From Chitinophaga pinensis (GTDB lineage: Bacteria; Bacteroidota; Bacteroidia; UBA7662), in NCBI GenBank assembly GCA_945874665.1, contig CAMCHJ010000001.1, forward strand, positions 372,001 through 436,000: a stretch of DNA of 64,000 nt. Reading direction: 5' to 3'. Numbering within the stretch: the stretch's first letter is position 1; each line of letters begins with the position of its first letter. The notes below the pieces were generated by a model. It searched no databases and was not told where the DNA came from. It worked only from the letters and a program-made list of their open reading frames with translations. Shown here piece by piece: positions 1 to 64,000 of the stretch. A program made the position numbers and the translations under genes.

Positions 1-531
1 TCCGGCTTGAAGCTACAGCCCCTGTTCCATGGCGGCGCTCATGAAGCAGGTTTGCGTTCCGGCACCCTCGCCGTGCCACTGATTGTGGGTATGGGCAAAG
101 CGGCTGTTTTGGTGCAACGCCATCGGCCAGCAAAGCAGCAAGCGCTGCAGCAATTACGCGATGCACTTGAACAGGCACTCCAGGCTGCCCTACCAGAAAT
201 ACGCTTTCTGGGTGCAGAAGCAAGTCGTTTGCCAAATACCTCGAATGTGTTTTTGGCCGATTGTCCTGCTGCCTCCCTGATTAAGGCCCTTCGAAACTTG
301 GCGGTGGCCACAGGCTCGGCCTGCAGCTCTGCTTCTGCAAGTCCTTCGCATGTGCTGTTGGCCATGGGTTTGTCGGAGGTGGATGCCGCCTGCTGCCTGC
401 GCTTGAGTTTGGGCTGGCCGAGCAGTGCGCAGGATGTGGAAACAGCGGTTGCCTTGCTTACTAAGGCAGTTGAAAAGCTGCGTGCGAGCGCTCCCGCTTG
501 GCAATACCGCCATAAAACGAACGCTTTTTGA
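1..531 (+). CDS. Cysteine desulfurase (NifS/IscS family), C-terminal part
   Basis: Partial gene; the window opens inside it, and frame 1 is open from base 1. It is the C-terminal ~176 residues of a PLP-dependent cysteine desulfurase, which takes sulfur from L-cysteine for Fe-S cluster assembly and tRNA thiolation. Visible hallmarks are the HGGAHEAGLRSGT segment (the family's H-G-G-x-Q/H-E-x-G-x-R-x-G-T motif) and the loop ATGSACSSAS, which carries the catalytic cysteine that holds the persulfide. The N-terminal part with the PLP lysine lies outside the window. An IscA-type carrier follows 37 bases downstream, which fits Fe-S cluster assembly. Whether it is IscS-like or NifS-like cannot be told from this fragment. 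Confidence 0.93.
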   Translation, partial: SGLKLQPLFHGGAHEAGLRSGTLAVPLIVGMGKAAVLVQRHRPAKQQALQQLRDALEQALQAALPEIRFLGAEASRLPNTSNVFLADCPAASLIKALRNLAVATGSACSSASASPSHVLLAMGLSEVDAACCLRLSLGWPSSAQDVETAVALLTKAVEKLRASAPAWQYRHKTNAF

Positions 532-532
532 T

Positions 533-540
533 TATTTTTG
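533..540 (+). promoter_or_regulatory. Bacteroidota -7 element before the IscA-type gene
   Basis: TATTTTTG matches the phylum's TAnnTTTG -7 consensus and lies about 28 bases before the ATG at 569. No TTG is found at the usual -33 distance, so only half of the promoter is supported. If real, the Fe-S carrier can be transcribed apart from the desulfurase. Confidence 0.45.
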
Positions 541-568
541 TTGAATCTTTGTTGTCTTATTCCAGCCC

Positions 569-895
569 ATGATTACCATCAGCTCCAACGCCGCCCTCAA
601 AGTAAAACAAATGCTTCTGCAACCAGAATATGCGCAAAAACCGCTTATTCGGGTGAGTGTGGTGAGTGGCGGCTGCTCGGGATTGAGCTATAAAATGGAC
701 TTTGATGGAGCTGCTTTAGAAACCGATGAGCGGTTTGAAGATAAAGGCCTAACGCTGGTGTGTGATAAAAAGAGCTTTTTTTACCTCATCGGTACCGAGC
801 TCGATTACAGCGAAGGCCTGCAAGGAAAAGGCTTCCATTTTGTGAACCCCAATGCCTCCCGTACTTGCGCTTGCGGGGAGAGTTTTTCACTTTAA
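569..895 (+). CDS. IscA/HesB family Fe-S cluster carrier
   Basis: A 108-residue A-type carrier that accepts Fe-S clusters and hands them to target apoproteins in the cytoplasm. The three conserved ligand cysteines are visible: one in GGCSGLSYKM near residue 32 and two in the C-terminal CACGESF. Length is normal for the family (105-120). The ATG at 569 begins MITISSNAALKVKQML, the standard N-terminus. It sits directly behind a cysteine desulfurase. The last 9 bases overlap, tail to tail, the convergent hydrolase gene. It could be called IscA, SufA or ErpA; the sequence does not separate these. Confidence 0.93.
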   Translation: MITISSNAALKVKQMLLQPEYAQKPLIRVSVVSGGCSGLSYKMDFDGAALETDERFEDKGLTLVCDKKSFFYLIGTELDYSEGLQGKGFHFVNPNASRTCACGESFSL

Positions 896-2302
896 TTTCA
901 AAATCCACGAGCTGATTTTGTGCAGCGCACCTGCATCAAAAGTGATGTCAATTTCTGCATATTCGCTCACCGCGCCTGTTTTGCTGGGTTGAAAAAGATG
1001 GTTGAGTCCGGCTAAAGCTTCGACCTGCACCTCCTTATTTCCGCCTTGTTGCAAGGCCGCTTGGATGCCAGCCAAGTTCGACTGGGCAATTACTTGCACG
1101 TCTTTCTCGCCATTTAAGGCCAAAACAGGGCATTTAACTTTTGCGATTGCTGGCGCTGGCTCGTACTTAATGAAGTACAAAAACCAAGGATCAGTAAAAG
1201 TATTGAGGGCGCTGGCTTGCTGACTTTCGAGTTGTTGCCGCCCCTCCACATCTCCCAGTGATAGCTTTTTAAGGGCATTTGTAAACAAAGCTTGGATGCT
1301 GTCATTGGCCTGTGCTACTGGCAATTGCTTCAGCCAGCCAAATATACTTTTGTTGATGAGCAGCTGTGAATCGAGGGTGGCCTGCGGTAGTCTTTCGGTG
1401 CTGCCAACGGCTTGCAGTTGTTCTAAAAGTAGTTCGTTAACAGGAATGCCAACGCCTGCAAGCAGCACCAAAAACCCTGCATCAGGTCTTAAGCCGTACG
1501 CCAGCGGGGCAATCATACCGCCTTCGCTGTGCCCTATGAACCCAATTTTACGGGCGTCGATGCCTTTGGTTTTTGCTAAAAAGTCGTAGGCCGCAGCCGC
1601 ATCGGTAGCAAAATCAGCACTGGTGGCTTTGCTAAAAGCACCCGTGGAGCCGGCCACGCCGCGGTCGTCGTAACGCAGCACCGCAATGCCTTGCCGCGTT
1701 AAATAATCAGCCAGCACTAAAAATGGCTGGTGGTCAAAAATTTCTGAATTGCGGTTTTGTGGTCCCGAGCCCGAAATAAGCACAGCAGCCGGAAACGGCC
1801 CTTTGCCCGCAGGCATGCTCAAGGTGGCGGCTAGGGTAATTTTGGCGCTTTTATTTTTGATGGTTACGTCTTTGCTCAGGTACGGGTAAGGCTTGGCCGG
1901 ACTTTGTGAACGCACCACCGCCACTGGTGCCGCCGTGCCCTTGCCAGCGGCTTGTCTATGTAAGTTCATGACAAACCCACGGCCTGCTTGCGTAAAAGTC
2001 CCCACCACGCTGTCGCCCACCACCCAAATGCCTTGGTAACTAATGCGAGCATCGGCCACGGTAAAGCGCAGGGTGTCACTTTGTGCTTGCACCGTGGTAA
2101 TCGGAATGCCGAAGGCGTTTTGTTTCGGACTGTCAAACTTGCCTTCATACCCGTCTTTACTTTTGCTAAGATGTACCACCAAAGGTAATTGCATGCCTTG
2201 CACGTTCAGCACCCCTTCCCAACTGCCTTCAAAGGCGGGTTGTGCGTAGGCATTGGAAGCATAAAGACCAATCAAAACGAGGAAAAGGAAGCGTGATTTC
2301 AT
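887..2302 (-). CDS. Secreted alpha/beta hydrolase
   Basis: A 471-residue protein with a cleavable signal peptide (MKSRFLFLVLIGLYASNAYA). Residues ~22-130 form a small beta-rich domain often found before this hydrolase domain in Bacteroidota; the rest is an alpha/beta hydrolase. The oxyanion region is LISGSGPQNRN, the nucleophile elbow is GFIGHSEGG (Ser), the likely acid is in LNGEKDVQV and the catalytic His in LAGLNHLFQ. The RYDDRG segment is typical of the dienelactone-hydrolase/S9-like esterase group. The substrate is unknown; a periplasmic esterase or peptidase is the reasonable guess. It is a single gene, convergent with the IscA-type gene. Confidence 0.85.
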   Translation of the reverse strand: MKSRFLFLVLIGLYASNAYAQPAFEGSWEGVLNVQGMQLPLVVHLSKSKDGYEGKFDSPKQNAFGIPITTVQAQSDTLRFTVADARISYQGIWVVGDSVVGTFTQAGRGFVMNLHRQAAGKGTAAPVAVVRSQSPAKPYPYLSKDVTIKNKSAKITLAATLSMPAGKGPFPAAVLISGSGPQNRNSEIFDHQPFLVLADYLTRQGIAVLRYDDRGVAGSTGAFSKATSADFATDAAAAYDFLAKTKGIDARKIGFIGHSEGGMIAPLAYGLRPDAGFLVLLAGVGIPVNELLLEQLQAVGSTERLPQATLDSQLLINKSIFGWLKQLPVAQANDSIQALFTNALKKLSLGDVEGRQQLESQQASALNTFTDPWFLYFIKYEPAPAIAKVKCPVLALNGEKDVQVIAQSNLAGIQAALQQGGNKEVQVEALAGLNHLFQPSKTGAVSEYAEIDITFDAGALHKISSWILKLK

Positions 2303-2404
2303 GGGTGGATTTTCAAAGTAAAATACAAAAAAGCAAACAAATCACCAAATCTACACCTGTTTGTTTGGTTACAAATTAGCAACACAGGCCAATCGCTAAT
2401 CCTA

Positions 2405-2412
2405 TATATTTG
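2405..2412 (+). promoter_or_regulatory. -7 element 5 bases before the MATE start codon
   Basis: TATATTTG is a perfect TAnnTTTG box. It ends 5 bases before the ATG at 2418, so the transcript would start at or within a few bases of the start codon. No TTG at the usual spacing was found. See the finding on near-leaderless genes. Confidence 0.5.
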
Positions 2413-2417
2413 TTCCA

Positions 2418-3803
2418 ATGAAAAAGTGGATTGCGTTGATTCGCCAGGCCATGAGCGGCGAGGAGCAAGACTACACTACAGGCAGTATTCGCCTGGCGAT
2501 ATTTTTGCTGGCCGTACCCATGATGTTAGAAATGGTCATGGAGTCGCTTTTTGCGGTGGTTGACATTTTTTTTGTGGGCAAACTGGGTGTTGCGGCAGTG
2601 GCCACGGTAGGTTTAACCGAATCGGTAATTACGATCGTGTATGCCATCTCCATTGGACTGAGCATGGCAGCAACGGCCATGGTGGCTCGGCGCATCGGTG
2701 AAAAAAGGCCAAAAGAAGCCGCAGATACTGCCTTTCAAGCCATCGCCTTGGGTAGTGTGTTAGCTGTCATTTTAAGCATTATTGGCTATGTACAAGCCGA
2801 AAACCTACTGCGCCTCATGGGCGCTGAGGCAGCGGTTATTGCCGCCGGCCTGGACTATACCCGCATCATTTTTTTAGGCAATTTGCCCATCGTATTGCTC
2901 TTTTTAATCAATGGCGTTTTTAGAGGAGCAGGCAAACCCGCGATTGCCATGCGCGCGCTGTGGCTGGCCAATGGCATTAACATTGTACTCGACCCCATGC
3001 TCATTTTTGGGTATTGGATTTTTCCTGAAATGGGCATCGAAGGCGCCGCTTGGGCCACCACTATTGGCCGATCGGTGGGCGTATTGTACCAACTGTACCA
3101 TTTATTGCTGAAGCCGTGTCAAGTTCGAATCACCAAAGCGAACCTGGTTTTTAAGCTTTCTACGATCTGGACCCTTGTGAAGGTGGGCTCGGGGGGAATG
3201 GGACAGTTTTTAATTGAATCGGCGAGCTGGATTGCACTTACGCGTATTGTGGCCACTTCGGGGAGTATTGCGGTGGCGGGCTGGACGGTGGCTATTCGAC
3301 TGGTGATCTTTACACTTTTACCAGCCATGGGTTTGGCCAATGCGACTACTACTCTGGTTGGACAAAACCTGGGGGCGGGTCATCCCGAACGCGCCGAAGC
3401 CTCGGTGTGGAAAGCCGCCATGTACAATGCCATCTTCTTAGGCAGTTGTTCTATTTTGTTTATCCTGTTTGGCGATCAGATTATCGGTCTATTTAACAGC
3501 GATCCTGGGGTTTTGCTGGTTGGTAAAGAAGCTTTGTTTGTGCTTTGCTTGGGTTATGTGTTTTTTGCCTACGGGATGGTGATTGCCCAAAGTTTTAATG
3601 GCGCTGGTGACACCTTAACCCCCACGCTCATTAACATCATGATGTTTTGGGTGCTCGAAATCCCCTTAGCATGGTTCATGGCCTTGCATTTGGGATGGGG
3701 TGCAACTGGCGTTTTTTGGTCGGTGGCCATGTGCCACAGCCTACACGCCCTGGTGAGCGTTTATATTTTTAAAAAAGGCCGCTGGAAATTGGTGAAGGTG
3801 TGA
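2418..3803 (+). CDS. MATE family efflux transporter
   Basis: A 461-residue polytopic inner-membrane protein with about 12 hydrophobic segments in two similar halves, the normal MATE plan and length. Recognisable stretches include GSIRLAIFLLAVPMMLEMV at the start, FRGAGKPAIAM at the end of the first half and QSFNGAGDTLTPT at the matching place in the second half; this pseudo-repeat is diagnostic of MatE domains. MATE proteins exchange cationic drugs or metabolites for Na+ or H+. The substrate cannot be predicted. The gene starts almost on its own -7 box, and the next gene follows after 22 bases, so the two may be cotranscribed. Confidence 0.93.
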   Translation: MKKWIALIRQAMSGEEQDYTTGSIRLAIFLLAVPMMLEMVMESLFAVVDIFFVGKLGVAAVATVGLTESVITIVYAISIGLSMAATAMVARRIGEKRPKEAADTAFQAIALGSVLAVILSIIGYVQAENLLRLMGAEAAVIAAGLDYTRIIFLGNLPIVLLFLINGVFRGAGKPAIAMRALWLANGINIVLDPMLIFGYWIFPEMGIEGAAWATTIGRSVGVLYQLYHLLLKPCQVRITKANLVFKLSTIWTLVKVGSGGMGQFLIESASWIALTRIVATSGSIAVAGWTVAIRLVIFTLLPAMGLANATTTLVGQNLGAGHPERAEASVWKAAMYNAIFLGSCSILFILFGDQIIGLFNSDPGVLLVGKEALFVLCLGYVFFAYGMVIAQSFNGAGDTLTPTLINIMMFWVLEIPLAWFMALHLGWGATGVFWSVAMCHSLHALVSVYIFKKGRWKLVKV

Positions 3804-3825
3804 GCTAATTTTCGGTTATTGTTGC

Positions 3826-4683
3826 ATGCAACTTAAAATCTGGCTGGTCCTTGCGCTTTTTCTCCTCATTGCCTGGGTAAGTAAGCTCGTTTATGGCAAA
3901 ATACAGCGAACAGGACTGGTTGTGGTCACGTACAACATCCGTTTTGATACCTCCAAAGACGGCGATAACGCTTGGCCGCTGCGCAAAAAGCGCTTAATTG
4001 GCGAGCTCCTGAGTCACCAACCCGCCATCATCGGTATGCAAGAAGTTTTGCACCACCAATTACAAGATGTCAAAGAACTACTGCCTGCACATTTCAAGTA
4101 CAGCGGTGTGGGCAGAGCTGACGGTGCTACGCAAGGCGAATACGCACCGATTTGGTACGACAGCATTGTTTTTGAGCTCCAGCAGCAAGGCACCTTTTGG
4201 CTGTCGGAAACCCCTGCCTCACCAAGCATCGGCTGGGATGCCGCCCTGCCACGCATTTGCAGCTGGGTAGTACTAAAGCACAACAGCGACGGCCGTTTGT
4301 TGTGGGTATTCAACACCCATCTTGATCACCAAGGCGCCCTCGCCCGCGAAAAAAGCACCGCCCTCATTGCGAAGATGGCTGCAGCCGTTCCCGAGCATCC
4401 CCCTATTTTAATCCTCGGCGACTTTAACAGCACCCCTCAAGAAACCCCTCACCAAGTGTTTCAAACGGAGGGCTGGCTCGACGCCCGAGCTACCGCCGAA
4501 AAGCGGGAAGGGCCGATTGGCACCTTTCCCGATTTCGATGGCAAGCGCCCCGAAAAGCGCATCGACTTCCTCTACTACAAAAATCTCCCACCGCCATTTA
4601 TATATATCGTTGATGGTCCACCCGACCGCCAGCCTCCTTTTGCATCCGATCATTCGGCAGTGGTGGTAGGTTTTCCATGGTGA
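3826..4683 (+). CDS. Endonuclease/exonuclease/phosphatase family protein
   Basis: A 285-residue protein with one N-terminal hydrophobic segment (LVLALFLLIAWVSKLVY), probably a membrane anchor or signal, followed by an EEP-fold domain. Visible active-site elements are NIRFDTSKDGDNAW (Asn), GMQEV (metal-binding Glu), NTHLDH, GDFNSTP (Asp/Asn) and the terminal SDHSAVV (Asp-His). Close relatives are annotated as secreted nucleases or phosphodiesterases, so DNA, RNA, inositol phosphate or sphingolipid substrates are all possible. It is 22 bases behind the MATE gene. Confidence 0.88.
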   Translation: MQLKIWLVLALFLLIAWVSKLVYGKIQRTGLVVVTYNIRFDTSKDGDNAWPLRKKRLIGELLSHQPAIIGMQEVLHHQLQDVKELLPAHFKYSGVGRADGATQGEYAPIWYDSIVFELQQQGTFWLSETPASPSIGWDAALPRICSWVVLKHNSDGRLLWVFNTHLDHQGALAREKSTALIAKMAAAVPEHPPILILGDFNSTPQETPHQVFQTEGWLDARATAEKREGPIGTFPDFDGKRPEKRIDFLYYKNLPPPFIYIVDGPPDRQPPFASDHSAVVVGFPW

Positions 4684-4720
4684 TGCAAGTTGCAGTGCTT
4701 TTCGTCATTTAGCCGGTTTT

Positions 4721-4808
4721 AAACGTTTGTATACGTAAGTAAACGGCTTCAAACGTTTAGCAAACGGTAACAAACGTTTATTAAACGTATATAAACGGTA
4801 ACAAACGT
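4721..4808. repeat. Nine AAACG-type motifs at ~10-bp helical spacing
   Basis: The cytosine of each ACG core falls at 4724, 4734, 4744, 4754, 4765, 4775, 4786, 4796 and 4806, giving steps of 10, 10, 10, 11, 10, 11, 10 and 10 bases. Eight units read AAACG and one (4731) reads ATACG. Four units (4721, 4751, 4772, 4803) are the full palindrome AAACGTTT. The spacing is one DNA helical turn, so all motifs face the same side of the helix. The array fills the gap between the EEP gene and the helicase gene and ends about 40 bases before the helicase ATG. Protein binding or intrinsic curvature is inferred, not shown. Confidence 0.9.
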
Positions 4809-4851
4809 TTAGCTCCCGACTCTTTGCGCAGCTGTTTCGCAATTTGCAAAC

Positions 4852-6519
4852 ATGAAACAGTTAACCAACGAGCAGCAGGCCATTCTCGCCGCCGAGGGCG
4901 ATATAAAAATCAACGCCGTGGCGGGTTCTGGCAAAACATCCACGCTTGTTGCCTATGCCAAATCGCGGCCTGAGGGCAGCAAACTGCTCTATTTAGCCTT
5001 CAATCGCACGGTGCGCGAAGAAGCGGTGCAGCGGTTTGCGCAAGAAGGCGTAACGGGTGTACGGGTAGAAACAGCGCATTCATTAGCCTACAAAGACATC
5101 ATCAAAAGGAGGAAGTTACAGCTCACCTTCAATTACAAGCCGTATGAGCTGGCGCAAGTGCTGGGCATCAAAACCAAAGATCCAGAAATCAAATACCTGC
5201 TGGCCACGCATACCCAGCGCTATTTGCAGTATTACCTCAACGCAAGCGCGCCTACGCATACCGAGCTCAATTATGCAGCCAGCCTGCTCGACCCGAAGGC
5301 CCGTGCTTTTGCCGATAGGTTTGCGCCAGATTTGTTGGGCTACACTTCTAAAGCCCTGCAATTGATTGAAAGCGGGGCGCTGCCTTGCTTGCACGATTAC
5401 TACCTCAAGCTGTACCAGCTAAATAAGCCTAAGCTGCGCTACGACTATGTGCTTTTCGACGAAGGACAGGATGCCAGCAGCGTAATGCTCGATGTGCTTT
5501 TGAAGCAGTCTGCCCGCAAAATCATTGTTGGCGACGTGCACCAGCAGATTTATAGCTGGCGGCAGGCCGTGAACTCCCTGCAGCAGGTGCCTTTTCCCGC
5601 GTATACACTCAGCAATAGCTTTCGTTTCCCTGAAGAAATAGCCGCCTTGGCCAAAAAGGTGCTGCTTTGGAAACAACTGCTGCCAGAGCCAAGTTTGCCG
5701 GTTTCACTAACCGGACTCGGTGCCGCTAAAGGCCATATTCGGAGTCGCGCTACCTTGGCCCGGTCCAATTTGTTTTTGCTCGACAAAGCCATACAGCTGC
5801 TGCACGACCACCAGTTTGAACGCATTTGGTTTGAGGGAAATTTGAGCGCTTACACTTTTGCATCGGATGGCACCAGCATTTTTGATGTATTGGCCCTCTA
5901 TGAAAACAAGGTAGATCGTGTAAAAGACGCGCTTTTGAAGGCGCTGGGCAGTTTTGAAAAGCTTGAAGAATACCTCGAAAAAGCGGAAGACCCTGAGTTG
6001 GCCACCATTACCGAAATGGTGCGCAAATACGGCAAGGAGCTGCCAGGATTTATAAGCGCCCTCAAAAACATGCAGGTTGCTGCCGACCAACGGGAGCAAG
6101 CCGATATGATTTTTAGCACCGTACACCGCAGTAAGGGCTTGGAATACGATGAGGTGCAGCTCACCACCGATTTTGTGTCGGAAGACAAAATCTTACGGGC
6201 AGTAGGCGAAAACGACAAGCTCAAACTCATGCGGATGAATGAGGAAATCAATTTGTTGTACGTAGCCATGACCCGGGCGCGCTTAAATTTGCGCTTGCCG
6301 ATTAGTTTGTGGCCATCAGGGCCCGTAACGCCAGTAATACCCGACCAAGCTATCGGCTCACCAATGCGTCGCCGGCGTGCTGGCATGTACCCGCGCGGCG
6401 AAAAACACGAATGGGAATGGGGCTTCGACCGCAGCAAACTGGCTGAAAGCGAAGATCCTTATTTGATTGAGGAATTAGAGCGTTCGCTGCGCTTCCCAGA
6501 AGAAAACGCCCCTCCATAA
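4852..6519 (+). CDS. UvrD/REP-like superfamily 1 DNA helicase
   Basis: A 555-residue SF1A helicase, shorter than UvrD (~720) and nearer in plan to F-box-helicase/UvrD-like proteins. Motifs in order: Q-motif LTNEQQAIL; Walker A AVAGSGKTST (residues 22-31); LLYLAFNRT (Ia); FDEGQDAS (Walker B, ~201-208; the usual DEAQD has Gly for Ala); GDVHQQIYSWRQ (III); SNSFRFP (IV); TVHRSKGLEYD (V); LLYVAMTRARLNL (VI). It should unwind or translocate on DNA with ATP. The C-terminal ~60 residues after motif VI are basic and lack a known domain. The start ATG is supported by the normal distance to motif I. The phased AAACG array lies directly upstream. Confidence 0.93.
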   Translation: MKQLTNEQQAILAAEGDIKINAVAGSGKTSTLVAYAKSRPEGSKLLYLAFNRTVREEAVQRFAQEGVTGVRVETAHSLAYKDIIKRRKLQLTFNYKPYELAQVLGIKTKDPEIKYLLATHTQRYLQYYLNASAPTHTELNYAASLLDPKARAFADRFAPDLLGYTSKALQLIESGALPCLHDYYLKLYQLNKPKLRYDYVLFDEGQDASSVMLDVLLKQSARKIIVGDVHQQIYSWRQAVNSLQQVPFPAYTLSNSFRFPEEIAALAKKVLLWKQLLPEPSLPVSLTGLGAAKGHIRSRATLARSNLFLLDKAIQLLHDHQFERIWFEGNLSAYTFASDGTSIFDVLALYENKVDRVKDALLKALGSFEKLEEYLEKAEDPELATITEMVRKYGKELPGFISALKNMQVAADQREQADMIFSTVHRSKGLEYDEVQLTTDFVSEDKILRAVGENDKLKLMRMNEEINLLYVAMTRARLNLRLPISLWPSGPVTPVIPDQAIGSPMRRRRAGMYPRGEKHEWEWGFDRSKLAESEDPYLIEELERSLRFPEENAPP

Positions 6520-6551
6520 GAGAATTAATACGCATTTTGATTCGTAGCCGC

Positions 6552-6559
6552 TATTTTTG
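6552..6559 (+). promoter_or_regulatory. -7 element before pdxJ
   Basis: TATTTTTG matches TAnnTTTG and lies 32 bases before the pdxJ ATG. No TTG sits at the proper distance upstream, so support is partial. Confidence 0.45.
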
Positions 6560-6591
6560 CAACCTTCTTTAGGTCCATTTGTTTCAAACGT

Positions 6592-7320
6592 ATGACTGCT
6601 GCTAAGCTGAGTGTAAACATCAACAAAATTGCCACCCTGAGAAACAGCCGGGGCGGCAATAATCCCGATCTGATGAAGGTGGCTCTCGATTGCGAGCGTT
6701 TTGGCGCAGCAGGCATTACCGTGCACCCCCGTCCCGACGAGCGGCACATTCGCTACGCCGATGTATACGCCCTCAAGGAAGTGCTGACCACCGAGTTTAA
6801 CATAGAAGGCAATCCCAAGGAAGATAAATTCGTGAAGCTGGTGCTCGACGTAAAACCTACCCAGGTAACCTTAGTGCCTGATGGCAGTGGACAGCTCACC
6901 AGCGACCATGGCTGGGATACCATCGCCGAGGCCGATTATTTGAAGCGATTAATTGCACGTTTCCAAGAGGCTGGCATTCGCACATCTATTTTTGTGGACC
7001 CCGAAGTGCAGCTTGTGGAGGCTGCTGCTTGGAGCGGCACCGACCGCATAGAGCTATACACAGAAGCCTATGCCCACCACTTTGCCCAAGATCGGGCAGC
7101 AGCAGTGGCGCCCTTTGTACGAGCGGCTGCGGCTGCGCAAGCGGCGGGCTTGGGACTCAATGCCGGGCATGATTTATCGCTCAACAACCTCGCCTACTTC
7201 GCCCAACAGCTACCCCAGTTGTTAGAAGTATCGATTGGCCACGCCTTGATTAGTGATGCGCTTTATTTGGGATTAGAAAACACTATTCAGCTCTACAGCA
7301 GGGCTTTGCAAAAGGGTTAA
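6592..7320 (+). CDS. pdxJ: Pyridoxine 5'-phosphate synthase
   Basis: A 242-residue TIM-barrel enzyme that condenses 3-amino-1-hydroxyacetone 1-phosphate with 1-deoxy-D-xylulose 5-phosphate to pyridoxine 5'-phosphate in the DXP-dependent vitamin B6 pathway. The family signatures are clear: [12 protein letters not shown] (substrate loop), [15 protein letters not shown] with the active-site His, [15 protein letters not shown] and the phosphate loop [13 protein letters not shown]. Length is normal. The ATG follows a 72-base gap after the helicase gene that contains a -7 box, so it is probably a separate transcription unit. No other B6 gene is nearby. Confidence 0.96.
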
Positions 7321-7410
7321 CAAGTAATTGAGTTTCGTTGCAAGGCTGGTTAAAGCCCTGCAACTGCTGCACAATCCCCCCTTTCGTCACCAGAAATTTA
7401 TCCGAAAACA

Positions 7411-7441
7411 TTGGCGACTTCAAGATATAATTATATTTTTG
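7411..7441 (+). promoter_or_regulatory. Promoter of the Rrf2 regulator (TTG-N20-TATTTTTG)
   Basis: TTG at 7411-7413 and TATTTTTG at 7434-7441, separated by 20 bases, match the Bacteroidota -33/-7 consensus. The ATG at 7460 is 18 bases further on. This supports 7460 as the start codon rather than an upstream in-frame one at 7328. Confidence 0.7.
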
Positions 7442-7459
7442 TCCGATTCTAGATACAGC

Positions 7460-7909
7460 ATGTTTTCAAAATCCTGCGAATACGGACTTCAGGCGATACT
7501 TTACATTGCGCTTCATGCGCGACCGGATCGCAAAGTTGGCTTGAAAGAAATAGCCGATAACCAGGATATTCCTGCCCATTTTTTGAGCAAAATCCTACAA
7601 ATTCTTGTCAAATATAAATTGCTGGTATCGGTAAAAGGGCCTAATGGCGGTTTTGCTTTATACCGCAAAGCCGAAGACATTACCCTGCTCGAAGTGGTAT
7701 CGGCCATTGATGGTTTGGATATTTTTGAGCGTTGTGGCATTGGTCTTAAGCATTGCGATGATGCCCACCCTTGTCCGATCCACAACAAATTTAAATTCCT
7801 GCGCGAAAGCATCCGCAACACGCTCATGAAAGAAACCTTGGCTGACCTTATTTTTGCTGTAGAAGAGGGCAAGACCTATGTAACGCTCAAGCATCTAATC
7901 TCCGAATAA
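7460..7909 (+). CDS. Rrf2 family transcriptional regulator, probably Fe-S binding
   Basis: A 149-residue Rrf2/IscR-type regulator. The N-terminal winged helix begins MFSKSCEYGLQAILYIA; the recognition part and wing include IPAHFLSKILQILVK and VKGPNGGF. Three cysteines, C92, C99 and C105, in the region RCGIGLKHCDDAHPCPIH, match the cluster-binding loop of IscR/NsrR proteins, so it may sense iron-sulfur status, NO or redox. An in-frame extension to 7328 lacks homology-like features and lies upstream of the promoter, so it was trimmed. The next gene, trmB, starts 3 bases after its stop. Confidence 0.92.
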   Translation: MFSKSCEYGLQAILYIALHARPDRKVGLKEIADNQDIPAHFLSKILQILVKYKLLVSVKGPNGGFALYRKAEDITLLEVVSAIDGLDIFERCGIGLKHCDDAHPCPIHNKFKFLRESIRNTLMKETLADLIFAVEEGKTYVTLKHLISE

Positions 7910-7912
7910 GCT

Positions 7913-8581
7913 TTGTCTAGAAGAAAACTGGTTCATTTTGCCGAAATGGATCAGATGCCGCACGTTTTTCAGTATCCCGAAAATATGCCTGGCCAGTGGT
8001 CTGGGTATTTTGGCAATGACGCCCCCTTGATTTTAGAAGTGGGCTGTGGCACTGGCCGTTATACAGTAGGTTTGGCTGAGTTGTACCCGCAGGCCAATTA
8101 CATCGGCACCGACATCAAAGGGGCGCGGATGTGGCACGGCGCTACCTATGTGAGAGACAAAGGCATCAAAAACGCTGCTTTTTTACGCAGCCGTGTGGAA
8201 CAAATCGACAATTATTTTGCGCCCGGTGAAGTGTCTGAAATTTGGATCACTTTTCCTGATCCGCAGCCACGCGAAAGTCGCGAGCGCAAACGCCTGCCGT
8301 CGAAACGCTTTTTGGAGCTGTACACTAAAATTTTGAAGCCGGGCGGTAAGCTCTATCTCAAAACTGACAATGCCGATTTATTTGCCTACGCCACAGAAGT
8401 ATGGCAGTCTTATACAAGTTTAGAAATTGTGCAGTACAGCACCGATTTATACGCCAGCGGCATCCAAGGAGCACCCACAGCCATCCAAACGGTGTATGAG
8501 GAGCGCTATCGGGCACAGGGAATACCCATCAATTATATGGAAACCGTATTCCACGGGCATGCAGCCATCTCAGCGCCTTAG
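7913..8581 (+). CDS. trmB: tRNA (guanosine(46)-N7)-methyltransferase
   Basis: A 222-residue SAM-dependent methyltransferase that makes m7G46 in the tRNA variable loop. Motif I is EVGCGTGRYTVGLA, followed by GTDIKGARMW, and the TrmB signature ITFPDPQPRE with the catalytic Asp; a TxxE-like end is seen in TAIQTVYEERY. The start used is TTG at 7913, because homologs in the phylum begin with a similar stretch KLxxFAEM; an ATG at 7946 would cut that off. It starts 3 bases after the Rrf2 gene and its last 4 bases overlap the convergent TrpF-like gene. Confidence 0.94.
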   Translation: MSRRKLVHFAEMDQMPHVFQYPENMPGQWSGYFGNDAPLILEVGCGTGRYTVGLAELYPQANYIGTDIKGARMWHGATYVRDKGIKNAAFLRSRVEQIDNYFAPGEVSEIWITFPDPQPRESRERKRLPSKRFLELYTKILKPGGKLYLKTDNADLFAYATEVWQSYTSLEIVQYSTDLYASGIQGAPTAIQTVYEERYRAQGIPINYMETVFHGHAAISAP

Positions 8582-9195
8582 GCCTCGAGGGCTTCGAGCT
8601 TTTCTTGCATATCGGTAAATTCCTTGATGCCGGGCCTTTGTTCTTGGCCGCCATACAAACAGAGTGCATAAGGAGAAAGCATTTGCACGATTTCGCGTAA
8701 TTGCTGGGCCTCAGCAGGGATGTCGATGATGCAGCGGTTGTGTGCACAGGCCGATTTTAGTAAGTCAAGTACATGTCTGTTGGTACGGGTAAGGGTCCAG
8801 TTCGAAAAAATTTCATCGGCATGAATCAACAGGTAGTCACCGTCGAAGTGCCGCAAGCCCGCTTGGTCGAGGGCCGATAATTTCAGCCGCAAAATGGTTT
8901 CGGCATGCACCGAGCGGGCATAGCCGGCATAAAGTGAAAAGTCTAGCTCCACCACCTCGAGTTCGTAGTTGTCGATTTCTAGGTTGAGATCATCGGGGGC
9001 GATGAGGTTAAAATTGCCCACAATTTTAGGTCCACTCAGCCAGCCCCGCATCTCCATCATCGCATTGGGGGCAACATAATTCGTTGAAATGGGATCGAAA
9101 CTAAAGCCAACAAACTCAGCATCAGCGGCCGCAGCAAAACGGGCATCGCTGAGGTTGGTGAGGTCTTTGAAATAAAGGCGTGTGATGTATCCCAT
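8578..9195 (-). CDS. TrpF-like (phosphoribosylanthranilate isomerase fold) protein, likely not an isomerase
   Basis: A 205-residue protein. Residues 5-35 (LTNLSDARFAAAADAEFVGFSFDP) read like the start of the TrpF barrel, where the family has K-I/V-C-G-I-T-N-x-x-D-A. Here the catalytic Cys is replaced: the aligned segment is YFKDLTN, with Lys10 at the Cys position and Asp11 at the Gly. The general-acid Asp motif and the C-terminal phosphate loop GGTG of TrpF are also not seen. No trp genes are nearby. It is therefore probably a TrpF-derived protein with another role. No signal peptide is visible, so it is likely cytoplasmic. A true TrpF elsewhere in the genome would support this view. Confidence 0.7.
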   Translation of the reverse strand: MGYITRLYFKDLTNLSDARFAAAADAEFVGFSFDPISTNYVAPNAMMEMRGWLSGPKIVGNFNLIAPDDLNLEIDNYELEVVELDFSLYAGYARSVHAETILRLKLSALDQAGLRHFDGDYLLIHADEIFSNWTLTRTNRHVLDLLKSACAHNRCIIDIPAEAQQLREIVQMLSPYALCLYGGQEQRPGIKEFTDMQEKLEALEA

Positions 9196-9324
9196 AAGCT
9201 GAAAATCTTAGGCACAAAATAAGGAAAACCGCTTATTTCGGGTTGAGATTTTTACAAACAAACCATTTCCTAGTTGCTAACGTGGCACGCAACCACATCA
9301 ACCACATGCTTTTTTGACTACAAC

Positions 9325-9342
9325 CCTAAAAACCTGTTTAGG
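9325..9342. repeat. Short inverted repeat inside a pair of direct repeats
   Basis: CCTAAA and TTTAGG pair across a 6-base loop. The left arm is part of an 11-base direct repeat, AACCCTAAAAA, at 9322-9332 and 9363-9373. It lies in the 246-base gap between the divergent TrpF-like and alkyltransferase-like genes. No promoter matching the phylum's full consensus was seen there, so a role as operator is only a guess. Confidence 0.4.
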
Positions 9343-9441
9343 CCATTCTCTTTTTTCGGTATAACCCTAAAAAGTTTGAATTGAACAATAGTGCTGTCTC
9401 GACCCAGCAGCTACCTCACGCAATTCCCTTATTTTTACCGC

Positions 9442-9783
9442 ATGGCAGCTGCAAGCAACGACTTCTACCAAAACGTTTATGAGGTGGTGCGCCTCATTCC
9501 CCCTGGCCGGGTAACGAGTTACGGCGCTATTGCCCGGTATTTGGGCAGTGCCCGCTCGAGCCGCCTCGTAGGTTGGGCCATGAATGCCTCGCATGCCTTG
9601 GCCGATCCAGTGCCCGCACATCGGGTGGTGAACCGCATCGGCCTGCTCACTGGCAAACATTTTTTTAGCTCCCCCAACCGGATGCAAGAACTTTTAGAGG
9701 CCGAGGGTGTAGTAATAGAGGAGGACCAAGTGCAGCAATTCGACCGCATTTTTTGGAATCCTGCCCAGGAGTTAGCCCTATGA
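9442..9783 (+). CDS. Alkyltransferase-like (ATL) protein of the MGMT family
   Basis: A 113-residue protein made of the DNA-binding C-terminal domain of O6-alkylguanine-DNA alkyltransferase only. The helix-turn-helix GRVTSYGAIARYLG, the arginine finger R41 in SSRLVGWAMNAS and the active loop are all present, but the loop reads PAHRVV: Ala59 replaces the acceptor Cys of PCHRV. It therefore cannot take up an alkyl group. ATL proteins bind alkylated bases, flip them and recruit nucleotide excision repair; that is known for the family and is inferred here. The ATG at 9442 fits the family length; an in-frame extension to 9391 adds nothing recognisable. Its TGA overlaps the ATG of the next gene (ATGA). 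Confidence 0.9.
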   Translation: MAAASNDFYQNVYEVVRLIPPGRVTSYGAIARYLGSARSSRLVGWAMNASHALADPVPAHRVVNRIGLLTGKHFFSSPNRMQELLEAEGVVIEEDQVQQFDRIFWNPAQELAL

Positions 9784-10412
9784 GTACTGCCAAACAGCTT
9801 TATCAGTGGATTGAAGAAGGAGAGCACGTTCAGCAAGACTTCAAAGAAACCATCAGCAGCTCCCGCAAAATCGCTAAAACCATTTGTTCTTTCGCCAATA
9901 CGCGGGGAGGCCGCATTTTGGTGGGGGTGCGCGACAACCGGGCCATCCGCGGCATCAAAGCCGAAGAAGAGCAGCACATGTTGGAGGCCGCCGCCAGCTT
10001 CTTCTGCAAAAAAGAAGTGCCTTTGCGCTTTGAGTTGATACAGCTGGGCTTAAAACAGGTGCTCGTGGCCCATGTGCCCGAAAGCGAGCAAAAGCCGGTA
10101 TTTACTTTGGGGGATGATGAGCAGTGGTGGGCCTACATTCGGGTTAAAGACAAATGCCTGCTGGCGAGCAAAACCGTGCTCGATGTGATTCGGCGGGAGC
10201 AAAAGGGCGAAAACAACCTTATTGAGTTGGGGAGCAAGGAAGAAGGACTGCTAAAGTACCTCGACCAAAACGAGCGCATTACCCTCAAAGGCTTTTGTAA
10301 ACTCATGAACATTGCGCCGTGGCGGGCCCGCAAAATACTTGTGAAACTCATTACCGCCGGGGTGGTGCGGGTACATACCACCGAAAAGCAAGAATTTTAT
10401 ACCCTGTCCTGA
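9780..10412 (+). CDS. AlbA_2/Schlafen-type putative DNA- or ATP-binding protein
   Basis: A 210-residue protein with an N-terminal AlbA_2 domain: the signature is E-x-x-x-x-D-F-K-E (EEGEHVQQDFKE) followed by KTICSFANTRGGRILVGVRDN. The last ~70 residues look like a small winged helix (LLKYLDQNERITLKGFCKLMNI...). In this phylum such proteins are often annotated as ATP-binding or divergent AAA-4 proteins; the biochemical role is unknown. Start and stop overlap with the ATL gene by four bases, so translation is probably coupled. No signal peptide. Confidence 0.82.
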   Translation: MSTAKQLYQWIEEGEHVQQDFKETISSSRKIAKTICSFANTRGGRILVGVRDNRAIRGIKAEEEQHMLEAAASFFCKKEVPLRFELIQLGLKQVLVAHVPESEQKPVFTLGDDEQWWAYIRVKDKCLLASKTVLDVIRREQKGENNLIELGSKEEGLLKYLDQNERITLKGFCKLMNIAPWRARKILVKLITAGVVRVHTTEKQEFYTLS

Positions 10413-10492
10413 GCCGCTAAGCCGTTGAAAGCCTTGTAGAAAGTGATTCAGGAATGTTTTTAGCCGGGTTGCAATTTATTCACAACGCGCTG

Positions 10493-10523
10493 TTGGAAAG
10501 TCGAAATGCTTCCGCTATATTTG
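10493..10523 (+). promoter_or_regulatory. Promoter of the rplM ribosomal-protein operon (TTG-N20-TATATTTG)
   Basis: TTG at 10493-10495 and TATATTTG at 10516-10523, 20 bases apart, form a textbook Bacteroidota promoter. The leader to the rplM start at 10563 is about 35 bases and AT-rich without an SD, as expected for strongly translated genes of the phylum. Confidence 0.8.
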
Positions 10524-10562
10524 CAGTCCTTTTTAAAATCAACAATTAACCAATTAAAAGCA

Positions 10563-11006
10563 GTGAATACGTTAAGTTACAAAACTGTCTCTGCCAACCG
10601 CGAAACGGTTGTGAAAAAATGGTATCTGATAGATGCCGAAACAGAGATTGTGGGGCGCCTTGCGAGCAAGGTAGCTAGTGTGCTTCGTGGTAAGCACAAA
10701 CCCGACTACACCCCACACGTAGACTGCGGCGATAATGTGATCATTATCAATGCAGACAAGGTGAGATTCACAGGTGACAAAATGCGCGAAAAAGACTACT
10801 TTTTCTACTCTGGGCATCCAGGTGGAAAGCGTCTTGTAGCCGCTAAGGACCTGATGGAGCGTCGACCTACCTACGTGGTGGAAAAAGCCATCAAAGGCAT
10901 GCTCCCTAAGAACCGACTCGGTCGTGAAATGTTCCGCAATTTGTATGTATATGCCGGCAACGAGCATCCACATGCAGCTCAGCAACCTGAAACACTCAAA
11001 TTCTGA
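10563..11006 (+). CDS. rplM: 50S ribosomal protein L13
   Basis: A 147-residue early-assembly protein of the large subunit. Segments such as WYLIDAETEIVGRLASKVA, YTPHVDCGDNVIIINADKV, KDYFFYSGHPGG and KGMLPKNRLGREMF are conserved across bacteria. The start is GTG at 10563, giving (M)NTLSYKTVSANRETV, the usual N-terminus in this phylum; the in-frame ATG at 10506 overlaps the -7 box and is rejected. rpsI follows 7 bases downstream, the universal L13-S9 pair. Confidence 0.97.
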   Translation: MNTLSYKTVSANRETVVKKWYLIDAETEIVGRLASKVASVLRGKHKPDYTPHVDCGDNVIIINADKVRFTGDKMREKDYFFYSGHPGGKRLVAAKDLMERRPTYVVEKAIKGMLPKNRLGREMFRNLYVYAGNEHPHAAQQPETLKF

Positions 11007-11013
11007 TCTCATC

Positions 11014-11400
11014 ATGTCTGTAGTTAACAAAATTGGCAGAAGAAAAAATGCCGTTGCCCGCGTTTACGTAACGGCTGGTACTGGCAAAATTGAGGTGAAC
11101 GGTCGCCCGTACACTGAGTATTTCCCTTTGGAGACCCTCCAGCAGTTGGTGCTCAAGGCATTTGCCGCAACCAACACCGTTGGTCAGTTTGATGTGAAGG
11201 CTACCTTAAATGGTGGTGGTGTAAGTGGTCAGGCTGAGGCCTTACAACTCGCACTTGCTCGTGCATTAGACGAAATCAACCCAGAGCACCACACCGCATT
11301 GAAGGCTGATAAGTTACTGACCCGCGACCCACGCATGGTGGAACGCAAGAAGTTCGGTCAACGCAAAGCCCGTCGTCGTTTCCAGTTCAGCAAACGTTAA
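11014..11400 (+). CDS. rpsI: 30S ribosomal protein S9
   Basis: A 128-residue small-subunit protein whose basic C-terminal tail (RRRFQFSKR) reaches the P-site tRNA. Conserved stretches are [32 protein letters not shown] and [20 protein letters not shown]. The start ATG at 11014 is 7 bases after the rplM stop; an in-frame ATG at 10924 lies inside rplM. rpsB follows after 19 bases, so rplM-rpsI-rpsB-tsf are likely one operon. Confidence 0.97.
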
Positions 11401-11402
11401 TC

Positions 11403-11410
11403 AAAGGAGG
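11403..11410 (+). promoter_or_regulatory. Strong Shine-Dalgarno sequence before rpsB
   Basis: AAAGGAGG lies 9 bases before the rpsB ATG at 11420. Nearly every other gene in the window, including rplM and rpsI just upstream, lacks an SD, as is normal in Bacteroidota, where the anti-SD of the ribosome is masked. This site therefore stands out. Confidence 0.85.
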
Positions 11411-11419
11411 AATCTTACA

Positions 11420-12220
11420 ATGGCAAGAGTTACATACCAGGAATTACTGGATGCAGGTGTACATTTCGGACACCTCAAGCGTAAGTGGCACCCTAAGATG
11501 GCCCCTTACATCTTCATGGAGAAGAATGACATTCACATTATTGACTTGAATAAAACGCAGGACAAGCTGGAAGAAGCTGCCAACGCGATCAAGCAAATTG
11601 TGAAGTCTGGACGCAAAGTCCTTTTCGTAGCTACCAAAAAGCAAGCGAAAGAAATCATTGAAACCGAAGCAAAGCGCCTCAACATGCCGTTCGTTACCGA
11701 GCGTTGGTTGGGTGGCATGCTTACCAACTTCGCGACCGTACGCAAGTCGATCAAGAAGATGGGCAACATCGACAAGATGGAGCAGAACGGTACCATGCAG
11801 ACTTTGTCGAAAAAAGAGCGATTGATGATTGCGCGTGAGCGTGAAAAGATGCAGCGTGTATTGGGTGGTATCGAGGATTTGACGCGTCTCCCAGCGGCCT
11901 TGTTTATCATCGACATCAAAAACGAGCACATCGCCGTTAAAGAAGCTCATAAATTAAACATCCCTACCATTGCGATGGTGGACACCAACTCGGATCCAAC
12001 CCTGGTTGATTTCCCAATCCCATCAAACGACGACGCTACCAAGTCGATTGCCTTGATTTCAAAGGTAATTATGAAGGCGGTAGAAGAAGGTTTGCAGGAG
12101 CGCAAGCATGATAAGGAGGCTGAAGCGGCTGAAACGCCCGAGCCAGCTAAAGAGGTAGTAGCTGAAACGACGGTGGTTGCTGAGGCAACCGACGCCGGGG
12201 CAGAAACCCTCGAGGCATAA
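11420..12220 (+). CDS. rpsB: 30S ribosomal protein S2
   Basis: A 266-residue small-subunit protein. The N-terminus ([19 protein letters not shown]), the coiled-coil segment and the [17 protein letters not shown] block are conserved. The last ~30 residues are rich in Ala, Glu, Thr and Val ([17 protein letters not shown]...), a low-complexity acidic tail not needed for the S2 fold but common in this phylum. Start ATG at 11420 is fixed by homology and by the SD. tsf follows after 63 bases that hold a terminator-like hairpin, as in many bacteria. Confidence 0.97.
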
Positions 12221-12225
12221 TATCG

Positions 12226-12258
12226 GATGGGTTGGCGCAAGTCAGCCCATCTTTTTTT
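12226..12258 (+). terminator. Terminator/attenuator between rpsB and tsf
   Basis: GATGGGTTG (12226-12234) pairs with CAGCCCATC (12243-12251) with one G-U pair, followed by seven T residues. It starts 6 bases after the rpsB stop. Since tsf has no obvious promoter of its own, the hairpin probably reduces, rather than stops, readthrough into tsf. Confidence 0.75.
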
Positions 12259-12283
12259 AACGAAAAATTCAAACAACCATAAC

Positions 12284-13117
12284 ATGAACATTACAGCTGC
12301 TGATGTAAACAAGTTGCGCCAGCTTACGGGTGCCGGTATGATGGACTGCAAAAAAGCCCTCACCGAAGCCAATGGCGATTTCGAAGAAGCGGTAGTGATC
12401 CTCCGCAAAAAGGGTCAGAAAGTATCGGCGAGTCGTGCCGATCGCGAAGCGAACGAAGGCGTGATCATCGCCCTTACTTCGGGGGATGCTACCTTTGGCT
12501 TGATTGCTGAGGTGACTTGCGAAACCGACTTCGTGGCTAAAAACGAAGATTTCGGCTCATTTGCGCATGAAATTGCGACTATCGCCATGAACAAAAATAT
12601 CAGCGACAAAGAAGCGTTGTTGCAGGAGCACATTGGCGGCATTACCATTGCTGAAAAGTTGATTGAGTACACCGGCAAAATCGGTGAAAAAATCTCTTTG
12701 CACCGTTTGGTAACCGTTGCTGGCGAAGGCGTAGTGTCGTATGTACACAGCAACAGCAAGCTCGGCGTATTGGTAGCCTTGAACCAGGAGGTAAATGCCG
12801 AGGTAGAAGCTGCTGGTAAAGACGTAGCCATGCAAATTGCAGCTATGAATCCGGTGGCAGTTGACAAAGGGGATGTAGATCCTTCGGTGATTGAGCGTGA
12901 AATCGAAATCGGCAAGGACCAGGCCCGTCAAGAAGGCAAGCCAGAAGCCATTGTAGATAAAATTGCCATGGGCAAGCTCAACAAGTTTTACCAGGACAAC
13001 ACCCTGTTGAACCAGGCTTTTGTAAAAGACAACGGCGTTAACATCGCACAAATGCTCGACAAAGTGGCCAAAGGCCTAACAGTGAAGGCGTTTGCCCGGG
13101 TTGCCATTGGCGCTTAA
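12284..13117 (+). CDS. tsf: Translation elongation factor Ts
   Basis: A 277-residue guanine-nucleotide exchange factor for EF-Tu. The N-terminal UBA-like domain carries LRQLTGAGMMDCKKAL and the core CETDFVAKNEDF; the C-terminal LNKFYQDNTLLNQAFVKD block is also present. The ATG at 12284 gives the family N-terminus MNITAADVNKLRQ; an upstream in-frame codon at 12227 lies in the terminator hairpin and is rejected. Confidence 0.97.
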   Translation: MNITAADVNKLRQLTGAGMMDCKKALTEANGDFEEAVVILRKKGQKVSASRADREANEGVIIALTSGDATFGLIAEVTCETDFVAKNEDFGSFAHEIATIAMNKNISDKEALLQEHIGGITIAEKLIEYTGKIGEKISLHRLVTVAGEGVVSYVHSNSKLGVLVALNQEVNAEVEAAGKDVAMQIAAMNPVAVDKGDVDPSVIEREIEIGKDQARQEGKPEAIVDKIAMGKLNKFYQDNTLLNQAFVKDNGVNIAQMLDKVAKGLTVKAFARVAIGA

Positions 13118-13138
13118 GCTTTAAAATCCGCATAAACG

Positions 13139-13168
13139 GCCATCTACTGAAAAGTAGGTGGCTTTTTT
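13139..13168 (+). terminator. Rho-independent terminator after tsf
   Basis: GCCATCTAC (13139-13147) pairs with GTAGGTGGC (13154-13162, one G-U pair) across a 6-base loop and is followed by six T residues. It closes the rplM-rpsI-rpsB-tsf operon. Confidence 0.85.
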
Positions 13169-13237
13169 ATTTTTGGGGTATTTGGGATGTAGATTTTATC
13201 GATCTCCTGCGTTGAAATTATTAACTTCGCATCCGGC

Positions 13238-13942
13238 ATGAAATATAAAAGAATCTTACTCAAGCTCAGTGGCGAATCGCTGATGGGTGAAAAGCAGTTT
13301 GGAATCGATCAAGACATCCTCGATCAATACGCCAAGCAAATCAAAGAAGTTGTTGCCAAAAATGTGCAAGTTGCCATAGTTGTAGGCGGCGGCAATATTT
13401 TTAGAGGCGTACAGGCGGAGTCGGGTGGCATGGAGCGTGCTCAAGGCGATTACATGGGCATGTTGGCCACGATGATTAACAGCATGGCGCTGCAGGCATC
13501 TTTAGAAAAACAAGGGGTGAGTAGCAGGTTGCAATCGGCCATCAAAATGGAGCAAATTGCGGAGCCTTTTATTCGCCGTCGCGCTATTCGGCACCTCGAA
13601 AAAGGCCGGGTAGTGATTTTTGGTGCGGGCACCGGCAACCCCTACTTCACCACCGATACCGCAGCATCTTTGCGCGCCATCGAAATTAATGCCGATGTGA
13701 TTTTAAAAGGCACGCGGGTGGATGGCATCTATACAGCCGATCCTGAGAAAGACAAAACCGCGGTGCGCTTCGATACCATCAGCTTTAGCGAGGCCATGGG
13801 TAAAAATCTGAAGGTAATGGACATGACCGCCTTTGCGCTTTGTCAAGAAAATCAGCTGCCCATCATCGTATTTGATATGAACAAAAAAGGCAATCTACTA
13901 CAAGTGGTAGAGGGCAAAAAAATCGGAACCTTAGTATCCTAA
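13238..13942 (+). CDS. pyrH: UMP kinase
   Basis: A 234-residue amino-acid-kinase-fold enzyme that phosphorylates UMP to [40 protein letters not shown] and [25 protein letters not shown] are signature stretches. Length is normal. It is followed after 22 bases by frr, the widely conserved pyrH-frr pair, and is separated from tsf by a terminator. Only a weak -7-like TAACTTCG (13222-13229) was seen upstream. Confidence 0.97.
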
Positions 13943-13964
13943 TCAGCGATAAAATAAGCAGGAG

Positions 13965-14528
13965 ATGAACGAAGAAGTTCAGTTTTACATCGACGAAGCC
14001 CAAGAGGGCATGGACAAAGCCATCCACCATTTGCAGGTGGAGTTGGCCAAAATCAGAGCAGGCAAAGCGAGCACGGCCATGCTCGACGGCATCAGGGCAG
14101 AATATTACGGAGCGCTTACCCCCTTGAGCCAAATTGCCAGCGTAAATACGCCTGATCCGCGCACCTTGGTGATTCAGCCTTGGGAAAAAAGTGCTTTAAA
14201 TGCCATTGAAAAAGCCATCATCAATTCCAATTTAGGCTTAAACCCTTCTAACGATGGCACGATGATTCGCATCAACGTACCGCCATTGACGGAGGAGCGC
14301 CGCCGCGATCTTGTAAAACGCACCAAAGGGGAAGGTGAAACCGCCAAAGTATCCGTGCGCAACATCCGCCGCGATGCCAACGAAGCCATTAAAAAACTTC
14401 AAAAAGATGGTGTCCCCGAAGATATGGTGAAAGATGGCGAGGCGAAGGTGCAGCAAATCACCGATAAATACATTGCAAAAGTTGATGAAGTGTTGGCACA
14501 GAAAGAAAAAGAAATCATGACCGTGTGA
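13965..14528 (+). CDS. frr: Ribosome recycling factor
   Basis: A 187-residue factor that, with EF-G, splits post-termination ribosomes. The long three-helix bundle and the block GTMIRINVPPLTEERRRDLVKRTKGEGE are diagnostic, as is ASVNTPDPRTLVIQPWEKSAL. Length is normal (~185). It lies 22 bases after pyrH in the same operon. Confidence 0.97.
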   Translation: MNEEVQFYIDEAQEGMDKAIHHLQVELAKIRAGKASTAMLDGIRAEYYGALTPLSQIASVNTPDPRTLVIQPWEKSALNAIEKAIINSNLGLNPSNDGTMIRINVPPLTEERRRDLVKRTKGEGETAKVSVRNIRRDANEAIKKLQKDGVPEDMVKDGEAKVQQITDKYIAKVDEVLAQKEKEIMTV

Positions 14529-14574
14529 TTTAACCTTGCCTATACAAGAATTGGTTAAATTGCCTCCCCTTTAC

Positions 14575-15579
14575 ATGATTAGACTGAGATTCATATTGTT
14601 ATTGAGCGCCATGCTTTGGACGCAATCCTTGACGGCCCAAGTGCTGCCTTCGTTCGGAGGAAGTAGGGCGGGCACTACGGGCATGCAGTTTCTCAAGATT
14701 GGGGTAGATGCACGTTCAGCTGGACTTTCGGGCAACTACATCGCTGTGGTTAACGATGTTTCGGCCTTGTACTGGAATCCTGCTGGCATCACCGCCCTGG
14801 ATACACAGCGCACCCATTTTCAGTTTGGTCATACCTTGTACTGGGCCGATATGGGCATCAGCTATGGCGGTTTTGTTCGGCGTTTGAAAGGTGGCGGCTT
14901 GATGGGCCTCAGCATCATGTCGCTCAACAGCGGCGATATGAATGTAACCACCGAATTTCAGCCTTTTGGCACGGGGGAAACCTTTTCGGTGCACAACAGT
15001 TTGATTGGCCTTACCTATGCCAAGCCGCTTACCGACCAGTTTTCGTTTGGGGTAACGGGTAAGTGGGCGCGCGAAAGCATGGCTGGCATCATAACCAACA
15101 ATGCGATTTTTGATTTTGGGATAACTTACGATGTTGGCTTGATGGGCTCACGTTTTGCCGTTTCAGTGGCTAATTTTGGAGTAAATGTGCAGCCGAATGG
15201 CGAAATAAACGTGCTTAAGTTTAGTGGACCAGAAACCATCACCGAGTTTGAAGATGTATCGGTGCCTGCCATTTTCAGAATCGGCTTTGCCTTTGATCCA
15301 TTGGTAACCGATTTGCATAAAATCACCGCCATTGCACAGCTCAACCACCCAACCGATAACAAAGAAACCTTTGGTATAGGTGCAGAGTACAGTTATAAAA
15401 ATATCTTTTTTGGCCGCATGGGCTACGAATTAGGGGTAGATGAAGTGGCACTGCCAGCTTTTGGCATGGGTTTTCAAACACCGCGTAATTTCGGCTATAT
15501 GCGTTTCGACTATGGCTTTAACAACAAAACGCGCTTAGGCACGGTGCATCGTTTCACTTTATCGGTAGGCATATTATGA
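14575..15579 (+). CDS. PorV/PorQ family outer-membrane beta-barrel protein
   Basis: A 334-residue protein with a signal peptide (MIRLRFILLLSAMLWTQSLTAQ). The next segment, GGSRAGTTGMQFLKIGVDARSAGLSGNYIAVVNDVSALYWNPAGI, is the hallmark of the PorV/PorQ family, FadL-like barrels; PorV carries cargo from the T9SS translocon to the attachment complex. This one could be a paralog rather than PorV itself. The start ATG at 14575 is set by the signal peptide. It is coupled to the NHL lipoprotein gene by an ATGA overlap, so the two products probably act together at the outer membrane. Confidence 0.85.
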   Translation: MIRLRFILLLSAMLWTQSLTAQVLPSFGGSRAGTTGMQFLKIGVDARSAGLSGNYIAVVNDVSALYWNPAGITALDTQRTHFQFGHTLYWADMGISYGGFVRRLKGGGLMGLSIMSLNSGDMNVTTEFQPFGTGETFSVHNSLIGLTYAKPLTDQFSFGVTGKWARESMAGIITNNAIFDFGITYDVGLMGSRFAVSVANFGVNVQPNGEINVLKFSGPETITEFEDVSVPAIFRIGFAFDPLVTDLHKITAIAQLNHPTDNKETFGIGAEYSYKNIFFGRMGYELGVDEVALPAFGMGFQTPRNFGYMRFDYGFNNKTRLGTVHRFTLSVGIL

Positions 15580-16823
15580 GGACGTTTGATGGGATAAGGC
15601 AGTTGTCGCTGCTCGGTTTGCTCGCCGGTACTATGCTGTTGAGCAGCTGTGATTTTTTATTTGGCAGCAAGCAAGATGATACCGTGGATGATGTATTGCG
15701 TCAAGGGGCGATTGACCCTAATTTGACTCAGAACATCATTGGTTATGTGCCTATTTTGCCGGTATGGGGCGGATTTATCAATCCTTCCGACGTTTTTGTG
15801 GGCTACGATGAAATGGTGTATGTGGTCGAAAACGGCGGACCAAATCCCGGTTTGCATGTATTGGATTTGAAAGGCGACCGACAAAGTTTTATTCCGATTA
15901 CGGGTGCTTCGAAGGTTACTCAAGACCGCCGCTTACATACCTATGTGATTGGTCGTGTGAACGAGGAGCGCAATGGCGAAATCTACAATTTGCCTGCAGT
16001 ATATGTGCTCACGGGAACGGGTACTCGCAATCCGCAGTTCATCGATACCTTGATTCACCCTCGCAACGATATTTCACGCAATAACACCAATTTTAGGGGC
16101 ATTTTCGATGAGCAGGTGGAGTTTACAGGCATTGCCATTACCCACGACAATCATTTTTATTTGTCCCGCCGCGGGCCAACCAACAGTCTTACATCAACCG
16201 CCACGCCCGACAATGCAGTGTTGATTTTTAGGCAAGACCGTAGTAACAACGGCGCCATCCGCAATCTCAATCCCACGACTTCGAGTTTGCGCTCGTCTAT
16301 GGCGCTTTCGGGCATGACTTCCTTTTTAGCACCGCCGCAATTGGTTTTTGGCATGAGTCAGTCGAAAGATTTTTTCATGTTGCAGTCTAGCCCCGCAGCC
16401 GAATACAAGGCGCTGTGGATTCGCCAGCTCGATAATCCCGAAACCGGCATTTCGTTCATCGAAAATTCTTCGATGCTCAATTTTGACACCAGCAGGGCCG
16501 ACCGCTTTTTATATGAAGGCTTCCGGTTTAGCAAACCTGCCGACATTTGTATTGCGCCCGATGAAACGGGGTATATATTTATTGTAGACAGCGAGCGTGA
16601 TTCTTTGTATCAATTTACCCGTTTGGGTTTTGAAGGGGTGAACCCACCCCCTGCCAGTGGCATCACCAAGCAGGTAATTGCTTCGTTTGGCGGCAGAGGT
16701 GCTGGTCCGTTCCAGTTCAACCAGCCCAAAGGTGTTGACTACTTCCGCCGTGTGGTGTACGTAGCCGACACAGGCAATGGTCGTATTTTGCGCTACAAGC
16801 TCAGCAGCGATTTAGAGCGATAG
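15576..16823 (+). CDS. NHL-repeat beta-propeller lipoprotein
   Basis: A 415-residue lipoprotein; the lipobox ends at C25 (LLSSC). The rest looks like a beta-propeller: repeated segments such as INPSDVFVGYDEMVYVVENGG, KPADICIAPDETGYIFIVDSE and FNQPKGVDYFRRVVYVADTGNGRILRYK are NHL-like blades. No catalytic site is recognised, so a binding or scaffolding role is likely. The start overlaps the PorV-like stop (ATGA). Confidence 0.8.
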   Translation: MRTFDGIRQLSLLGLLAGTMLLSSCDFLFGSKQDDTVDDVLRQGAIDPNLTQNIIGYVPILPVWGGFINPSDVFVGYDEMVYVVENGGPNPGLHVLDLKGDRQSFIPITGASKVTQDRRLHTYVIGRVNEERNGEIYNLPAVYVLTGTGTRNPQFIDTLIHPRNDISRNNTNFRGIFDEQVEFTGIAITHDNHFYLSRRGPTNSLTSTATPDNAVLIFRQDRSNNGAIRNLNPTTSSLRSSMALSGMTSFLAPPQLVFGMSQSKDFFMLQSSPAAEYKALWIRQLDNPETGISFIENSSMLNFDTSRADRFLYEGFRFSKPADICIAPDETGYIFIVDSERDSLYQFTRLGFEGVNPPPASGITKQVIASFGGRGAGPFQFNQPKGVDYFRRVVYVADTGNGRILRYKLSSDLER

Positions 16824-16869
16824 TCGTTGCCACGGCTTTTTGTATCTTAGGCCCTTCTGCCTCTCTATA

Positions 16870-18135
16870 ATGCGCACCTCTTTTACCGAAAAATCATGGC
16901 CAGTGGCCTTGGGCTTGCTCACGGCCTTGCAGTTTCTGCCTGAATTTATAAGCTCCTATGGGGTGTTGCTGTTAGCAGTTGTTGGCGTATTTGTGGGCTT
17001 TAAACGCGGTTGGCAGGCGCCCACGGCACCTTGGTTGTATGTGCTATTGTTGTTTTTTGGATGGCAGCTGATTGGTTTGGTGTACAGCGGCGATCCCAAA
17101 GCAGGCGTGGAAGTACTGGCCATGCAGTTCTTGCTGGTATTGCTGCCCTGGCAGTTTTTTAGTTTGCGGCAATTTGACGAAAAATGGCTGCACACTGCTT
17201 TTTATGTGCTTTGGGCAACGGCATTATTGGCTTCGGCACTTTTATTTGGCTTTGGACTCTACCGCACCTTTACCTATCCTGATGGAAATTACGCTGTAAA
17301 TGCCACTTTTTTCTTGTACTACACAGGCTTAACGGAGCCGCTGATGCACCCCGCCTACCTCAGTTTGTTGTTGGTGATGGCCGTGGTTAGTGCCTTTTGG
17401 ATGCGTTGGCAGGGCTTTTTTAGGCATAGGGGGTATTGGGTTGGACAATCGTGGCTGCTCATTTTTTTGCTTCTGATTTCTGCGCGGATGTCGCTCATTG
17501 CGTTTGTAATTAGCGTGCTTTGGCTGGTTTGGTATTTGGGCTGGCGGCAGGGCAAAAAGCGACTGTTGGTCGTTAGCGTGTTGAGCATGACACTTTTTGT
17601 GGCAGCCATTTTTTTGGTATTGCCAGCGCGGTTACAGCAACGGTTCACAGAGTTATCTCACCTGCGTTACAACATTCAAGCCGAAAGCATCAACGATTTT
17701 AGCGGCTTGACCATCCGTTTGGCGGAGTGGGAAGGCGTTTGGGTAGCGCTTCAAAGCGATTGGCTTATTGGGCACGGAACGGGCGCCGGCAAAGCGGCTT
17801 TACAAATGGCGTACGAAACATTGGGCTTTAAGGTAGGCCTCGAACACAGCTACAATGCCCACAATCAATTCTTGGAAACGGCCCTCAGTAATGGCGTGTT
17901 AGGATTTGTAATGCTCTTGCTTTTGTTTTCGTTGGCCTTTTACCAAGCCAGAAAGCAACAAAACTGGCTGGCGATGTGGTTTTTGATCTTCTTTTTTATG
18001 TGTATACAAACTGAAAGCATGCTTATTAGGCACCGTGGAGTTTTGTTTTTTGCGATTTATTTGGGATTAACGATGCTGGCGGGGCGCTTTTCAACTTCCC
18101 CTCAGCCCAGCGCCACCGACGCCGCAAAAACCTAA
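16870..18135 (+). CDS. O-antigen ligase/polymerase-like membrane protein
   Basis: A 421-residue protein with about 10-12 hydrophobic segments. The Wzy/WaaL-family periplasmic loop is visible at IRLAEWEGVWVALQSDWLIGHGTGAGKAAL followed by EHSYNAHNQFLETALSNGVLGF; the H-S-x-N-x-H-N motif is typical. Such proteins join or polymerise lipid-linked glycans on the periplasmic side. The acceptor is unknown; A-LPS used as T9SS cargo anchor is one possibility. ATG at 16870 begins the first membrane segment; an in-frame upstream start at 16840 is less likely. Confidence 0.8.
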   Translation: MRTSFTEKSWPVALGLLTALQFLPEFISSYGVLLLAVVGVFVGFKRGWQAPTAPWLYVLLLFFGWQLIGLVYSGDPKAGVEVLAMQFLLVLLPWQFFSLRQFDEKWLHTAFYVLWATALLASALLFGFGLYRTFTYPDGNYAVNATFFLYYTGLTEPLMHPAYLSLLLVMAVVSAFWMRWQGFFRHRGYWVGQSWLLIFLLLISARMSLIAFVISVLWLVWYLGWRQGKKRLLVVSVLSMTLFVAAIFLVLPARLQQRFTELSHLRYNIQAESINDFSGLTIRLAEWEGVWVALQSDWLIGHGTGAGKAALQMAYETLGFKVGLEHSYNAHNQFLETALSNGVLGFVMLLLLFSLAFYQARKQQNWLAMWFLIFFFMCIQTESMLIRHRGVLFFAIYLGLTMLAGRFSTSPQPSATDAAKT

Positions 18136-18146
18136 ACTTGGTATTG

Positions 18147-18171
18147 GCTACCCTGTTATAGGGAGCTTTTT
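18147..18171 (+). terminator. Terminator after the O-antigen-ligase-like gene
   Basis: GCT(A)CCCT pairs with AGGGAGC across the loop GTTAT, with one bulged A, and is followed by five T residues. It lies in the 38-base gap between two convergent genes. Confidence 0.55.
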
Positions 18172-18173
18172 AA

Positions 18174-21095
18174 TTAGTACAGTACTTTAACTGGGAAATT
18201 GCGCTCAATAATGCGGTCTTGGCAAAATTTGGCCTTGATGCGCACATAATAATCCCCTGATTTCACCAATTGATTCCCCACCGATTGTTCGCCTCCCCAG
18301 CCGAGTAGTTGGTTGGTAGTGCTAAAAACTTCTTGTCCCCAGCGGTTAAAAGCCCGCAACTCAAACGATTCAAATGCGTTACCAGCTAAGGTTAACCGGT
18401 CGTTCTTGCCATCGGCGTTGGGCGTAATTACATTGGGCACTTCGCCAAAGCAGGTAATCGCCTCTATGTTTACGGTATCGCTTGCCTCGCAGCCATTGGC
18501 ATCGACTAAAGTCAAGGTGTACATGCCGCTCAAAAGGGGTTGAATGCTGCGGTCTGTGCCATTGCCAGCGCCGCTCCATACGTAACTGTTTCCCTCAATA
18601 TTGGCGGTAAGTTGGTAGCCGTCTTCCACACAAATGCAAGTATCGGCAGGCAATTGCAAGGCAGGAATGTCAAAAACGGTGATGGTGCGGGTTAGCGTAT
18701 CAAAGCCGTTGCAGGCGGTTGGCGAGCTGATGCGCAAAGAAATACTATACGTGCCGGGCGTTGGAAATGTGAACTGTGGATTAGAAAGAGTACTGGTGTC
18801 GCCGGTACTGCTACGCCAAAGCCAAGAGGTATTGCCTACGATGCGGCTGTAGTCTTCCATTTGCAAGGTCAATGGCGCACAATAGCTAGGCGGGGCAGTC
18901 CACCCAAAATTCGCCCCCAAGCCACTTTCGAGCTGAAAGGCTAGCTTGATGGCTGCATTGTTGCAATTGGTGCTGCCATTGCTGGTGGCGTATGCGTTGG
19001 CTGTTACGGGTAAGTCGCTGTTGCCTCCACAACCTGCACAGATGGCTTGGTACATCACGCCGCGTTTGTCGAAGCGACTGGTGCCACCGTCTACATGCTC
19101 CCGACTAATGGCGCCTCCAAAATAAGTACCGTATTGTAAAGTGAGCATGGCTGGCGAAAAAGCAGCGAGGTAAAAGTCGTAGCCATCGCTGGTCGTTTGC
19201 ATGGCATTGTTGGTGGTTTGTAAATTTAGTGGACCTGGTGCGCCGCCACTGCCCATATTGCCCGTGTAACCAGAAACATAAATATTCTGACACAAATCAA
19301 CCACAAAAGCCGACAAGTGTAAATCGGGTTGTTTGCCTCTGCTTCCAAATCTACCTAACCAATTTAAAGTGCCCAGTTGATTGCTGAAATTAGCAATGTA
19401 TTGCCCTGAGCGCGGGTCGTTGTAGTTGGTGTTGAGGGTAACTAAGTTGCTGTCGGTATGGCCAGTAACGTAAACGGTCCCGAGGTTATCGGTATCTACA
19501 AAAAACAGCTGATCATAGCCTTGGGAGCCCAAATAGGTGCCTGTGATGCCAGCGCCTGTAAGGGCTTCAAAGCGTGCAATGACCCCATCGACCCCGCCCG
19601 CATTGGAGGTTTGAAAGCCAAATCCTGGCAAGGTTAAGTTGGCACTGTTGCTACCACCAACGGCAATTACTTCACCCGAAATGCCTTCTTTGAGACCATA
19701 AAGGGCATCGTCTTGGTTGCCGCCAAGGTAGGTGCACCAACGTAATTGGCTGAGGTTGCTGTTGAAGCGAGCGATTAAACCATCTTGAACACCGCCGCCA
19801 TAAAAGGTTTGAAAGGAGCCAGCGGTAGCGAGGCCTGCGGAGGTGCTGGCACTGGCAATAACGATGTCACCATTGCTGGCCAACATAATATCGCCACGAT
19901 ATTCATCTGCCACATTTTTTTTAAGGGCGAAGGATAAGTTGAGACCGTCGTTGCCAGCCCCGCCAAAAAAGGTGCTCGACAACAGTTGCGTGCCATCGGC
20001 GCTGAATTTACACACAAATATGTCTGAGCCTCCATTGTGGGTTGGGTCATAGGCATTGGGTGTTGTGGGAAAGGTGCCGCCTGTGGTGGTACCCATCATC
20101 AGCAATTGGAGCTCGTCGTTGACGATGATGCTGTGCGGAAATTCTGCTAGACTCCCGCCCAAAAACGTGGCATAAAGGAGCGTAGTGCCGGTGGGGTCAA
20201 ATTTTAGGATGCCGATATCTGTAAAAGGGCCAATAAAACTATCTTGGTAAGCGCCTGTATTTGCAGGAAAGGAGGGGCCGAAAATACTACCTGCGGTGTA
20301 CATATTGCCATCTCTATCCGGCGCAGCGGTGTAACCAAAGTTGTCGCTTCCAGCCCCTGAATAAGTTGAAAAAATTAAGGTGGGGTCAATGGTAAGCGTT
20401 TGGGTGCGGTCGTAGCCTTTGGGGAAAGCAAAACTTACTACACCATTTTTAAGCTCGAAATGGCAGGGAACTGCTGTTTTTTGTCCAGCCTGCAACTGAT
20501 ACGCATAAGGCGCCTCTTCGTACCACTGGCCAAGCGATGTGCTTACTTGGAGGCGACCATCTACCAAGCGAATGGCGTCGCCGCCTTGGTAACGGATTTG
20601 GATGTTGGCGGGATTGGCACCTGGTTGTACGATAAAATCGTATTTGAGCTGGTTGCTGCTTGCTTTCCACAGCATGTCGATGCCGTGGTACAGCTGCGGG
20701 TACAGCAGGGCGTTGGTGGGATAGGTGACCGCGCTTTTATCTCCCAAAAAATAACTGAAAGGTACCGTGCTTTTTTGTCCTGCTGCCTCTGGCTTTGATA
20801 ATTTGCTGCCCACAAAATCAATTTTTAAAGCATGCAAATTCAAAAGTCCGCTTTTTTCGGAAGTTTCTGTGGCGTGTTGCAGGTCGTGCACTTGCCGGCC
20901 ATCGCTGAGCACTAAACGCACTTCTCCCGCCAAAAAAAAGGCAGTAGCATTGCCCATGGAAGCCTGAAAGTGGTGTGGGGCTTGCCATTGGCCGAGGTTG
21001 GGCACAAAAGCTACGGGTGGCGAACTGGCGTTGCTGCTGAGGTTGGCTAAAACCATCCCTGAGACTAATAGCAATGATAATACAAGTAATTTCAC
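18174..21095 (-). CDS. Large T9SS type B (gliding-motility C-terminal) secreted protein with SBBP-type repeats
   Basis: About 973 residues. The chosen start is GTG at 21095, giving a classical signal peptide (MKLLVLSLLLVSGMVLA); a TTG at 21134 would add 13 residues. Residues ~25-220 resemble the N-terminal domain before SBBP propellers (VAFVPNLGQWQAPHHF). Then come several ~60-residue beta-propeller repeats with recurrent YATFLGG/CTYLGGNQDD and TGHTD-type motifs. A PKD-like domain (LTLQMEDYSRIVGNTSWLW...) and an Ig-like domain follow. The end (PNVITPNADGKNDRL... FNRWGQEVF ... GDYYVRIKA) is the T9SS type B sorting domain. Surface exposure or secretion follows from that; function is unknown. 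It is a single gene. Confidence 0.85.
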   Translation of the reverse strand: MKLLVLSLLLVSGMVLANLSSNASSPPVAFVPNLGQWQAPHHFQASMGNATAFFLAGEVRLVLSDGRQVHDLQHATETSEKSGLLNLHALKIDFVGSKLSKPEAAGQKSTVPFSYFLGDKSAVTYPTNALLYPQLYHGIDMLWKASSNQLKYDFIVQPGANPANIQIRYQGGDAIRLVDGRLQVSTSLGQWYEEAPYAYQLQAGQKTAVPCHFELKNGVVSFAFPKGYDRTQTLTIDPTLIFSTYSGAGSDNFGYTAAPDRDGNMYTAGSIFGPSFPANTGAYQDSFIGPFTDIGILKFDPTGTTLLYATFLGGSLAEFPHSIIVNDELQLLMMGTTTGGTFPTTPNAYDPTHNGGSDIFVCKFSADGTQLLSSTFFGGAGNDGLNLSFALKKNVADEYRGDIMLASNGDIVIASASTSAGLATAGSFQTFYGGGVQDGLIARFNSNLSQLRWCTYLGGNQDDALYGLKEGISGEVIAVGGSNSANLTLPGFGFQTSNAGGVDGVIARFEALTGAGITGTYLGSQGYDQLFFVDTDNLGTVYVTGHTDSNLVTLNTNYNDPRSGQYIANFSNQLGTLNWLGRFGSRGKQPDLHLSAFVVDLCQNIYVSGYTGNMGSGGAPGPLNLQTTNNAMQTTSDGYDFYLAAFSPAMLTLQYGTYFGGAISREHVDGGTSRFDKRGVMYQAICAGCGGNSDLPVTANAYATSNGSTNCNNAAIKLAFQLESGLGANFGWTAPPSYCAPLTLQMEDYSRIVGNTSWLWRSSTGDTSTLSNPQFTFPTPGTYSISLRISSPTACNGFDTLTRTITVFDIPALQLPADTCICVEDGYQLTANIEGNSYVWSGAGNGTDRSIQPLLSGMYTLTLVDANGCEASDTVNIEAITCFGEVPNVITPNADGKNDRLTLAGNAFESFELRAFNRWGQEVFSTTNQLLGWGGEQSVGNQLVKSGDYYVRIKAKFCQDRIIERNFPVKVLY

Positions 21096-21224
21096 AGCTT
21101 CGAATTTCGGAAAAACTTTCGGGAGTACTGCCAAAAGGGTGGAAGCGGCTTGTTAAATTTTGCTGCACAGCTGTTAATATTTTGCAATTCTGCATTTTAA
21201 CCGTGGCATTGTGCTAGGGAAGCT

Positions 21225-21232
21225 TAAATTTG
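21225..21232 (+). promoter_or_regulatory. -7 element before the TolC-type gene
   Basis: TAAATTTG matches TAnnTTTG, 19 bases before the ATG at 21252. No TTG lies at the usual -33 distance. Confidence 0.5.
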
Positions 21233-21251
21233 TAGTTCCTGACTTAATTTT

Positions 21252-22691
21252 ATGATCAAGCGAATTTTTTTGGGCTTGCTGCTGGGTTTACTAACCACAT
21301 CGGCCTTTGCCCAAGCAACCAATGAGCCTTGGACGCTCGAAAGGTGCATTTTGCATGCATTTAAAAGCAATTTGAGTGTGCTGCAAACGGCCGCTCAACT
21401 TGATAATGCTGCTGCCGATTTGCTGCAAACGCGTATGAATCGCGTGCCTACACTTAATGCGAACAGCAATATTGGCATCAATAGCGGCCGCGTAATTGAC
21501 CCTTTTACCAATACTTTCGAGGAGCGATCTATTGAGTCGAACCAAATTGGGGCCCAAGCCGGTGTGCCGATTTTTAGTGGTTTGCAAATACACAACAGCA
21601 TCAAGGCCAATAAAATGGCTTTTATGGCGAGTCAGCAAGACTTAGAAGTTACCCGCAACAACATTGCCCTGAGCATTTCTAATTTGTATTTACAGGCTTT
21701 GTTGGCGCAACAGCTTTTGGAAGTGGCTGAAAGTCAACTCGACATTACCCAAACCCAAGTATCGCGCACCGAAAAACTGGTGAATGCGGGAGCTTTGAGT
21801 CTTGATAACCTCCTCAACCTCAAAGCGCAAATGGGCAATGAGGAGTTGAATGTGATCAACGCCCGTAACAACTCGATTAACAGCTTAATTAATTTGGCCT
21901 TATTGCTGCAGTTGCCGGAGCCTGAGAAATTCAGCATCGTAAAAGTTACGAGGCTCGATCCGGGTTTGCAACTCGATGCCGATATACAAGGGGTTTACAG
22001 CTCGGCTGAGCGCAACCAGCCGCAAGTGCGAGCTTCTGAGCTGCGCATGGAGCAAGCCAAATACAGTTTAGCAGCCGCAAAAGGTGCACGTTCGCCACGG
22101 ATCACGGCCTTTGCCAACATGAGCACCGTATATGCCAGTACCAACCAGCGAATCATCGATCCGTTAAGTCCAATTATTGGCGGTGAAGTCCCCATTGGCT
22201 ATGTCCAAGGCAATGCAAGCCAAGTGGTGGTGCGGCCAAGTATCAGCTATGACACCGAGGTAGTGCCTCGTTTTAACCAGTTCAACAATAACTTTGGTTA
22301 TGGGGTAGGTTTGAATTTAACCGTGCCTATTCTCAATAATTGGCAGGTAAATACACAAATTCGTCGTGCTAAAAACAGCATGCTTTTAGCCGATTTGCAG
22401 TACCAAACCACCAAAAACCAGCTATTTACGGATGTAGCCAGGGCGGTTACTGATTATAAAGCGGCTTGGTCGCGGGTGCAAGCCAACGACCGCAACATTG
22501 AAGCGCAGCGGGCGAGTTTCAGCTTTAGTCAGGCGCGCTTCGACCAAGGCTTGCTCAATGCCATCGATTACCTCAATACTAAAAATCGTTTGCAGATTGC
22601 GGAGGCTAATTTGTTGCAAGCCAAATATGAGCTCTTGTTTAGAGCAAAAATTCTCGACTTTTACCTCGGCAAACCTATAATTCTCGAATAA
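21252..22691 (+). CDS. TolC family outer-membrane efflux protein
   Basis: A 479-residue protein with a signal peptide (MIKRIFLGLLLGLLTTSAFAQ). It shows two long helical halves with TolC-type heptad patterns (LDNAAADLLQTRMNRVPTLNANSNIGIN in the first; RVQANDRNIEAQRASFSFSQARFDQGLLNAIDYLNTKNRLQIAEANLLQAKYEL split over the second). TolC proteins form trimeric channels across the outer membrane and periplasm. An HlyD/MacA-type adaptor starts 2 bases after its stop, so the two form an export operon; the inner-membrane pump is not in the window, as the next gene is gpsA. Confidence 0.92.
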   Translation: MIKRIFLGLLLGLLTTSAFAQATNEPWTLERCILHAFKSNLSVLQTAAQLDNAAADLLQTRMNRVPTLNANSNIGINSGRVIDPFTNTFEERSIESNQIGAQAGVPIFSGLQIHNSIKANKMAFMASQQDLEVTRNNIALSISNLYLQALLAQQLLEVAESQLDITQTQVSRTEKLVNAGALSLDNLLNLKAQMGNEELNVINARNNSINSLINLALLLQLPEPEKFSIVKVTRLDPGLQLDADIQGVYSSAERNQPQVRASELRMEQAKYSLAAAKGARSPRITAFANMSTVYASTNQRIIDPLSPIIGGEVPIGYVQGNASQVVVRPSISYDTEVVPRFNQFNNNFGYGVGLNLTVPILNNWQVNTQIRRAKNSMLLADLQYQTTKNQLFTDVARAVTDYKAAWSRVQANDRNIEAQRASFSFSQARFDQGLLNAIDYLNTKNRLQIAEANLLQAKYELLFRAKILDFYLGKPIILE

Positions 22692-22693
22692 GT

Positions 22694-24073
22694 ATGGCAA
22701 AATTCCCCAAACTCAAAAAAGGTCAGTGGTTACTGGTGGCCATCGGCTTGTTGCTCATTTTTGCTGTAATTGGTAAAAAAGCGGGTTGGATTGGCGCCGA
22801 TGTGGCTACAAAAATTGCTGCTGAAGCTGCTGAAAAGCGCACAATTATCGAATCGGTGCTGGCCAATGGTAAAATTCAGCCCGAAATCGAAGTAAAACTG
22901 TCTTCAGAAATCTCAGGCGAAATCATTGGTTTGTTCATAGCAGAAGGTGATTCTGTGAAAAAAGGCCAGCTTTTGGCGCGCATCAATCCTGAGTTGATTT
23001 TGGCCGCACTCGACCGCAACGAAGCTGCTATCAACAATGCCAGGGCGCAATTGGCCTCGTCGAAAGCCCGTTTAAACCAGCTGAAGGCTAATTTCGACAA
23101 TAACATCAAGCCAAGTTTCGACCGCAATGAGAAGTTGCACAAAGACAAAGTGATTTCGCAAGCGGAGTACGATGCCAGCAAGGCTACCTATGAGGCCTTC
23201 AAGCAAGAAATGGAAGCTGGTCGCCAAACCATTTTGGCAGCGGAATTTACCGTTAAAAGCGCCGAAGCCTCCCAAAAGGAAACCCGGGAGCAATTGCTCC
23301 GTACCAATATTTACGCGCCCATTGATGGGGTGGTTACTAAACTTTCGGTGGAAGTAGGTGAACGCGTGGTGGGTACTATTCAAATGACGGGTACCGAAAT
23401 GATTCGGATTGCCAATTTAAGCCGCATGGAGGCCCAAGTAGATGTGAGCGAGAGCGATGTGGTGCGGGTGAAGCTTGGTGACAGCGTTTTGATTGATGTA
23501 GATGCGTATCCTGGCCGCCAGTTTAAAGGTGTAGTACGCGAAATTGCTAACAGCAGCAATGCCAGTGCGATGGGTGGCGCGGATCAGGTGACCAATTTCG
23601 CCGTAAAAATTCGCTTAATCAATGCTTCTTATGCCGATTTAACCGAAAAACGTGGCTATCCTTTCCGTCCTGGTATGAGTGCCTCGGTTGAAATTTTAAC
23701 CGATTTGGTGAATGACGTGCTAGCGGTACCCATCACTTCTGTAACGGTGCGCGCTTTCGACGAAAGTGGCAAAGTTAAAAAGGATGCCCGCAATGTAGGT
23801 GAAAATCCAGAAGAGGAAGAAGAGGGCGAAGAAAAAGATGCCACGGATCAAGGCAAAGAAGAACTGCGCGAGGTGGTGTTTGTTTATGTCGACGGCAAAG
23901 TGATGGCCAAGGAGGTTAAAACAGGTATCCAAGACGACCGTTACATACAGTTGCTGAGTGGCTTAGAGGCCGGTGAAGAGGTTGTTGTGGGACCATTCTC
24001 AGCCATCTCCAAAAAACTAAAAGATGGCCAATTGGTGCAAAAAGTCAAAAAAGACGACTTATTTAGCAACTAA
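22694..24073 (+). CDS. Efflux periplasmic adaptor subunit (HlyD/MacA type)
   Basis: A 459-residue membrane-fusion protein with one N-terminal membrane segment (LVAIGLLLIFAVIGKKAGWIG). The lipoyl halves are at ~residues 60-95 (SSEISGEIIGLFIAEGDSVKKGQ) and ~205-225 (NIYAPIDGVVTKLSVEVGERV), with a coiled coil between them, then the beta-barrel domain. A strongly acidic, low-complexity insert (residues ~365-385, EEEEEGEEKDATDQGKEE) interrupts the membrane-proximal domain. It should link the TolC-type protein upstream to an ABC or RND pump encoded elsewhere. Its TAA overlaps the next ATG by one base. Confidence 0.9.
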   Translation: MAKFPKLKKGQWLLVAIGLLLIFAVIGKKAGWIGADVATKIAAEAAEKRTIIESVLANGKIQPEIEVKLSSEISGEIIGLFIAEGDSVKKGQLLARINPELILAALDRNEAAINNARAQLASSKARLNQLKANFDNNIKPSFDRNEKLHKDKVISQAEYDASKATYEAFKQEMEAGRQTILAAEFTVKSAEASQKETREQLLRTNIYAPIDGVVTKLSVEVGERVVGTIQMTGTEMIRIANLSRMEAQVDVSESDVVRVKLGDSVLIDVDAYPGRQFKGVVREIANSSNASAMGGADQVTNFAVKIRLINASYADLTEKRGYPFRPGMSASVEILTDLVNDVLAVPITSVTVRAFDESGKVKKDARNVGENPEEEEEGEEKDATDQGKEELREVVFVYVDGKVMAKEVKTGIQDDRYIQLLSGLEAGEEVVVGPFSAISKKLKDGQLVQKVKKDDLFSN

Positions 24074-25071
24074 TGGAAAAGAAAACCAAAGTTGCCGTGC
24101 TTGGGGGTGGCAGTTGGGCCACGGCGATTGTAAAAATGCTCTGTGAAAACAAGGTGGATGTGAGCTGGTGGATGCGCGACGCAGAGTCGGTGCACTTCAT
24201 CAATAAGTTTCACCACAATCCTCGCTACATTCCCTCGGCACAGCTTAAACTCAAACGAGGCGCCGTAAGCACCGACTTGACGAAGGTGATTCATGCCGCC
24301 GATTATGTGGTGATGGCGGTGCCTGCAGCCTTTTTGAAAGAGGCGCTGCAGTCTCTAGATAGTCGCCATTTGGAGGGTAAAGTGGTGGTTTCGGCCATTA
24401 AGGGACTTATTCCCGATGAAAACTTATTGATTGCCAACTTCTTTTTTAAGTACTTCAATATTTTGGAGCAAAACTTTTTAGTGATTAGCGGTCCTTGTCA
24501 CGCCGAAGAAGTAGCCCAAGAAAAGCTCAGCTACCTCACCATTGCTGGTCACGACGGCACCAAAGCCAAGCACTTCGCAAGTCTATTGCGCAGCCGCTAC
24601 ATGTTTACTTCCACCACCGACGATATCTATGGCACCGAATATTCGGCGGTCATGAAAAACATTTACGCCATTGCGGGCGGATTGGCCCATGGCCTTGGCT
24701 ATGGCGATAATTTTATGGCGGTACTTATTTCGAATGCCATCATTGAGCTCAAGTTGTTTTTGCGGGAAGTGTATCCGGTGCGCCGCGACATCAAAGGCTC
24801 GGCATATTTGGGTGATTTGCTGGTAACGGCCTACAGTCAGTTTAGCCGCAACCGCACCTTCGGCAATATGATTGGCAAGGGGTACTCGGTGAAGTCGGCC
24901 CAATTCGAAATGAACATGGTAGCCGAGGGGTATTATGCCGCACGCTCGGTGCATAACATCGTTAAAAACCTCAAATGTGAGCTGCCCATTGCCGAAACGG
25001 TGTACCGCATTTTGTACGAGGGCGGCCATGCCCGCCAAGAATTTGAGCGGTTAAGTCAGAAACTCCGCTAA
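24073..25071 (+). CDS. gpsA: Glycerol-3-phosphate dehydrogenase [NAD(P)+]
   Basis: A 332-residue cytoplasmic enzyme that reduces dihydroxyacetone phosphate to sn-glycerol 3-phosphate for phospholipid synthesis. Seen: the Rossmann motif VLGGGSWATAIVKML, the SGPCHAEEVA block, and the catalytic-lysine region EYSAVMKNIYAIAGGLAHGLGYGDNF. Length is typical. It overlaps the adaptor gene by one base (TAATG), so it may be cotranscribed with the export genes although the functions are unrelated. Confidence 0.94.
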   Translation: MEKKTKVAVLGGGSWATAIVKMLCENKVDVSWWMRDAESVHFINKFHHNPRYIPSAQLKLKRGAVSTDLTKVIHAADYVVMAVPAAFLKEALQSLDSRHLEGKVVVSAIKGLIPDENLLIANFFFKYFNILEQNFLVISGPCHAEEVAQEKLSYLTIAGHDGTKAKHFASLLRSRYMFTSTTDDIYGTEYSAVMKNIYAIAGGLAHGLGYGDNFMAVLISNAIIELKLFLREVYPVRRDIKGSAYLGDLLVTAYSQFSRNRTFGNMIGKGYSVKSAQFEMNMVAEGYYAARSVHNIVKNLKCELPIAETVYRILYEGGHARQEFERLSQKLR

Positions 25072-25072
25072 T

Positions 25073-25579
25073 TCAGCTGCTGCGGTAGCCAATAGCTTTG
25101 CGTGGCTCGCGCTCCTTCACCATGAGTTGCTTGATGGCTTGAAAAACGGTGGCGAACTGTTCGTCGTATTTGCCTTCGAGCAGTTCGATTTTGCGTTGTA
25201 GTTCGCTGTTGCCCGACAGCATTTGTCGCATTTGCACAAACACCCGCATGATGGCAATATTCACTTCAATGGCTTGCTCGCTGCTGATAACGCTCGAAAG
25301 CATCGCAACCCCTTGTTCTGTGAAGGCAAAAGGAGGATATCGGATGCCTCCCCAACTTGAGGTGCCAGATTGGCACCTCAAGTTTTCCCACTCCTCGGGC
25401 GTGAGTTCGAACATAAAATCGGCTGGAAAGCGACTTAAATTTCGCTTTACTTGGCGTTTGAGTTGTTTTGTTTCTATGCCATAGAGACTGGCAATGTCGA
25501 AATCGAGCAAAACTTTTTGTCCGCGTAGCCAACAGATGCGGTGGCTGATTTCGAGTTCTGAAAGTAAGGTCGTTTCCAT
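25073..25579 (-). CDS. ORF6N domain protein
   Basis: A 168-residue protein with an N-terminal ORF6N domain (residues ~5-95): RICWLRGQKVLLDFDIASLYGIETKQLKRQVKRNLSRFP split by the usual motif, then FMFELTPEEWENL and FAFTEQGVAML. ORF6N is a presumed DNA-binding domain of phage antirepressors that is widespread in Bacteroidota chromosomes. The C-terminal part is a coiled coil ending in a conserved ReprKaIGY-like tail (REPRKAIGYRSS). The ATG at 25579 gives the standard start; an in-frame codon at 25609 is less likely. The coding region holds a perfect 11-bp inverted repeat (see 25356-25382). Confidence 0.88.
   Translation of the reverse strand: METTLLSELEISHRICWLRGQKVLLDFDIASLYGIETKQLKRQVKRNLSRFPADFMFELTPEEWENLRCQSGTSSWGGIRYPPFAFTEQGVAMLSSVISSEQAIEVNIAIMRVFVQMRQMLSGNSELQRKIELLEGKYDEQFATVFQAIKQLMVKEREPRKAIGYRSS
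25356..25382. repeat. Perfect 11-bp inverted repeat inside the ORF6N gene
   Basis: CTTGAGGTGCC (25356-25366) and GGCACCTCAAG (25372-25382) are exact reverse complements with a 5-base spacer. On the coding strand they encode the stretch LRCQSGTSS between the ORF6N motif blocks EWENL and FAFTEQG. A stable RNA hairpin or a protein-binding palindrome would result. Confidence 0.85.
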
Positions 25580-25621
25580 TTCGCAATTTAGCCAGGAAAC
25601 GACATTCAATGTTTTCGGTTT

Positions 25622-25650
25622 TTGCGCATCTTTTATCCCGAATTGCGCAT
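25622..25650. repeat. Direct repeat TTGCGCAT, two helical turns apart, upstream of ORF6N
   Basis: TTGCGCAT occurs at 25622-25629 and 25643-25650, 21 bases apart. A related sequence, TCGCAATTTAGCC, lies just before the start codon and resembles the extended second copy. These could be operator sites for the ORF6N protein itself; this is only inferred from position. Confidence 0.4.
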
Positions 25651-25654
25651 TTGG

Positions 25655-26803
25655 CTAGAAAAGTACTCGGAAGAAGGCCTTGGCAAAGTGTAGCCGCGGC
25701 ACACTGTTCATGATCAACAGCTCTTGGCCTAAATGGGATTGGTCGTCTAAAAAATCGAACATGCGTGCAGCGGCATTGCGCATAAAAAGCCGCTCGAATA
25801 AATCGGCCCCGCGGTATTGGCCCTGCACTAATACCCGCAGCAAGGTATGGTCGTATTTGGCATAGCGCTTTTCCCAAAGCGGCTTACGAACCACCGGCGT
25901 GTTTCCGCTGCGTAACTGCGCAACGATGGCCTCGCTGTGGCGTTGTATGTTGGTAAAGGTATAGCCGGTAGAAGCTTTGGTTTGACCGCCGGCTGTGCCG
26001 ATAAAGACAATTTTGCCTTCGTTAATGGGGAATTTATGGCTGCTCATAGGGATGCGGCCTTGCTCTACATGCAAAATCTGGTAGTCGCTGAGCGCAAAAT
26101 ACCGCTGCAGATAGTCGCGGATGCCAGCCTCATAAAGCGCTTTATCCCATACCTCAGCCGAAAAAACAGTGTACTCCACCAGGGCTTCAGATGCACTAAA
26201 GGGTAATACATATACAAAACAGCTGCCATCCGTCTGCGGCACCCTGAAATCCATGTAAATAGGCTTGCCAGGGTTAAAAACCGGCCGATCTGTTTTGATT
26301 TGCCAACCTAAAAAATGCTGCCACAGGAAATCCGATTTCTTAGCAGCATGTATCTCTTCGTTGTCTAACAAGCTTGAAAATGCCCAATCGGCAGTAAAAC
26401 TACCCTCTGAGGTGCTTACCTCCACTCCCATGTGGGTATTGCGGAGGTCGTAAATTTCGGCTTTACGTACAACGATGTTGGCGCTGGCCTGCAGTTTTTG
26501 CAAGGTAAACTCGTAAAAATCGAGACCACGAAGCATTTTGTATGCATAAGGAGCCATGGTTAAGCTCATGGGCTGCTTGGGACCGAAAAACGACACTTCC
26601 GACCATTGTTTGAAGATGGCCGATTCAAAAGGACCCGCCTGCTTCTCCCAAAAACACCAGGTACGGTCGTTTTCTCGCTTCGAACTGCGGTCGAGTAACA
26701 ACACCTTTTTATGTGCAAATTCAGGTTCCGCCAAGCGCCAAGCCAAGCTCAAACCTGCGGCACCCGCACCCGCAATGATGAAGTCGAAATGTGTATCGCT
26801 CAC
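25655..26803 (-). CDS. crtY: Lycopene beta-cyclase (CrtY type)
   Basis: A 382-residue flavoprotein that closes the psi ends of lycopene to beta-rings. The FAD-binding start DFIIAGAGAAGLSLAWRL, the following LLLDRSSKRENDRTWCFWE and the later GTAGGQTKASTGYTFTNIQRHS are the classic bacterial CrtY signatures. Length is normal. It overlaps the preceding membrane-protein gene by four bases. No other carotenoid gene is in the window, so phytoene synthase and desaturase must lie elsewhere. Confidence 0.93.
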   Translation of the reverse strand: MSDTHFDFIIAGAGAAGLSLAWRLAEPEFAHKKVLLLDRSSKRENDRTWCFWEKQAGPFESAIFKQWSEVSFFGPKQPMSLTMAPYAYKMLRGLDFYEFTLQKLQASANIVVRKAEIYDLRNTHMGVEVSTSEGSFTADWAFSSLLDNEEIHAAKKSDFLWQHFLGWQIKTDRPVFNPGKPIYMDFRVPQTDGSCFVYVLPFSASEALVEYTVFSAEVWDKALYEAGIRDYLQRYFALSDYQILHVEQGRIPMSSHKFPINEGKIVFIGTAGGQTKASTGYTFTNIQRHSEAIVAQLRSGNTPVVRKPLWEKRYAKYDHTLLRVLVQGQYRGADLFERLFMRNAAARMFDFLDDQSHLGQELLIMNSVPRLHFAKAFFRVLF

Positions 26804-27165
26804 TTTTGACGGAGGTAATTTTTAAAAGCCACTTTGGCCACCAGTTGGTGCATGGTTTGCGCACAAAGGGTTGCGGTGATGGTGCTAAAAATAACGGTGA
26901 TGGCGATCAACAAAGGACCGCTAAAGCCGCTAATGGCGGCGATCATCGCCAGGGTTTGATTTTCGGGGAAGTTCAGCAACAAGCAAGCAGCCAGGGCCGC
27001 TAACTCAAGCAAAGCATACTTCCACCAGCGCATGTTTTTGATGGGAAAAAGGCCAATAATAAAGGCACCACCCACAAAAAAAGCAAATTGATGCAGGTTG
27101 AGTTGTACGTGAATGAGCAGCAAAAAGCTCACCGTGTACCAAAAAAAAGAAGGTTGAATACGCAT
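26800..27165 (-). CDS. Small four-helix membrane protein, unknown function
   Basis: A 121-residue protein with about four hydrophobic helices (FFWYTVSFLLLIHVQL, FAFFVGGAFIIGLFPI, ALLELAALAACLLLNF, GPLLIAITVIFSTITATL). The start ATG at 27165 lies 5 bases after the penicillin-acylase stop and its end overlaps the crtY start, so the three genes look like one operon. I do not recognise a family. It may be a membrane partner for carotenoid cyclisation, but position is the only reason to think so. Confidence 0.75.
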   Translation of the reverse strand: MRIQPSFFWYTVSFLLLIHVQLNLHQFAFFVGGAFIIGLFPIKNMRWWKYALLELAALAACLLLNFPENQTLAMIAAISGFSGPLLIAITVIFSTITATLCAQTMHQLVAKVAFKNYLRQK

Positions 27166-27169
27166 CAGA

Positions 27170-29518
27170 TCAACGGTTAAAACGGATGGTGGTAGCATAA
27201 CGACTGGCAACGAAGGACTTGCTGAGGTCGGCCTCGTGGTAACCGCCGCTCATCCAATGGTACACTTGATCGCTGTAGTGCGAACTGTTGAAGCGACCGC
27301 TTTGTCCGCCGGTGAGCATTAAGGCGGCGCGGGGACCTTCAGGACGCAATTCAATGATGGTGCGCATGCTGGCGGCATGGGTGCTGGGCAGGCGACTGGC
27401 CACATTCACCGTGCGGTTATTGCCGTTAGAGGCAAACAAAGGCATGGCCAGTTGCGGCAAACGCAACAAATGTTGGATATTGGTTTGGTGGAATTTGCCA
27501 TAGGTCCAAGCTGCTGCATCTTTGCCAAAACGCTCTTGCAGCTGCGTAACACAACTATCCCAGGCTTCCTGCACCAGCTGTGTACTGGCTACCCAGCCCG
27601 TGGCAACGGGCAAACTGTCGTCTAAAGCCACGCTGTTAAAAATATGCTGCTCTGACGGCGGCAGCATTAAACTGCTGCCGAGGTGACGGGTTAGGGTTTT
27701 TACCAAATTGATTTTGAAGTTGTAGAAAAGAGTGGGAGCCACCAAAGCGGTATCCATGCTGCCATTCCAGCCGCTAAAAAAACGTGCATATGGGGTGTTC
27801 ACCTCGGCCAAACGCGCACGGAGCAGTTCGTATTCTACATCTATAATATCCAGGTGCAAGGCCGTTAGCGATGCCCGATCAAAGGCTGGTGTGCTATCCA
27901 TCACCGCGGTAATGCGCTTACCACGCGCCGTAGGCTCGTAGCGCGTGCTGAGGTGTGCCGATAGCGGATGGTTTACGTGTTCTTGATTGGCGCTGTAAAT
28001 GTACTCGCGCGCAGGATTAAAGCTGTTGAGGTGGTTGGTCATGCGCTGAAACGGGATTTTTTGCGCCGACGCCACCCCCCAGCGAATGCCTTTTTCGGGT
28101 AGCGGGTGTAAGCAAGCCAAGCCAGACGTAGCCAGTCCGATTTGCCCCCTGCTGTCTGCCAAAATAAAGTTTTGAGGCGGCTGCTGAAAATGCTGCAAAG
28201 CCGCAAAAGCCTGCTGCACATTATGCGCCTTTTCGAGGCCATCGAACGTACGCGCCTCGTCGCTGGCTACCATGCCAATCCATTGCACGGCGAGGTAGCG
28301 GCTGCTGGCGGTATCCACAGGCCCAAAATAGGAGCGGTAATAGGTTTTTACGTGATCAGCCTGGCCCTTCACAGGGATGCGCACTTCAAAAGCCTGCAAA
28401 TCTTGCCATTGGCCATCTAAACGGTATTTAGTGCCAGCCTTGTTCACCTCGAGCTGGTAAAAATCTACTAAATCCCAAGTGGCATTGGTCATGCCCCACG
28501 CAATGCTATCGTTAAAGCCTGTAATCACAAAAGGCGAGCCGGCGATGCTGAAGCCCCTGCTGACGCGGCCGTTTACCGACTTGTGCACCTCATACCAAGT
28601 AGAAGGGAAAGCCAGCTGCAAATGGGTATCGTTGCACAAGAAGGAGTTGCCGGTGGCAGATTTGCTCCCTTGCACCGCCCAGTTGTTGCTGCCCAAACTT
28701 AGTTCATCGTTGTTTTTAACGTAGGCGAGGGGGTAGTTGTGGGGACCGTCCGATACCAATTGCTCCGTCACTTTCGGAAGCAACGTGGCCATCAAGCTGT
28801 CGGTCATGTTAAAATCGGGGTAGATAGGATGCGGCTGTCTATTGAAGGCAGGGAACCAAAAGTCGTACAGCGGTTTGCCTATCTGCGCTTTGATTTCGCT
28901 GGCTTTGAGGTCGTCTTCGGAGTAGGTAAGCACATGACTCATATAACGCAGCAAGTAAAACATGTTTTCCGCCTTCCAGTCGATTGGGTCGATGCCCAAC
29001 AAATGATATTCTAGCGGCAAAGCACCAAAAGGCATGCGCGCTTTGTAAGCATTTACCCCGGCGGCATAGGCCTCCATCCGTGCCGTAATTTGTGGCATGC
29101 TATCGGCCAAACCAGCGTACCAAAGCGGGGCGAGACTGTCGAATTCAAACTTCCGCCAAAACAAATCGCTGTTGAGGGCAGCAGGACCAGCAACTTCACT
29201 AACGCGACCCGTAACCACTCGCACAATCATCTCCATCTGAAACAAACGGTCGCGGGCATGCACAAAACCGGTGGCAAAATCCACTGCTGCTTCATCTTCC
29301 CCAAAAATATGCGGCACCCCGAGCGAGTCGAAGCCAATTTCTACCGCACCATACGGTGTTTTACGAAGCTCGATACTGTTATCAAACCTGCTATCTACTT
29401 GCAAAGGCGAGGTTGCATAGCTGAAAAAGCGTGCTAGCAAAGGCAAATCGCCCCAACGTTGTTGTACGGCCCACAGCCAAGTGACGGTTGCCAGTAATAA
29501 AATTATTTTTTTAATCAT
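27170..29518 (-). CDS. Penicillin acylase family protein (S45 Ntn hydrolase)
   Basis: A 782-residue precursor with an N-terminal hydrophobic signal or anchor (MIKKIILLLATVTWLWAV). The alpha-chain motif GVPHIFGEDEAAVDFATGFVHARDRLFQME is clear. The autoprocessing site is G|SNNWAVQGSKSATG at about residue 276, where Ser becomes the N-terminal nucleophile of the beta chain. NDTHL and the C-terminal MTGGQSGRFNSSHYSDQ-like block (LTGGQSGRFNSSHYSDQ) complete the family. The family includes penicillin G acylases and acyl-homoserine-lactone acylases; the true amide substrate is unknown. It is the first gene of the operon with the small membrane protein and crtY. Confidence 0.92.
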   Translation of the reverse strand: MIKKIILLLATVTWLWAVQQRWGDLPLLARFFSYATSPLQVDSRFDNSIELRKTPYGAVEIGFDSLGVPHIFGEDEAAVDFATGFVHARDRLFQMEMIVRVVTGRVSEVAGPAALNSDLFWRKFEFDSLAPLWYAGLADSMPQITARMEAYAAGVNAYKARMPFGALPLEYHLLGIDPIDWKAENMFYLLRYMSHVLTYSEDDLKASEIKAQIGKPLYDFWFPAFNRQPHPIYPDFNMTDSLMATLLPKVTEQLVSDGPHNYPLAYVKNNDELSLGSNNWAVQGSKSATGNSFLCNDTHLQLAFPSTWYEVHKSVNGRVSRGFSIAGSPFVITGFNDSIAWGMTNATWDLVDFYQLEVNKAGTKYRLDGQWQDLQAFEVRIPVKGQADHVKTYYRSYFGPVDTASSRYLAVQWIGMVASDEARTFDGLEKAHNVQQAFAALQHFQQPPQNFILADSRGQIGLATSGLACLHPLPEKGIRWGVASAQKIPFQRMTNHLNSFNPAREYIYSANQEHVNHPLSAHLSTRYEPTARGKRITAVMDSTPAFDRASLTALHLDIIDVEYELLRARLAEVNTPYARFFSGWNGSMDTALVAPTLFYNFKINLVKTLTRHLGSSLMLPPSEQHIFNSVALDDSLPVATGWVASTQLVQEAWDSCVTQLQERFGKDAAAWTYGKFHQTNIQHLLRLPQLAMPLFASNGNNRTVNVASRLPSTHAASMRTIIELRPEGPRAALMLTGGQSGRFNSSHYSDQVYHWMSGGYHEADLSKSFVASRYATTIRFNR

Positions 29519-29677
29519 AAATCAGACAGCTTGAACGAAATTAAGGCATTTATTGCGACAAGCTGAAATTTCGCAGTTTAATTTTAAATTTCCAGTGAAT
29601 TTGTAACTAAAATGAGGCAGATGTGCTAGCTATGCAGCATATTCGCTATTATTGATACCTGAATCTTTTTTGAAAAT

Positions 29678-32458
29678 ATGAATGCGCGCAAAAAGTCATT
29701 GTTAATGTTGCTGCTCTGCTTGCTCAGCGGCCCTGTTGCTTGGGCCCAAAACGCAATTACAGGGCAAGTCCGCGACAAAGTCACCAACGAAACCCTCATC
29801 GGCGCTTCCGTGGTAATCAAGGGCACTACTGTTGGAACCACCACCGACGTAAATGGCAGGTTTAGTTTGCAGCACAACAAAGCATTTCCGCTCACGCTGG
29901 TAGTGTCGTACATCGGCTATTTGCCTGAAAATGTGCAGGTAGAATCGGCCGACAAGCCTCTAACCATCAAGCTTGGAACAAATAACGTGATGCTCCAAAG
30001 TGTGGAGGTGGTCGACAGTCGCATTACCGAAAAGCAGCGTGAATCGGCCCTTACCGTTGAAGCCATGGATGCCTTGGCCATTAAAGAAACGCCCGCACCC
30101 TCCTTTTATCAGGGCTTGGGCAATTTAAAGGGCGTTGATATGACCACCGCCAGTTTGGGTTTTGTGGTCATCAATACCCGCGGTTTTAACAGTACCTCGC
30201 CGGTGCGCTCGCTGCAGTTGATCGATGGGGTGGACAACCAGTCGCCTGGCCTCAATTTTTCGCTGGGCAACTTTTTGGGCGCCTCGGAGTTGGATGTGCT
30301 TAAAGTGGACTTGATTGTAGGCGCCAGCTCAGCCTTTTTTGGTCCCAATGCCTTCAACGGGGTAATCAACATGACGACCAAGAGTCCTTTCACCCACCAA
30401 GGCCTCTCCGCCAGCATGAAAGCCGGTGAACGCGCTTTGTTTGAAACAGCGTTTCGGTATGCGCAGGCCTACAAGGACAAAAAAGGGAACGATAAATACG
30501 CATGGAAATTCAATATGTCGTACTTGCGGGCCAACGACTGGGAGGCAACTAATATGGATCCTGCTACGAGCTCGACGGTTGGTATAGACAATCCTGGCGG
30601 TTACGATGCGGTAAACAGGTACGGGGATGAGGACGAGACCGGTGGAAATGATTTTAGTAATCCTTTTAGCTTAAGGAATTACCCAGGCTTAGGTATTTTT
30701 CATCGCACAGGCTATGAAGAGCGTGATTTAGTAGATTATGATACCCGCAATCTCAAGCTCAATGCAGCGCTCCACTACATGCTTAACTCCAAGGTCGAGC
30801 TGATAGCGGCCTCTAATTTTGGAACGGGAACAACGGTGTATCAGGGAGAAAACCGTTTTAGTTTGCGTGACATCCTATTTTTCCAAAATAGAATTGAGGT
30901 TAGAAAGAAGGACGACTGGTTTATTCGCGCATACGCTACCCATGAGGATGCTGGGCGCTCTTATGACGCAGTATTTACCGCCTTTCGTTTGCAAGATGCT
31001 GCCAAACCAACTAGTGATTGGAACAGAAATTACTCTACTTATTGGAATCAGCTCATAAGACCTCGGGTTTATGCTTTGCCGGGCATGCCTGGTCAAACCT
31101 CGCCTAATTACAGCCAAGCCCTGGCAGATTCAGTTTTGGCTGCCAATGCCGATTTGATTCGTATGTGGCACCAAGAAACCCGAAACAGTGTAGATAAAAA
31201 TGTGACTGGCAACCAACAGCCCTTTTTTGAGCCAGGCACAGCGCGCTTTGACTCGGCGTTTAACGCCATTACCTCACGCCTCCCCAGCGAAGGCGGCACC
31301 ATGTTTTTCGATAAATCAGCTTTGTACCACGTACAATCCGAAAAGCGATTTCAATGGGAAGAGCAGAAATTAGTTTGGGTAGTTGGGGGTAATTTCCGCC
31401 AGTTTCGTCCCAACAGCGCCGGCAGCATTTTCAGCGACACCTTACTTGCCGATTCTACTTACAGGGTAATCACAAACAGCGAAATAGGCCTTTATACAGG
31501 TATAGAAAAGAAAATGGGGGACTTTAAGGCGAATGTAACCATGCGCATGGACAAAAACGAGAACTTCCCCTTCGTGTTTTCACCTGCAGCATCCGTCGTG
31601 TATGCGCCTTCTGAAAAACATGTGTACCGTGTTTCCGTTTCTTCTGCCGTACGAAACCCGACCTTAGCAGACCAGTATTTATATTACAATGTTGGTCGAG
31701 CTATCCTATTAGGGAATTTAAATGGGTTTGACAGTCTGGTTACAGTGCCCTCCTTTATAAGTTATTTGGATTCATTTTTTGACATGAGTCAATTGCAGTA
31801 TTTTAATGTTGCACCCATTAGGCCGGAGCAAGTGCGTACCATTGAATTTGGCTACCGCACCATGCTTAAGAAATTGTATATAGATGCCGGTTATTATTAC
31901 AGCTGGTATCAGAATTTTATAGGCTTTAATGTTGGATTGGATGCGCAAGTAAGTCAATTTGGACCAAGCTCAGTGCAAGCCTACCGAATAGCAGCCAATG
32001 CGGCGAGCACGGTAACCACAAAAGGCTTCTCAATCGGAGGCAATTATTACTACGACAAGAATTTCGCGTTCAATTTCAATTATTCTTGGAACAGATTAAA
32101 TGTTGCAGATAGTGATGATCCCATTATTCCTGCCTTCAATACCCCTGAAAATAAGTTTAATATCGGCGTCAGTGGTAAAGAGCTAATTGCTAATGTCGGC
32201 AATTTGAGTATTGTAGATTGGGGCTTTAACATAAACTACAAATGGATCCAAGGCTTCATTTTTGAAGGCTCACCACAGTTTACGGGCTTCATTCCCACCT
32301 ATGATTTAGTCGATGCTCAAATCAATAAGAACATACCTGCTTGGAAGATGAATATCAAGCTGGGCGCATCCAACCTCTTAAATAAAAAAGTATTTCAAGT
32401 ATATGGTGGTCCGCGTGTTGGTAGATTAGCGTATATTTCGTTAAATTTGAATTTATAA
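29678..32458 (+). CDS. TonB-dependent outer-membrane receptor
   Basis: A 926-residue receptor. After the signal peptide (MNARKKSLLMLLLCLLSGPVAWA) comes a CarboxypepD_reg-like domain (ITGQVRDKVTNETLIGASV ... DVNGRFSL), then the plug (IDGVDNQSPGL, VGASSAFFGPNAFNGVINM) and a 22-strand-type barrel ending in ISLNLNL, with a terminal aromatic-poor final strand. It lacks the SusC hallmark and has no SusD neighbour. The ligand is unknown. A T9SS-exported alpha/beta hydrolase follows 21 bases later, which suggests that an ester-containing compound or its product is taken up. Confidence 0.93.
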   Translation: MNARKKSLLMLLLCLLSGPVAWAQNAITGQVRDKVTNETLIGASVVIKGTTVGTTTDVNGRFSLQHNKAFPLTLVVSYIGYLPENVQVESADKPLTIKLGTNNVMLQSVEVVDSRITEKQRESALTVEAMDALAIKETPAPSFYQGLGNLKGVDMTTASLGFVVINTRGFNSTSPVRSLQLIDGVDNQSPGLNFSLGNFLGASELDVLKVDLIVGASSAFFGPNAFNGVINMTTKSPFTHQGLSASMKAGERALFETAFRYAQAYKDKKGNDKYAWKFNMSYLRANDWEATNMDPATSSTVGIDNPGGYDAVNRYGDEDETGGNDFSNPFSLRNYPGLGIFHRTGYEERDLVDYDTRNLKLNAALHYMLNSKVELIAASNFGTGTTVYQGENRFSLRDILFFQNRIEVRKKDDWFIRAYATHEDAGRSYDAVFTAFRLQDAAKPTSDWNRNYSTYWNQLIRPRVYALPGMPGQTSPNYSQALADSVLAANADLIRMWHQETRNSVDKNVTGNQQPFFEPGTARFDSAFNAITSRLPSEGGTMFFDKSALYHVQSEKRFQWEEQKLVWVVGGNFRQFRPNSAGSIFSDTLLADSTYRVITNSEIGLYTGIEKKMGDFKANVTMRMDKNENFPFVFSPAASVVYAPSEKHVYRVSVSSAVRNPTLADQYLYYNVGRAILLGNLNGFDSLVTVPSFISYLDSFFDMSQLQYFNVAPIRPEQVRTIEFGYRTMLKKLYIDAGYYYSWYQNFIGFNVGLDAQVSQFGPSSVQAYRIAANAASTVTTKGFSIGGNYYYDKNFAFNFNYSWNRLNVADSDDPIIPAFNTPENKFNIGVSGKELIANVGNLSIVDWGFNINYKWIQGFIFEGSPQFTGFIPTYDLVDAQINKNIPAWKMNIKLGASNLLNKKVFQVYGGPRVGRLAYISLNLNL
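32418..32449 (+). promoter_or_regulatory. Promoter inside the end of the TonB-receptor gene
   Basis: TTG at 32418-32420 and TAAATTTG at 32442-32449, 21 bases apart, fit the phylum consensus. The hydrolase ATG is 30 bases downstream. The esterase gene can therefore be expressed apart from the receptor. Confidence 0.6.
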
Positions 32459-32479
32459 CTCCTTTTAAAACTTGAATGT

Positions 32480-34096
32480 ATGAGATCAAAACTACTCTTA
32501 TTAACGCTGATGCTTGGCGCAACTGCCTTTAGCAACAGCAATGCACAGCAGCGCTACTTGTCGGAGATATTCACCGATGCGCAAATTACGGTGACCAACA
32601 ACGTGGTTTACGGAAGAAATCACCAGTTTTTTCCGCCAACAACCACCTATCCTATCGACAGTCTCCGCATGCGTGTGTACCAGCCTTCTCAAACGGCTGA
32701 TGCCAACACTGCTCGTCCGATCATGATTTACATCCACACTGGTAACTTCCTTCCTCCAATTATCAATGGTGGTATTGGCGGTTCTATCAATGACTCTGCA
32801 GCCGTTACCCTTTGCCGTCAGTGGGCTAAGCGCGGCTACGTGGTTTTAGCTCCATCTTATCGTTTAGGTTGGAATCCATTGGCCACTTCAGAGTTAGAGC
32901 GTCGCGTTCAGTTGTTGAATGCAGTTTATCGTGCCATCAACGACATCAAAACGTCGGTACGTTTTATCCGCAAAACGGCTGCAGTTGATGGTAACCCATT
33001 CAAGGTTGACCCTACTAAAGTTGTATTGTATGGACAAGGTTCTGGCGGTTATGTGGCTTTGGCTTACGCAACCCTCGACAAATTTGCTGAAATGGCCATT
33101 CCTGGCAAATTCACCCTGCCAAATGGTAACTCTATGATTGATACCAACATTGTTGGTAACATAAGCGGATTTGGTGGTCTTTTGAACGTAAGCAACTGGG
33201 CTGGTTATAGCTCAGAAGTGAGCATGACCATCAATGCTGGTGGTGCCTTGGCCGATTCTAGCTGGTTAGAAGCTGGTGACGTGCCTATGATTTCTTTCCA
33301 TGCTGTACGCGATCCTTTCGCTCCATATGGTAACGGAACGGTAATTGTGCCAACAACCAACGAAAACGTAGTTGATGTAAGCGGTGCTGGTGTAGTAATT
33401 GCGAAGGCAAATGCCTTGGGTAACCAAGTGAATTTGAATTCTGCCCTTTATACCGATCCTGTGAGTGCAGCTGCACGTGTTTGGTATAACCAAACCATCG
33501 ATTACATTTATCCAGCGCCATTTAATACCATTAACGTTGGCGGTGGTGAAGGTTTGTTTCCAATTGTTCGCCCTATTCGCAACCAAATCAGTGTATTTGC
33601 AAACGAAGGTGATCCATGGACATGGTGGGATTCAACTACCCTCACTTTGGTTGTTGCGGGTACAAACGCACAAACTGGTGGTTCTTATAATGCACAGCTG
33701 TTGCATGGACAAGGACTTGCTGGTAACCCAGGTATGAGTGCTACTAAAGGCAGAACCTTTATTGACACTATCCAGCGTTACATCCAACCACGCATTGTGA
33801 ACGTACTTGGTTTGCCAGGTAACAACGTGAGCGTGAAAGAAGTGGCCCGCGAGCAGGTACGTGTAAACGTTTACCCTAATCCAGCTACCGACTTCCTTAC
33901 CATCCGTGCTTTGGGCGAAAACGACCGCATCCGCAGCATCGAGGTAATTGACGTAATTGGTAAGCGTGTACGCATCGAAAACAACATCCTCGAAAGCAGC
34001 TACAGCCTCAACCGTGAGAGCCTGCCAGCAGGAATGTATTTCATCCGCGTGCGCACCGACAAAGGTGATGCTACTCACAAGGTGACCTTCAAATAA
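32480..34096 (+). CDS. T9SS-exported alpha/beta hydrolase (carboxylesterase-like)
   Basis: A 538-residue protein with a signal peptide (MRSKLLLLTLMLGATAFSNSNAQ). The hydrolase core shows IMIYIHTGNF, CRQWAKRGYVVLAPSYRLGW and the nucleophile elbow LYGQGSGGYVALAYA (Ser). The oxyanion hole lacks the HGGG of true carboxylesterases. The C-terminal ~75 residues (VNVYPNPATDFLTIRAL ... GMYFIRVRTDKGDATHKVTFK in pieces) are a T9SS type A sorting domain, so it should be secreted or put on the surface. Codon use is rich in GGT, CGT and AAC, suggesting high expression. Substrate unknown. Confidence 0.87.
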   Translation: MRSKLLLLTLMLGATAFSNSNAQQRYLSEIFTDAQITVTNNVVYGRNHQFFPPTTTYPIDSLRMRVYQPSQTADANTARPIMIYIHTGNFLPPIINGGIGGSINDSAAVTLCRQWAKRGYVVLAPSYRLGWNPLATSELERRVQLLNAVYRAINDIKTSVRFIRKTAAVDGNPFKVDPTKVVLYGQGSGGYVALAYATLDKFAEMAIPGKFTLPNGNSMIDTNIVGNISGFGGLLNVSNWAGYSSEVSMTINAGGALADSSWLEAGDVPMISFHAVRDPFAPYGNGTVIVPTTNENVVDVSGAGVVIAKANALGNQVNLNSALYTDPVSAAARVWYNQTIDYIYPAPFNTINVGGGEGLFPIVRPIRNQISVFANEGDPWTWWDSTTLTLVVAGTNAQTGGSYNAQLLHGQGLAGNPGMSATKGRTFIDTIQRYIQPRIVNVLGLPGNNVSVKEVAREQVRVNVYPNPATDFLTIRALGENDRIRSIEVIDVIGKRVRIENNILESSYSLNRESLPAGMYFIRVRTDKGDATHKVTFK

Positions 34097-34114
34097 GGTT
34101 ATTACTTGAATATG

Positions 34115-34146
34115 AAAGCCCAGGACACTTAGTTCTGGGCTTTTTT
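34115..34146 (+). terminator. Terminator after the T9SS hydrolase
   Basis: GCCCAGGAC (34118-34126) pairs with GTTCTGGGC (34132-34140, one G-U pair), flanked by AAA on the left and six T residues on the right. It ends the receptor-hydrolase unit. Confidence 0.85.
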
Positions 34147-34387
34147 AGTTAGGCGCTTTTTTGATACTATCTCTACCGAAAGAAAAACAAAGTATCGTAA
34201 TTCACTTAGAAGCTATAAATCAGAAAGGGAAAAGCGCTTTGAGAATTGTCTATGCACCTGTAGCCATCGTATTGATTTATTTACAATGCTAAGCATGGGT
34301 TTTTCCTTTTGACAGAAAAGACGTTGGAATTTGTTTCCTTATTTAATGGAAAGAAGGCACTTCGGACGTTAAACAAGAACCAACCCG

Positions 34388-34417
34388 AAAAAAAAGGGGG
34401 ATGCTTTTGGCATCCCC
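34388..34417 (-). terminator. Terminator of metK
   Basis: On the minus strand GGGGATGC pairs with GCATCCCC across the loop CAAAA and runs into eight T residues (plus-strand A's at 34388-34395). It lies 24 bases beyond the metK stop. On the other strand the T-run is only four, so it mainly serves metK. The 240 bases between this and the plus-strand terminator at 34146 hold no gene I can support. Confidence 0.85.
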
Positions 34418-34440
34418 TTTTACTTATTGAGTATTTCGAT

Positions 34441-35739
34441 TTACAAGCCAAAAGCCTTTTTTACCGGCGCCACCATGTCGAGCTTCTCCCAAGTAAAGAG
34501 CTCTACTTTTACGGTTTTGCTGTCGGATGGGCGGGTACCCCAGCTGATGGTTTTTTCAACCACTTGCGGCTCGCGACCCATGTGACCGTAGGCGGCGGTT
34601 TCGCTGTAAATAGGGTTCAATAATTTGAGGCGCTGGATGAGCATGCCTGGGCGCATATCAAACAATCCTGCGATTTTTTCAGCAATAACGCTGTCGCTGA
34701 GCTTGCGGCCCTCGGCATCTTTCACCTTAGCAGTGCCGTAAGTGTTTACATACAAACCCACCGGCTCGGCAACACCAATGGCATAGGCCACTTGCACCAA
34801 TACTTGCTCGGCAACGCCTGCTGCAACCAGGTTTTTGGCAATGTGACGCGTGGCGTAAGCCGCTGAACGGTCAACCTTCGACGGATCTTTGCCCGAAAAA
34901 GCACCACCACCGTGTGCACCTTTGCCACCGTAGGTATCCACAATGATTTTGCGGCCGGTTAATCCGGTATCGCCATGTGGACCGCCAATTACAAAATTAC
35001 CCGTTGGGTTGATGTGGAATTTGATGGCCTCTGTGAACAAACGCTTCACACGTACAGGTACAAACTTCTTAATGCGGGGCATTAAATATTTATGGATGTC
35101 GGCAGTGATGCGGTCTTGCATGGCCTTTTGATCGGCCTTGGCATTGCCCGTTTTTACAAAATCGTCGTGCTGGGTGCTGATTACAATCGCATCAATCGCC
35201 TCAGGACGGTGCTTTTCGCTGTAACGGATGGTTACTTGGCTCTTCGCATCTGGGCGGAGGTACTTCATCACCTTGCCTTCTTTGCGGATGGCAGCGAGTT
35301 CGCGCAGCAACAAATGACTCAACTCCAAAGCCAAAGGCATGTACGTATCGGTTTCGTTGGTAGCATAGCCAAACATCATGCCTTGGTCGCCGGCGCCTTG
35401 CTCTTCTGGCTTCGATTTTTCAACCCCTTGGTTGATGTCGGGCGACTGCTCATGGATGGCAGAAATAACACCACAGCTGTCGGCATCGAACATATACTCG
35501 GATTTAGTATAACCGATTTTACGGATGGTATCGCGGGCAATTTTTTGCACATCGATGTAGCCTTCGGTTTTTACTTCGCCGCTTAAAACGGCTAATCCTG
35601 TGGTTACCAGCGTTTCGCACGCTACTTTTGAATGAGGGTCTTGGGCCAAAAAGGCATCTACCAAGGCATCAGAAATTTGGTCTGATACTTTGTCAGGATG
35701 GCCTTCTGAAACAGACTCAGATGTAAAAAAATACGACAT
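34441..35739 (-). CDS. metK: S-adenosylmethionine synthase
   Basis: A 432-residue cytoplasmic enzyme that makes SAM from methionine and ATP. Signatures: [52 protein letters not shown] and [21 protein letters not shown]. It is about 45 residues longer than E. coli MetK; the extra length includes loops in the middle and end of the protein, usual in this phylum. It is a single gene, with a SAM-II riboswitch in its leader, so the product should feed back on its own enzyme. Confidence 0.97.
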
Positions 35740-35772
35740 TTTTCGTCAGTTAATGATAAGGTTGAACATAAA

Positions 35773-35792
35773 CTGATTGCATCGAAAGTGCT
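35773..35792 (-). promoter_or_regulatory. Putative anti-aptamer arm of the metK riboswitch
   Basis: On the minus strand AGCACTTT (35792-35785) is the exact complement of AAAGTGCT in the 3' part of the aptamer (35822-35815). The next bases, CGATGCAATCAG (35784-35773), are nearly complementary to CTGATTTGTATCG in the 5' part (35853-35841). The two helices are nested and would destroy the SAM-binding fold. It ends 33 bases before the metK ATG. Pairing was done by eye, without energies. Confidence 0.6.
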
Positions 35793-35810
35793 GCTGGCTT
35801 AGCAAGAAGT

Positions 35811-35858
35811 CTTTAGCACTTTTTTTTACGTGGTTGCAATCGATACAAATCAGTCCAC
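35811..35858 (-). ncRNA. SAM-II riboswitch aptamer upstream of metK
   Basis: Read on the minus strand: P1 5' arm GTGG, then CTGATTTG, the conserved ATTGCAA, P1 3' arm CCAC, an A-rich linker (CGTAAAAAAA), and the conserved GTGCTAAAG. Order and spacing agree with the SAM-II consensus (P1, TGATTT, TTGCAA, A-rich loop, GCTAAA). It lies 72 bases upstream of the SAM synthase start, the expected type of target. No SD follows; the bases after GCTAAAG are ACTTC. Confidence 0.85.
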
Positions 35859-36103
35859 AATGCCACAAAGAAAGCAAATTCCCTTTACTTTACAAAGCTG
35901 GGTGTAGGCATTGGTTTAATTTTCTTTACATCCATTTTTGGCGGTGAGGCTGTCGGGTTCTTTGTTGGCCACCACCAATTAGTCGCCTTTGCTCAGTCAA
36001 TAATTTGAGCGCAAGCTAGTGTTCGCTTGGCTTTAGCAAGTGGTTGCTGGTGTACAGTTGACCACCGTCTAAATTACTAATAATCGGCTGAGGCCGCCTG
36101 GTT
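35859..36103. other. Intergenic stretch, nothing recognised
   Basis: About 245 bases between the metK riboswitch and the E1 gene stop. It should contain the metK promoter, but no full TTG/TAnnTTTG pair was found on the minus strand. No ORF, tRNA or terminator is supported. Confidence 0.4.
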
Positions 36104-38152
36104 TTAGCCAGCCAAGAGGGCAGCCAAGCGGGCTTGCACCTTTTCGGCCGAGGGCAGCATTACTTGCTCTAAACGATCGTTGAGAGGAATAGCAGGCAGG
36201 TTTTCGGCGCCCATGGCATCTACAGGCGCGTCTAAATAACGGAAACAGGCCTTGCTAATGCGGTGTGCCAAGGCTTCAGCAAACGAATTTTGCAACTGCT
36301 CCTCGGTGAGTACCAGTACCTTGCCGTGTCGCTGGGCTGCAGCAAAGCACAGCTCCTCATCAACAGGGTTCAGGGTCCGCAAATCGATGATTTCGACCGC
36401 TCCAGGGAAATGTTTGGCAGCGTTCAGACTCCAATACACGCCCATGCCGTAGGTTATCACGGCACAACTTTCGCCATTTTCTATTTTATGTGGCATGGCT
36501 TCTTGCACCACCCGGCCTTTGCCTAGTGGCACCATATAGTCTTCGTCTGGCTCCACGGTCTTGGCACCATCCGTGCCCGGCACCTTACTCCAATACAAGC
36601 CTTTGTGCTCAAACATCACCACGGGATTGGGGTCATAAAAAGCAGCTTTCATCAGGCCTTTCATATCGGCAGCATTGCTCGGATACACCACTTTAATGCC
36701 CCGAACACTTAAAATAGCCGATTCGATACAGCCGGAGTGGTAAGGACCGCCACCGCCATAAGCCCCGCAAGGCACGCGAATCAAACTCTGTACCGGAAAC
36801 TGTCCGTTGCTCAAGTAGCAGCTCTTGCTGAGCTCCACTACCAATTGGTTGATGCCGCTCCAAATGTAGTCTGCAAACTGTATTTCAACGATGGGCTTGG
36901 TGCCCACGGCCGACATGCCCGCTGTTGAGCCTACCAAATAGGCCTCTTGGATGGGGGTGTTGAACACCCGCTCGTCACCAAATTTATCGGCCAAAGTGGC
37001 TGCCTCACGGAATACGCCGCCGAGGGTGCGGCCCACATCCTGACCGTAAAACAAAGCCTCTGGGTGCTTGCGTAATATTTCTTCCACGGCATGTAGCGCC
37101 GCATCCACCATCACTACTTTTTCGCGACCAGCAGGCGTGCGTACCCCCACTTCTTCGGTCACTGGCGTGGGTGCAAATTCGTGTAAAAAGAGGGAGGCAT
37201 CGCTCGGAATGGCTGCCGCCACCGCAAGGTCAAAATCGGTCTTTACCACGTCAGCAGCATCTGCCGCCATTTTTTGCAGCTCTTCTTCCCAAAATCCGGC
37301 CTCTAACATGGCTTTGTGGAGCTTTACATAGGGGTCTTTTTTGCCGTGTTTGTTTAAATCATCTTCGCTGCGGTACCACTCGCGGCGCACACCCGAAGTA
37401 TGGTGCCCAAGCAAAGGCACGGTGGCATGCACCAAAATGGGTCCGCGCTTCTCGCGCACATGGTCAAAGGCTTCTTGCAACCCTTTGTATGACTTCTCGA
37501 AATCTGTGCCGTCAATTTGCTTCCTTTTGAGGCCCTTAAAGCCCGCCGCATATTCGTAGGCATCCATCGCGCGCATTTCTTTGCCAGTGGCCGAAATACC
37601 CCAGTCGTTGTCTTGCACCAAATACACAATCGGCATCTGATGCAACACCGCCATCTGAAAAGCTTCTGCCACCTCGCCCTCCGTAACGGAGCCGTCGCCC
37701 AGCGAGCACAATACAATGGGTTTTTGGTCGCCAGGTAACAAACCTTGCCGCTCTAGGTAGCCCAGGCCTTGCGCCATGCCTGTAGCAGGAATGGCCTGCA
37801 TGCCGGTAGCGCTGCTTTGGTGGGGAATGGTAGGCATGCCGGCGCGCTTCACCGAAGGGTGCGCGTAATAGGTGCGGCCACCTGAAAAAGGGTCATCGGC
37901 TTTTGCCAACAGCTGGAGCATGAGCTCATAGGGACGAAAACCCATCGCCAACAACACCGACTCATCGCGGTAATACAAGCTCGCATAGTCGTGCGGTTGC
38001 AGCAACAAGCCCGCGGCCAATTGCACGGCCTCGTGACCTTTTGAAGTGGAGTGAACGTATTTGGTAATGGGACGATTTTCGTCGTAAATCTCAGCCATGG
38101 CCCGGGCGGTACTCATCAATTCCCAAGCTCGCTGCATAATAGCTTTCTGCAT
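36104..38152 (-). CDS. Branched-chain 2-oxoacid dehydrogenase E1, alpha and beta subunits fused
   Basis: A 682-residue fusion. The first ~330 residues are the thiamine-diphosphate alpha subunit (TSKGHEAVQLAAGLLL; TPP motif GDGSVTEGEVAEAFQMA ... QDND); from ~345 on it is the transketolase-like beta subunit (ALFYGQDVGRTLGGVFREA, QFADYIWSGINQLV, RVPCGAYGGGGPYHSGCIE). E1 decarboxylates the 2-oxoacids of Val, Leu and Ile and passes the acyl group to lipoyl E2; pyruvate is a possible alternative. The ATG at 38152 is preferred because a -7 box ends at 38171, after which a start at 38173 would not be transcribed. E2 and E3 are not in the window. Confidence 0.93.
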   Translation of the reverse strand: MQKAIMQRAWELMSTARAMAEIYDENRPITKYVHSTSKGHEAVQLAAGLLLQPHDYASLYYRDESVLLAMGFRPYELMLQLLAKADDPFSGGRTYYAHPSVKRAGMPTIPHQSSATGMQAIPATGMAQGLGYLERQGLLPGDQKPIVLCSLGDGSVTEGEVAEAFQMAVLHQMPIVYLVQDNDWGISATGKEMRAMDAYEYAAGFKGLKRKQIDGTDFEKSYKGLQEAFDHVREKRGPILVHATVPLLGHHTSGVRREWYRSEDDLNKHGKKDPYVKLHKAMLEAGFWEEELQKMAADAADVVKTDFDLAVAAAIPSDASLFLHEFAPTPVTEEVGVRTPAGREKVVMVDAALHAVEEILRKHPEALFYGQDVGRTLGGVFREAATLADKFGDERVFNTPIQEAYLVGSTAGMSAVGTKPIVEIQFADYIWSGINQLVVELSKSCYLSNGQFPVQSLIRVPCGAYGGGGPYHSGCIESAILSVRGIKVVYPSNAADMKGLMKAAFYDPNPVVMFEHKGLYWSKVPGTDGAKTVEPDEDYMVPLGKGRVVQEAMPHKIENGESCAVITYGMGVYWSLNAAKHFPGAVEIIDLRTLNPVDEELCFAAAQRHGKVLVLTEEQLQNSFAEALAHRISKACFRYLDAPVDAMGAENLPAIPLNDRLEQVMLPSAEKVQARLAALLAG

Positions 38153-38170
38153 GATCCTATGTTTCACCCG

Positions 38171-38178
38171 CAAAAATA
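38171..38178 (-). promoter_or_regulatory. -7 element of the E1 gene
   Basis: On the minus strand TATTTTTG matches TAnnTTTG and lies 18 bases before the ATG at 38152. It faces away from the -7 box at 38202, with 23 bases between them, so the E1 gene and the oxygenase gene share a compact divergent promoter region. Confidence 0.5.
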
Positions 38179-38201
38179 CGAATCTCCACCCGCCTTACTA
38201 C

Positions 38202-38209
38202 TATATTTG
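38202..38209 (+). promoter_or_regulatory. -7 element of the 2OG-Fe(II) oxygenase gene
   Basis: TATATTTG is a perfect -7 box, 46 bases before the ATG at 38256. No TTG is seen at -33, where the sequence belongs to the opposing promoter. Confidence 0.5.
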
Positions 38210-38255
38210 CAGGGTTGAAGAAAAAGCTGTTAATTCCCTACTAGAAAGTTAATCC

Positions 38256-39209
38256 ATGTCACTTACCACCATCCCCTCCATCGACCTGCATGATTTTGTT
38301 CACGGTAATGCCGAACAACGTGCCGCTTTTGTAAAAGCCTTGGGCGAAGCTTATGAAACCGTAGGCTTCGTGGCCGTTAAAAATCATGGCTTGAGCGATG
38401 CGCTGAGTGCCGATTTATACGGACAAGTGAAAGCATTTTTTGAACTACCTCAAGCGGTAAAGGACCAATATGAGCTGGCGGGTTTGGCAGGCCAACGCGG
38501 CTACACAGGCTTCGGCAAGGAGCACGCTAAGGGCCGCAGCACTGGCGATTTGAAGGAGTTTTTCCAGTTCGGACAAACCGTTACCGACGGCGATCCAGTG
38601 AAAGCCGAGTACCCCAACAATGTGCAGGTGCAAGAACTAACCCATTTTAATCTCAAAGCCCTCGAAGCTTACCGTACCCTCGAAAGCGCTGGCCGGCACA
38701 TGCTGCGCGCCATCGCGCTCTTTTTGGAGCTGGAAGAAGGGTATTTTGATGCTAAAATACACAATGGTAACAGCATACTGCGCGCCATTCACTATGGCCC
38801 AATTACCCACGAGCCCAAAGATGCTGTGCGTGCTGCCGAGCACGAAGACATCAACCTCATCACCCTCCTCATGGGCGCATCGGCTGATGGCTTGCAGATT
38901 TTGAACAAAAACAACGACTGGGTGGCGGTAACCGCCCTGCCCGAGCAAGTGGTGGTAAACGTGGGTGATATGCTGCAGCGATTAACCAATAACCGCCTGC
39001 GCTCAACCACCCACCGCGTGGTCAACCCACCGCGCGAGCAGTGGGGTAACTCGCGCTACTCGATTCCGTTTTTTCTGCACCCACGCTCCAGCATGCCACT
39101 CGACTGCCTGCCGGCATGCATCACCAGCGATAATCCGCTGCATTATGCACCCATCACGGCAGGCGCTTACCTCGACGAGCGTCTCCGCGAAATCGGCCTC
39201 AAAAAATAA
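38256..39209 (+). CDS. Isopenicillin-N-synthase-like 2OG-Fe(II) oxygenase
   Basis: A 317-residue non-haem iron oxygenase. The N-terminal DIOX_N part is IPSIDLHDFVHGNAEQRAAF ... VGFVAVKNHG. The iron triad is visible as H-x-D in EHEDINLITLL and the distal His in STTHRVVNP, followed by RYSIPFF with the 2-oxoglutarate-binding Arg/Ser. The family hydroxylates or cyclises small molecules; bacterial members of this length are mostly uncharacterised. Chromate transporter gene follows after 2 bases. Confidence 0.9.
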   Translation: MSLTTIPSIDLHDFVHGNAEQRAAFVKALGEAYETVGFVAVKNHGLSDALSADLYGQVKAFFELPQAVKDQYELAGLAGQRGYTGFGKEHAKGRSTGDLKEFFQFGQTVTDGDPVKAEYPNNVQVQELTHFNLKALEAYRTLESAGRHMLRAIALFLELEEGYFDAKIHNGNSILRAIHYGPITHEPKDAVRAAEHEDINLITLLMGASADGLQILNKNNDWVAVTALPEQVVVNVGDMLQRLTNNRLRSTTHRVVNPPREQWGNSRYSIPFFLHPRSSMPLDCLPACITSDNPLHYAPITAGAYLDERLREIGLKK

Positions 39210-39211
39210 AA

Positions 39212-40396
39212 ATGGGTAGCAGCAGCTTGCGCCACCAGGTTTTCCTGCGCGATGTACTTGCCCTTTCGCTCTCTGCCTTCGGGGGGCCGCAAGCACACAT
39301 CAGCTTGATGCTCGACCTGTTTGTGGAACGCCGCAAATATCTTAGTGAGCAGGAATTGCTAGAACTGAATGCGCTGTGCCAGATTTTACCAGGACCAACC
39401 TCCACCCAAACCATTACGGCGATCGGCATGAAGTTGGGTGGCCCGCGTTTAGCGTGGCTAACGCTGCTGGTGTGGGCGCTGCCGGCTTGCCTGCTCATGA
39501 CCATGATGGCCTTGCTCATTACCTATTTTAATCAAGAAGGGTTTGAACTGGCTTTACTGCGATATGTGCGGCCAATTGCCGTGGGATTTATTGCAGTGGC
39601 AGCGGTGCGCCTAGGTGTTAAACTCATTCATACCCGGTTGGAGTGGTTTGTTTTGGGATTGGCGATGGTGCTGAGTTTGCTTTTCACCAATTCCTATACC
39701 TTTCCAGCGGTACTCATTTTGGGCGCCCTCATTTCTAACTTTGCCAACCGCGAGCGCATCGAAAAAGAAAAATACAACCTTCACCATATCCGCTGGGGCA
39801 ATTTTTACCTCTTCGCATCCGTTTTGGTGGCAGCAGCCTTGATCGGAAACCTATTTCAGAATAAACCAGTACTGTTTTTCGAAAATATATACCGCTTTGG
39901 GAGTTTGGTGTTTGGGGGTGGACAAGTACTGATTCCCATGATGTTTGAGCAGTTTGTAACCGCTAAAAGCTACCTAACCGCCGATCAGTTTTTGTCTGGC
40001 TACGGCCTCGCTCAAGCCATTCCCGGCCCTATTTTTTCGTTTGCTTCTTTTTTAGGCGCCATGTCTTTTCAAGAAAGCGGCCACCTCAGCATGCTAGGCG
40101 GAGCAATCATTGGTGGGGTCGGCATTTTTTTACCGGGTACATTTTTGATCTTTTTCATTTATCCAGCTTGGGAAGAATTGAAGAAGATGTCTGGTGTTAA
40201 GAAGGCCATGTCGGGGATAAATGCAGCGGCCACCGGACTCGTAGCTGCGGCAGCTATCATCCTCATGCAGCCCATTGGTTTTGATGTTGTGAATGTGGGC
40301 ATCGTTGCAGCCACTTTTGTGCTACTTTATTTTTGGAAAATCCCGCCACTGTTGTTGATCAGCTTGGGCATCATGGGAGGTGTGATTTTTCTTTAA
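39212..40396 (+). CDS. chrA: Chromate transporter (ChrA family)
   Basis: A 394-residue inner-membrane protein with two homologous Chromate_transp domains. The N-half has LSLSAFGGPQAHISLMLDLFVERRKYLS and LCQILPGPTSTQ; the C-half repeats this as GGGQVLIPMMFEQFV and YGLAQAIPGPIFSFASFLGAM. ChrA exports chromate by proton-driven antiport in known cases; other anions are possible. The gene starts 2 bases after the oxygenase and its last 4 bases overlap the convergent lipoprotein gene. Confidence 0.92.
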   Translation: MGSSSLRHQVFLRDVLALSLSAFGGPQAHISLMLDLFVERRKYLSEQELLELNALCQILPGPTSTQTITAIGMKLGGPRLAWLTLLVWALPACLLMTMMALLITYFNQEGFELALLRYVRPIAVGFIAVAAVRLGVKLIHTRLEWFVLGLAMVLSLLFTNSYTFPAVLILGALISNFANRERIEKEKYNLHHIRWGNFYLFASVLVAAALIGNLFQNKPVLFFENIYRFGSLVFGGGQVLIPMMFEQFVTAKSYLTADQFLSGYGLAQAIPGPIFSFASFLGAMSFQESGHLSMLGGAIIGGVGIFLPGTFLIFFIYPAWEELKKMSGVKKAMSGINAAATGLVAAAAIILMQPIGFDVVNVGIVAATFVLLYFWKIPPLLLISLGIMGGVIFL

Positions 40397-40818
40397 TTGG
40401 TGACCCGTAAGGTATTGGAGCTGGGCGAGTACAACGAACGGTAGGGCTTCAAATTAAAAGCTGCAGGGCCTCGTGCTGGATAGCCATCCAATGAAAAACG
40501 CGATTCACAACAGGCGCACTGCAACAAATTAATGGCGCTATCAAGCGATACCACATGGCAAGGCTCTGACGGCAGATAAGTACACGCTTGGTCGAACACC
40601 AAAAATTCGTCGATGGTTTGCCGGTAAATGATCAATCCACGGTAGCCTGCTGACGGGAATTCAAGTAGTCCACCTACCACATTGATGGCCTGATAACTGG
40701 GCAAATTGAGGTTGATGAATACGTCGACTTGGATGTTGGGCACAAAATCGCGGTTTTGGTCGCCACAGCCCACCAAAAGCAGCAACGCCAGTAGCATCCC
40801 TTTAAGCGGAGTAGTCAT
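40393..40818 (-). CDS. Rieske-fold-like lipoprotein with altered cluster ligands
   Basis: A 141-residue lipoprotein with lipobox LVGC (C18). The middle and end have the plan of a small Rieske domain: [24 protein letters not shown], a loop, then [27 protein letters not shown]. In a true Rieske protein the motifs are C-x-H and C-x-x-H-G-S; here they read C-T-Y and C-A-C-C-E-S, so both His ligands are gone while cysteines remain. It may hold no cluster or another metal site. ATG at 40818 lies 17 bases inside the end of the preceding dehydrogenase gene, implying coupling. Confidence 0.75.
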
Positions 40819-41656
40819 AAAAGCCCCTTCCTGTTTTACGGCCGTGAAAGCCGGCATTTACTTTTTGCTCTTGGATGCGACTCGGTCTAAATTTAGGGTC
40901 ATAGTGAAACGAAGCATACATGCTCGAGGTCACCGAAAAATTGGTGTCCACCCCAATCAAGTCCATGAGCTTAAACGGCCCCATCTTAAAGCCACGGGCC
41001 TCCAACAGCTGATCGATGGTTTCAAAATCTGCGATTTGCTCTTCGCAGGCCAGCAAACTCTCTACATAAAAATGCCTGGCTACCCGGTTTACAATAAAGC
41101 CAGGGGCGTCTTTGGCGTGCACTGGCTTTTTACCTAGCTTAATGCTCAGCTCATATATGCTATTGGCTACCTCTGGCAAGGTGGCTTCGCCCGAAATCAC
41201 TTCTACCAGCTTCATGATATGGGCAGGATTGAAGAAGTGCATACCTACTACTTGCTCTGGGCGTTTTACGCCAGCGGCAATGGAGGTTACAGGAATGGAG
41301 GAGGTGTTGGTGGCGAGGATCGTATTAGGCCCGTTGATCAGCTCGAGCTGCTGAAACAGCTCAACCTTTACTTCCTTTTTTTCTATGATAGCCTCGATAC
41401 ACAAATCGGCCACCAAATGTTCAAAACGACCAGTGATTTGCAGCAGCGACCAAGTTTCAGCCTGTTTTTCGGCCGAAATAAGGCCTTTTTCTACCGCTTT
41501 GCTGAGGTTACTTTCGATTTGCTTCCTTGCTTTTTCAAGCATTGCGGGCTGCATATCATACAAAATGGTGCGAAAACCAGCCATGGCACACACTTGCGCA
41601 ATGCCCAAGCCCATGGTGCCTGCCCCGATTACGCCGATGGTGTTGATTGGATGCAT
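40802..41656 (-). CDS. 3-hydroxybutyryl-CoA dehydrogenase
   Basis: A 284-residue NAD(P)-dependent 3-hydroxyacyl-CoA dehydrogenase. Seen: Rossmann motif [21 protein letters not shown], the TNTSSIPVT block and the catalytic-His region [18 protein letters not shown], then the C-terminal helical domain with [14 protein letters not shown]. The length fits the short, single-function form used in butanoate or PHB metabolism and fatty-acid oxidation. It is 3 bases downstream of pheS in a minus-strand run guaB-pheS-hbd. Confidence 0.93.
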
Positions 41657-41659
41657 AAA

Positions 41660-42682
41660 TTAAAGTTCGGATGAAAACTGCCTCAAAAAACGCAGGTCGT
41701 TTTCAAAGAATAAACGGATGTCTTTCATCTGATATTTCAACATGGTCATTCTTTCGATGCCCATGCCAAAGGCATAGCCGCTGTAGCGCTTGCTGTCGAT
41801 ACCGCAGTTTTCGAGCACTTGCGGGTCTACCATACCGCAGCCCAAAATTTCTACCCAACCCGTTTGCTTGCACACGCTGCAGCCGGCTTGGCTGCAGATG
41901 AAGCAGCTCACGTCCATTTCGGCCGAAGGTTCGGTAAAGGGAAAGTAGCTGGCACGGAAGCGCACTTTGAGGTCGCGACCAAAAAACTCAGTGGCAAACA
42001 GGTAAAGTGTTTGTTTAAGATCCGCAAAACTCACGTTTTCAGCTATATAAAGGCCTTCCAGCTGGTGAAATTGCATGTGCGAACGCGCCGAAACGGTTTC
42101 GTTGCGGTACACCCTGCCCGGCGAAATCGTGCGGATGGGTAAATTGCCAAGCTGCATTTCTTTCACCTGCACGGTGGAGGTGTGGGTGCGCAGGAGGATG
42201 TCGGGATTGGTTTGTACAAAGAAGGTGTCCTGCATATCGCGCGCCGGGTGGTCGTCGTCGAAATTAAGGGCGCCAAAGTTGTGCCAGTCGTCAACCACCT
42301 CATGGCCCTCACTGATGTTGAAGCCTTGGGCCTCAAAAAAGCGGATGATTTCTTGACGGACAAGGGAGAGCGGATGGCGACTGCCGAGGCCAAGGGGCTG
42401 GGGTGGGCGGGTGGCGTCGAAGCTGTTGTCGATGGCGGCAGGTCCACTTTCTAATGCTTCTTTTTGAGCGGTCCACCGACCTTCCACTTCCTGCTTGAGG
42501 AGGTTGATTTCTTTGCCGTATAGCTTTTTGTCTTCGCCCGAAACCGACCGAAAGGCTTCAAAAAGCTCGCTGACGAGGCCTTTTTTGCTCAAAAAGCGCA
42601 AGCGGTACTGCTCCAGCGCTTCGGCAGTGGGGATGTCGAAACCTGCGGCTTCGGTGCGGATGGCGGCTATCTGTTCTTTCAT
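41660..42682 (-). CDS. pheS: Phenylalanine--tRNA ligase alpha subunit
   Basis: A 340-residue class II aminoacyl-tRNA synthetase subunit. The N-terminal coiled coil (AEALEQYRLRFLSKKGLVSELFEAF) and the catalytic domain with HPLSLVRQEIIRFFEAQGFN, RTHTSTVQ (motif 2 region), FHQLEGLYI and the motif 3 GMGIERMTMLKYQMKDIR are present. Length is standard. It lies 3 bases after guaB. The beta subunit is not in the window. Confidence 0.96.
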   Translation of the reverse strand: MKEQIAAIRTEAAGFDIPTAEALEQYRLRFLSKKGLVSELFEAFRSVSGEDKKLYGKEINLLKQEVEGRWTAQKEALESGPAAIDNSFDATRPPQPLGLGSRHPLSLVRQEIIRFFEAQGFNISEGHEVVDDWHNFGALNFDDDHPARDMQDTFFVQTNPDILLRTHTSTVQVKEMQLGNLPIRTISPGRVYRNETVSARSHMQFHQLEGLYIAENVSFADLKQTLYLFATEFFGRDLKVRFRASYFPFTEPSAEMDVSCFICSQAGCSVCKQTGWVEILGCGMVDPQVLENCGIDSKRYSGYAFGMGIERMTMLKYQMKDIRLFFENDLRFLRQFSSEL

Positions 42683-42685
42683 CGC

Positions 42686-44155
42686 TTATCGCGTATAATT
42701 GGGGGCCTCGCGGGTAATGGTTACACCGTGGGGGTGACTCTCACGCAGACCGCTGTTGGTAATGCGTACAAATTTAGCTTCTTGCAACTCGCTGATGGTG
42801 CGGGCACCTACGTAACCCATGCCGGCGCGCAAACCTCCTATATATTGGTACATAACTTCGTCGAGACGGCCTTTGTAGGGCACGCGACCAACGATGCCTT
42901 CCGGCACGAGTTTTTTGATTTCGTCTTCAGCATCTTGAAAATAGCGGTCTTTTGAACCATCTTTCATCGCCTCAATGGAGCCCATGCCGCGGTAGGTTTT
43001 AAACTTGCGGCCTTCGAAAATAATGGTTTCACCCGGAGATTCTTCCACCCCTGCGAAAATAGAACCGCCCATGATGCAATCGGCACCAGCAGCCAAAGCC
43101 TTTACAATATCGCCCGTGTAGCGGATACCGCCATCTGCAATAATGGGAACGCCCGTGCCTTTGAGGGCCATGTACGCCTCGTAAACTGCTGTGAGCTGAG
43201 GCACACCTACACCAGCTACTACGCGGGTGGTGCAAATAGAACCTGGACCAACACCTACTTTCACACCATCAGCACCGGCATCGGCCAAAGCCTTTGCTGC
43301 TGCGCCGGTAGCCACGTTGCCAACAATCATTTGTAAGTTCGGGAAAGCCTCTTTGGCACGTTTGAGCGCCGCAATTACGCCAGCCGAATGGCCGTGCGCA
43401 GTATCAATGGTAATCACATCCACGCCAGCTGCAGCCAAGGCCTTTACACGATCAAGCATGTCGGGCGTTACACCCACTGCAGCACCTACGCGTAGCCTGC
43501 CGAGCTCGTCCTTACAGGCCATCGGATGGTCTTTGAGCTTAAGAATGTCTTTATAAGTAATGAGGCCGATGAGTTTGTAGTTGCCATCTACCACCGGTAG
43601 TTTTTCAATTTTATGCTCTTGCAAAATGCCTTCGGCTTGCTGAAGAGAGGTGCCTTCGCGGGCAGTTACGAGCCGGTCCTTGGTCATTACTTCAGCAATG
43701 GGTCTACTCCGGTCTTTTTCAAAGCGCAAGTCGCGATTGGTAAGCACCCCCACCAAAGTTTGAGCATTATCTACGATGGGAATGCCGCCGATGCGATTTT
43801 CCTCCATCAGGTCCAGCGCCTCGCCGATGGTAGCATTTTCATGCAAGGTAATGGGATCCACGATCATACCGCTTTCTGAGCGCTTCACCTTGCGTACCTC
43901 AGCTGCTTGCCGTTCGATACTCATGTTTTTGTGCAACATGCCGATGCCGCCGCTTTGTGCAATGGCAATGGCCAATCCCGATTCAGTAACCGTGTCCATA
44001 GCAGCTGAAGCAATGGGTACGTTGAGGCGGATTTTACGCGTTAAACGGGAAGAAATATCTACTTCGCGGGGAAGCACTTCAGAATAGGCCGGGAGGAGGA
44101 GAACATCGTCGTAGGTAAGGCCTTCACCTACAATCTTTTGTGAATAATCGAGCAT
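42686..44155 (-). CDS. guaB: Inosine-5'-monophosphate dehydrogenase
   Basis: A 489-residue enzyme, the first committed step of GMP synthesis. The barrel begins [15 protein letters not shown]; two CBS domains occupy ~residues 95-205; the catalytic loop [20 protein letters not shown] holds the active Cys; the flap region includes [13 protein letters not shown]. Length is normal. A perfect hairpin ends one base before its ATG and a -7 box lies just behind, so its leader is essentially that hairpin. Confidence 0.97.
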
Positions 44156-44156
44156 G

Positions 44157-44177
44157 GCAAATAAGTTGCTTATTTGC
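44157..44177 (-). promoter_or_regulatory. 9-bp hairpin touching the guaB start codon
   Basis: GCAAATAAG (minus strand, 44177-44169) and CTTATTTGC (44165-44157) are exact complements with a 3-base loop. Only one base separates it from the ATG. With the -7 box at 44182-44189 the transcript should start at about the first base of the hairpin. Confidence 0.8.
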
Positions 44178-44181
44178 GGTA

Positions 44182-44189
44182 CAAAGTTA
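44182..44189 (-). promoter_or_regulatory. -7 element of guaB
   Basis: TAACTTTG on the minus strand matches TAnnTTTG, 26 bases before the guaB ATG. No TTG was found at the -33 distance. Confidence 0.5.
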
Positions 44190-44251
44190 AGAAAATTGTT
44201 GAGGTTTGCATGAAAAGCGTATTATTTCTTTCTCAGAGAGGGATGGGGCTA

Positions 44252-45145
44252 TTAGCGGCTTTTTAAAAGCTCAAGTAGTACATCGGGGTAGTCGGTGATG
44301 ATGCCATCAACCCCAAAATCAAGCATACTTTGCATATCCTCAGACGTATTCACGGTCCATGGAATCACCTGCATGCCTACCAACCTAGCGTATTCGAGGA
44401 GTTTGGGGTTGACGAATTTGAAGTACGGACTGTAAATGGTGGGGATGAAGCCGAGTTCTTGAATGGCTTTTTCAGGTTGCAGTGGCAGTTCGGTGAGCAG
44501 GGCAATTTTTATAGGATAATCCTTGCCATTGATGTATTGCAGCGGCCGCACATCGAAGCTTTGGATAGTGGTGCGGTTGAGCACATTGGCTTTGGCCAGC
44601 ACCTCGATTACCAGTTCGGCAAAGCTGTCAACGGCAGGGTGGAATTTGCCGTCGGTGGCGATTTGCGATTTGATTTCGATGTTGTAGTGCGTGGCAGGCA
44701 GTTTGTATTCGCGGCAATGGCGTTCTACCGCAGCCAGGAGCTCTGATAGCAGGGGTTTTGGCACAGGCATTTTTTGCTGCTGGGGGAACCTGCTGTTGCC
44801 TTTACTACCACAGTCGTAATTAGCTATTTCGTTGTAATTGAGCTCATACAAATTGAGCTGCTTGCCTTTGCTGCTGCTGAGTTCACGGCCGTTGGCATCT
44901 AAGCAGATTTCGCTGTTGATCCAGGGTTCGTGCGACACTACCACAAGTTGGTCCTTACTGATCACAACATCGAGCTCAAGCGTATTTACGCCTAAATTGA
45001 GGGCGGCAAGCATGGCGGGAATGGTGTTTTCGGGATACAGGCCTCGCGCACCACGGTGACCTTGCACATCGATTTTAAATTGTGCTTGCATTTTTAAGGG
45101 TATGCTCAGCAAAGAGAGTAAAAAGAAAGTGTGTAAAAAGCGCAT
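44252..45145 (-). CDS. Secreted glycerophosphodiester phosphodiesterase
   Basis: A 297-residue protein with a signal peptide (MRFLHTFFLLSLLSIPLKMQAQ). The GDPD barrel has VQGHRGARGLYPENTIPAML (general-acid/base His and metal ligands), NTLELDVVISKD and VSHEPW. It should hydrolyse glycerophosphodiesters to glycerol 3-phosphate and an alcohol in the periplasm. The ATG at 45145 starts the signal peptide; an in-frame codon at 45184 is less likely. Single gene. Confidence 0.92.
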   Translation of the reverse strand: MRFLHTFFLLSLLSIPLKMQAQFKIDVQGHRGARGLYPENTIPAMLAALNLGVNTLELDVVISKDQLVVVSHEPWINSEICLDANGRELSSSKGKQLNLYELNYNEIANYDCGSKGNSRFPQQQKMPVPKPLLSELLAAVERHCREYKLPATHYNIEIKSQIATDGKFHPAVDSFAELVIEVLAKANVLNRTTIQSFDVRPLQYINGKDYPIKIALLTELPLQPEKAIQELGFIPTIYSPYFKFVNPKLLEYARLVGMQVIPWTVNTSEDMQSMLDFGVDGIITDYPDVLLELLKSR

Positions 45146-45279
45146 TGGATAAAGATACAAAATGTGAACCTTTCGTTTAAGCACTCATGTATTTTATAAT
45201 GTAAGGCAAGCACTTCCAATTGATTATAAATTCAAGGGTGTTTTGGGGTTTTTTGGGAGTTTTATTGTGGCATTTGGTT

Positions 45280-45287
45280 TAATTTTG
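45280..45287 (+). promoter_or_regulatory. -7 element before the lipoprotein gene at 45331
   Basis: TAATTTTG matches TAnnTTTG and lies 43 bases before the ATG. No properly spaced TTG was found. Confidence 0.4.
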
Positions 45288-45330
45288 TGTTGCCTTAAAG
45301 GCATGGATTTTTAACTATTGTAGCCATTTC

Positions 45331-46065
45331 ATGCTTATGAAAAATACTTTGTTAGCTGCGTTTTTATTGGTGCTGTTAGGGGCTTGCGCAGACTATAACA
45401 TCAAAATAGACCAAGACATGCGTGCCGAGGCGCAAATGATGCCAGTCAAAGGCCGCCAAGGCCTCCGCATCAATCAAAAGGTGAGTTTTGGGGAGTTTTA
45501 CACCAGTCGGGTGCGCAGGGGCTGGACCGCCAAATACAATGTTCCATTCATGCTCCGCTTCCAAGGCGCCCAAGAAAAGCTTTCTTTTAGTCAGTTCGAC
45601 GCCCAAGGCAATGAAGCCATCGTATCGGCTGTAGGTAAGTTTCGCAGCACCGAGCTTCCCATACTCGGAGGCTATTTTGGCATTCCGCTCAAGTATAAGA
45701 ACTACTTTGCAGGTAATATCTACCTGCCTAAAACAGAGCAAATGTTCGATTTTGTAGTTTATAATCCTGAAGCCAATTTTAGACTGTTGCCTACTTCAGG
45801 CCTTCTTAAAAGTCCAGGCTTCGAAGTGGAGGTGATGGGCGTTACCCAACTCGATGACCGAAAAGTGTGGAACATCGATAACCTCGGTTTTGAGTACAAG
45901 GCAGAAGGTCGCTCCGTGGGAGCCGTTCAGATTTTTAACAATGGCAAAGTTTGGATTCGCAATGGCCTGCCTGAGGAGCAAAAGCTGGTGCTGGCAGCGC
46001 TTTCAACAGCCCTTATGATTCGTAACAACGAGTTGAGCCGGACAATAGATCCTTCATTGCCCTAA
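45331..46065 (+). CDS. Lipoprotein of unknown function
   Basis: A 244-residue lipoprotein (lipobox LGAC, 19 residues from the first Met; a second ATG at 45337 is equally good). The rest is predicted mostly beta, with a basic patch (YTSRVRRGWTAKY) and no motif I recognise. It may bind another envelope component. It stands alone between a divergent glycerophosphodiesterase gene and a 490-base gap. Confidence 0.7.
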   Translation: MLMKNTLLAAFLLVLLGACADYNIKIDQDMRAEAQMMPVKGRQGLRINQKVSFGEFYTSRVRRGWTAKYNVPFMLRFQGAQEKLSFSQFDAQGNEAIVSAVGKFRSTELPILGGYFGIPLKYKNYFAGNIYLPKTEQMFDFVVYNPEANFRLLPTSGLLKSPGFEVEVMGVTQLDDRKVWNIDNLGFEYKAEGRSVGAVQIFNNGKVWIRNGLPEEQKLVLAALSTALMIRNNELSRTIDPSLP

Positions 46066-46511
46066 ACAGCAAAGCTTTTAATAAAAAGCCTACACAAATC
46101 TGATGATTCATGCTGGCTTGTAATGTATTTATTTAAGGGGCTGACCTAAAGCCACAAGACGATTTTTAAGCACTTCGTCTGAAATTAAAATGCGGTATTT
46201 CAACTTAAAATACCTTTTTATTACCTGCAAAGGGGTTTGCTTGTACTCGGCACGCGACAAAGCGTTGGTGATTACATCATTCATACAAAACGTTTTAAGG
46301 TCCACCAAAATAAGGAGTTTTAAAACATGTGCGGTCGCAACAACGGCTTATAGTTCAAAAGTGCATAAGTATTTTTTATAGATGACGTTAATCGCTTGAT
46401 TACGTGCGGATTTTGACTTGGTGACAATCAAAAAAACCGGCAGTTAAGTGACTTTTTAAGAGTTTTAAACGCTCATTCAGAAAATAAGTCATGTGCTGTG
46501 CCTTTAATTTT
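46066..46511. other. AT-rich intergenic region, no gene supported
   Basis: The region has a short inverted repeat just after the lipoprotein gene (GCTTTT/AAAAGC, no T-run) and a 63-codon open frame at 46190-46381 with no homology-like features. No tRNA, riboswitch or promoter was recognised. It may hold remains of a decayed gene or an unrecognised RNA. Confidence 0.4.
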
Positions 46512-46535
46512 AAAAAACGCTTCTAAACCAGAAGC
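46512..46535 (-). terminator. Terminator of uvrC
   Basis: On the minus strand GCTTCT pairs with AGAAGC across GGTTT and is followed by G and six T residues. It lies ~21 bases past the uvrC stop. Confidence 0.7.
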
Positions 46536-46556
46536 ATAAAGGCGTTATCTGGTTTT

Positions 46557-48365
46557 TCACCTTGCATTTTGTTTAGCCAGCCAATCGTGCAGAATAGCAG
46601 CTTTGGCCTTGCCAATACAATTTTCAATATCGGCAGGTGCGGCAGCTTGTAGTCCGGCTACCGATTTAAAAGTGCGTAACAAACTTTCAACGGTCTTAGG
46701 TCCGATGCCTTCAATATCGCTGAGTGCCGATTTAATGGTGCCTTTTGAGCGTTTATTACGGTGGTGGGTGATGCCAAAGCGGTGCGCCTCATCGCGCAGT
46801 TGTTGTATGATTTTAAGACTGTAGCTGGTTTTGTCGAGGTGCAACGGCACCGGGTCGTGCGGATAAAACAGTTCTTCGAGGTTTTTGGCAATGCCTAGTA
46901 CAGGTATTTTGTTAAATAGGCCTAGGTTTTGCAGGGCGGTTACGGCGGAACTGAGCTGTCCTTTGCCGCCATCCACAATCAATAAATCAGGTAAGGGCTC
47001 TTTTTCGGCCAACAAACGGGTGTAGCGGCGCGTGATGGCCTCTTCCATGGTGGCAAAATCATTGGGGCCTTCAACGGTTTTAACGTTGAAGTGTCGGTAG
47101 TCTTTTTTGCTCGGTTTACCATCTTTAAAAACCACGCAAGCAGATACGGCGTAGCTGCCATGGAAATTGGAGTTATCTAAGCACTCAATGTGCCGCGGTT
47201 GCTTTTTGAGCCCCAAATCTACCCGCATTTGCTCCATCAACTTTTCGGTTTTTTGCACTTGCTGCTTGTTATTGCGCTGCTGCATGAGCTCGTTGAGGTG
47301 GTAAAACGCGTTTTTTAAGCTTAAATCAACTATTTTTTTCTTGTCCCCAATGCGTGGCACCTGAATATCGAGGCCCTCCGGCTCCGCCTCAATTTCGTGA
47401 TTGAGCAAAATTACCCGTGCATGGCTTTGGAAACGGTTCCGCAGCTCAATCAAACCATAGGTAAGCAGTGCCCCGGTTTCTTCTTCCAAGTTCTGGAGTA
47501 TTTCGAGGTTGTGGCTCCTTACGATGGCCCCGTTTTGAATGTGCAAGTAGTTCACCACCGACAACTCTTCCTGCCGCACAATGGTAAACACATCGGTATC
47601 GGTAATGTTGGGGTTTACTACGGCCGATTTCGATTGGTAGTTTTCAAGCGCTTCTATCTTGCGCTTCACCAAAGCGGCTTTTTCGAAAGCTAGATTGGCT
47701 GCATGCGCTTTCATCTCCTCCACCAATAGCTGTTGCGCTTTTTGGTAGCTGCCTTTGAGTATTTCCTTGATGGCCTCAATGCTGGCGTCGTAGTCGGTCT
47801 CCGTTTGGTAGGCCTCACAAGGCCCTAAACAATTGCCGATTTGATATTCTAAACAAGCCCTGAATTTGCCGCTGGTAATGTTGGCTTGGGTGAGCGAAAG
47901 ACTGCAAGTGCGCAGGGGGTAAATGCGTTTTACCAGTTCAAGCATGGTGCGCATCATCACCACAGAGGCATACGGACCATAATAGGTGCTGCCATCGCGA
48001 ATCATGCGCCGGGTAGGGAAAATGCGCGGGAAAGGCTCGTTTTTGATAACGATGTACGGATAAGTTTTATCGTCCTTGAGCCGTATGTTAAAGCGGGGCT
48101 GGTGTTTTTTGATGAGGGCATTTTCGAGCAACAGGGCATCGAGCTCGGTATCTACCAAGGTAAATTCGATGCGTGCAATTTTGCTTACCATTAAGCGAAT
48201 GCGGCCGCTTTCGTTGCGATCTGGCTGAAAATAGCTGCCTACGCGTTTTTTGAGGCTTTTAGCCTTGCCTACATACAACAACTTTTCTTGCGCATCGTAA
48301 TAGCGGTATACCCCTGGTTTATCAGGAATGGTGTATTCGAGGGCCTTAAAAGCTTCACTGGTCAT
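46557..48365 (-). CDS. uvrC: Excinuclease ABC subunit C
   Basis: A 602-residue nuclease that cuts both sides of a lesion bound by UvrB. The GIY-YIG domain is at the start (PDKPGVYRYYDAQEKLLYVGKAKSLKKRV), the UvrB-binding segment at ~residues 200-240 (ILKGSYQKAQQLLVEEMKAHA), the RNase H-like endonuclease with IECLDNSNFHGSYAV and LLIVDGGKGQLSSA, and a C-terminal helix-hairpin-helix (IEGIGPKTVESLLRTF). The start ATG at 48365 is preferred to 48389, because a -7 box at 48371-48378 lies between them. It is a single gene. Confidence 0.96.
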   Translation of the reverse strand: MTSEAFKALEYTIPDKPGVYRYYDAQEKLLYVGKAKSLKKRVGSYFQPDRNESGRIRLMVSKIARIEFTLVDTELDALLLENALIKKHQPRFNIRLKDDKTYPYIVIKNEPFPRIFPTRRMIRDGSTYYGPYASVVMMRTMLELVKRIYPLRTCSLSLTQANITSGKFRACLEYQIGNCLGPCEAYQTETDYDASIEAIKEILKGSYQKAQQLLVEEMKAHAANLAFEKAALVKRKIEALENYQSKSAVVNPNITDTDVFTIVRQEELSVVNYLHIQNGAIVRSHNLEILQNLEEETGALLTYGLIELRNRFQSHARVILLNHEIEAEPEGLDIQVPRIGDKKKIVDLSLKNAFYHLNELMQQRNNKQQVQKTEKLMEQMRVDLGLKKQPRHIECLDNSNFHGSYAVSACVVFKDGKPSKKDYRHFNVKTVEGPNDFATMEEAITRRYTRLLAEKEPLPDLLIVDGGKGQLSSAVTALQNLGLFNKIPVLGIAKNLEELFYPHDPVPLHLDKTSYSLKIIQQLRDEAHRFGITHHRNKRSKGTIKSALSDIEGIGPKTVESLLRTFKSVAGLQAAAPADIENCIGKAKAAILHDWLAKQNAR

Positions 48366-48370
48366 TCCTA

Positions 48371-48378
48371 CAAAGTTA
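48371..48378 (-). promoter_or_regulatory. -7 element 5 bases before the uvrC ATG
   Basis: TAACTTTG on the minus strand matches TAnnTTTG and ends 5 bases before the ATG at 48365, which would give a leaderless or nearly leaderless mRNA. No TTG is seen at -33. Confidence 0.45.
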
Positions 48379-48565
48379 AGCAGCTGCACGCAGCTCTGTT
48401 AGTGCTACTTTAAATTGCTTATTTGGTGGTTTAATACAATGATGGGTTGTTAGTAGGCCCCAAAATGCTGGTCTTTTTTAACTCATTGATGAGGGTAGCA
48501 TGGGAAAGGACGTACGACCACAACATTCCGCAGTAGCTCGTGCCGTAGAATTCGTTCGGAAAACG

Positions 48566-48573
48566 TACTTTTG
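48566..48573 (+). promoter_or_regulatory. -7 element before mnmH
   Basis: TACTTTTG matches TAnnTTTG and gives a leader of about 60 bases to the ATG at 48640. The -33 TTG is missing. Confidence 0.4.
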
Positions 48574-48639
48574 TTGCTGAGGTATTTCGGCCATGGAGCT
48601 ATTTTGCGCAGGGGTGTACCTACAGATCGGATTTCAAGG

Positions 48640-49686
48640 ATGAACAAGGGCGTTGTACGCGTTTCAATCACAGATTTTTTAGCTGCTTTGCCTGGGGCCG
48701 TTTGTTTAGACGTGCGCTCACCAGGTGAATTTGCAGCTGGACACTTACCTGGTGCTGAGTCGTTTCCGATTTTTAGCGATGCTGAGCGCGCTTTGGTAGG
48801 TACGGCTTACAAGCAGGAAAGTGCCAATAAGGCGCTTGAACTCGGACTCCTGTATGTAGGTCCTAAAATGCCGGCTTTTGTGCGCGAAGCCCGCCGCCTG
48901 AGTGCCGGAAAGCCCCTTTTAATGTACTGCTGGCGGGGTGGTCAAAGATCGGCTGCCATGGCTTGGTTGCTGTCGCAGGCGGGACTCGACGTATTGCTCC
49001 TCGAAGGCGGGTACAAAGCTTGGCGACAATATGCGCATCAATTATTCGAGCAAAAGTGGCTATTACGCGTAGTTGGAGGCTTTACAGGCGCTGGTAAAAC
49101 AGAAACCCTGGTGCATTTGCAAAAATTGGGCGCGCAAGTGCTCGACCTCGAAGCCTTGGCCAAGCACAAGGGCTCGGCTTTTGGCGGGATGGCGCATGTA
49201 CCACAGCCCACCAATGAGCATTTCATCAACTTGATGGCCATGCATTTACTGTCGCTAGATCCAAATCAATGGGTATGGGTAGAAGACGAAAGCCGCATGA
49301 TCGGCAGCATCAATCTGCCTGTGCCTTTTTATCAGCAAATGGAGGCAGCGCCATGCTATTTGTTAGAAGTAAGCATCAAACGACGCATTCAACGCTTGTT
49401 AGCCGAATATGGCCGGGCAAAAAGCGATGTTTTGCAGCAAAATTTCGTTCGAATTGGAAAAAAAATTGGCGGTCAGCAAGTCAATGTTGCCATTCAGGCC
49501 TTGCAAGAAGGCGATTTAACCACAGCGGCGAGCATCGCTTTGCGGTATTACGACAAGGCGTACGAACTCGATTTGAAGGCCAAAAATCCTTCACAAATTT
49601 GTGTAGTGGTTGCTGCTCAAGAAGAAGCCTATAGCTATGCTCAAAAACTCATTCAGCTAACTACCGAACCCCATGAGTACGCTTAA
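48640..49686 (+). CDS. mnmH: tRNA 2-selenouridine synthase
   Basis: A 348-residue enzyme (SelU/YbbB) that converts 2-thiouridine at tRNA position 34 to 2-selenouridine by way of a geranylated intermediate. The rhodanese domain (residues 5-135) carries VCLDVRSPGEFAAGHLPGA and the catalytic C97 in LLMYCWRGGQRS. A P-loop follows at residues 147-154 (GFTGAGKT). Length is normal. The ATG at 48640 starts the rhodanese domain; upstream in-frame codons are rejected. Its end overlaps selD, the selenium donor, by 14 bases. Confidence 0.94.
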   Translation: MNKGVVRVSITDFLAALPGAVCLDVRSPGEFAAGHLPGAESFPIFSDAERALVGTAYKQESANKALELGLLYVGPKMPAFVREARRLSAGKPLLMYCWRGGQRSAAMAWLLSQAGLDVLLLEGGYKAWRQYAHQLFEQKWLLRVVGGFTGAGKTETLVHLQKLGAQVLDLEALAKHKGSAFGGMAHVPQPTNEHFINLMAMHLLSLDPNQWVWVEDESRMIGSINLPVPFYQQMEAAPCYLLEVSIKRRIQRLLAEYGRAKSDVLQQNFVRIGKKIGGQQVNVAIQALQEGDLTTAASIALRYYDKAYELDLKAKNPSQICVVVAAQEEAYSYAQKLIQLTTEPHEYA

Positions 49687-50695
49687 ACTAACCGAATTTA
49701 GCAGTGGCTCGGGCTGCGGCTGTAAAATTGCGCCGGCGGTGTTAGACCAGGTACTGGCCGGACTTGGCAAAAGGAATTTTCCGAATTTACTTGTTGGTCC
49801 AGAGCACAAAGACGATGCCGCTGTTTACCGGCTGGGTCCCGACCAATTACTCATTGCCACCACCGACTTTTTTACGCCAATTGTCAACGATCCATACGAT
49901 TTTGGGCGTATAGCGGCCACCAATGCCATTAGCGATGTGTATGCCATGGGCGGTAAACCCATCATGGCACTCAGCATATTGGCCTGGCCAACCGAAAAAC
50001 TCGCGCCGGCAATTGCCGCTGAAGTCCTGCGGGGCGCACAGGAGGTATGCGACGATGCAGGTATTCCCCTCGCCGGCGGACACAGCATTGATGCTCCGGA
50101 GCCTGTATTTGGATTGAGTGTAAATGGATTGGTTACCGACACCCAGTTGCGAACCAATGGCGGCGGCAAGCCCGGCGATTTGTTATACCTCACCAAGCCC
50201 CTGGGTGTTGGTATTTTTGCTACTGCCCTCAAGAAAGAAAAAATCAGCACCCCCGATTTATTTCGGTTGCTCGACATCACTACGCAACTCAACAGCATTG
50301 GCATGTTGTTTGGCGAAATGCCCATGGTACATGCCCTCACCGATGTTACTGGCTTTGGTTTGCTCGGTCATCTGCTCGAAGTTTGTGCAGCCTCTGGCAC
50401 GGGTGCTCAGCTCAACTTAGCCAGCATTCCACTCCTTCCAGGGTTGCAAGTATACCTTGATCAGTTTTTGCTGCCCGACCAAGTGTATCGCAATTGGAAT
50501 GCCTATGGTGCGCAGGTGCAGGGCGTAACGGGAGCGGAGTTTATGTACCTCTGCGACCCCCAAACGAGCGGTGGCTTGTTGGTAAGCATCGACCAGCACG
50601 CGGCCCACAGTTTTGAGCAGCGCATGCAAATTGCCGGCCAAGACGTTTGGCAGATAGGGCGGTTGATACCGGGTGCAGGCATTCAAGTTTTATAA
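49673..50695 (+). CDS. selD: Selenide, water dikinase (selenophosphate synthetase)
   Basis: A 340-residue enzyme that makes selenophosphate from selenide and ATP. The active segment SSGSGCGCKIAP has Cys15 and Lys18, equal to Cys17/Lys20 of E. coli SelD; no in-frame TGA is used, so this is the Cys form. The AIRS domains contain DDAAVYRLG, TDFFTPIVNDPYDFGRIAATNAISDVYAMGG and DVTGFGLLGHLLEV. No selA or selB gene is nearby. The 14-base overlap with mnmH implies coupling, so its main use here is tRNA selenouridine. Confidence 0.96.
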   Translation: MSTLKLTEFSSGSGCGCKIAPAVLDQVLAGLGKRNFPNLLVGPEHKDDAAVYRLGPDQLLIATTDFFTPIVNDPYDFGRIAATNAISDVYAMGGKPIMALSILAWPTEKLAPAIAAEVLRGAQEVCDDAGIPLAGGHSIDAPEPVFGLSVNGLVTDTQLRTNGGGKPGDLLYLTKPLGVGIFATALKKEKISTPDLFRLLDITTQLNSIGMLFGEMPMVHALTDVTGFGLLGHLLEVCAASGTGAQLNLASIPLLPGLQVYLDQFLLPDQVYRNWNAYGAQVQGVTGAEFMYLCDPQTSGGLLVSIDQHAAHSFEQRMQIAGQDVWQIGRLIPGAGIQVL

Positions 50696-50763
50696 CGGAA
50701 CAGGCTATTTCTTCTGTCTGTGCAGCGAATAGCAGCCATTTGCACCTTATATAGGCCCTCAGC

Positions 50764-52527
50764 TTATTGTGCTGCGTTTTTCAAATGTAACTCTTTCCAC
50801 TGAATGGCGTCGATTGGGCCAGGAGCGTCAATCATCACGTCGCGGCCTGCGTTGTTTTTAGGGAAGGCAATGAAATCGCGGATGCTTTCGCTGCCACCAA
50901 ACAAGGCACACAAACGGTCGAATCCAAAGGCCAAACCACCATGTGGCGGCGCACCGTATTCAAAAGCATTGAGTAAGAAGCCAAATTTCTCTTCCGCTTC
51001 TTCGGCAGTGAACCCCAGCACTTCAAACATCTTAGCTTGCAATTGGCGGTCGTGAATACGAATGGAACCCCCGCCTATTTCATTGCCATTGAGCACCATG
51101 TCGTAGGCATTGGCTTTTATTGCACCCGGGTCGGTGCCTAATTTGTGTAAATCTTCGGGTCGCGGTGCGGTAAATGGGTGGTGCATGGCCATCCAGCGGC
51201 CGTTTTCAGTATCGCGCTCCAGCAGCGGAAAATCGAGCACCCACAAGGCCTTGTATTCACTAGGATTGCGTAAGCCCAATTGGTTGCCAAGTTCTAAACG
51301 CAATTCCGATGCTGCTTTGAGGGTTTGGCTTTTGTCGCCAGCCAAAATCAATAGCAAATCACCGCCCGTTAAACCTGCTAAACTTGCCCATTGCTGCAAA
51401 GCGGCTTGGTCGTAAAATTTGTCCACACTCGATTTTAAGCTGCCATCAGCCTCAAAACGCACCCAAACCATCCCTTTCATGCCAATTTGTGGGCGTTTTA
51501 CCCATTCGGTCAGCGCGTCAATTTGTTTGCGGGTATAATCACCAGCACCGGCAATCGGCAATCCGATAACCGCTTCCGCACTATCAAAAACTACAAAATT
51601 AGCGCCGCTGGTCAGGTCATTGCCATAGCCTTTGAGGTGCGCCAACTGCATAGCAAAACGCGTATCGGGTTTGTCGTTGCCGTACATACGCATCGCATCA
51701 TCGTAACTCATGCGTGCTATTTCACCTATATCGATGCCCTTTACCTCTGTGAAAAGCGATCGAAACATGCCCTCAAACATGCTCAGAATATCTTCGCGCT
51801 CCACAAAGGCCATTTCACAGTCGATTTGTGTGAACTCCGGCTGTCGGTCAGCCCGCAAATCCTCATCTCTAAAGCACTTTACAATTTGGAAATAGCGGTC
51901 AAATCCCCCCACCATGAGCAACTGCTTAAAAGTTTGCGGCGATTGTGGGAGGGCATAAAACTCGCCAGCATGCATCCGCGACGGCACTACAAAATCGCGC
52001 GCGCCTTCAGGGGTGCTTTTGATTAATACAGGCGTTTCTACCTCTAGAAAGCCTTGGCCATCGAGGTAGCGGCGTACCGATTGTGCTACTTTGTGCCGAA
52101 GCTCCAACTTGGCCCGAACCGGATTACGACGCAAATCGAGGTAACGGTATTGCATCCGCAGGTCGTCGCCGCCGTCGGTTTCATCTTCAATTAAAAAGGG
52201 AGGTAGCTTAGCAGGATTTAAAATCTCCACTTTGCTGAGCTTGATTTCTACTTCGCCGGTAGGCATTTTGTCGTTTTTGGCATAACGCTCAATCACTTCG
52301 CCATGGGCTGCAATTACAAACTCACGACCCAAACTGCGCAAGGCAGTGAGTACTTCTGTTGACGCTTTGCCTTCTTCAGCCATCAATTGACTGATGCCAT
52401 AACGGTCGCGCAAATCTACCCAGATCATGCCTCCTTTGTCGCGTACTTTGCTTACCCACCCGCAGAGGATAACCGATTTTCCAACGTCAGAAAGGCGTAA
52501 TTCGCCGCAAGTTTGGGTACGAAGCAT
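50764..52527 (-). CDS. aspS: Aspartate--tRNA ligase
   Basis: A 587-residue class IIb synthetase. The OB-fold anticodon domain is at the start ([26 protein letters not shown]), then the catalytic core with [10 protein letters not shown] (motif 1 area), [21 protein letters not shown] (motif 2), the bacterial GAD insertion (~residues 290-420) and motif 3 ([15 protein letters not shown]). Length is standard for bacterial AspRS. A -7 box lies 22 bases upstream. Single gene. Confidence 0.97.
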
Positions 52528-52548
52528 GATTTTGTTTTGTTAAGTCCA

Positions 52549-52556
52549 CAAAAATA
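52549..52556 (-). promoter_or_regulatory. -7 element of aspS
   Basis: TATTTTTG on the minus strand matches TAnnTTTG, 21 bases before the aspS ATG. The -33 TTG is missing. Confidence 0.45.
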
Positions 52557-52607
52557 CGGCTATTCTTGCTCATTTAGAAACCTCATTGCGAAAGGTATAA
52601 GCTCAGC

Positions 52608-52638
52608 AAGCCTGCCAATGGCAATAAGCCTGCCAATG
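52608..52638. repeat. 13-bp direct repeat, 18-bp period
   Basis: AAGCCTGCCAATG occurs at 52608-52620 and 52626-52638. It lies in the divergent gap between aspS and tadA. The role is unknown; it may simply be a small local duplication. Confidence 0.6.
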
Positions 52639-52736
52639 ACGGCAAATAACCGGCATGGTACGCTAAATGGACTGCCGATGCGTGTGCTCGGCGCTACTTT
52701 CAGCAACGAGTTACTGCTTTCCCAAAATGCTTGAGC

Positions 52737-52744
52737 TATATTTG
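52737..52744 (+). promoter_or_regulatory. -7 element just before tadA
   Basis: TATATTTG is a perfect TAnnTTTG box ending 4 bases before the GTG used as the tadA start. If transcription begins about 5 bases on, either the mRNA is leaderless or the ATG at 52782 is the real start. Confidence 0.5.
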
Positions 52745-52748
52745 TAGG

Positions 52749-53204
52749 GTGGATATTCATTTAAACAACGATGTGCATTGGATGGGGGAAGCCCTGCGTG
52801 AAGCACAAAAAGCGTTTGACAAAGGGGAGGTGCCTGTAGGGGCGGTGGTGGTTTCGGGGAATAAAATCATTGGGCGCGGACACAACCTCACCGAGCAGCT
52901 CAACGATGTAACTGCGCATGCTGAAATGCAGGCCATTACCGCTGCGGCCAATTATTTAGGAGGTAAGTACCTACAAACGTGCACGCTCTTTGTAACGCTT
53001 GAGCCTTGTGTGATGTGTGCTGGAGCCCTGTTTTGGTCGCAAATCAGTAGAATCGTGGTTGCCGCTCCAGATGCGAAACGTGGGTTTTCGCTAAAGGGTA
53101 ATCTGTTGCATCCTAAGACTGTTTATGAGCAAGGCGTAAGGGCCGAAGAGGCTTCGATGCTACTGAAACAGTTTTTTGTTCAGATGAGACAATCAAAAAA
53201 TTAA
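52749..53204 (+). CDS. tadA: tRNA adenosine(34) deaminase / nucleoside deaminase
   Basis: A 151-residue zinc deaminase of the TadA type, which makes inosine at tRNA-Arg position 34. Zinc ligands are His57 in HAEM and Cys87/Cys90 in PCVMC, with Glu59 as proton shuttle. The upstream part EALREAQKAFDKGEVPVGAVVV is family-typical. The GTG at 52749 is used; ATG at 52782 (MGEALREA) is possible and would suit the -7 box better. Other deaminases such as guanine deaminase are less likely. Confidence 0.9.
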   Translation: MDIHLNNDVHWMGEALREAQKAFDKGEVPVGAVVVSGNKIIGRGHNLTEQLNDVTAHAEMQAITAAANYLGGKYLQTCTLFVTLEPCVMCAGALFWSQISRIVVAAPDAKRGFSLKGNLLHPKTVYEQGVRAEEASMLLKQFFVQMRQSKN

Positions 53205-53296
53205 GCTGCACGTTGGTTCCAAGGAGATGTCCGCGCCGGCATGCCCTTGGGATCAAAATTTATCTCAACCCGTTATTCAAAGCATCCGCTAGCGCA

Positions 53297-54112
53297 TTAC
53301 GCCGTTTGAGGCTGTTTCTTTTTTAGCAGGTAGTAGCAGCTGGTGGTGAAAAAGTCGCGTACCCAAGGCAACGCCTTGATAAACCCGAACTGCTCCCTGG
53401 TTTTTAGGCCGAATTTATGCTCGTAAATGGGATTGATGAAGTAATGCAGTTCGCGCGCCATTTCAAAGCCAGTTTGTTTATATAGCCGATTCATTTGCGC
53501 AATACTCACCCGGTAGTCATGTATTTCGGCCAGTTCATCAACCACTTCCTGGGGCTCCTTAAAGGCTTTTAATAAGCCTACATAGGCGCTCTTGGGTAGC
53601 AAATGAAACCATGGTAATTTTTTGAGTAATGACGCTTGGGCTATTTGTTGGTGTCCGCCAAACGGCATTCGCCAAGGTGGCCAGCCGATAAAAAGCAAAC
53701 CATCGTCGGTTAAAAACTTGCGCATCTGCAAAAGCGCTTTGTCTTTGTTGGGAATGTGTTCAATGACATCCTTCAAAATAATCAGATGAAACTGCCCAAT
53801 GAATTGCTTTTCGATTTCAGGGTTGAATATGTCTTCGGCAAATAATTGCATATGACCGCTTTCAACCAAATCGGCCATCAATATTTTGCCTTCTTCTATC
53901 TTGATAGCGTTCAGGTCTATGCCCGTACATTGCGCTCCTGCCTCTGCAAATGGTCTCAAATTACCGCCCTCACCACAACCGAGCTCCAAGATACGCGCCG
54001 AAGCTAAGGCTACAGGCAAAGCAGGTTGCACAAAAGGAATGATGCTTTTGCGCGTGTTTTCGGCTAAAAACGACAGATAAAAAGCATGGTCCTGGTGGAA
54101 ATCGTAAGGCAT
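53297..54112 (-). CDS. SAM-dependent class I methyltransferase
   Basis: A 271-residue methyltransferase. Motif I is ARILELGCGEGGNLRPFAEAG, followed by CTGIDLNAIKIEEGK, and the later block LIILKDVIEHIPNKDKALLQM. The C-terminal ~100 residues are basic and aromatic with no known motif. The start is ATG at 54112; an in-frame GTG lies two codons upstream. The substrate (small molecule, lipid or glycan) cannot be told. Single gene. Confidence 0.88.
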   Translation of the reverse strand: MPYDFHQDHAFYLSFLAENTRKSIIPFVQPALPVALASARILELGCGEGGNLRPFAEAGAQCTGIDLNAIKIEEGKILMADLVESGHMQLFAEDIFNPEIEKQFIGQFHLIILKDVIEHIPNKDKALLQMRKFLTDDGLLFIGWPPWRMPFGGHQQIAQASLLKKLPWFHLLPKSAYVGLLKAFKEPQEVVDELAEIHDYRVSIAQMNRLYKQTGFEMARELHYFINPIYEHKFGLKTREQFGFIKALPWVRDFFTTSCYYLLKKKQPQTA

Positions 54113-54174
54113 AGGCACGAAAATAGCTGGTTTTACGAATAGAAAGAACTATTTTGCCCTTAGAATTTATAACT

Positions 54175-54570
54175 ATGAAGCAGATCTTTCTTTTTCTTTC
54201 GGTGATGGGGGTATTGGCCTGTGGTAACCAGTCTGCAAGCAGCGACCAACATATGACTTTAAATGTGGTGGATTTTGCTGCCAAAATGAAGTCTGAGCCC
54301 GGCACAGTGCTTGATGTACGTACCATTGAAGAGCATCAAGATGGGTTTATTGCAGGCGCTCAGCAATACGATTATTACGAAACAACTTCGTTTAAGGCAG
54401 CTTTGAATGGTCTCGATAAAGACAAAACCTATTACATATACTGTCGTTCTGGTGGCCGCAGTGGTACCACCCTCGATATGATGCAGCAAATGGGCTTTAA
54501 GAAAGTGTATAATTTAGAAGGTGGCATGTTGGCTTGGCGTCGCGCCAACCAGCCAGTAGCTACCCCTTAA
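54175..54570 (+). CDS. Rhodanese-domain lipoprotein
   Basis: A 131-residue lipoprotein (lipobox VLAC, C16). The single rhodanese domain carries GTVLDVRTIEEHQDGFIAGA, the active loop YCRSGGRSGTT with the catalytic Cys, and the end NLEGGMLAWRRA. It should move sulfane sulfur in the periplasm or bind thiol compounds. It ends 4 bases inside the convergent anti-sigma gene. Confidence 0.9.
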   Translation: MKQIFLFLSVMGVLACGNQSASSDQHMTLNVVDFAAKMKSEPGTVLDVRTIEEHQDGFIAGAQQYDYYETTSFKAALNGLDKDKTYYIYCRSGGRSGTTLDMMQQMGFKKVYNLEGGMLAWRRANQPVATP

Positions 54571-54818
54571 CCTTTGGCTAAAAGCATCGAGATTTTATTC
54601 TTGATGTTGTTAACCAATTGGTTATTCACAATTTTGCGCTCGCATTTCTGGCGAACTGCCTCTTTAAAAGTCTTTTCAATTTCGTACTTCTCTAAACATT
54701 TGTGGCAATGCTCCACGTGTTCTAAGAAAATAGGGATCTCAAATTCTGACATTTCCCCATCGAGGTATTGCGGGATTTTGCCCACTACCTTAAAGCACAT
54801 ATTGTCTCTACGATTCAT
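54567..54818 (-). CDS. Zinc-type anti-sigma factor, soluble
   Basis: An 83-residue protein with the ZAS motif H34-x3-C38-x2-C41 (HVEHCHKC) after a typical lead-in YLDGEMSEFE. No membrane segment follows, so it is a cytoplasmic anti-sigma, as with RsrA-type redox sensors. It overlaps the ECF sigma gene by four bases, so it most likely holds that sigma. The second half is Lys-rich and helical. Zinc ejection or thiol oxidation would release the sigma if it acts like RsrA; this is by analogy. Confidence 0.8.
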   Translation of the reverse strand: MNRRDNMCFKVVGKIPQYLDGEMSEFEIPIFLEHVEHCHKCLEKYEIEKTFKEAVRQKCERKIVNNQLVNNIKNKISMLLAKG

Positions 54819-55429
54819 GCTTCATCTACTTTATAACCCTGAGATCGGGCGTATTCTTTGATCTTGTCTTTCATCATGTTGCGCGCACGGTGAAGGCGCG
54901 AACGGACTGTGCCAATGGGTATCCCAATGATTTTCGACATTTCTTCGTAAGTGAAACCTTCAATGTCGCTTAATAACACAATCAACCTAAAGTCAACAGG
55001 AATGCTGTTCAAAGCCTGCGTGATTTCATCTCCTAAAATGCCGCCAAAAATCTCCTGGCGTAAATCTACGGTAGCAGTGTAATGTGCCTCCTCAGAGTTG
55101 TACACCTGCTCCACCTCGTCGTAATCAGTCTTTACCGGCTCCTTCGTTTTTTTGCGGAAATCGTTGATGAAGCTGTTTTTCATGATGCGGAACAACCATG
55201 CTTTCGCATTGGTGTCGCGCTGATAGGTCTCAATAAACCTGAATGCTTTCAGGTAAGTTTCTTGCACGAGGTCGTTTGCATCGTCCTCGTCAAGTGTTAA
55301 TCGGTATCCGAAGTTATACAAGGCATCCATGTGGGGGTAAAACTCCACCTCGAAAACCTTGTTCTTCATCTCGGGAGATAAGCTCAAGCTGTTCCTTTCT
55401 TTGGTATGTTCCCGCAGGATGTCCGTCAT
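54815..55429 (-). CDS. ECF sigma factor
   Basis: A 204-residue group 4 sigma factor. Region 2 is at residues ~30-95 (YNFGYRLTLDEDDANDLVQETYLKAFRF and AWLFRIMKNSFINDFRKK) and region 4 at ~140-195 (FRLIVLLSDIEGFTYEEMSKIIGIPIGTVRSRLHRAR). It directs RNA polymerase to stress promoters, with the anti-sigma gene overlapping its end. The start ATG at 55429 is chosen by length and the usual distance to region 2. No recognisable ECF promoter was found upstream, so autoregulation is unproved. Confidence 0.94.
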   Translation of the reverse strand: MTDILREHTKERNSLSLSPEMKNKVFEVEFYPHMDALYNFGYRLTLDEDDANDLVQETYLKAFRFIETYQRDTNAKAWLFRIMKNSFINDFRKKTKEPVKTDYDEVEQVYNSEEAHYTATVDLRQEIFGGILGDEITQALNSIPVDFRLIVLLSDIEGFTYEEMSKIIGIPIGTVRSRLHRARNMMKDKIKEYARSQGYKVDEA

Positions 55430-55503
55430 GGTAAAATCCGTTGGGTGCTGCTAAGTTAAGTATTCTATACGAAGCCTTATCCACACCCACATCTACCAAA
55501 AGC

Positions 55504-55534
55504 AAAAGACCGAGAGAATGGTTCCCTGCGGTCT
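55504..55534 (-). terminator. Terminator after the 40-residue lipoprotein gene
   Basis: On the minus strand AGACCG..GGGA pairs with TCTC..CGGTCT across a 5-base loop, followed by TTTTGCTTTT. It lies 53 bases after that gene's stop and 75 bases before the sigma gene, so it separates the two. Confidence 0.55.
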
Positions 55535-55586
55535 AAAATTCAAAAAATAAGGTAAAGTACTATGGGAAGACACCCAATGGCGCTAT

Positions 55587-55709
55587 TCAAATGCGAGAGG
55601 TCTCTTTTACAGAAACTTCTGAAAAAGAAGGGCAGTTACAGCCACGTTTAGACGCACAACCGGTTGTAAACAGCAACAGTAGCAAAGCGGGAAGAAGCAA
55701 TTTTCGCAT
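55587..55709 (-). CDS. Small (40-residue) lipoprotein, unknown function
   Basis: ATG at 55709 to TGA at 55589-55587. The product starts with MRKLLLPALLLLLFTTGC, a full lipoprotein signal peptide with lipobox and Cys18. The mature part is only 23 residues and contains KRGCNCP, a Cys-x-Cys pair. A terminator-like hairpin follows. The signal, the lipobox and the hairpin together make it a real gene rather than chance. Function unknown; it may bind metal or be an entericidin-like small lipoprotein. It lies between the sigma gene and the glycosyltransferase gene. Confidence 0.75.
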   Translation of the reverse strand: MRKLLLPALLLLLFTTGCASKRGCNCPSFSEVSVKETSRI

Positions 55710-55801
55710 GTACAAAGAAACGAACTGGCAGTAGAAATCGCGTTCAATGGGGAAGGTTTTTTAATTTTTCAGTGATTTTGGAGTGAATGTTTTATTTTGG
55801 G

Positions 55802-56869
55802 ATGATGTCGAGCTCCAAACGTATACTTTTTGCACCCCTAGATTGGGGATTGGGGCATGCTACACGTTGTATGCCGCTGATCGACAGGGCCCTGGCCTTG
55901 GGGCATGTGCCAGTTATCGCAGCAAATGGCCGTGGAGCAGCGCTTTTGCAAGAGCAGTACCCCAATTTGGAGCACTGCGATTTTCCTGGCGTAGCTGTTA
56001 AATACGGTAAGCATGCGGCTTTTGACACACTTTTAATCGGGCCAAATTTATTACGAGGTGTGCGGCATGAGCATGTTTTACTGGAAGCGCTGGTTGAAAA
56101 GCATCAAATTGACATGGTGCTTAGCGACAATCGCTATGGGGCCTGGAGCAAACGCGTGCCATCGGTTTTTATGAGTCACCAATTGGCACCGCTGCCTCCG
56201 AAAAGCTTGATTTTTATGCGGCCTTCGCTGCAATGGTTGCTGAAGCGCTGGCTGCGGCCCTTTAACTATGTGCTTGTCCCCGATTTTGAAGAGGATTTCG
56301 GCAGTTTAGCTGGGGAATTGTCGCATGCTTGGCCCGACAAGCGCCTTCGGTATTTGGGGCCGCTCTCGCGCCTGCAACCGCAGCCAAAAAGTGCGGGAGG
56401 CTATCCACTGCTGGTTGTTTTATCGGGTCCTGAGCCCCAGCGGACCATGTTTGAGCGCCTTTTAAGGCAGCAATTGCGGTATTTCGATCAGCCTGCGCTG
56501 CTGGTGCAAGGCAAGCCAGGCCCGCCATTCGAAGAGCAGGATGGCCAGCTACATCTTGTAAACACACTGCCACCCGAAGCACTAGCCTTAGCTATTCAGC
56601 AGGCTGAATTGGTGGTGGCCCGCTCGGGTTACAGTACGGTAATGGACTTGTGGCGTTTGGGAGGTAAGGCCTGTTTTGTGCCAACACCAGGACAAACGGA
56701 GCAATGGTATTTGGCAACGCGGTTAGCCGAAAAGAGAATCAGCAGTTATCAGCACCAAGCTGACTTTAACATTGCCCGTGCATGGGAGGAAAGCGCGCAT
56801 TTTGACGGCTTTAGGCCACAAGCGGAGGGAGAAGGCTTGATGCATTGGGATGAAATCCTATCTTCGTAG
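55802..56869 (+). CDS. MurG-like glycosyltransferase (GT28/GT-B type)
   Basis: A 355-residue GT-B glycosyltransferase. The N-terminal donor/acceptor region is ILFAPLDWGLGHATRCMPLI and the C-terminal nucleotide-sugar site is VVARSGYSTVMDLWRLGGKACFVPTPGQTEQWYLA, typical of MurG and related N-acetylglucosaminyltransferases. It is not MurG itself (no MurG lead motif or neighbours). Start is ATG at 55802 (a second ATG at 55805 is equal). The next gene begins 1 base after its stop, the first of a coupled four-gene set. Confidence 0.87.
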   Translation: MMSSSKRILFAPLDWGLGHATRCMPLIDRALALGHVPVIAANGRGAALLQEQYPNLEHCDFPGVAVKYGKHAAFDTLLIGPNLLRGVRHEHVLLEALVEKHQIDMVLSDNRYGAWSKRVPSVFMSHQLAPLPPKSLIFMRPSLQWLLKRWLRPFNYVLVPDFEEDFGSLAGELSHAWPDKRLRYLGPLSRLQPQPKSAGGYPLLVVLSGPEPQRTMFERLLRQQLRYFDQPALLVQGKPGPPFEEQDGQLHLVNTLPPEALALAIQQAELVVARSGYSTVMDLWRLGGKACFVPTPGQTEQWYLATRLAEKRISSYQHQADFNIARAWEESAHFDGFRPQAEGEGLMHWDEILSS

Positions 56870-56870
56870 C

Positions 56871-58199
56871 ATGACTACGCCTGCTGTGCTCGTTTACACC
56901 GACAAAATCGGCGCTCGATTGCGTTATACCTTTGATTTGGTATTTCGCACTTTGCTCGGCATGCCTTACCTGCTCACCACTGACCGGCTGATTGCTCAAG
57001 CGCACGAAGGCCCTTTGCTCGTGTATACCAGCGACCCGCTTTCAATGGAGGTAGGCTTGCGCATCAAGGCGCTAGATTTACTTTTTGAAAAAGGATTGCG
57101 TGAACAAAGATTGGCACCAGCTTATTTGGATGATTTGCCAGTGCTTTTTCGCACGCATCAGCGCTATGACCTGCCTTTCGACCCTTTTGCTGCCATTTTT
57201 TACCTGGTTTCGCGTTACGAAGAGTATTTACCACACCGACGCGATGGGCACAATCGATTTGACCCTTCCGATAACTTATTGGTGGAACTTGGCCTGCTTG
57301 AAACCCCCTTGGTTGATCGTTATGCCCTGCTGGTTGCGGTTTTACTGCGGCGCCGTTGGCCCGAGCTGCCGATGCCTAACCGCCGTTACCGCTTTATGCC
57401 CACCATCGACGTGGATCAGCTGTATGCTTACCGAGAAAAAGGAATTTTGAGAAGTGCATATGGCTTTGGAAGGGCCATACAGGAAAGTCGCTGGGACCTC
57501 TTTCAAGAGCGTCGCGAAGTATTGGCAGGGCGGCAAGCGGACCCTTTTGATGCGTATGATTACCTGCTCCAATTGCACAAAAAATCTGGGGGAGAAGCGG
57601 TTTATTTCTTTTTGGTGGGGGATTATGGAGGCCACGACAATGCCCATTCGCCCTTCCGCGAGAGCTTTCGGGAGCTCGTGAAAAGCACGGCTGATCATTT
57701 TAAAGTGGGTTTACATCCATCTTACCGTTCCAATACGCAGCCTGTTTTGGTGGATAGAGAACGTAAGCTGCTCGAAGACATCCTCAACAGACCCGTGATT
57801 TGGAGTCGCCAACATTTTCTTAAAGTACGCCTGCCTGGCACCTACCAGCAGCTGGCAAAGCGCGATTTTGAAGCTGATTTTAGCATGGCCTATGCTGGTC
57901 ATCCTGGTTTTAGGTCGGGAACAGCTACGCCACACTTCTTTTATGACCTTGATTACGAAGCACCAACGGCCTTGATGGTGTACCCCACCTGTGTGATGGA
58001 TACTACTTTGCAGCAATATTTATCGCTTAGTCCTGAACAAGCCAAGCAACGCATCGACCGCCTCATTGCTGAGGTAAAAGCAGTGGAAGGCACTTTTGTG
58101 AGCCTTTGGCACAACAGCTCGCTGCATGACACAGGTGATTGGACGGGCTGGCGTGATGTGTATGAGCACCTCATTGAACAAGCGAGGCCAGATGAGTAA
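56871..58199 (+). CDS. Polysaccharide deacetylase family protein
   Basis: A 442-residue protein. The N-terminal ~150 residues form the extra domain seen before such deacetylases in this phylum (VYTDKIGARLRYTFDLVF; YLVSRYEEYLPHRRDGHNRF). The NodB-like core has PTIDVDQLYAYREKG (Asp-Asp metal/base motif) and VGLHPSYRSN (His metal ligand and Ser), then VIWSRQHFLKV and, near the end, LWHNSSL with a His. It should remove N-acetyl groups from a cell-surface sugar, perhaps the one made by the upstream glycosyltransferase. Start ATG at 56871; no signal peptide is seen. The next gene overlaps its end by 8 bases. Confidence 0.83.
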   Translation: MTTPAVLVYTDKIGARLRYTFDLVFRTLLGMPYLLTTDRLIAQAHEGPLLVYTSDPLSMEVGLRIKALDLLFEKGLREQRLAPAYLDDLPVLFRTHQRYDLPFDPFAAIFYLVSRYEEYLPHRRDGHNRFDPSDNLLVELGLLETPLVDRYALLVAVLLRRRWPELPMPNRRYRFMPTIDVDQLYAYREKGILRSAYGFGRAIQESRWDLFQERREVLAGRQADPFDAYDYLLQLHKKSGGEAVYFFLVGDYGGHDNAHSPFRESFRELVKSTADHFKVGLHPSYRSNTQPVLVDRERKLLEDILNRPVIWSRQHFLKVRLPGTYQQLAKRDFEADFSMAYAGHPGFRSGTATPHFFYDLDYEAPTALMVYPTCVMDTTLQQYLSLSPEQAKQRIDRLIAEVKAVEGTFVSLWHNSSLHDTGDWTGWRDVYEHLIEQARPDE

Positions 58200-59106
58200 A
58201 TGGACTTACCAGTCTGCCCAAGCCCTCAACCTCAGCGTTTGGGATGCGCAGGCCTTGCGACAAAGTGGCAGCAGCATTTATTTGCACAGCAGCTACCTCG
58301 ACGAAGTGGCGCCGGGTTGGGGCATCCTTCAAAATGAGCAAAACATACAATTTCCGGTTTGCCAGAAGCGCAAATGGGGCTTTTCGATGATTCGGCAGCC
58401 TTTGTTTGTACAACATTTTAGACCAGTTTTACCAGGCTTTGGAGAAACATTCGATCTCCACAGCCTGCTCCAACATCTTCAAACCCTTGCGCCTTTGGTG
58501 GAGTTGCAAGTCGATTTACCCACGCCAGCAACGCTCCCAGCTGACTGGAAGGTAACCGAACGCATCAGTTACCGCTTAGCGCTACCTAACCAAGTAACCG
58601 ATTTGCGGGCAGGATATAGCAGTCACCACAAGCGCATCCTCAAAAAGTCCGACCCGATGCAACTGGGCATTTACAACAACCAAGCCGCTTTTATGGCGTT
58701 GCTAAAGGCCGAATTACCCAAAAAATCGGGTTTGCCGGTCAGTGCTTTTGATAAGGTGGCGAATTTGATTACTTGGATCAGTATTAAGCGGCGGGGACAG
58801 CTGTTTGCGGCAACCGATGGCGAGCAGCTGTTGGCTGCGTGTTACATTTTGCATAGCGGCGACCGGCTGCTGTACCAATGGGCGGTGAGCAGCGAGGCGG
58901 GTAAGGAGCGCCAGGCCATGCACCGGTTGGTTGACCATGTGCTGGCGGCTTATGCAGGCAGTGGACTGGAGTTCGATTTTGAAGGCTCCATGCTGGAAGG
59001 ATTACAGCGTTTTTACGCAGGATTCGGTGCAAATCCTTATCTTTATATGCGGTTGGTGTACAGCCGCCTACCGGCTTTGCTAAACCGTATCCTCCATGTT
59101 GGTTAA
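58192..59106 (+). CDS. FemAB/GNAT-like acyltransferase
   Basis: A 304-residue protein of the FemAB-like GNAT group. The N-half is WDAQALRQSGSSIYLHSSYLDEVAPGW and the C-half ends with LEFDFEGSMLEGLQRFYAGFGANPYLYMRL, a motif seen in this group in Bacteroidota. Relatives transfer amino acids or acetyl groups to cell-wall or glycan precursors. The ATG at 58192 overlaps the deacetylase gene by 8 bases and the end overlaps upp by 11 bases. Substrate unknown; linkage suggests modification of the same envelope glycan. Confidence 0.8.
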   Translation: MSKWTYQSAQALNLSVWDAQALRQSGSSIYLHSSYLDEVAPGWGILQNEQNIQFPVCQKRKWGFSMIRQPLFVQHFRPVLPGFGETFDLHSLLQHLQTLAPLVELQVDLPTPATLPADWKVTERISYRLALPNQVTDLRAGYSSHHKRILKKSDPMQLGIYNNQAAFMALLKAELPKKSGLPVSAFDKVANLITWISIKRRGQLFAATDGEQLLAACYILHSGDRLLYQWAVSSEAGKERQAMHRLVDHVLAAYAGSGLEFDFEGSMLEGLQRFYAGFGANPYLYMRLVYSRLPALLNRILHVG

Positions 59107-59740
59107 CCTCAGTAAAAAAAATTCACTTGTTTCTCAGTTTGTAAGCGAGCTGCGTGATGTGCAAGTGCAAAAAGACCGCCTGCGGTTTCGGCGCAACATG
59201 GAACGCATTGGCGAGGTGTGTGCTTACGAAATTTCGAAGGAGCTCGACTATGAGCAGCGCGAGGTGACTACTCCTTTGGGCGTGGCCAGTATGGCACAGA
59301 TGCCACAACAACCGGTACTGGCAACCATTTTACGGGCAGGATTGCCGCTACACCAAGGCCTGCTCAATTATTTCGATGGGGCCGACAACGCTTTTGTCTC
59401 CGCCTATCGTTACCATCACCAAGACCATTCGTTTGAAGTGAAAGTAGAGTATGCGTCTTGTCCGCCCATCGAAGGTCGTGTACTCATATTAGCCGACCCC
59501 ATGATCGCCACCGGCACCAGTTTGGTACTCACTTACAAATCGCTTTTACAGTTTGGCAAGCCAAGCAAAGTATTTGTGGTGACCGCAATTGGGTCTGAGG
59601 CTGGTGTAAACTATGTACGCAAGAGCATTCCTGGGGTCAAAATTTTTGCCGCTGCGGTCGATGCCGAACTTACTGCCAAAGCTTACATCGTGCCGGGTTT
59701 GGGCGATGCCGGTGATTTGGCTTTTGGTGAGAAGAAGTAA
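59096..59740 (+). CDS. upp: Uracil phosphoribosyltransferase
   Basis: A 214-residue enzyme of pyrimidine salvage that makes UMP from uracil and PRPP. The PRPP loop VLILADPMIATGTSLVLTYKSL, the RAGLPLHQGLLNYFDGADNAFV segment and the C-terminal IVPGLGDAGDLAFG are diagnostic. The start ATG at 59096 lies inside the FemAB-like gene (11-base overlap). Its presence at the end of the envelope cluster suggests coexpression, perhaps for UDP-sugar supply; this is inferred. Confidence 0.95.
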   Translation: MLVNLSKKNSLVSQFVSELRDVQVQKDRLRFRRNMERIGEVCAYEISKELDYEQREVTTPLGVASMAQMPQQPVLATILRAGLPLHQGLLNYFDGADNAFVSAYRYHHQDHSFEVKVEYASCPPIEGRVLILADPMIATGTSLVLTYKSLLQFGKPSKVFVVTAIGSEAGVNYVRKSIPGVKIFAAAVDAELTAKAYIVPGLGDAGDLAFGEKK

Positions 59741-59821
59741 TTTGGCGCCAGGGCAAGGCCATTGAGCATGGCCAATGGCTTCGACAGCAGCTTATGGCTG
59801 TTTTTATAAAAATGCGGGCAT

Positions 59822-59848
59822 AAAAAAAGCGCCCCGGAGGACGCTTTT
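59822..59848 (-). terminator. Terminator of the Lys/Cys-rich exported protein gene
   Basis: AAAAGCG and CGCTTTT pair, with an inner CC/GG and one mismatch. On the minus strand it is followed by seven T residues in all; on the plus strand by TTTTGATTTT, so it may also serve upp. Confidence 0.65.
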
Positions 59849-59863
59849 GATTTTAAATGCTGC

Positions 59864-60046
59864 TTAGGCGTCTTTTTTCTTGCTGCAGCAAGCTTTGCCT
59901 TCGGTTTCTGAGCCGCAAGACTTTTTCTCGTCGGTTTGTTCCGTTTTAGTAGCTTCCTTTTTCTTCTTCTTTTTGCCGCCATCGCCAGCAAAAGTTACTG
60001 CTGAAACTGCTGTGAGCAGCACCAACGTCATCCATATCTTTTTCAT
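59864..60046 (-). CDS. Small Lys/Cys-rich exported protein
   Basis: A 60-residue protein with signal peptide MKKIWMTLVLLTAVSAVTFA. The mature ~40 residues hold six consecutive Lys (GGKKKKKKE), several Glu, and four Cys in CGSETEGKACC. ATG at 60046 is chosen by the signal peptide, though the frame is open far upstream. Metal chelation or a structural role in the periplasm is possible; I do not recognise a family. A terminator follows. Confidence 0.7.
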   Translation of the reverse strand: MKKIWMTLVLLTAVSAVTFAGDGGKKKKKKEATKTEQTDEKKSCGSETEGKACCSKKKDA

Positions 60047-60122
60047 AAATGTGTTTTTAGAAATAGTACAACGAATATACGCAATATTCAGAACTTTGTT
60101 GCGCCAGAGTGGTTTTTTTAGC

Positions 60123-61715
60123 ATGCAAGAACGGTTCGATTTTATAGTGGTGGGTTCGGGAATAGCAGGACTCAGTTTTGGGTTGAAGGCAGCCCGCATG
60201 GGCAAAGTATGCATCATTACTAAAAGCGACGAAGACGAATCGAATACAAAATACGCCCAGGGCGGAGTGGCTGTGGTAACCGATTTGTTGAAAGACAGCT
60301 TCGACCAGCATGTGGCCGATACTTTAGATGCCGGCGATGGTGCTTGCGATTCTACCGTCGTGCAAATGGTGGTAGAAGAAGGACCAGCGGGTATTCAGGA
60401 GATTATTCAGATGGGGGCGCAGTTCGACCGCACCGACAGTGGTGCCTATGACTTGGCGAGGGAAGGTGGTCACAGCGTGGGGCGGGTGCTGCACCACAAA
60501 GACATGACGGGCTTCGAAATAGAGCGTACTTTGTTGGCGCAAATACATGCCCATCCTAACATTACCCTCTACAGCCACAAATTTGCAGTTGATCTCATTA
60601 CACAACACCACCTTGGAGCAGAAGTAACTAAAAAACGGATAGATATTTGTTGTTATGGCATCTATGCCCTCAATACTTTTAATCAAACTATCGAAACCAT
60701 ATTAGGAAGGGTGGTGATATTGGCTACTGGAGGGGCGGGACAAGTATACAGCAGTACCACAAATCCACTTATAGCCACGGGCGATGGCATAGCCATGGCT
60801 TATAGGGCAAAAGCCCGGTTGCAAAACATGGAATTCATCCAGTTTCATCCTACGGCTTTGTACAATCCCGGAGAGCACCCTGCCTTCCTAATTTCCGAGG
60901 CTGTACGCGGTTATGGCGGCGTGCTTAAAACAGCACAGGGGCAGGAGTTTATGCACCTATACGACAAGCGTAAATCGCTTGCCCCGCGCGATATTGTGGC
61001 CAGGGCCATCGACAGCGAGCTCAAAAAATCGGGTGCCAATCATGTATTGCTTGATGCTACCCACATTCCAAAGGCTACCATGCTGTCGCATTTTCCTAAC
61101 ATCTACCAAAAATGCCTCGGTATAGGCATCGACATGGCCAAGGAGCCCGTGCCGGTGGTGCCAGCCATGCATTACCTCGTTGGCGGCATCCAAGTTGATG
61201 CGCGGGGCCGCACCAGCATCCAAAACATGTACGCCTGTGGCGAGTGTGCCAGTACGGGTTTACATGGCGCCAATCGCCTCGCTTCTAATTCCCTACTCGA
61301 AGCCGTGGTGTTTGCCAATCGTATTTTTAAGGATGTGGAAGAACGCTGGCAGCAAATTGATTTCCGAACCGATATTCCTGATTGGAACGATGCTGGCACT
61401 AGTGTACCCGATGAGCAAATCCTCATCAGTCAAAATCTACGTGAAACCCAAGCCATCATGAGTGCCTATGTGGGCATTGTGCGCAACGATTTGCGCTTAG
61501 AGCGGGCCTGGAACCGCCTGCACATTTTACACCAAGAAACCGAGTGGCTGTATGCCAAAAGCAAGCTGTCGGTGCCCCTGCTCGAGCAGCGCAACATGCT
61601 CAAAGTGGCCTATTGCATCATTAAATCGGCAAGGCTACGCACCGAAAGCCGCGGTCTGCACTTTACCACCGATTACCCAGCGAAGCGTCAAAGTTTTACC
61701 GAAACGGTTATTTGA
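60123..61715 (+). CDS. nadB: L-aspartate oxidase
   Basis: A 530-residue FAD enzyme that oxidises L-aspartate to iminoaspartate, the first step of NAD synthesis. Visible are the dinucleotide motif FIVVGSGIAGLSFGLKAA, TKYAQGGVAVV, QFHPTALYNPGEHPAFLISEAVRGYGG and the FAD C-terminal block CGECASTGLHGANRLASNSLLEAVV. The succinate dehydrogenase family is similar, but length and the aspartate-oxidase-type capping region fit NadB. The ATG at 60123 gives the right N-terminus; upstream in-frame codons run through the divergent small gene and are rejected. nadA and nadC are not nearby. Confidence 0.94.
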   Translation: MQERFDFIVVGSGIAGLSFGLKAARMGKVCIITKSDEDESNTKYAQGGVAVVTDLLKDSFDQHVADTLDAGDGACDSTVVQMVVEEGPAGIQEIIQMGAQFDRTDSGAYDLAREGGHSVGRVLHHKDMTGFEIERTLLAQIHAHPNITLYSHKFAVDLITQHHLGAEVTKKRIDICCYGIYALNTFNQTIETILGRVVILATGGAGQVYSSTTNPLIATGDGIAMAYRAKARLQNMEFIQFHPTALYNPGEHPAFLISEAVRGYGGVLKTAQGQEFMHLYDKRKSLAPRDIVARAIDSELKKSGANHVLLDATHIPKATMLSHFPNIYQKCLGIGIDMAKEPVPVVPAMHYLVGGIQVDARGRTSIQNMYACGECASTGLHGANRLASNSLLEAVVFANRIFKDVEERWQQIDFRTDIPDWNDAGTSVPDEQILISQNLRETQAIMSAYVGIVRNDLRLERAWNRLHILHQETEWLYAKSKLSVPLLEQRNMLKVAYCIIKSARLRTESRGLHFTTDYPAKRQSFTETVI

Positions 61716-61740
61716 AATCAGCGTGTCCACCTGGGGGTGA

Positions 61741-62706
61741 TTACAGCAATTTCCTCACCCTTTCACGTGAGTTGATGTAGGCTTTAACCGCTGATTTGCT
61801 ACTGTACCAAGTTTTACCATCCTTGTAGGCGGCTAGTTTTCCCCTTCTTGCCATCAAGCCTAAATAATCGGCACCGTACGGCACCTCGGGGTCTTCAACC
61901 AGTTGCTGTAAGGGCAAAAAATCATCTGTGCGGTCTTCCAGTACGGCCAAGTACAAATCAAGGGAACGCTCAGTTGCTTGCAACATCATACGAATGAAAG
62001 GTTCATAGTTTCCTGAATTAGCTGCGTTTAAAGCAGCATAGTACCGTTTCCTATCTTGAACAAGAATAAAAGCAGGCGGATAACCAGATTGCATTAACAA
62101 GAGGGCGGTTGCCAATCGTGCAGTTCGCCCGTTGCCATCAAAGTAGGGATGAATCCAAACAAAACGATGATGAAAGTATGCTGCACATACTACAGGGTGT
62201 ACCGTTGAACGGATGCTCTCAACTTCCTGTAAAAGATTGTCAATCAAATCAGGAACCTTCAACGCATTAGGCGGTGTAAAATTGGCTCCTGTAATGCGAA
62301 CCCCCATATTTCGATATCGACCCGAAAACTCTTTCTCGATTTTTTGAAGGAGTGTCGAATGGATTTCATGCAGCTGATTAGCATGTAAAGCAGCATTTTT
62401 TTTGGCAAGACTTTCAACATATGCCAAGGCCTCCTCGTGATTATGAACCTCGAAATGCTCTTTGAGTAACTTGCCTTTTACAGTTAAGCCATCTTCCAGT
62501 ACAAGACGTGTTTCAGATAAGGTTAATGTGTTCCCCTCAATGGCCGTGCTGTGGTGTGAAAATTCTGTTCGTAAGCTTTTTTGTAAACTTCTAAGTGCAT
62601 AAGTAGGAAGCGGCCTGAAACTATCAAGTTGCTCTTTTTTTAGATTGATGCGTTCTATGAGTGGCATTATAGTTTCGAATGCCAAGGTTTGAATTATTGT
62701 TGTCAT
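61741..62706 (-). CDS. Fic family protein with C-terminal DNA-binding-like domain
   Basis: A 321-residue protein. The Fic motif HPYFDGNGR (residues 186-194) has the catalytic His186, so it may transfer AMP or a related group to a target hydroxyl. The auto-inhibitory motif S53-x3-E57-G58 precedes it (class II). The C-terminal ~55 residues (YLGLMARRGKLAAYKDGKTWYSSKSAVKAYI) look like an excisionase/MerR-like helix-turn-helix. The gene has its own SD (GGAGG, 6 bases before the ATG) and a 14-bp palindrome around the -7 box, which suggests it represses itself. It stands alone, with no separate antitoxin gene. Confidence 0.88.
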   Translation of the reverse strand: MTTIIQTLAFETIMPLIERINLKKEQLDSFRPLPTYALRSLQKSLRTEFSHHSTAIEGNTLTLSETRLVLEDGLTVKGKLLKEHFEVHNHEEALAYVESLAKKNAALHANQLHEIHSTLLQKIEKEFSGRYRNMGVRITGANFTPPNALKVPDLIDNLLQEVESIRSTVHPVVCAAYFHHRFVWIHPYFDGNGRTARLATALLLMQSGYPPAFILVQDRKRYYAALNAANSGNYEPFIRMMLQATERSLDLYLAVLEDRTDDFLPLQQLVEDPEVPYGADYLGLMARRGKLAAYKDGKTWYSSKSAVKAYINSRERVRKLL

Positions 62707-62712
62707 AGGGCA

Positions 62713-62717
62713 CCTCC
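62713..62717 (-). promoter_or_regulatory. Shine-Dalgarno sequence of the fic gene
   Basis: GGAGG on the minus strand, 6 bases before the ATG at 62706. Together with rpsB it is one of two strong SD sites found in the window. Confidence 0.7.
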
Positions 62718-62726
62718 AATGTTGCT

Positions 62727-62769
62727 TTTAATATCGGAAACAAATATATTCATTTTTTCCGATATTAAA
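62727..62769. promoter_or_regulatory. Operator-like 14-bp palindrome around the fic promoter
   Basis: TTTAATATCGGAAA (62727-62740) and TTTCCGATATTAAA (62756-62769) are exact reverse complements. The 15-base spacer holds the -7 box TATATTTG (minus strand, 62748-62741). A repressor bound to both arms would cover the promoter. The repressor is probably the Fic protein itself, by its C-terminal domain; this is inferred. Confidence 0.8.
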
Positions 62770-62897
62770 GAACCAAGCCGATAAAACTACCACTTCCTGC
62801 CCTTCAGCATCTATATAGGACAAAGGAGTCGACCCGATTCTTCGTACATGTATTGATTTTGCAACGCAGCCAAAGAAAAGCTATAAACAACAGTGAA
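62770..62897. other. Short gap without a gene
   Basis: About 130 bases between the fic operator and the lipoprotein gene; no ORF or terminator seen. Confidence 0.4.
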
Positions 62898-63707
62898 TCA
62901 TGGCAGATAGTCAATGCCTGCTAACCGCCCCCTAAAGTACTCAAAAGCACCTTCCTCAGGTAGCTGCCACAACGCCCGCATGCTATTAGGTATTTGAAGG
63001 CCATTATGGCTTTTCCAGGCATCGACATATACGAAGAAGGGCATTTTTTTGTATTTGTTTTGGCCGAGATCGTAAAAGCGATCTTGCGTTTCGAAGCGCT
63101 TGAACAACCCTTTTTCGTCGAAATAAAAGTCGCCTTGCACGGTAAAGCGGTCATGCTTCAAGGTGCCCCGTACTTGACCTGCCTTGATTTCTTCCCACGA
63201 CACATAAGGCTGCAGCAGGCAAGCTGGCATCAGCATAAATTCGGCAAAGGCGGTGATGAGTGCCGACTGGGTTACAGCCCCGCCTTCGCCCGAAATTACT
63301 GGGAAAAGGCCAAAGAGTTTACCTTTCATTTCCCCTTCACCGTCGAAGTATTTGTCGCGGCCCGACAAAGGCATGTCGAGGAATTCCATGTGGGCCAAGC
63401 GCCCGAGCGGTTCAGCGCTGTTAAATTGCTGCATTTTCAGCTCACCCCACTGGCTGCCAAAGCCCACTTTGAGCCAAGCTTGCTCCCATTGTACTTGGGC
63501 TTGGAGCTGAATGGGGCGGCCCATATAACCCGCCGCCAGTAGGTACCTTTGCAAGGTAGGAGGCAAAGAGGCGATGGTGGCAGAATCATAAACGCCCTGC
63601 GCTACTGCTGGCACCCGTGCCATCAAAGCGCTTTTTTCGGATTCGTATAGCTTCTCGGGCGACTGACAAGCCACTGCCACCAAAGCAATCCACCACCATT
63701 TTTTCAT
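62898..63707 (-). CDS. DUF6544-like lipoprotein
   Basis: A 269-residue lipoprotein with lipobox VAVAC (C14). The mature part resembles DUF6544 proteins: LPPTLQRYLLAAGYMGRPI, KYFDGEGEMKGKLFGLFPV, GAVTQSALITAFAEFMLMP and FKRFETQDRF. The function of the family is not known. It is a single gene, 35 bases from the stop of the T9SS protein gene upstream. Confidence 0.75.
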   Translation of the reverse strand: MKKWWWIALVAVACQSPEKLYESEKSALMARVPAVAQGVYDSATIASLPPTLQRYLLAAGYMGRPIQLQAQVQWEQAWLKVGFGSQWGELKMQQFNSAEPLGRLAHMEFLDMPLSGRDKYFDGEGEMKGKLFGLFPVISGEGGAVTQSALITAFAEFMLMPACLLQPYVSWEEIKAGQVRGTLKHDRFTVQGDFYFDEKGLFKRFETQDRFYDLGQNKYKKMPFFVYVDAWKSHNGLQIPNSMRALWQLPEEGAFEYFRGRLAGIDYLP

Positions 63708-63742
63708 GCTGTAAATTTAGGGTGCTCCCGGGTCATTTGTGA

Positions 63743-64000
63743 TTATTTGGCGAGTATTAACTTTTTAGTCGCCTGTTCATTACCTGATTGCAGCTGCAAC
63801 AAATACATGCCCGGTTTGAGCCATTGTGTTAAACGTATTTCCTGATAAAGTTGACCATCTGGCACGAGTTGCCAATGCAACAATCGACCTTGGAGGTCAT
63901 AAAGTCGGAGCCCGGCATTGGGTGGGAGATCAAAAGGCAGCTGAATTTGTAACAAATCGTTGTTCAGACTGGCAAAAAAATCGCCTTGCTGCAAGCCGCT
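63743..64000 (-). CDS. C-terminal end of a T9SS type A secreted protein
   Basis: Partial gene; the frame is open to the right edge. The visible 85 residues are a T9SS type A sorting domain: LRLYDLQGRLLHWQLVPDG, then LKPGMYLLQLQSG and the usual KKLILAK tail. The cargo domain lies outside the window. Confidence 0.85.
   Translation of the reverse strand, partial: SGLQQGDFFASLNNDLLQIQLPFDLPPNAGLRLYDLQGRLLHWQLVPDGQLYQEIRLTQWLKPGMYLLQLQSGNEQATKKLILAK

Follow-up and report, generated by a model that had tools for sequence, protein, structure and literature searches.

An antisense arm that follows the SAM-II aptamer in Bacteroidia metK leaders and may gate a start region without a Shine-Dalgarno sequence

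The textbook expression platforms of riboswitches are masking of the Shine-Dalgarno sequence (SD) and transcription terminators. Described SAM-II riboswitches use these same two platforms (PMC2258182, PMC1273637, PMC9373788, PMC6061858). The alpha-proteobacterial representatives (RF00521; metA and metZ) resemble the metK leader studied here in aptamer class, in their association with methionine/SAM genes, and in its proposed OFF logic, but differ in platform, which is a terminator at metZ and SD masking at Sinorhizobium meliloti metA (PMC1273637, PMC2258182, PMC9373788); the Sargasso metX SAM-II, unlike our leader, also masks an SD. The "long loop" SAM-II of Bacteroidetes (RF01726; Weinberg 2010, PMC2864571) is like our leader in aptamer sequence, fold, and phylum, although its model of 60 positions holds no downstream arm and our leader has one. 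Three-strand translational riboswitches (aptamer, anti-aptamer, and sequestering strand) share the logic of one strand that serves both to disrupt the aptamer and to close the start. In contrast to them, our leader has no SD/anti-SD pair, its presumed target is an A-rich initiation region, and its arm is antisense to the 5' half of the aptamer. SAM-II aptamers were already known from this phylum (PMC1273637, PMC2864571), and the novelty lies in the expression platform. We found no antisense arm in the published SAM-II descriptions surveyed, the supplement of the 2010 paper (PMC2864571) lying outside the survey, and the Bacteroides leader-end transcriptome publications surveyed do not discuss SAM-II.

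We examined the metK leader in a window of 64,000 nucleotides, the whole stretch of DNA that was analyzed; all positions refer to this window and all leader features lie on its minus strand. A covariance model search (cmscan) of the window returned a full-length match to RF01726 at 35864-35803 (52.7 bits, gathering cut-off 44; E 3e-7), as a sequence-only reading of the DNA had proposed. The P1 strands, placed by the Rfam alignment, are GUGG (35855-35858) and CCAC (35830-35833). The gene that follows is metK (34441-35739; methionine adenosyltransferase, 432 aa; TIGR01034, 513 bits), with 63 nt between the end of the aptamer model and the AUG. In a genome-wide search this was the sole copy, with no further SAM-II above the cut-off. 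The same SAM-II-metK leader was present in three relatives (G001, G002, and G005). Of 395 sampled genomes of the class, 60 carried SAM-II, as did about two-thirds of those sampled from two orders (165/247 and 172/246). Among 21 genomes of the window's own order, four carried it, upstream of metK in every case. The 17 genomes without it include every sampled member of two genera of the same family, which have small genomes (1.2 to 2.2 Mb). Given this absence from 17 of 21 genomes, it seems that the order has lost the switch more than once.

Directly before P1 lies a promoter-like element of the Bacteroidetes type, TTTG-19-TTTCTTTG (35866-35896), recognized by eye. Since this element adjoins P1 and the TTTCTTTG box also occurs in G001, the leader transcript probably starts a few bases 5' of the aptamer. 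Such a start, immediately 5' of P1, would suit an alternative in which the downstream arm described below does no more than fix the ligand threshold and control is exerted through RNA stability, with the SAM-bound pseudoknot near the 5' end or the long anti-aptamer helix altering RNase access. There is a parallel in S. meliloti, where the SAM-II pocket alters mRNA stability and translation alike (PMC9373788). We nevertheless regard control by stability as quite unlikely, as it leaves the pattern of accessibility around the AUG unaccounted for.

Downstream of the aptamer, the strand 35792-35768 can form a perfect helix with AAAGTGCT and a helix with one bulged base with CTGATTTGTATCG. Its inner arm, AGCACUUU (DNA AGCACTTT; 35785-35792), is complementary at 8/8 positions to AAAGUGCU (DNA AAAGTGCT; 35815-35822), a target that consists of the end of the A-rich linker and the beginning of the GCUAAAG strand and whose pairs are kept in three members of the genus. 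The outer arm, CGAUGCAAUCAG plus UUUAU (35768-35784), is antisense to the aptamer 5' half GUGGACUGAUUUGUAUCG (35841-35858) by both duplex and minimum free energy (MFE) prediction. Within it, CGATGCAATCAG (35784-35773) makes 12/12 pairs, one of them G-U, with CTGATT and GTATCG (35853-35848 and 35846-35841) around one bulged U, and the helix continues into P1 by pairing of GUGGA (35858-35854) with UUUAU (35772-35768), mostly through G-U. A second register is available, as UGCAAUC in the outer arm is complementary at 7/7 positions to the core GAUUGCA. The nested helices that had been read from the letters alone are thus present, and the interval then singled out, 35773-35858, runs from the end of the CGATGCAATCAG arm to the first base of P1 on the minus strand. 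Because pairing of the arm in any register disrupts P1 or the binding core, arm and aptamer are mutually exclusive. The outer arm also contains UCAGUU (35771-35776), which is complementary at 6/6 positions to AACUGA (35746-35751), located at -12 to -7 of the metK AUG; sequence and folding point to this as an alternative pairing just before the start.

Without constraints, both the MFE and the centroid structure of the whole leader were the anti-aptamer fold. The predicted energy of this free state was -31.5 kcal/mol versus -19.8 kcal/mol for the aptamer-committed fold, in which the UCAGUU/AACUGA helix forms; the pseudoknot, SAM, and co-transcriptional order are unscored in these values. Given the large gap between the two states and the fact that the aptamer is made before the arm, commitment to the aptamer is probably kinetic. 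The MFE of the whole leader was only modestly below that of shuffled sequences (z, -1.67; 11/200), a value that would fit chance complementarity or a relic of base composition. In a targeted test of spacer against aptamer 5' half, with the spacer shuffled, the window leader reached a z of -3.9. The inner arm had a spacer-shuffle P value of 0.07 in the window and of 0.01 and 0.02 in two congeners.

We compared the leader with those of two congeners (G001 and G002) and of G005 from the same family, all with SAM-II. Over the three helices, the three congeneric species kept 25/25, 24/25, and 22/25 arm/aptamer pairs; among the changes, one pair went from C-G to U-A by a double substitution and several others passed through G-U. 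The UCAGUU/AACUGA helix was retained in G001, where folding predicts a start hairpin whichever state is assumed, and lost in G002 and G005. G005 has also lost the arm register of the window, and another stretch, UGUUGCUUCUGGUCGAC, pairs with its own aptamer (P value, 0.01). As four sequences are too few, conservation was tested across the class.

From 80 leaders we obtained a discovery set of 59 non-redundant Bacteroidia metK leaders. Across this set, the spacer read as an antisense strand of the aptamer's 5' half (mean z, -2.06; t, -11.5; 31/59 leaders at P < 0.05), as scored by duplex energies that leave out the loops an intramolecular fold has to close. Pairing of a spacer with its own aptamer was 3.34 kcal better than with the aptamers of other species, or 9.6 standard deviations (SD units) of permutations that remove phylogeny only in part. 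This preference persisted when each P1 type was analyzed separately and when a strict set (n = 22) was used. With dinucleotide-shuffled spacers, the own-versus-other value was only -0.33 ± 0.23, compared with -3.34 kcal for the real ones, and base composition is therefore no explanation. When the test was first run, on a shorter segment of the aptamer, no signal came from reversed aptamers, and complemented and other-species aptamers were weaker than the leader's own. Since the 5'-half segment had been picked after inspection of the first set, we repeated the test unchanged on 76 new leaders, non-redundant with respect to the discovery set. The result was similar (mean z, -1.92; t, -13.2; 38/76; own-versus-other, 2.72 kcal, again 9.6 SD units), and the reversed control in this hold-out was null. 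The strict set, like the hold-out, speaks against phylogeny as the cause of the signal. Moreover, the dinucleotide-shuffle, reversed-strand, and other-species controls, together with the independent hold-out, oppose chance or compositional complementarity, to which we assign a very low probability.

Because spacers prefer their own aptamer over those of other species, we conclude that the arm co-evolves with the aptamer; by sequence comparison, its identity as a class-wide anti-aptamer is well supported. The covariation asked of the arm in the sequence-only reading is thus seen in both sets, and the fold is not private to the window, as an antisense copy of the 5' half is common in the SAM-II metK leaders of the class. 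The inner arm behaved differently. Its own-versus-other signal against GCUAAAG was -2.9 SD units in the discovery set and 0.2 in the hold-out, too weak for a class-wide feature, and this lack of replication confines the inner arm to the window's genus and some flavobacterial leaders.

Individual leaders varied in how the arm is built. The arm of L062, L086, L088, and L125, GUCAAAUC, is complementary to GAUUUGAC instead of GAUUGC and so appears to hop between two near-repeats of the aptamer. Six Flavobacterium-type leaders (L026, L054, L055, L058, L078, and L132) carry long additional hairpins within the A-rich linker of the aptamer; their arm type, UGCAAUUAUUUUUUCCUC, mirrors the P1 5' strand and core with the loop omitted. 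In L049, the stretch from SAM-II to the metK AUG (about 1300-1500) contains several near-repeats of AAGTGCCT/AGAGTGCCT.

Neither of the described platforms was recognizable. By eye, no GGAGG-like motif was found in the AACUGACGAAAA-AUG stretch of the window leader, and no terminator-like hairpin was found on the minus strand between the aptamer and the ORF, both as first reported from the letters alone. Intrinsic terminators followed the aptamer in 1/59 discovery and 0/76 hold-out leaders, which disfavors a transcriptional SAM-II of that kind. Masking of an SD is likewise disfavored, as there is none here, the phylum lacks them, and the aptamer model ends well before the AUG. It is important to note that the missing SD is no peculiarity of this leader, since Bacteroidia in general are without SDs (PMC6847099, PMC9976891), and that only a minority of known SAM-II elements mask an SD, most being assigned a transcriptional mechanism in the literature, frequently one that involves a terminator (PMC2258182, PMC1273637, PMC6061858). 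Thus, the contrast with known SAM-II elements that was drawn in the earlier reading was partly mistaken.

A transcriptional output could also arise in other ways. The same anti-aptamer could act through Rho: SAM would free the pyrimidine-rich, G-poor arm to load Rho and cause termination before metK, and the anti-aptamer would mask the site. The excess of C over G in the spacer (C-G, 0.091 versus 0.053 in front of metK genes that lack SAM-II), the absence of intrinsic terminators, and the transcriptional nature of the majority of described SAM-II elements (PMC6061858) fit this scheme. However, the C-over-G excess is explained by the arm being antisense to purine-rich GAGGAAAA/GUGGAAAG, and the opening of the start region is left unexplained, so that we consider Rho an unlikely agent. 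Alternatively, the anti-aptamer might be a weak intrinsic terminator by which SAM turns metK ON, for which a U-rich stretch 3' of the arm in several Flavobacterium-type leaders could speak. Most of that stretch can be accounted for as antisense to GAGGAAAAA of the aptamer, the hairpin has few G-C pairs, and in the window it is followed by no U-run. Further, it is implausible that SAM would promote the production of its own synthetase, and we think it very improbable that the arm works in this manner.

In Flavobacterium johnsoniae, initiation is tuned by low structure in the translation initiation region and by A at -3, -6, -12, and -13 (PMC6847099). We compared the predicted pairing of the start region (-20 to +6) behind real and shuffled aptamers. 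It was more open with the real aptamer by 0.049 in the discovery set (t, 4.6) and by 0.057 in the hold-out (t, 5.4); the window leader showed an opening of 0.18 versus 0.01 ± 0.02. In the positional profile over 135 leaders, positions -45 to -30 were more paired and about -12 to +3, the part on which SD-less initiation depends, more open with the anti-aptamer. Action near the AUG, suggested in the sequence-only reading, is probable. The mean opening is small, at 5 to 8 points of pairing probability. In the hold-out, the arm ended 24 to 61 nt 5' of the AUG (10th to 90th percentile; median, 32), just beyond the ribosome footprint. Across the class, there was no enrichment for arms that, once freed, pair directly with the start region (z, -0.19; t, -1.2), and such pairing is rejected as a class rule. 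Thus, here we limit the claim for the class to net opening.

On balance, we favor a translational OFF switch on metK that operates without an SD, a model we hold to be reasonably probable for this locus. At low SAM, the arm would invade the aptamer by pairing with its 5' half (the 5' strand of P1 and the core) and, in the window's genus, additionally with the linker/GCUAAAG strand. With the arm tied up in this way, the positions from about -13 to +5 relative to the AUG would be single-stranded and metK would be translated. SAM bound before the arm is transcribed would leave the arm free to pair upstream of the AUG (UCAGUU with AACUGA in the window), which would close the initiation region and turn metK OFF. 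Since the start region opens with the anti-aptamer and the freed arm can form UCAGUU/AACUGA, we infer that SAM closes the start region and its lack opens it; this should be the sign expected for feedback on metK, and the closing step would be modest in size. For Bacteroidia SAM-II as a class, we give about even weight to a general arrangement whose spacer, placed just beyond the ribosome footprint, copies the aptamer 5' half in antisense and gates an SD-less initiation region. The recurrence of the aptamer and its antisense arm across Bacteroidia suggests how a gene without the usual ribosome-binding sequence could come under such a switch.

With neither SDs nor, in their SAM-II leaders, intrinsic terminators, Bacteroidia fall outside the textbook platforms, and an antisense arm that co-evolves with the aptamer in two independent leader sets provides a concrete, testable one. 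The arm lengthens the annotation of RF01726 in the downstream direction and supplies a rule by which switches for genes of Bacteroidia from the gut and the environment can be designed. If the model is true, translational riboswitching would occur class-wide without Shine-Dalgarno pairing.

Two further features lie near the aptamer. Bacteria of this phylum are reported to avoid AUGs close to start codons; in contrast, the window leader contains an upstream ORF of seven codons (ATG TTC AAC CTT ATC ATT AAC TGA; 35769-35746), absent from G001 and G002, whose stop lies 6 nt 5' of the metK AUG. On the same strand at 36104-38173, a single ORF of 689 aa, with top NCBIfam scores far under the curated cut-offs, combines an E1 alpha-like with an E1 beta-like part of a 2-oxoacid dehydrogenase.
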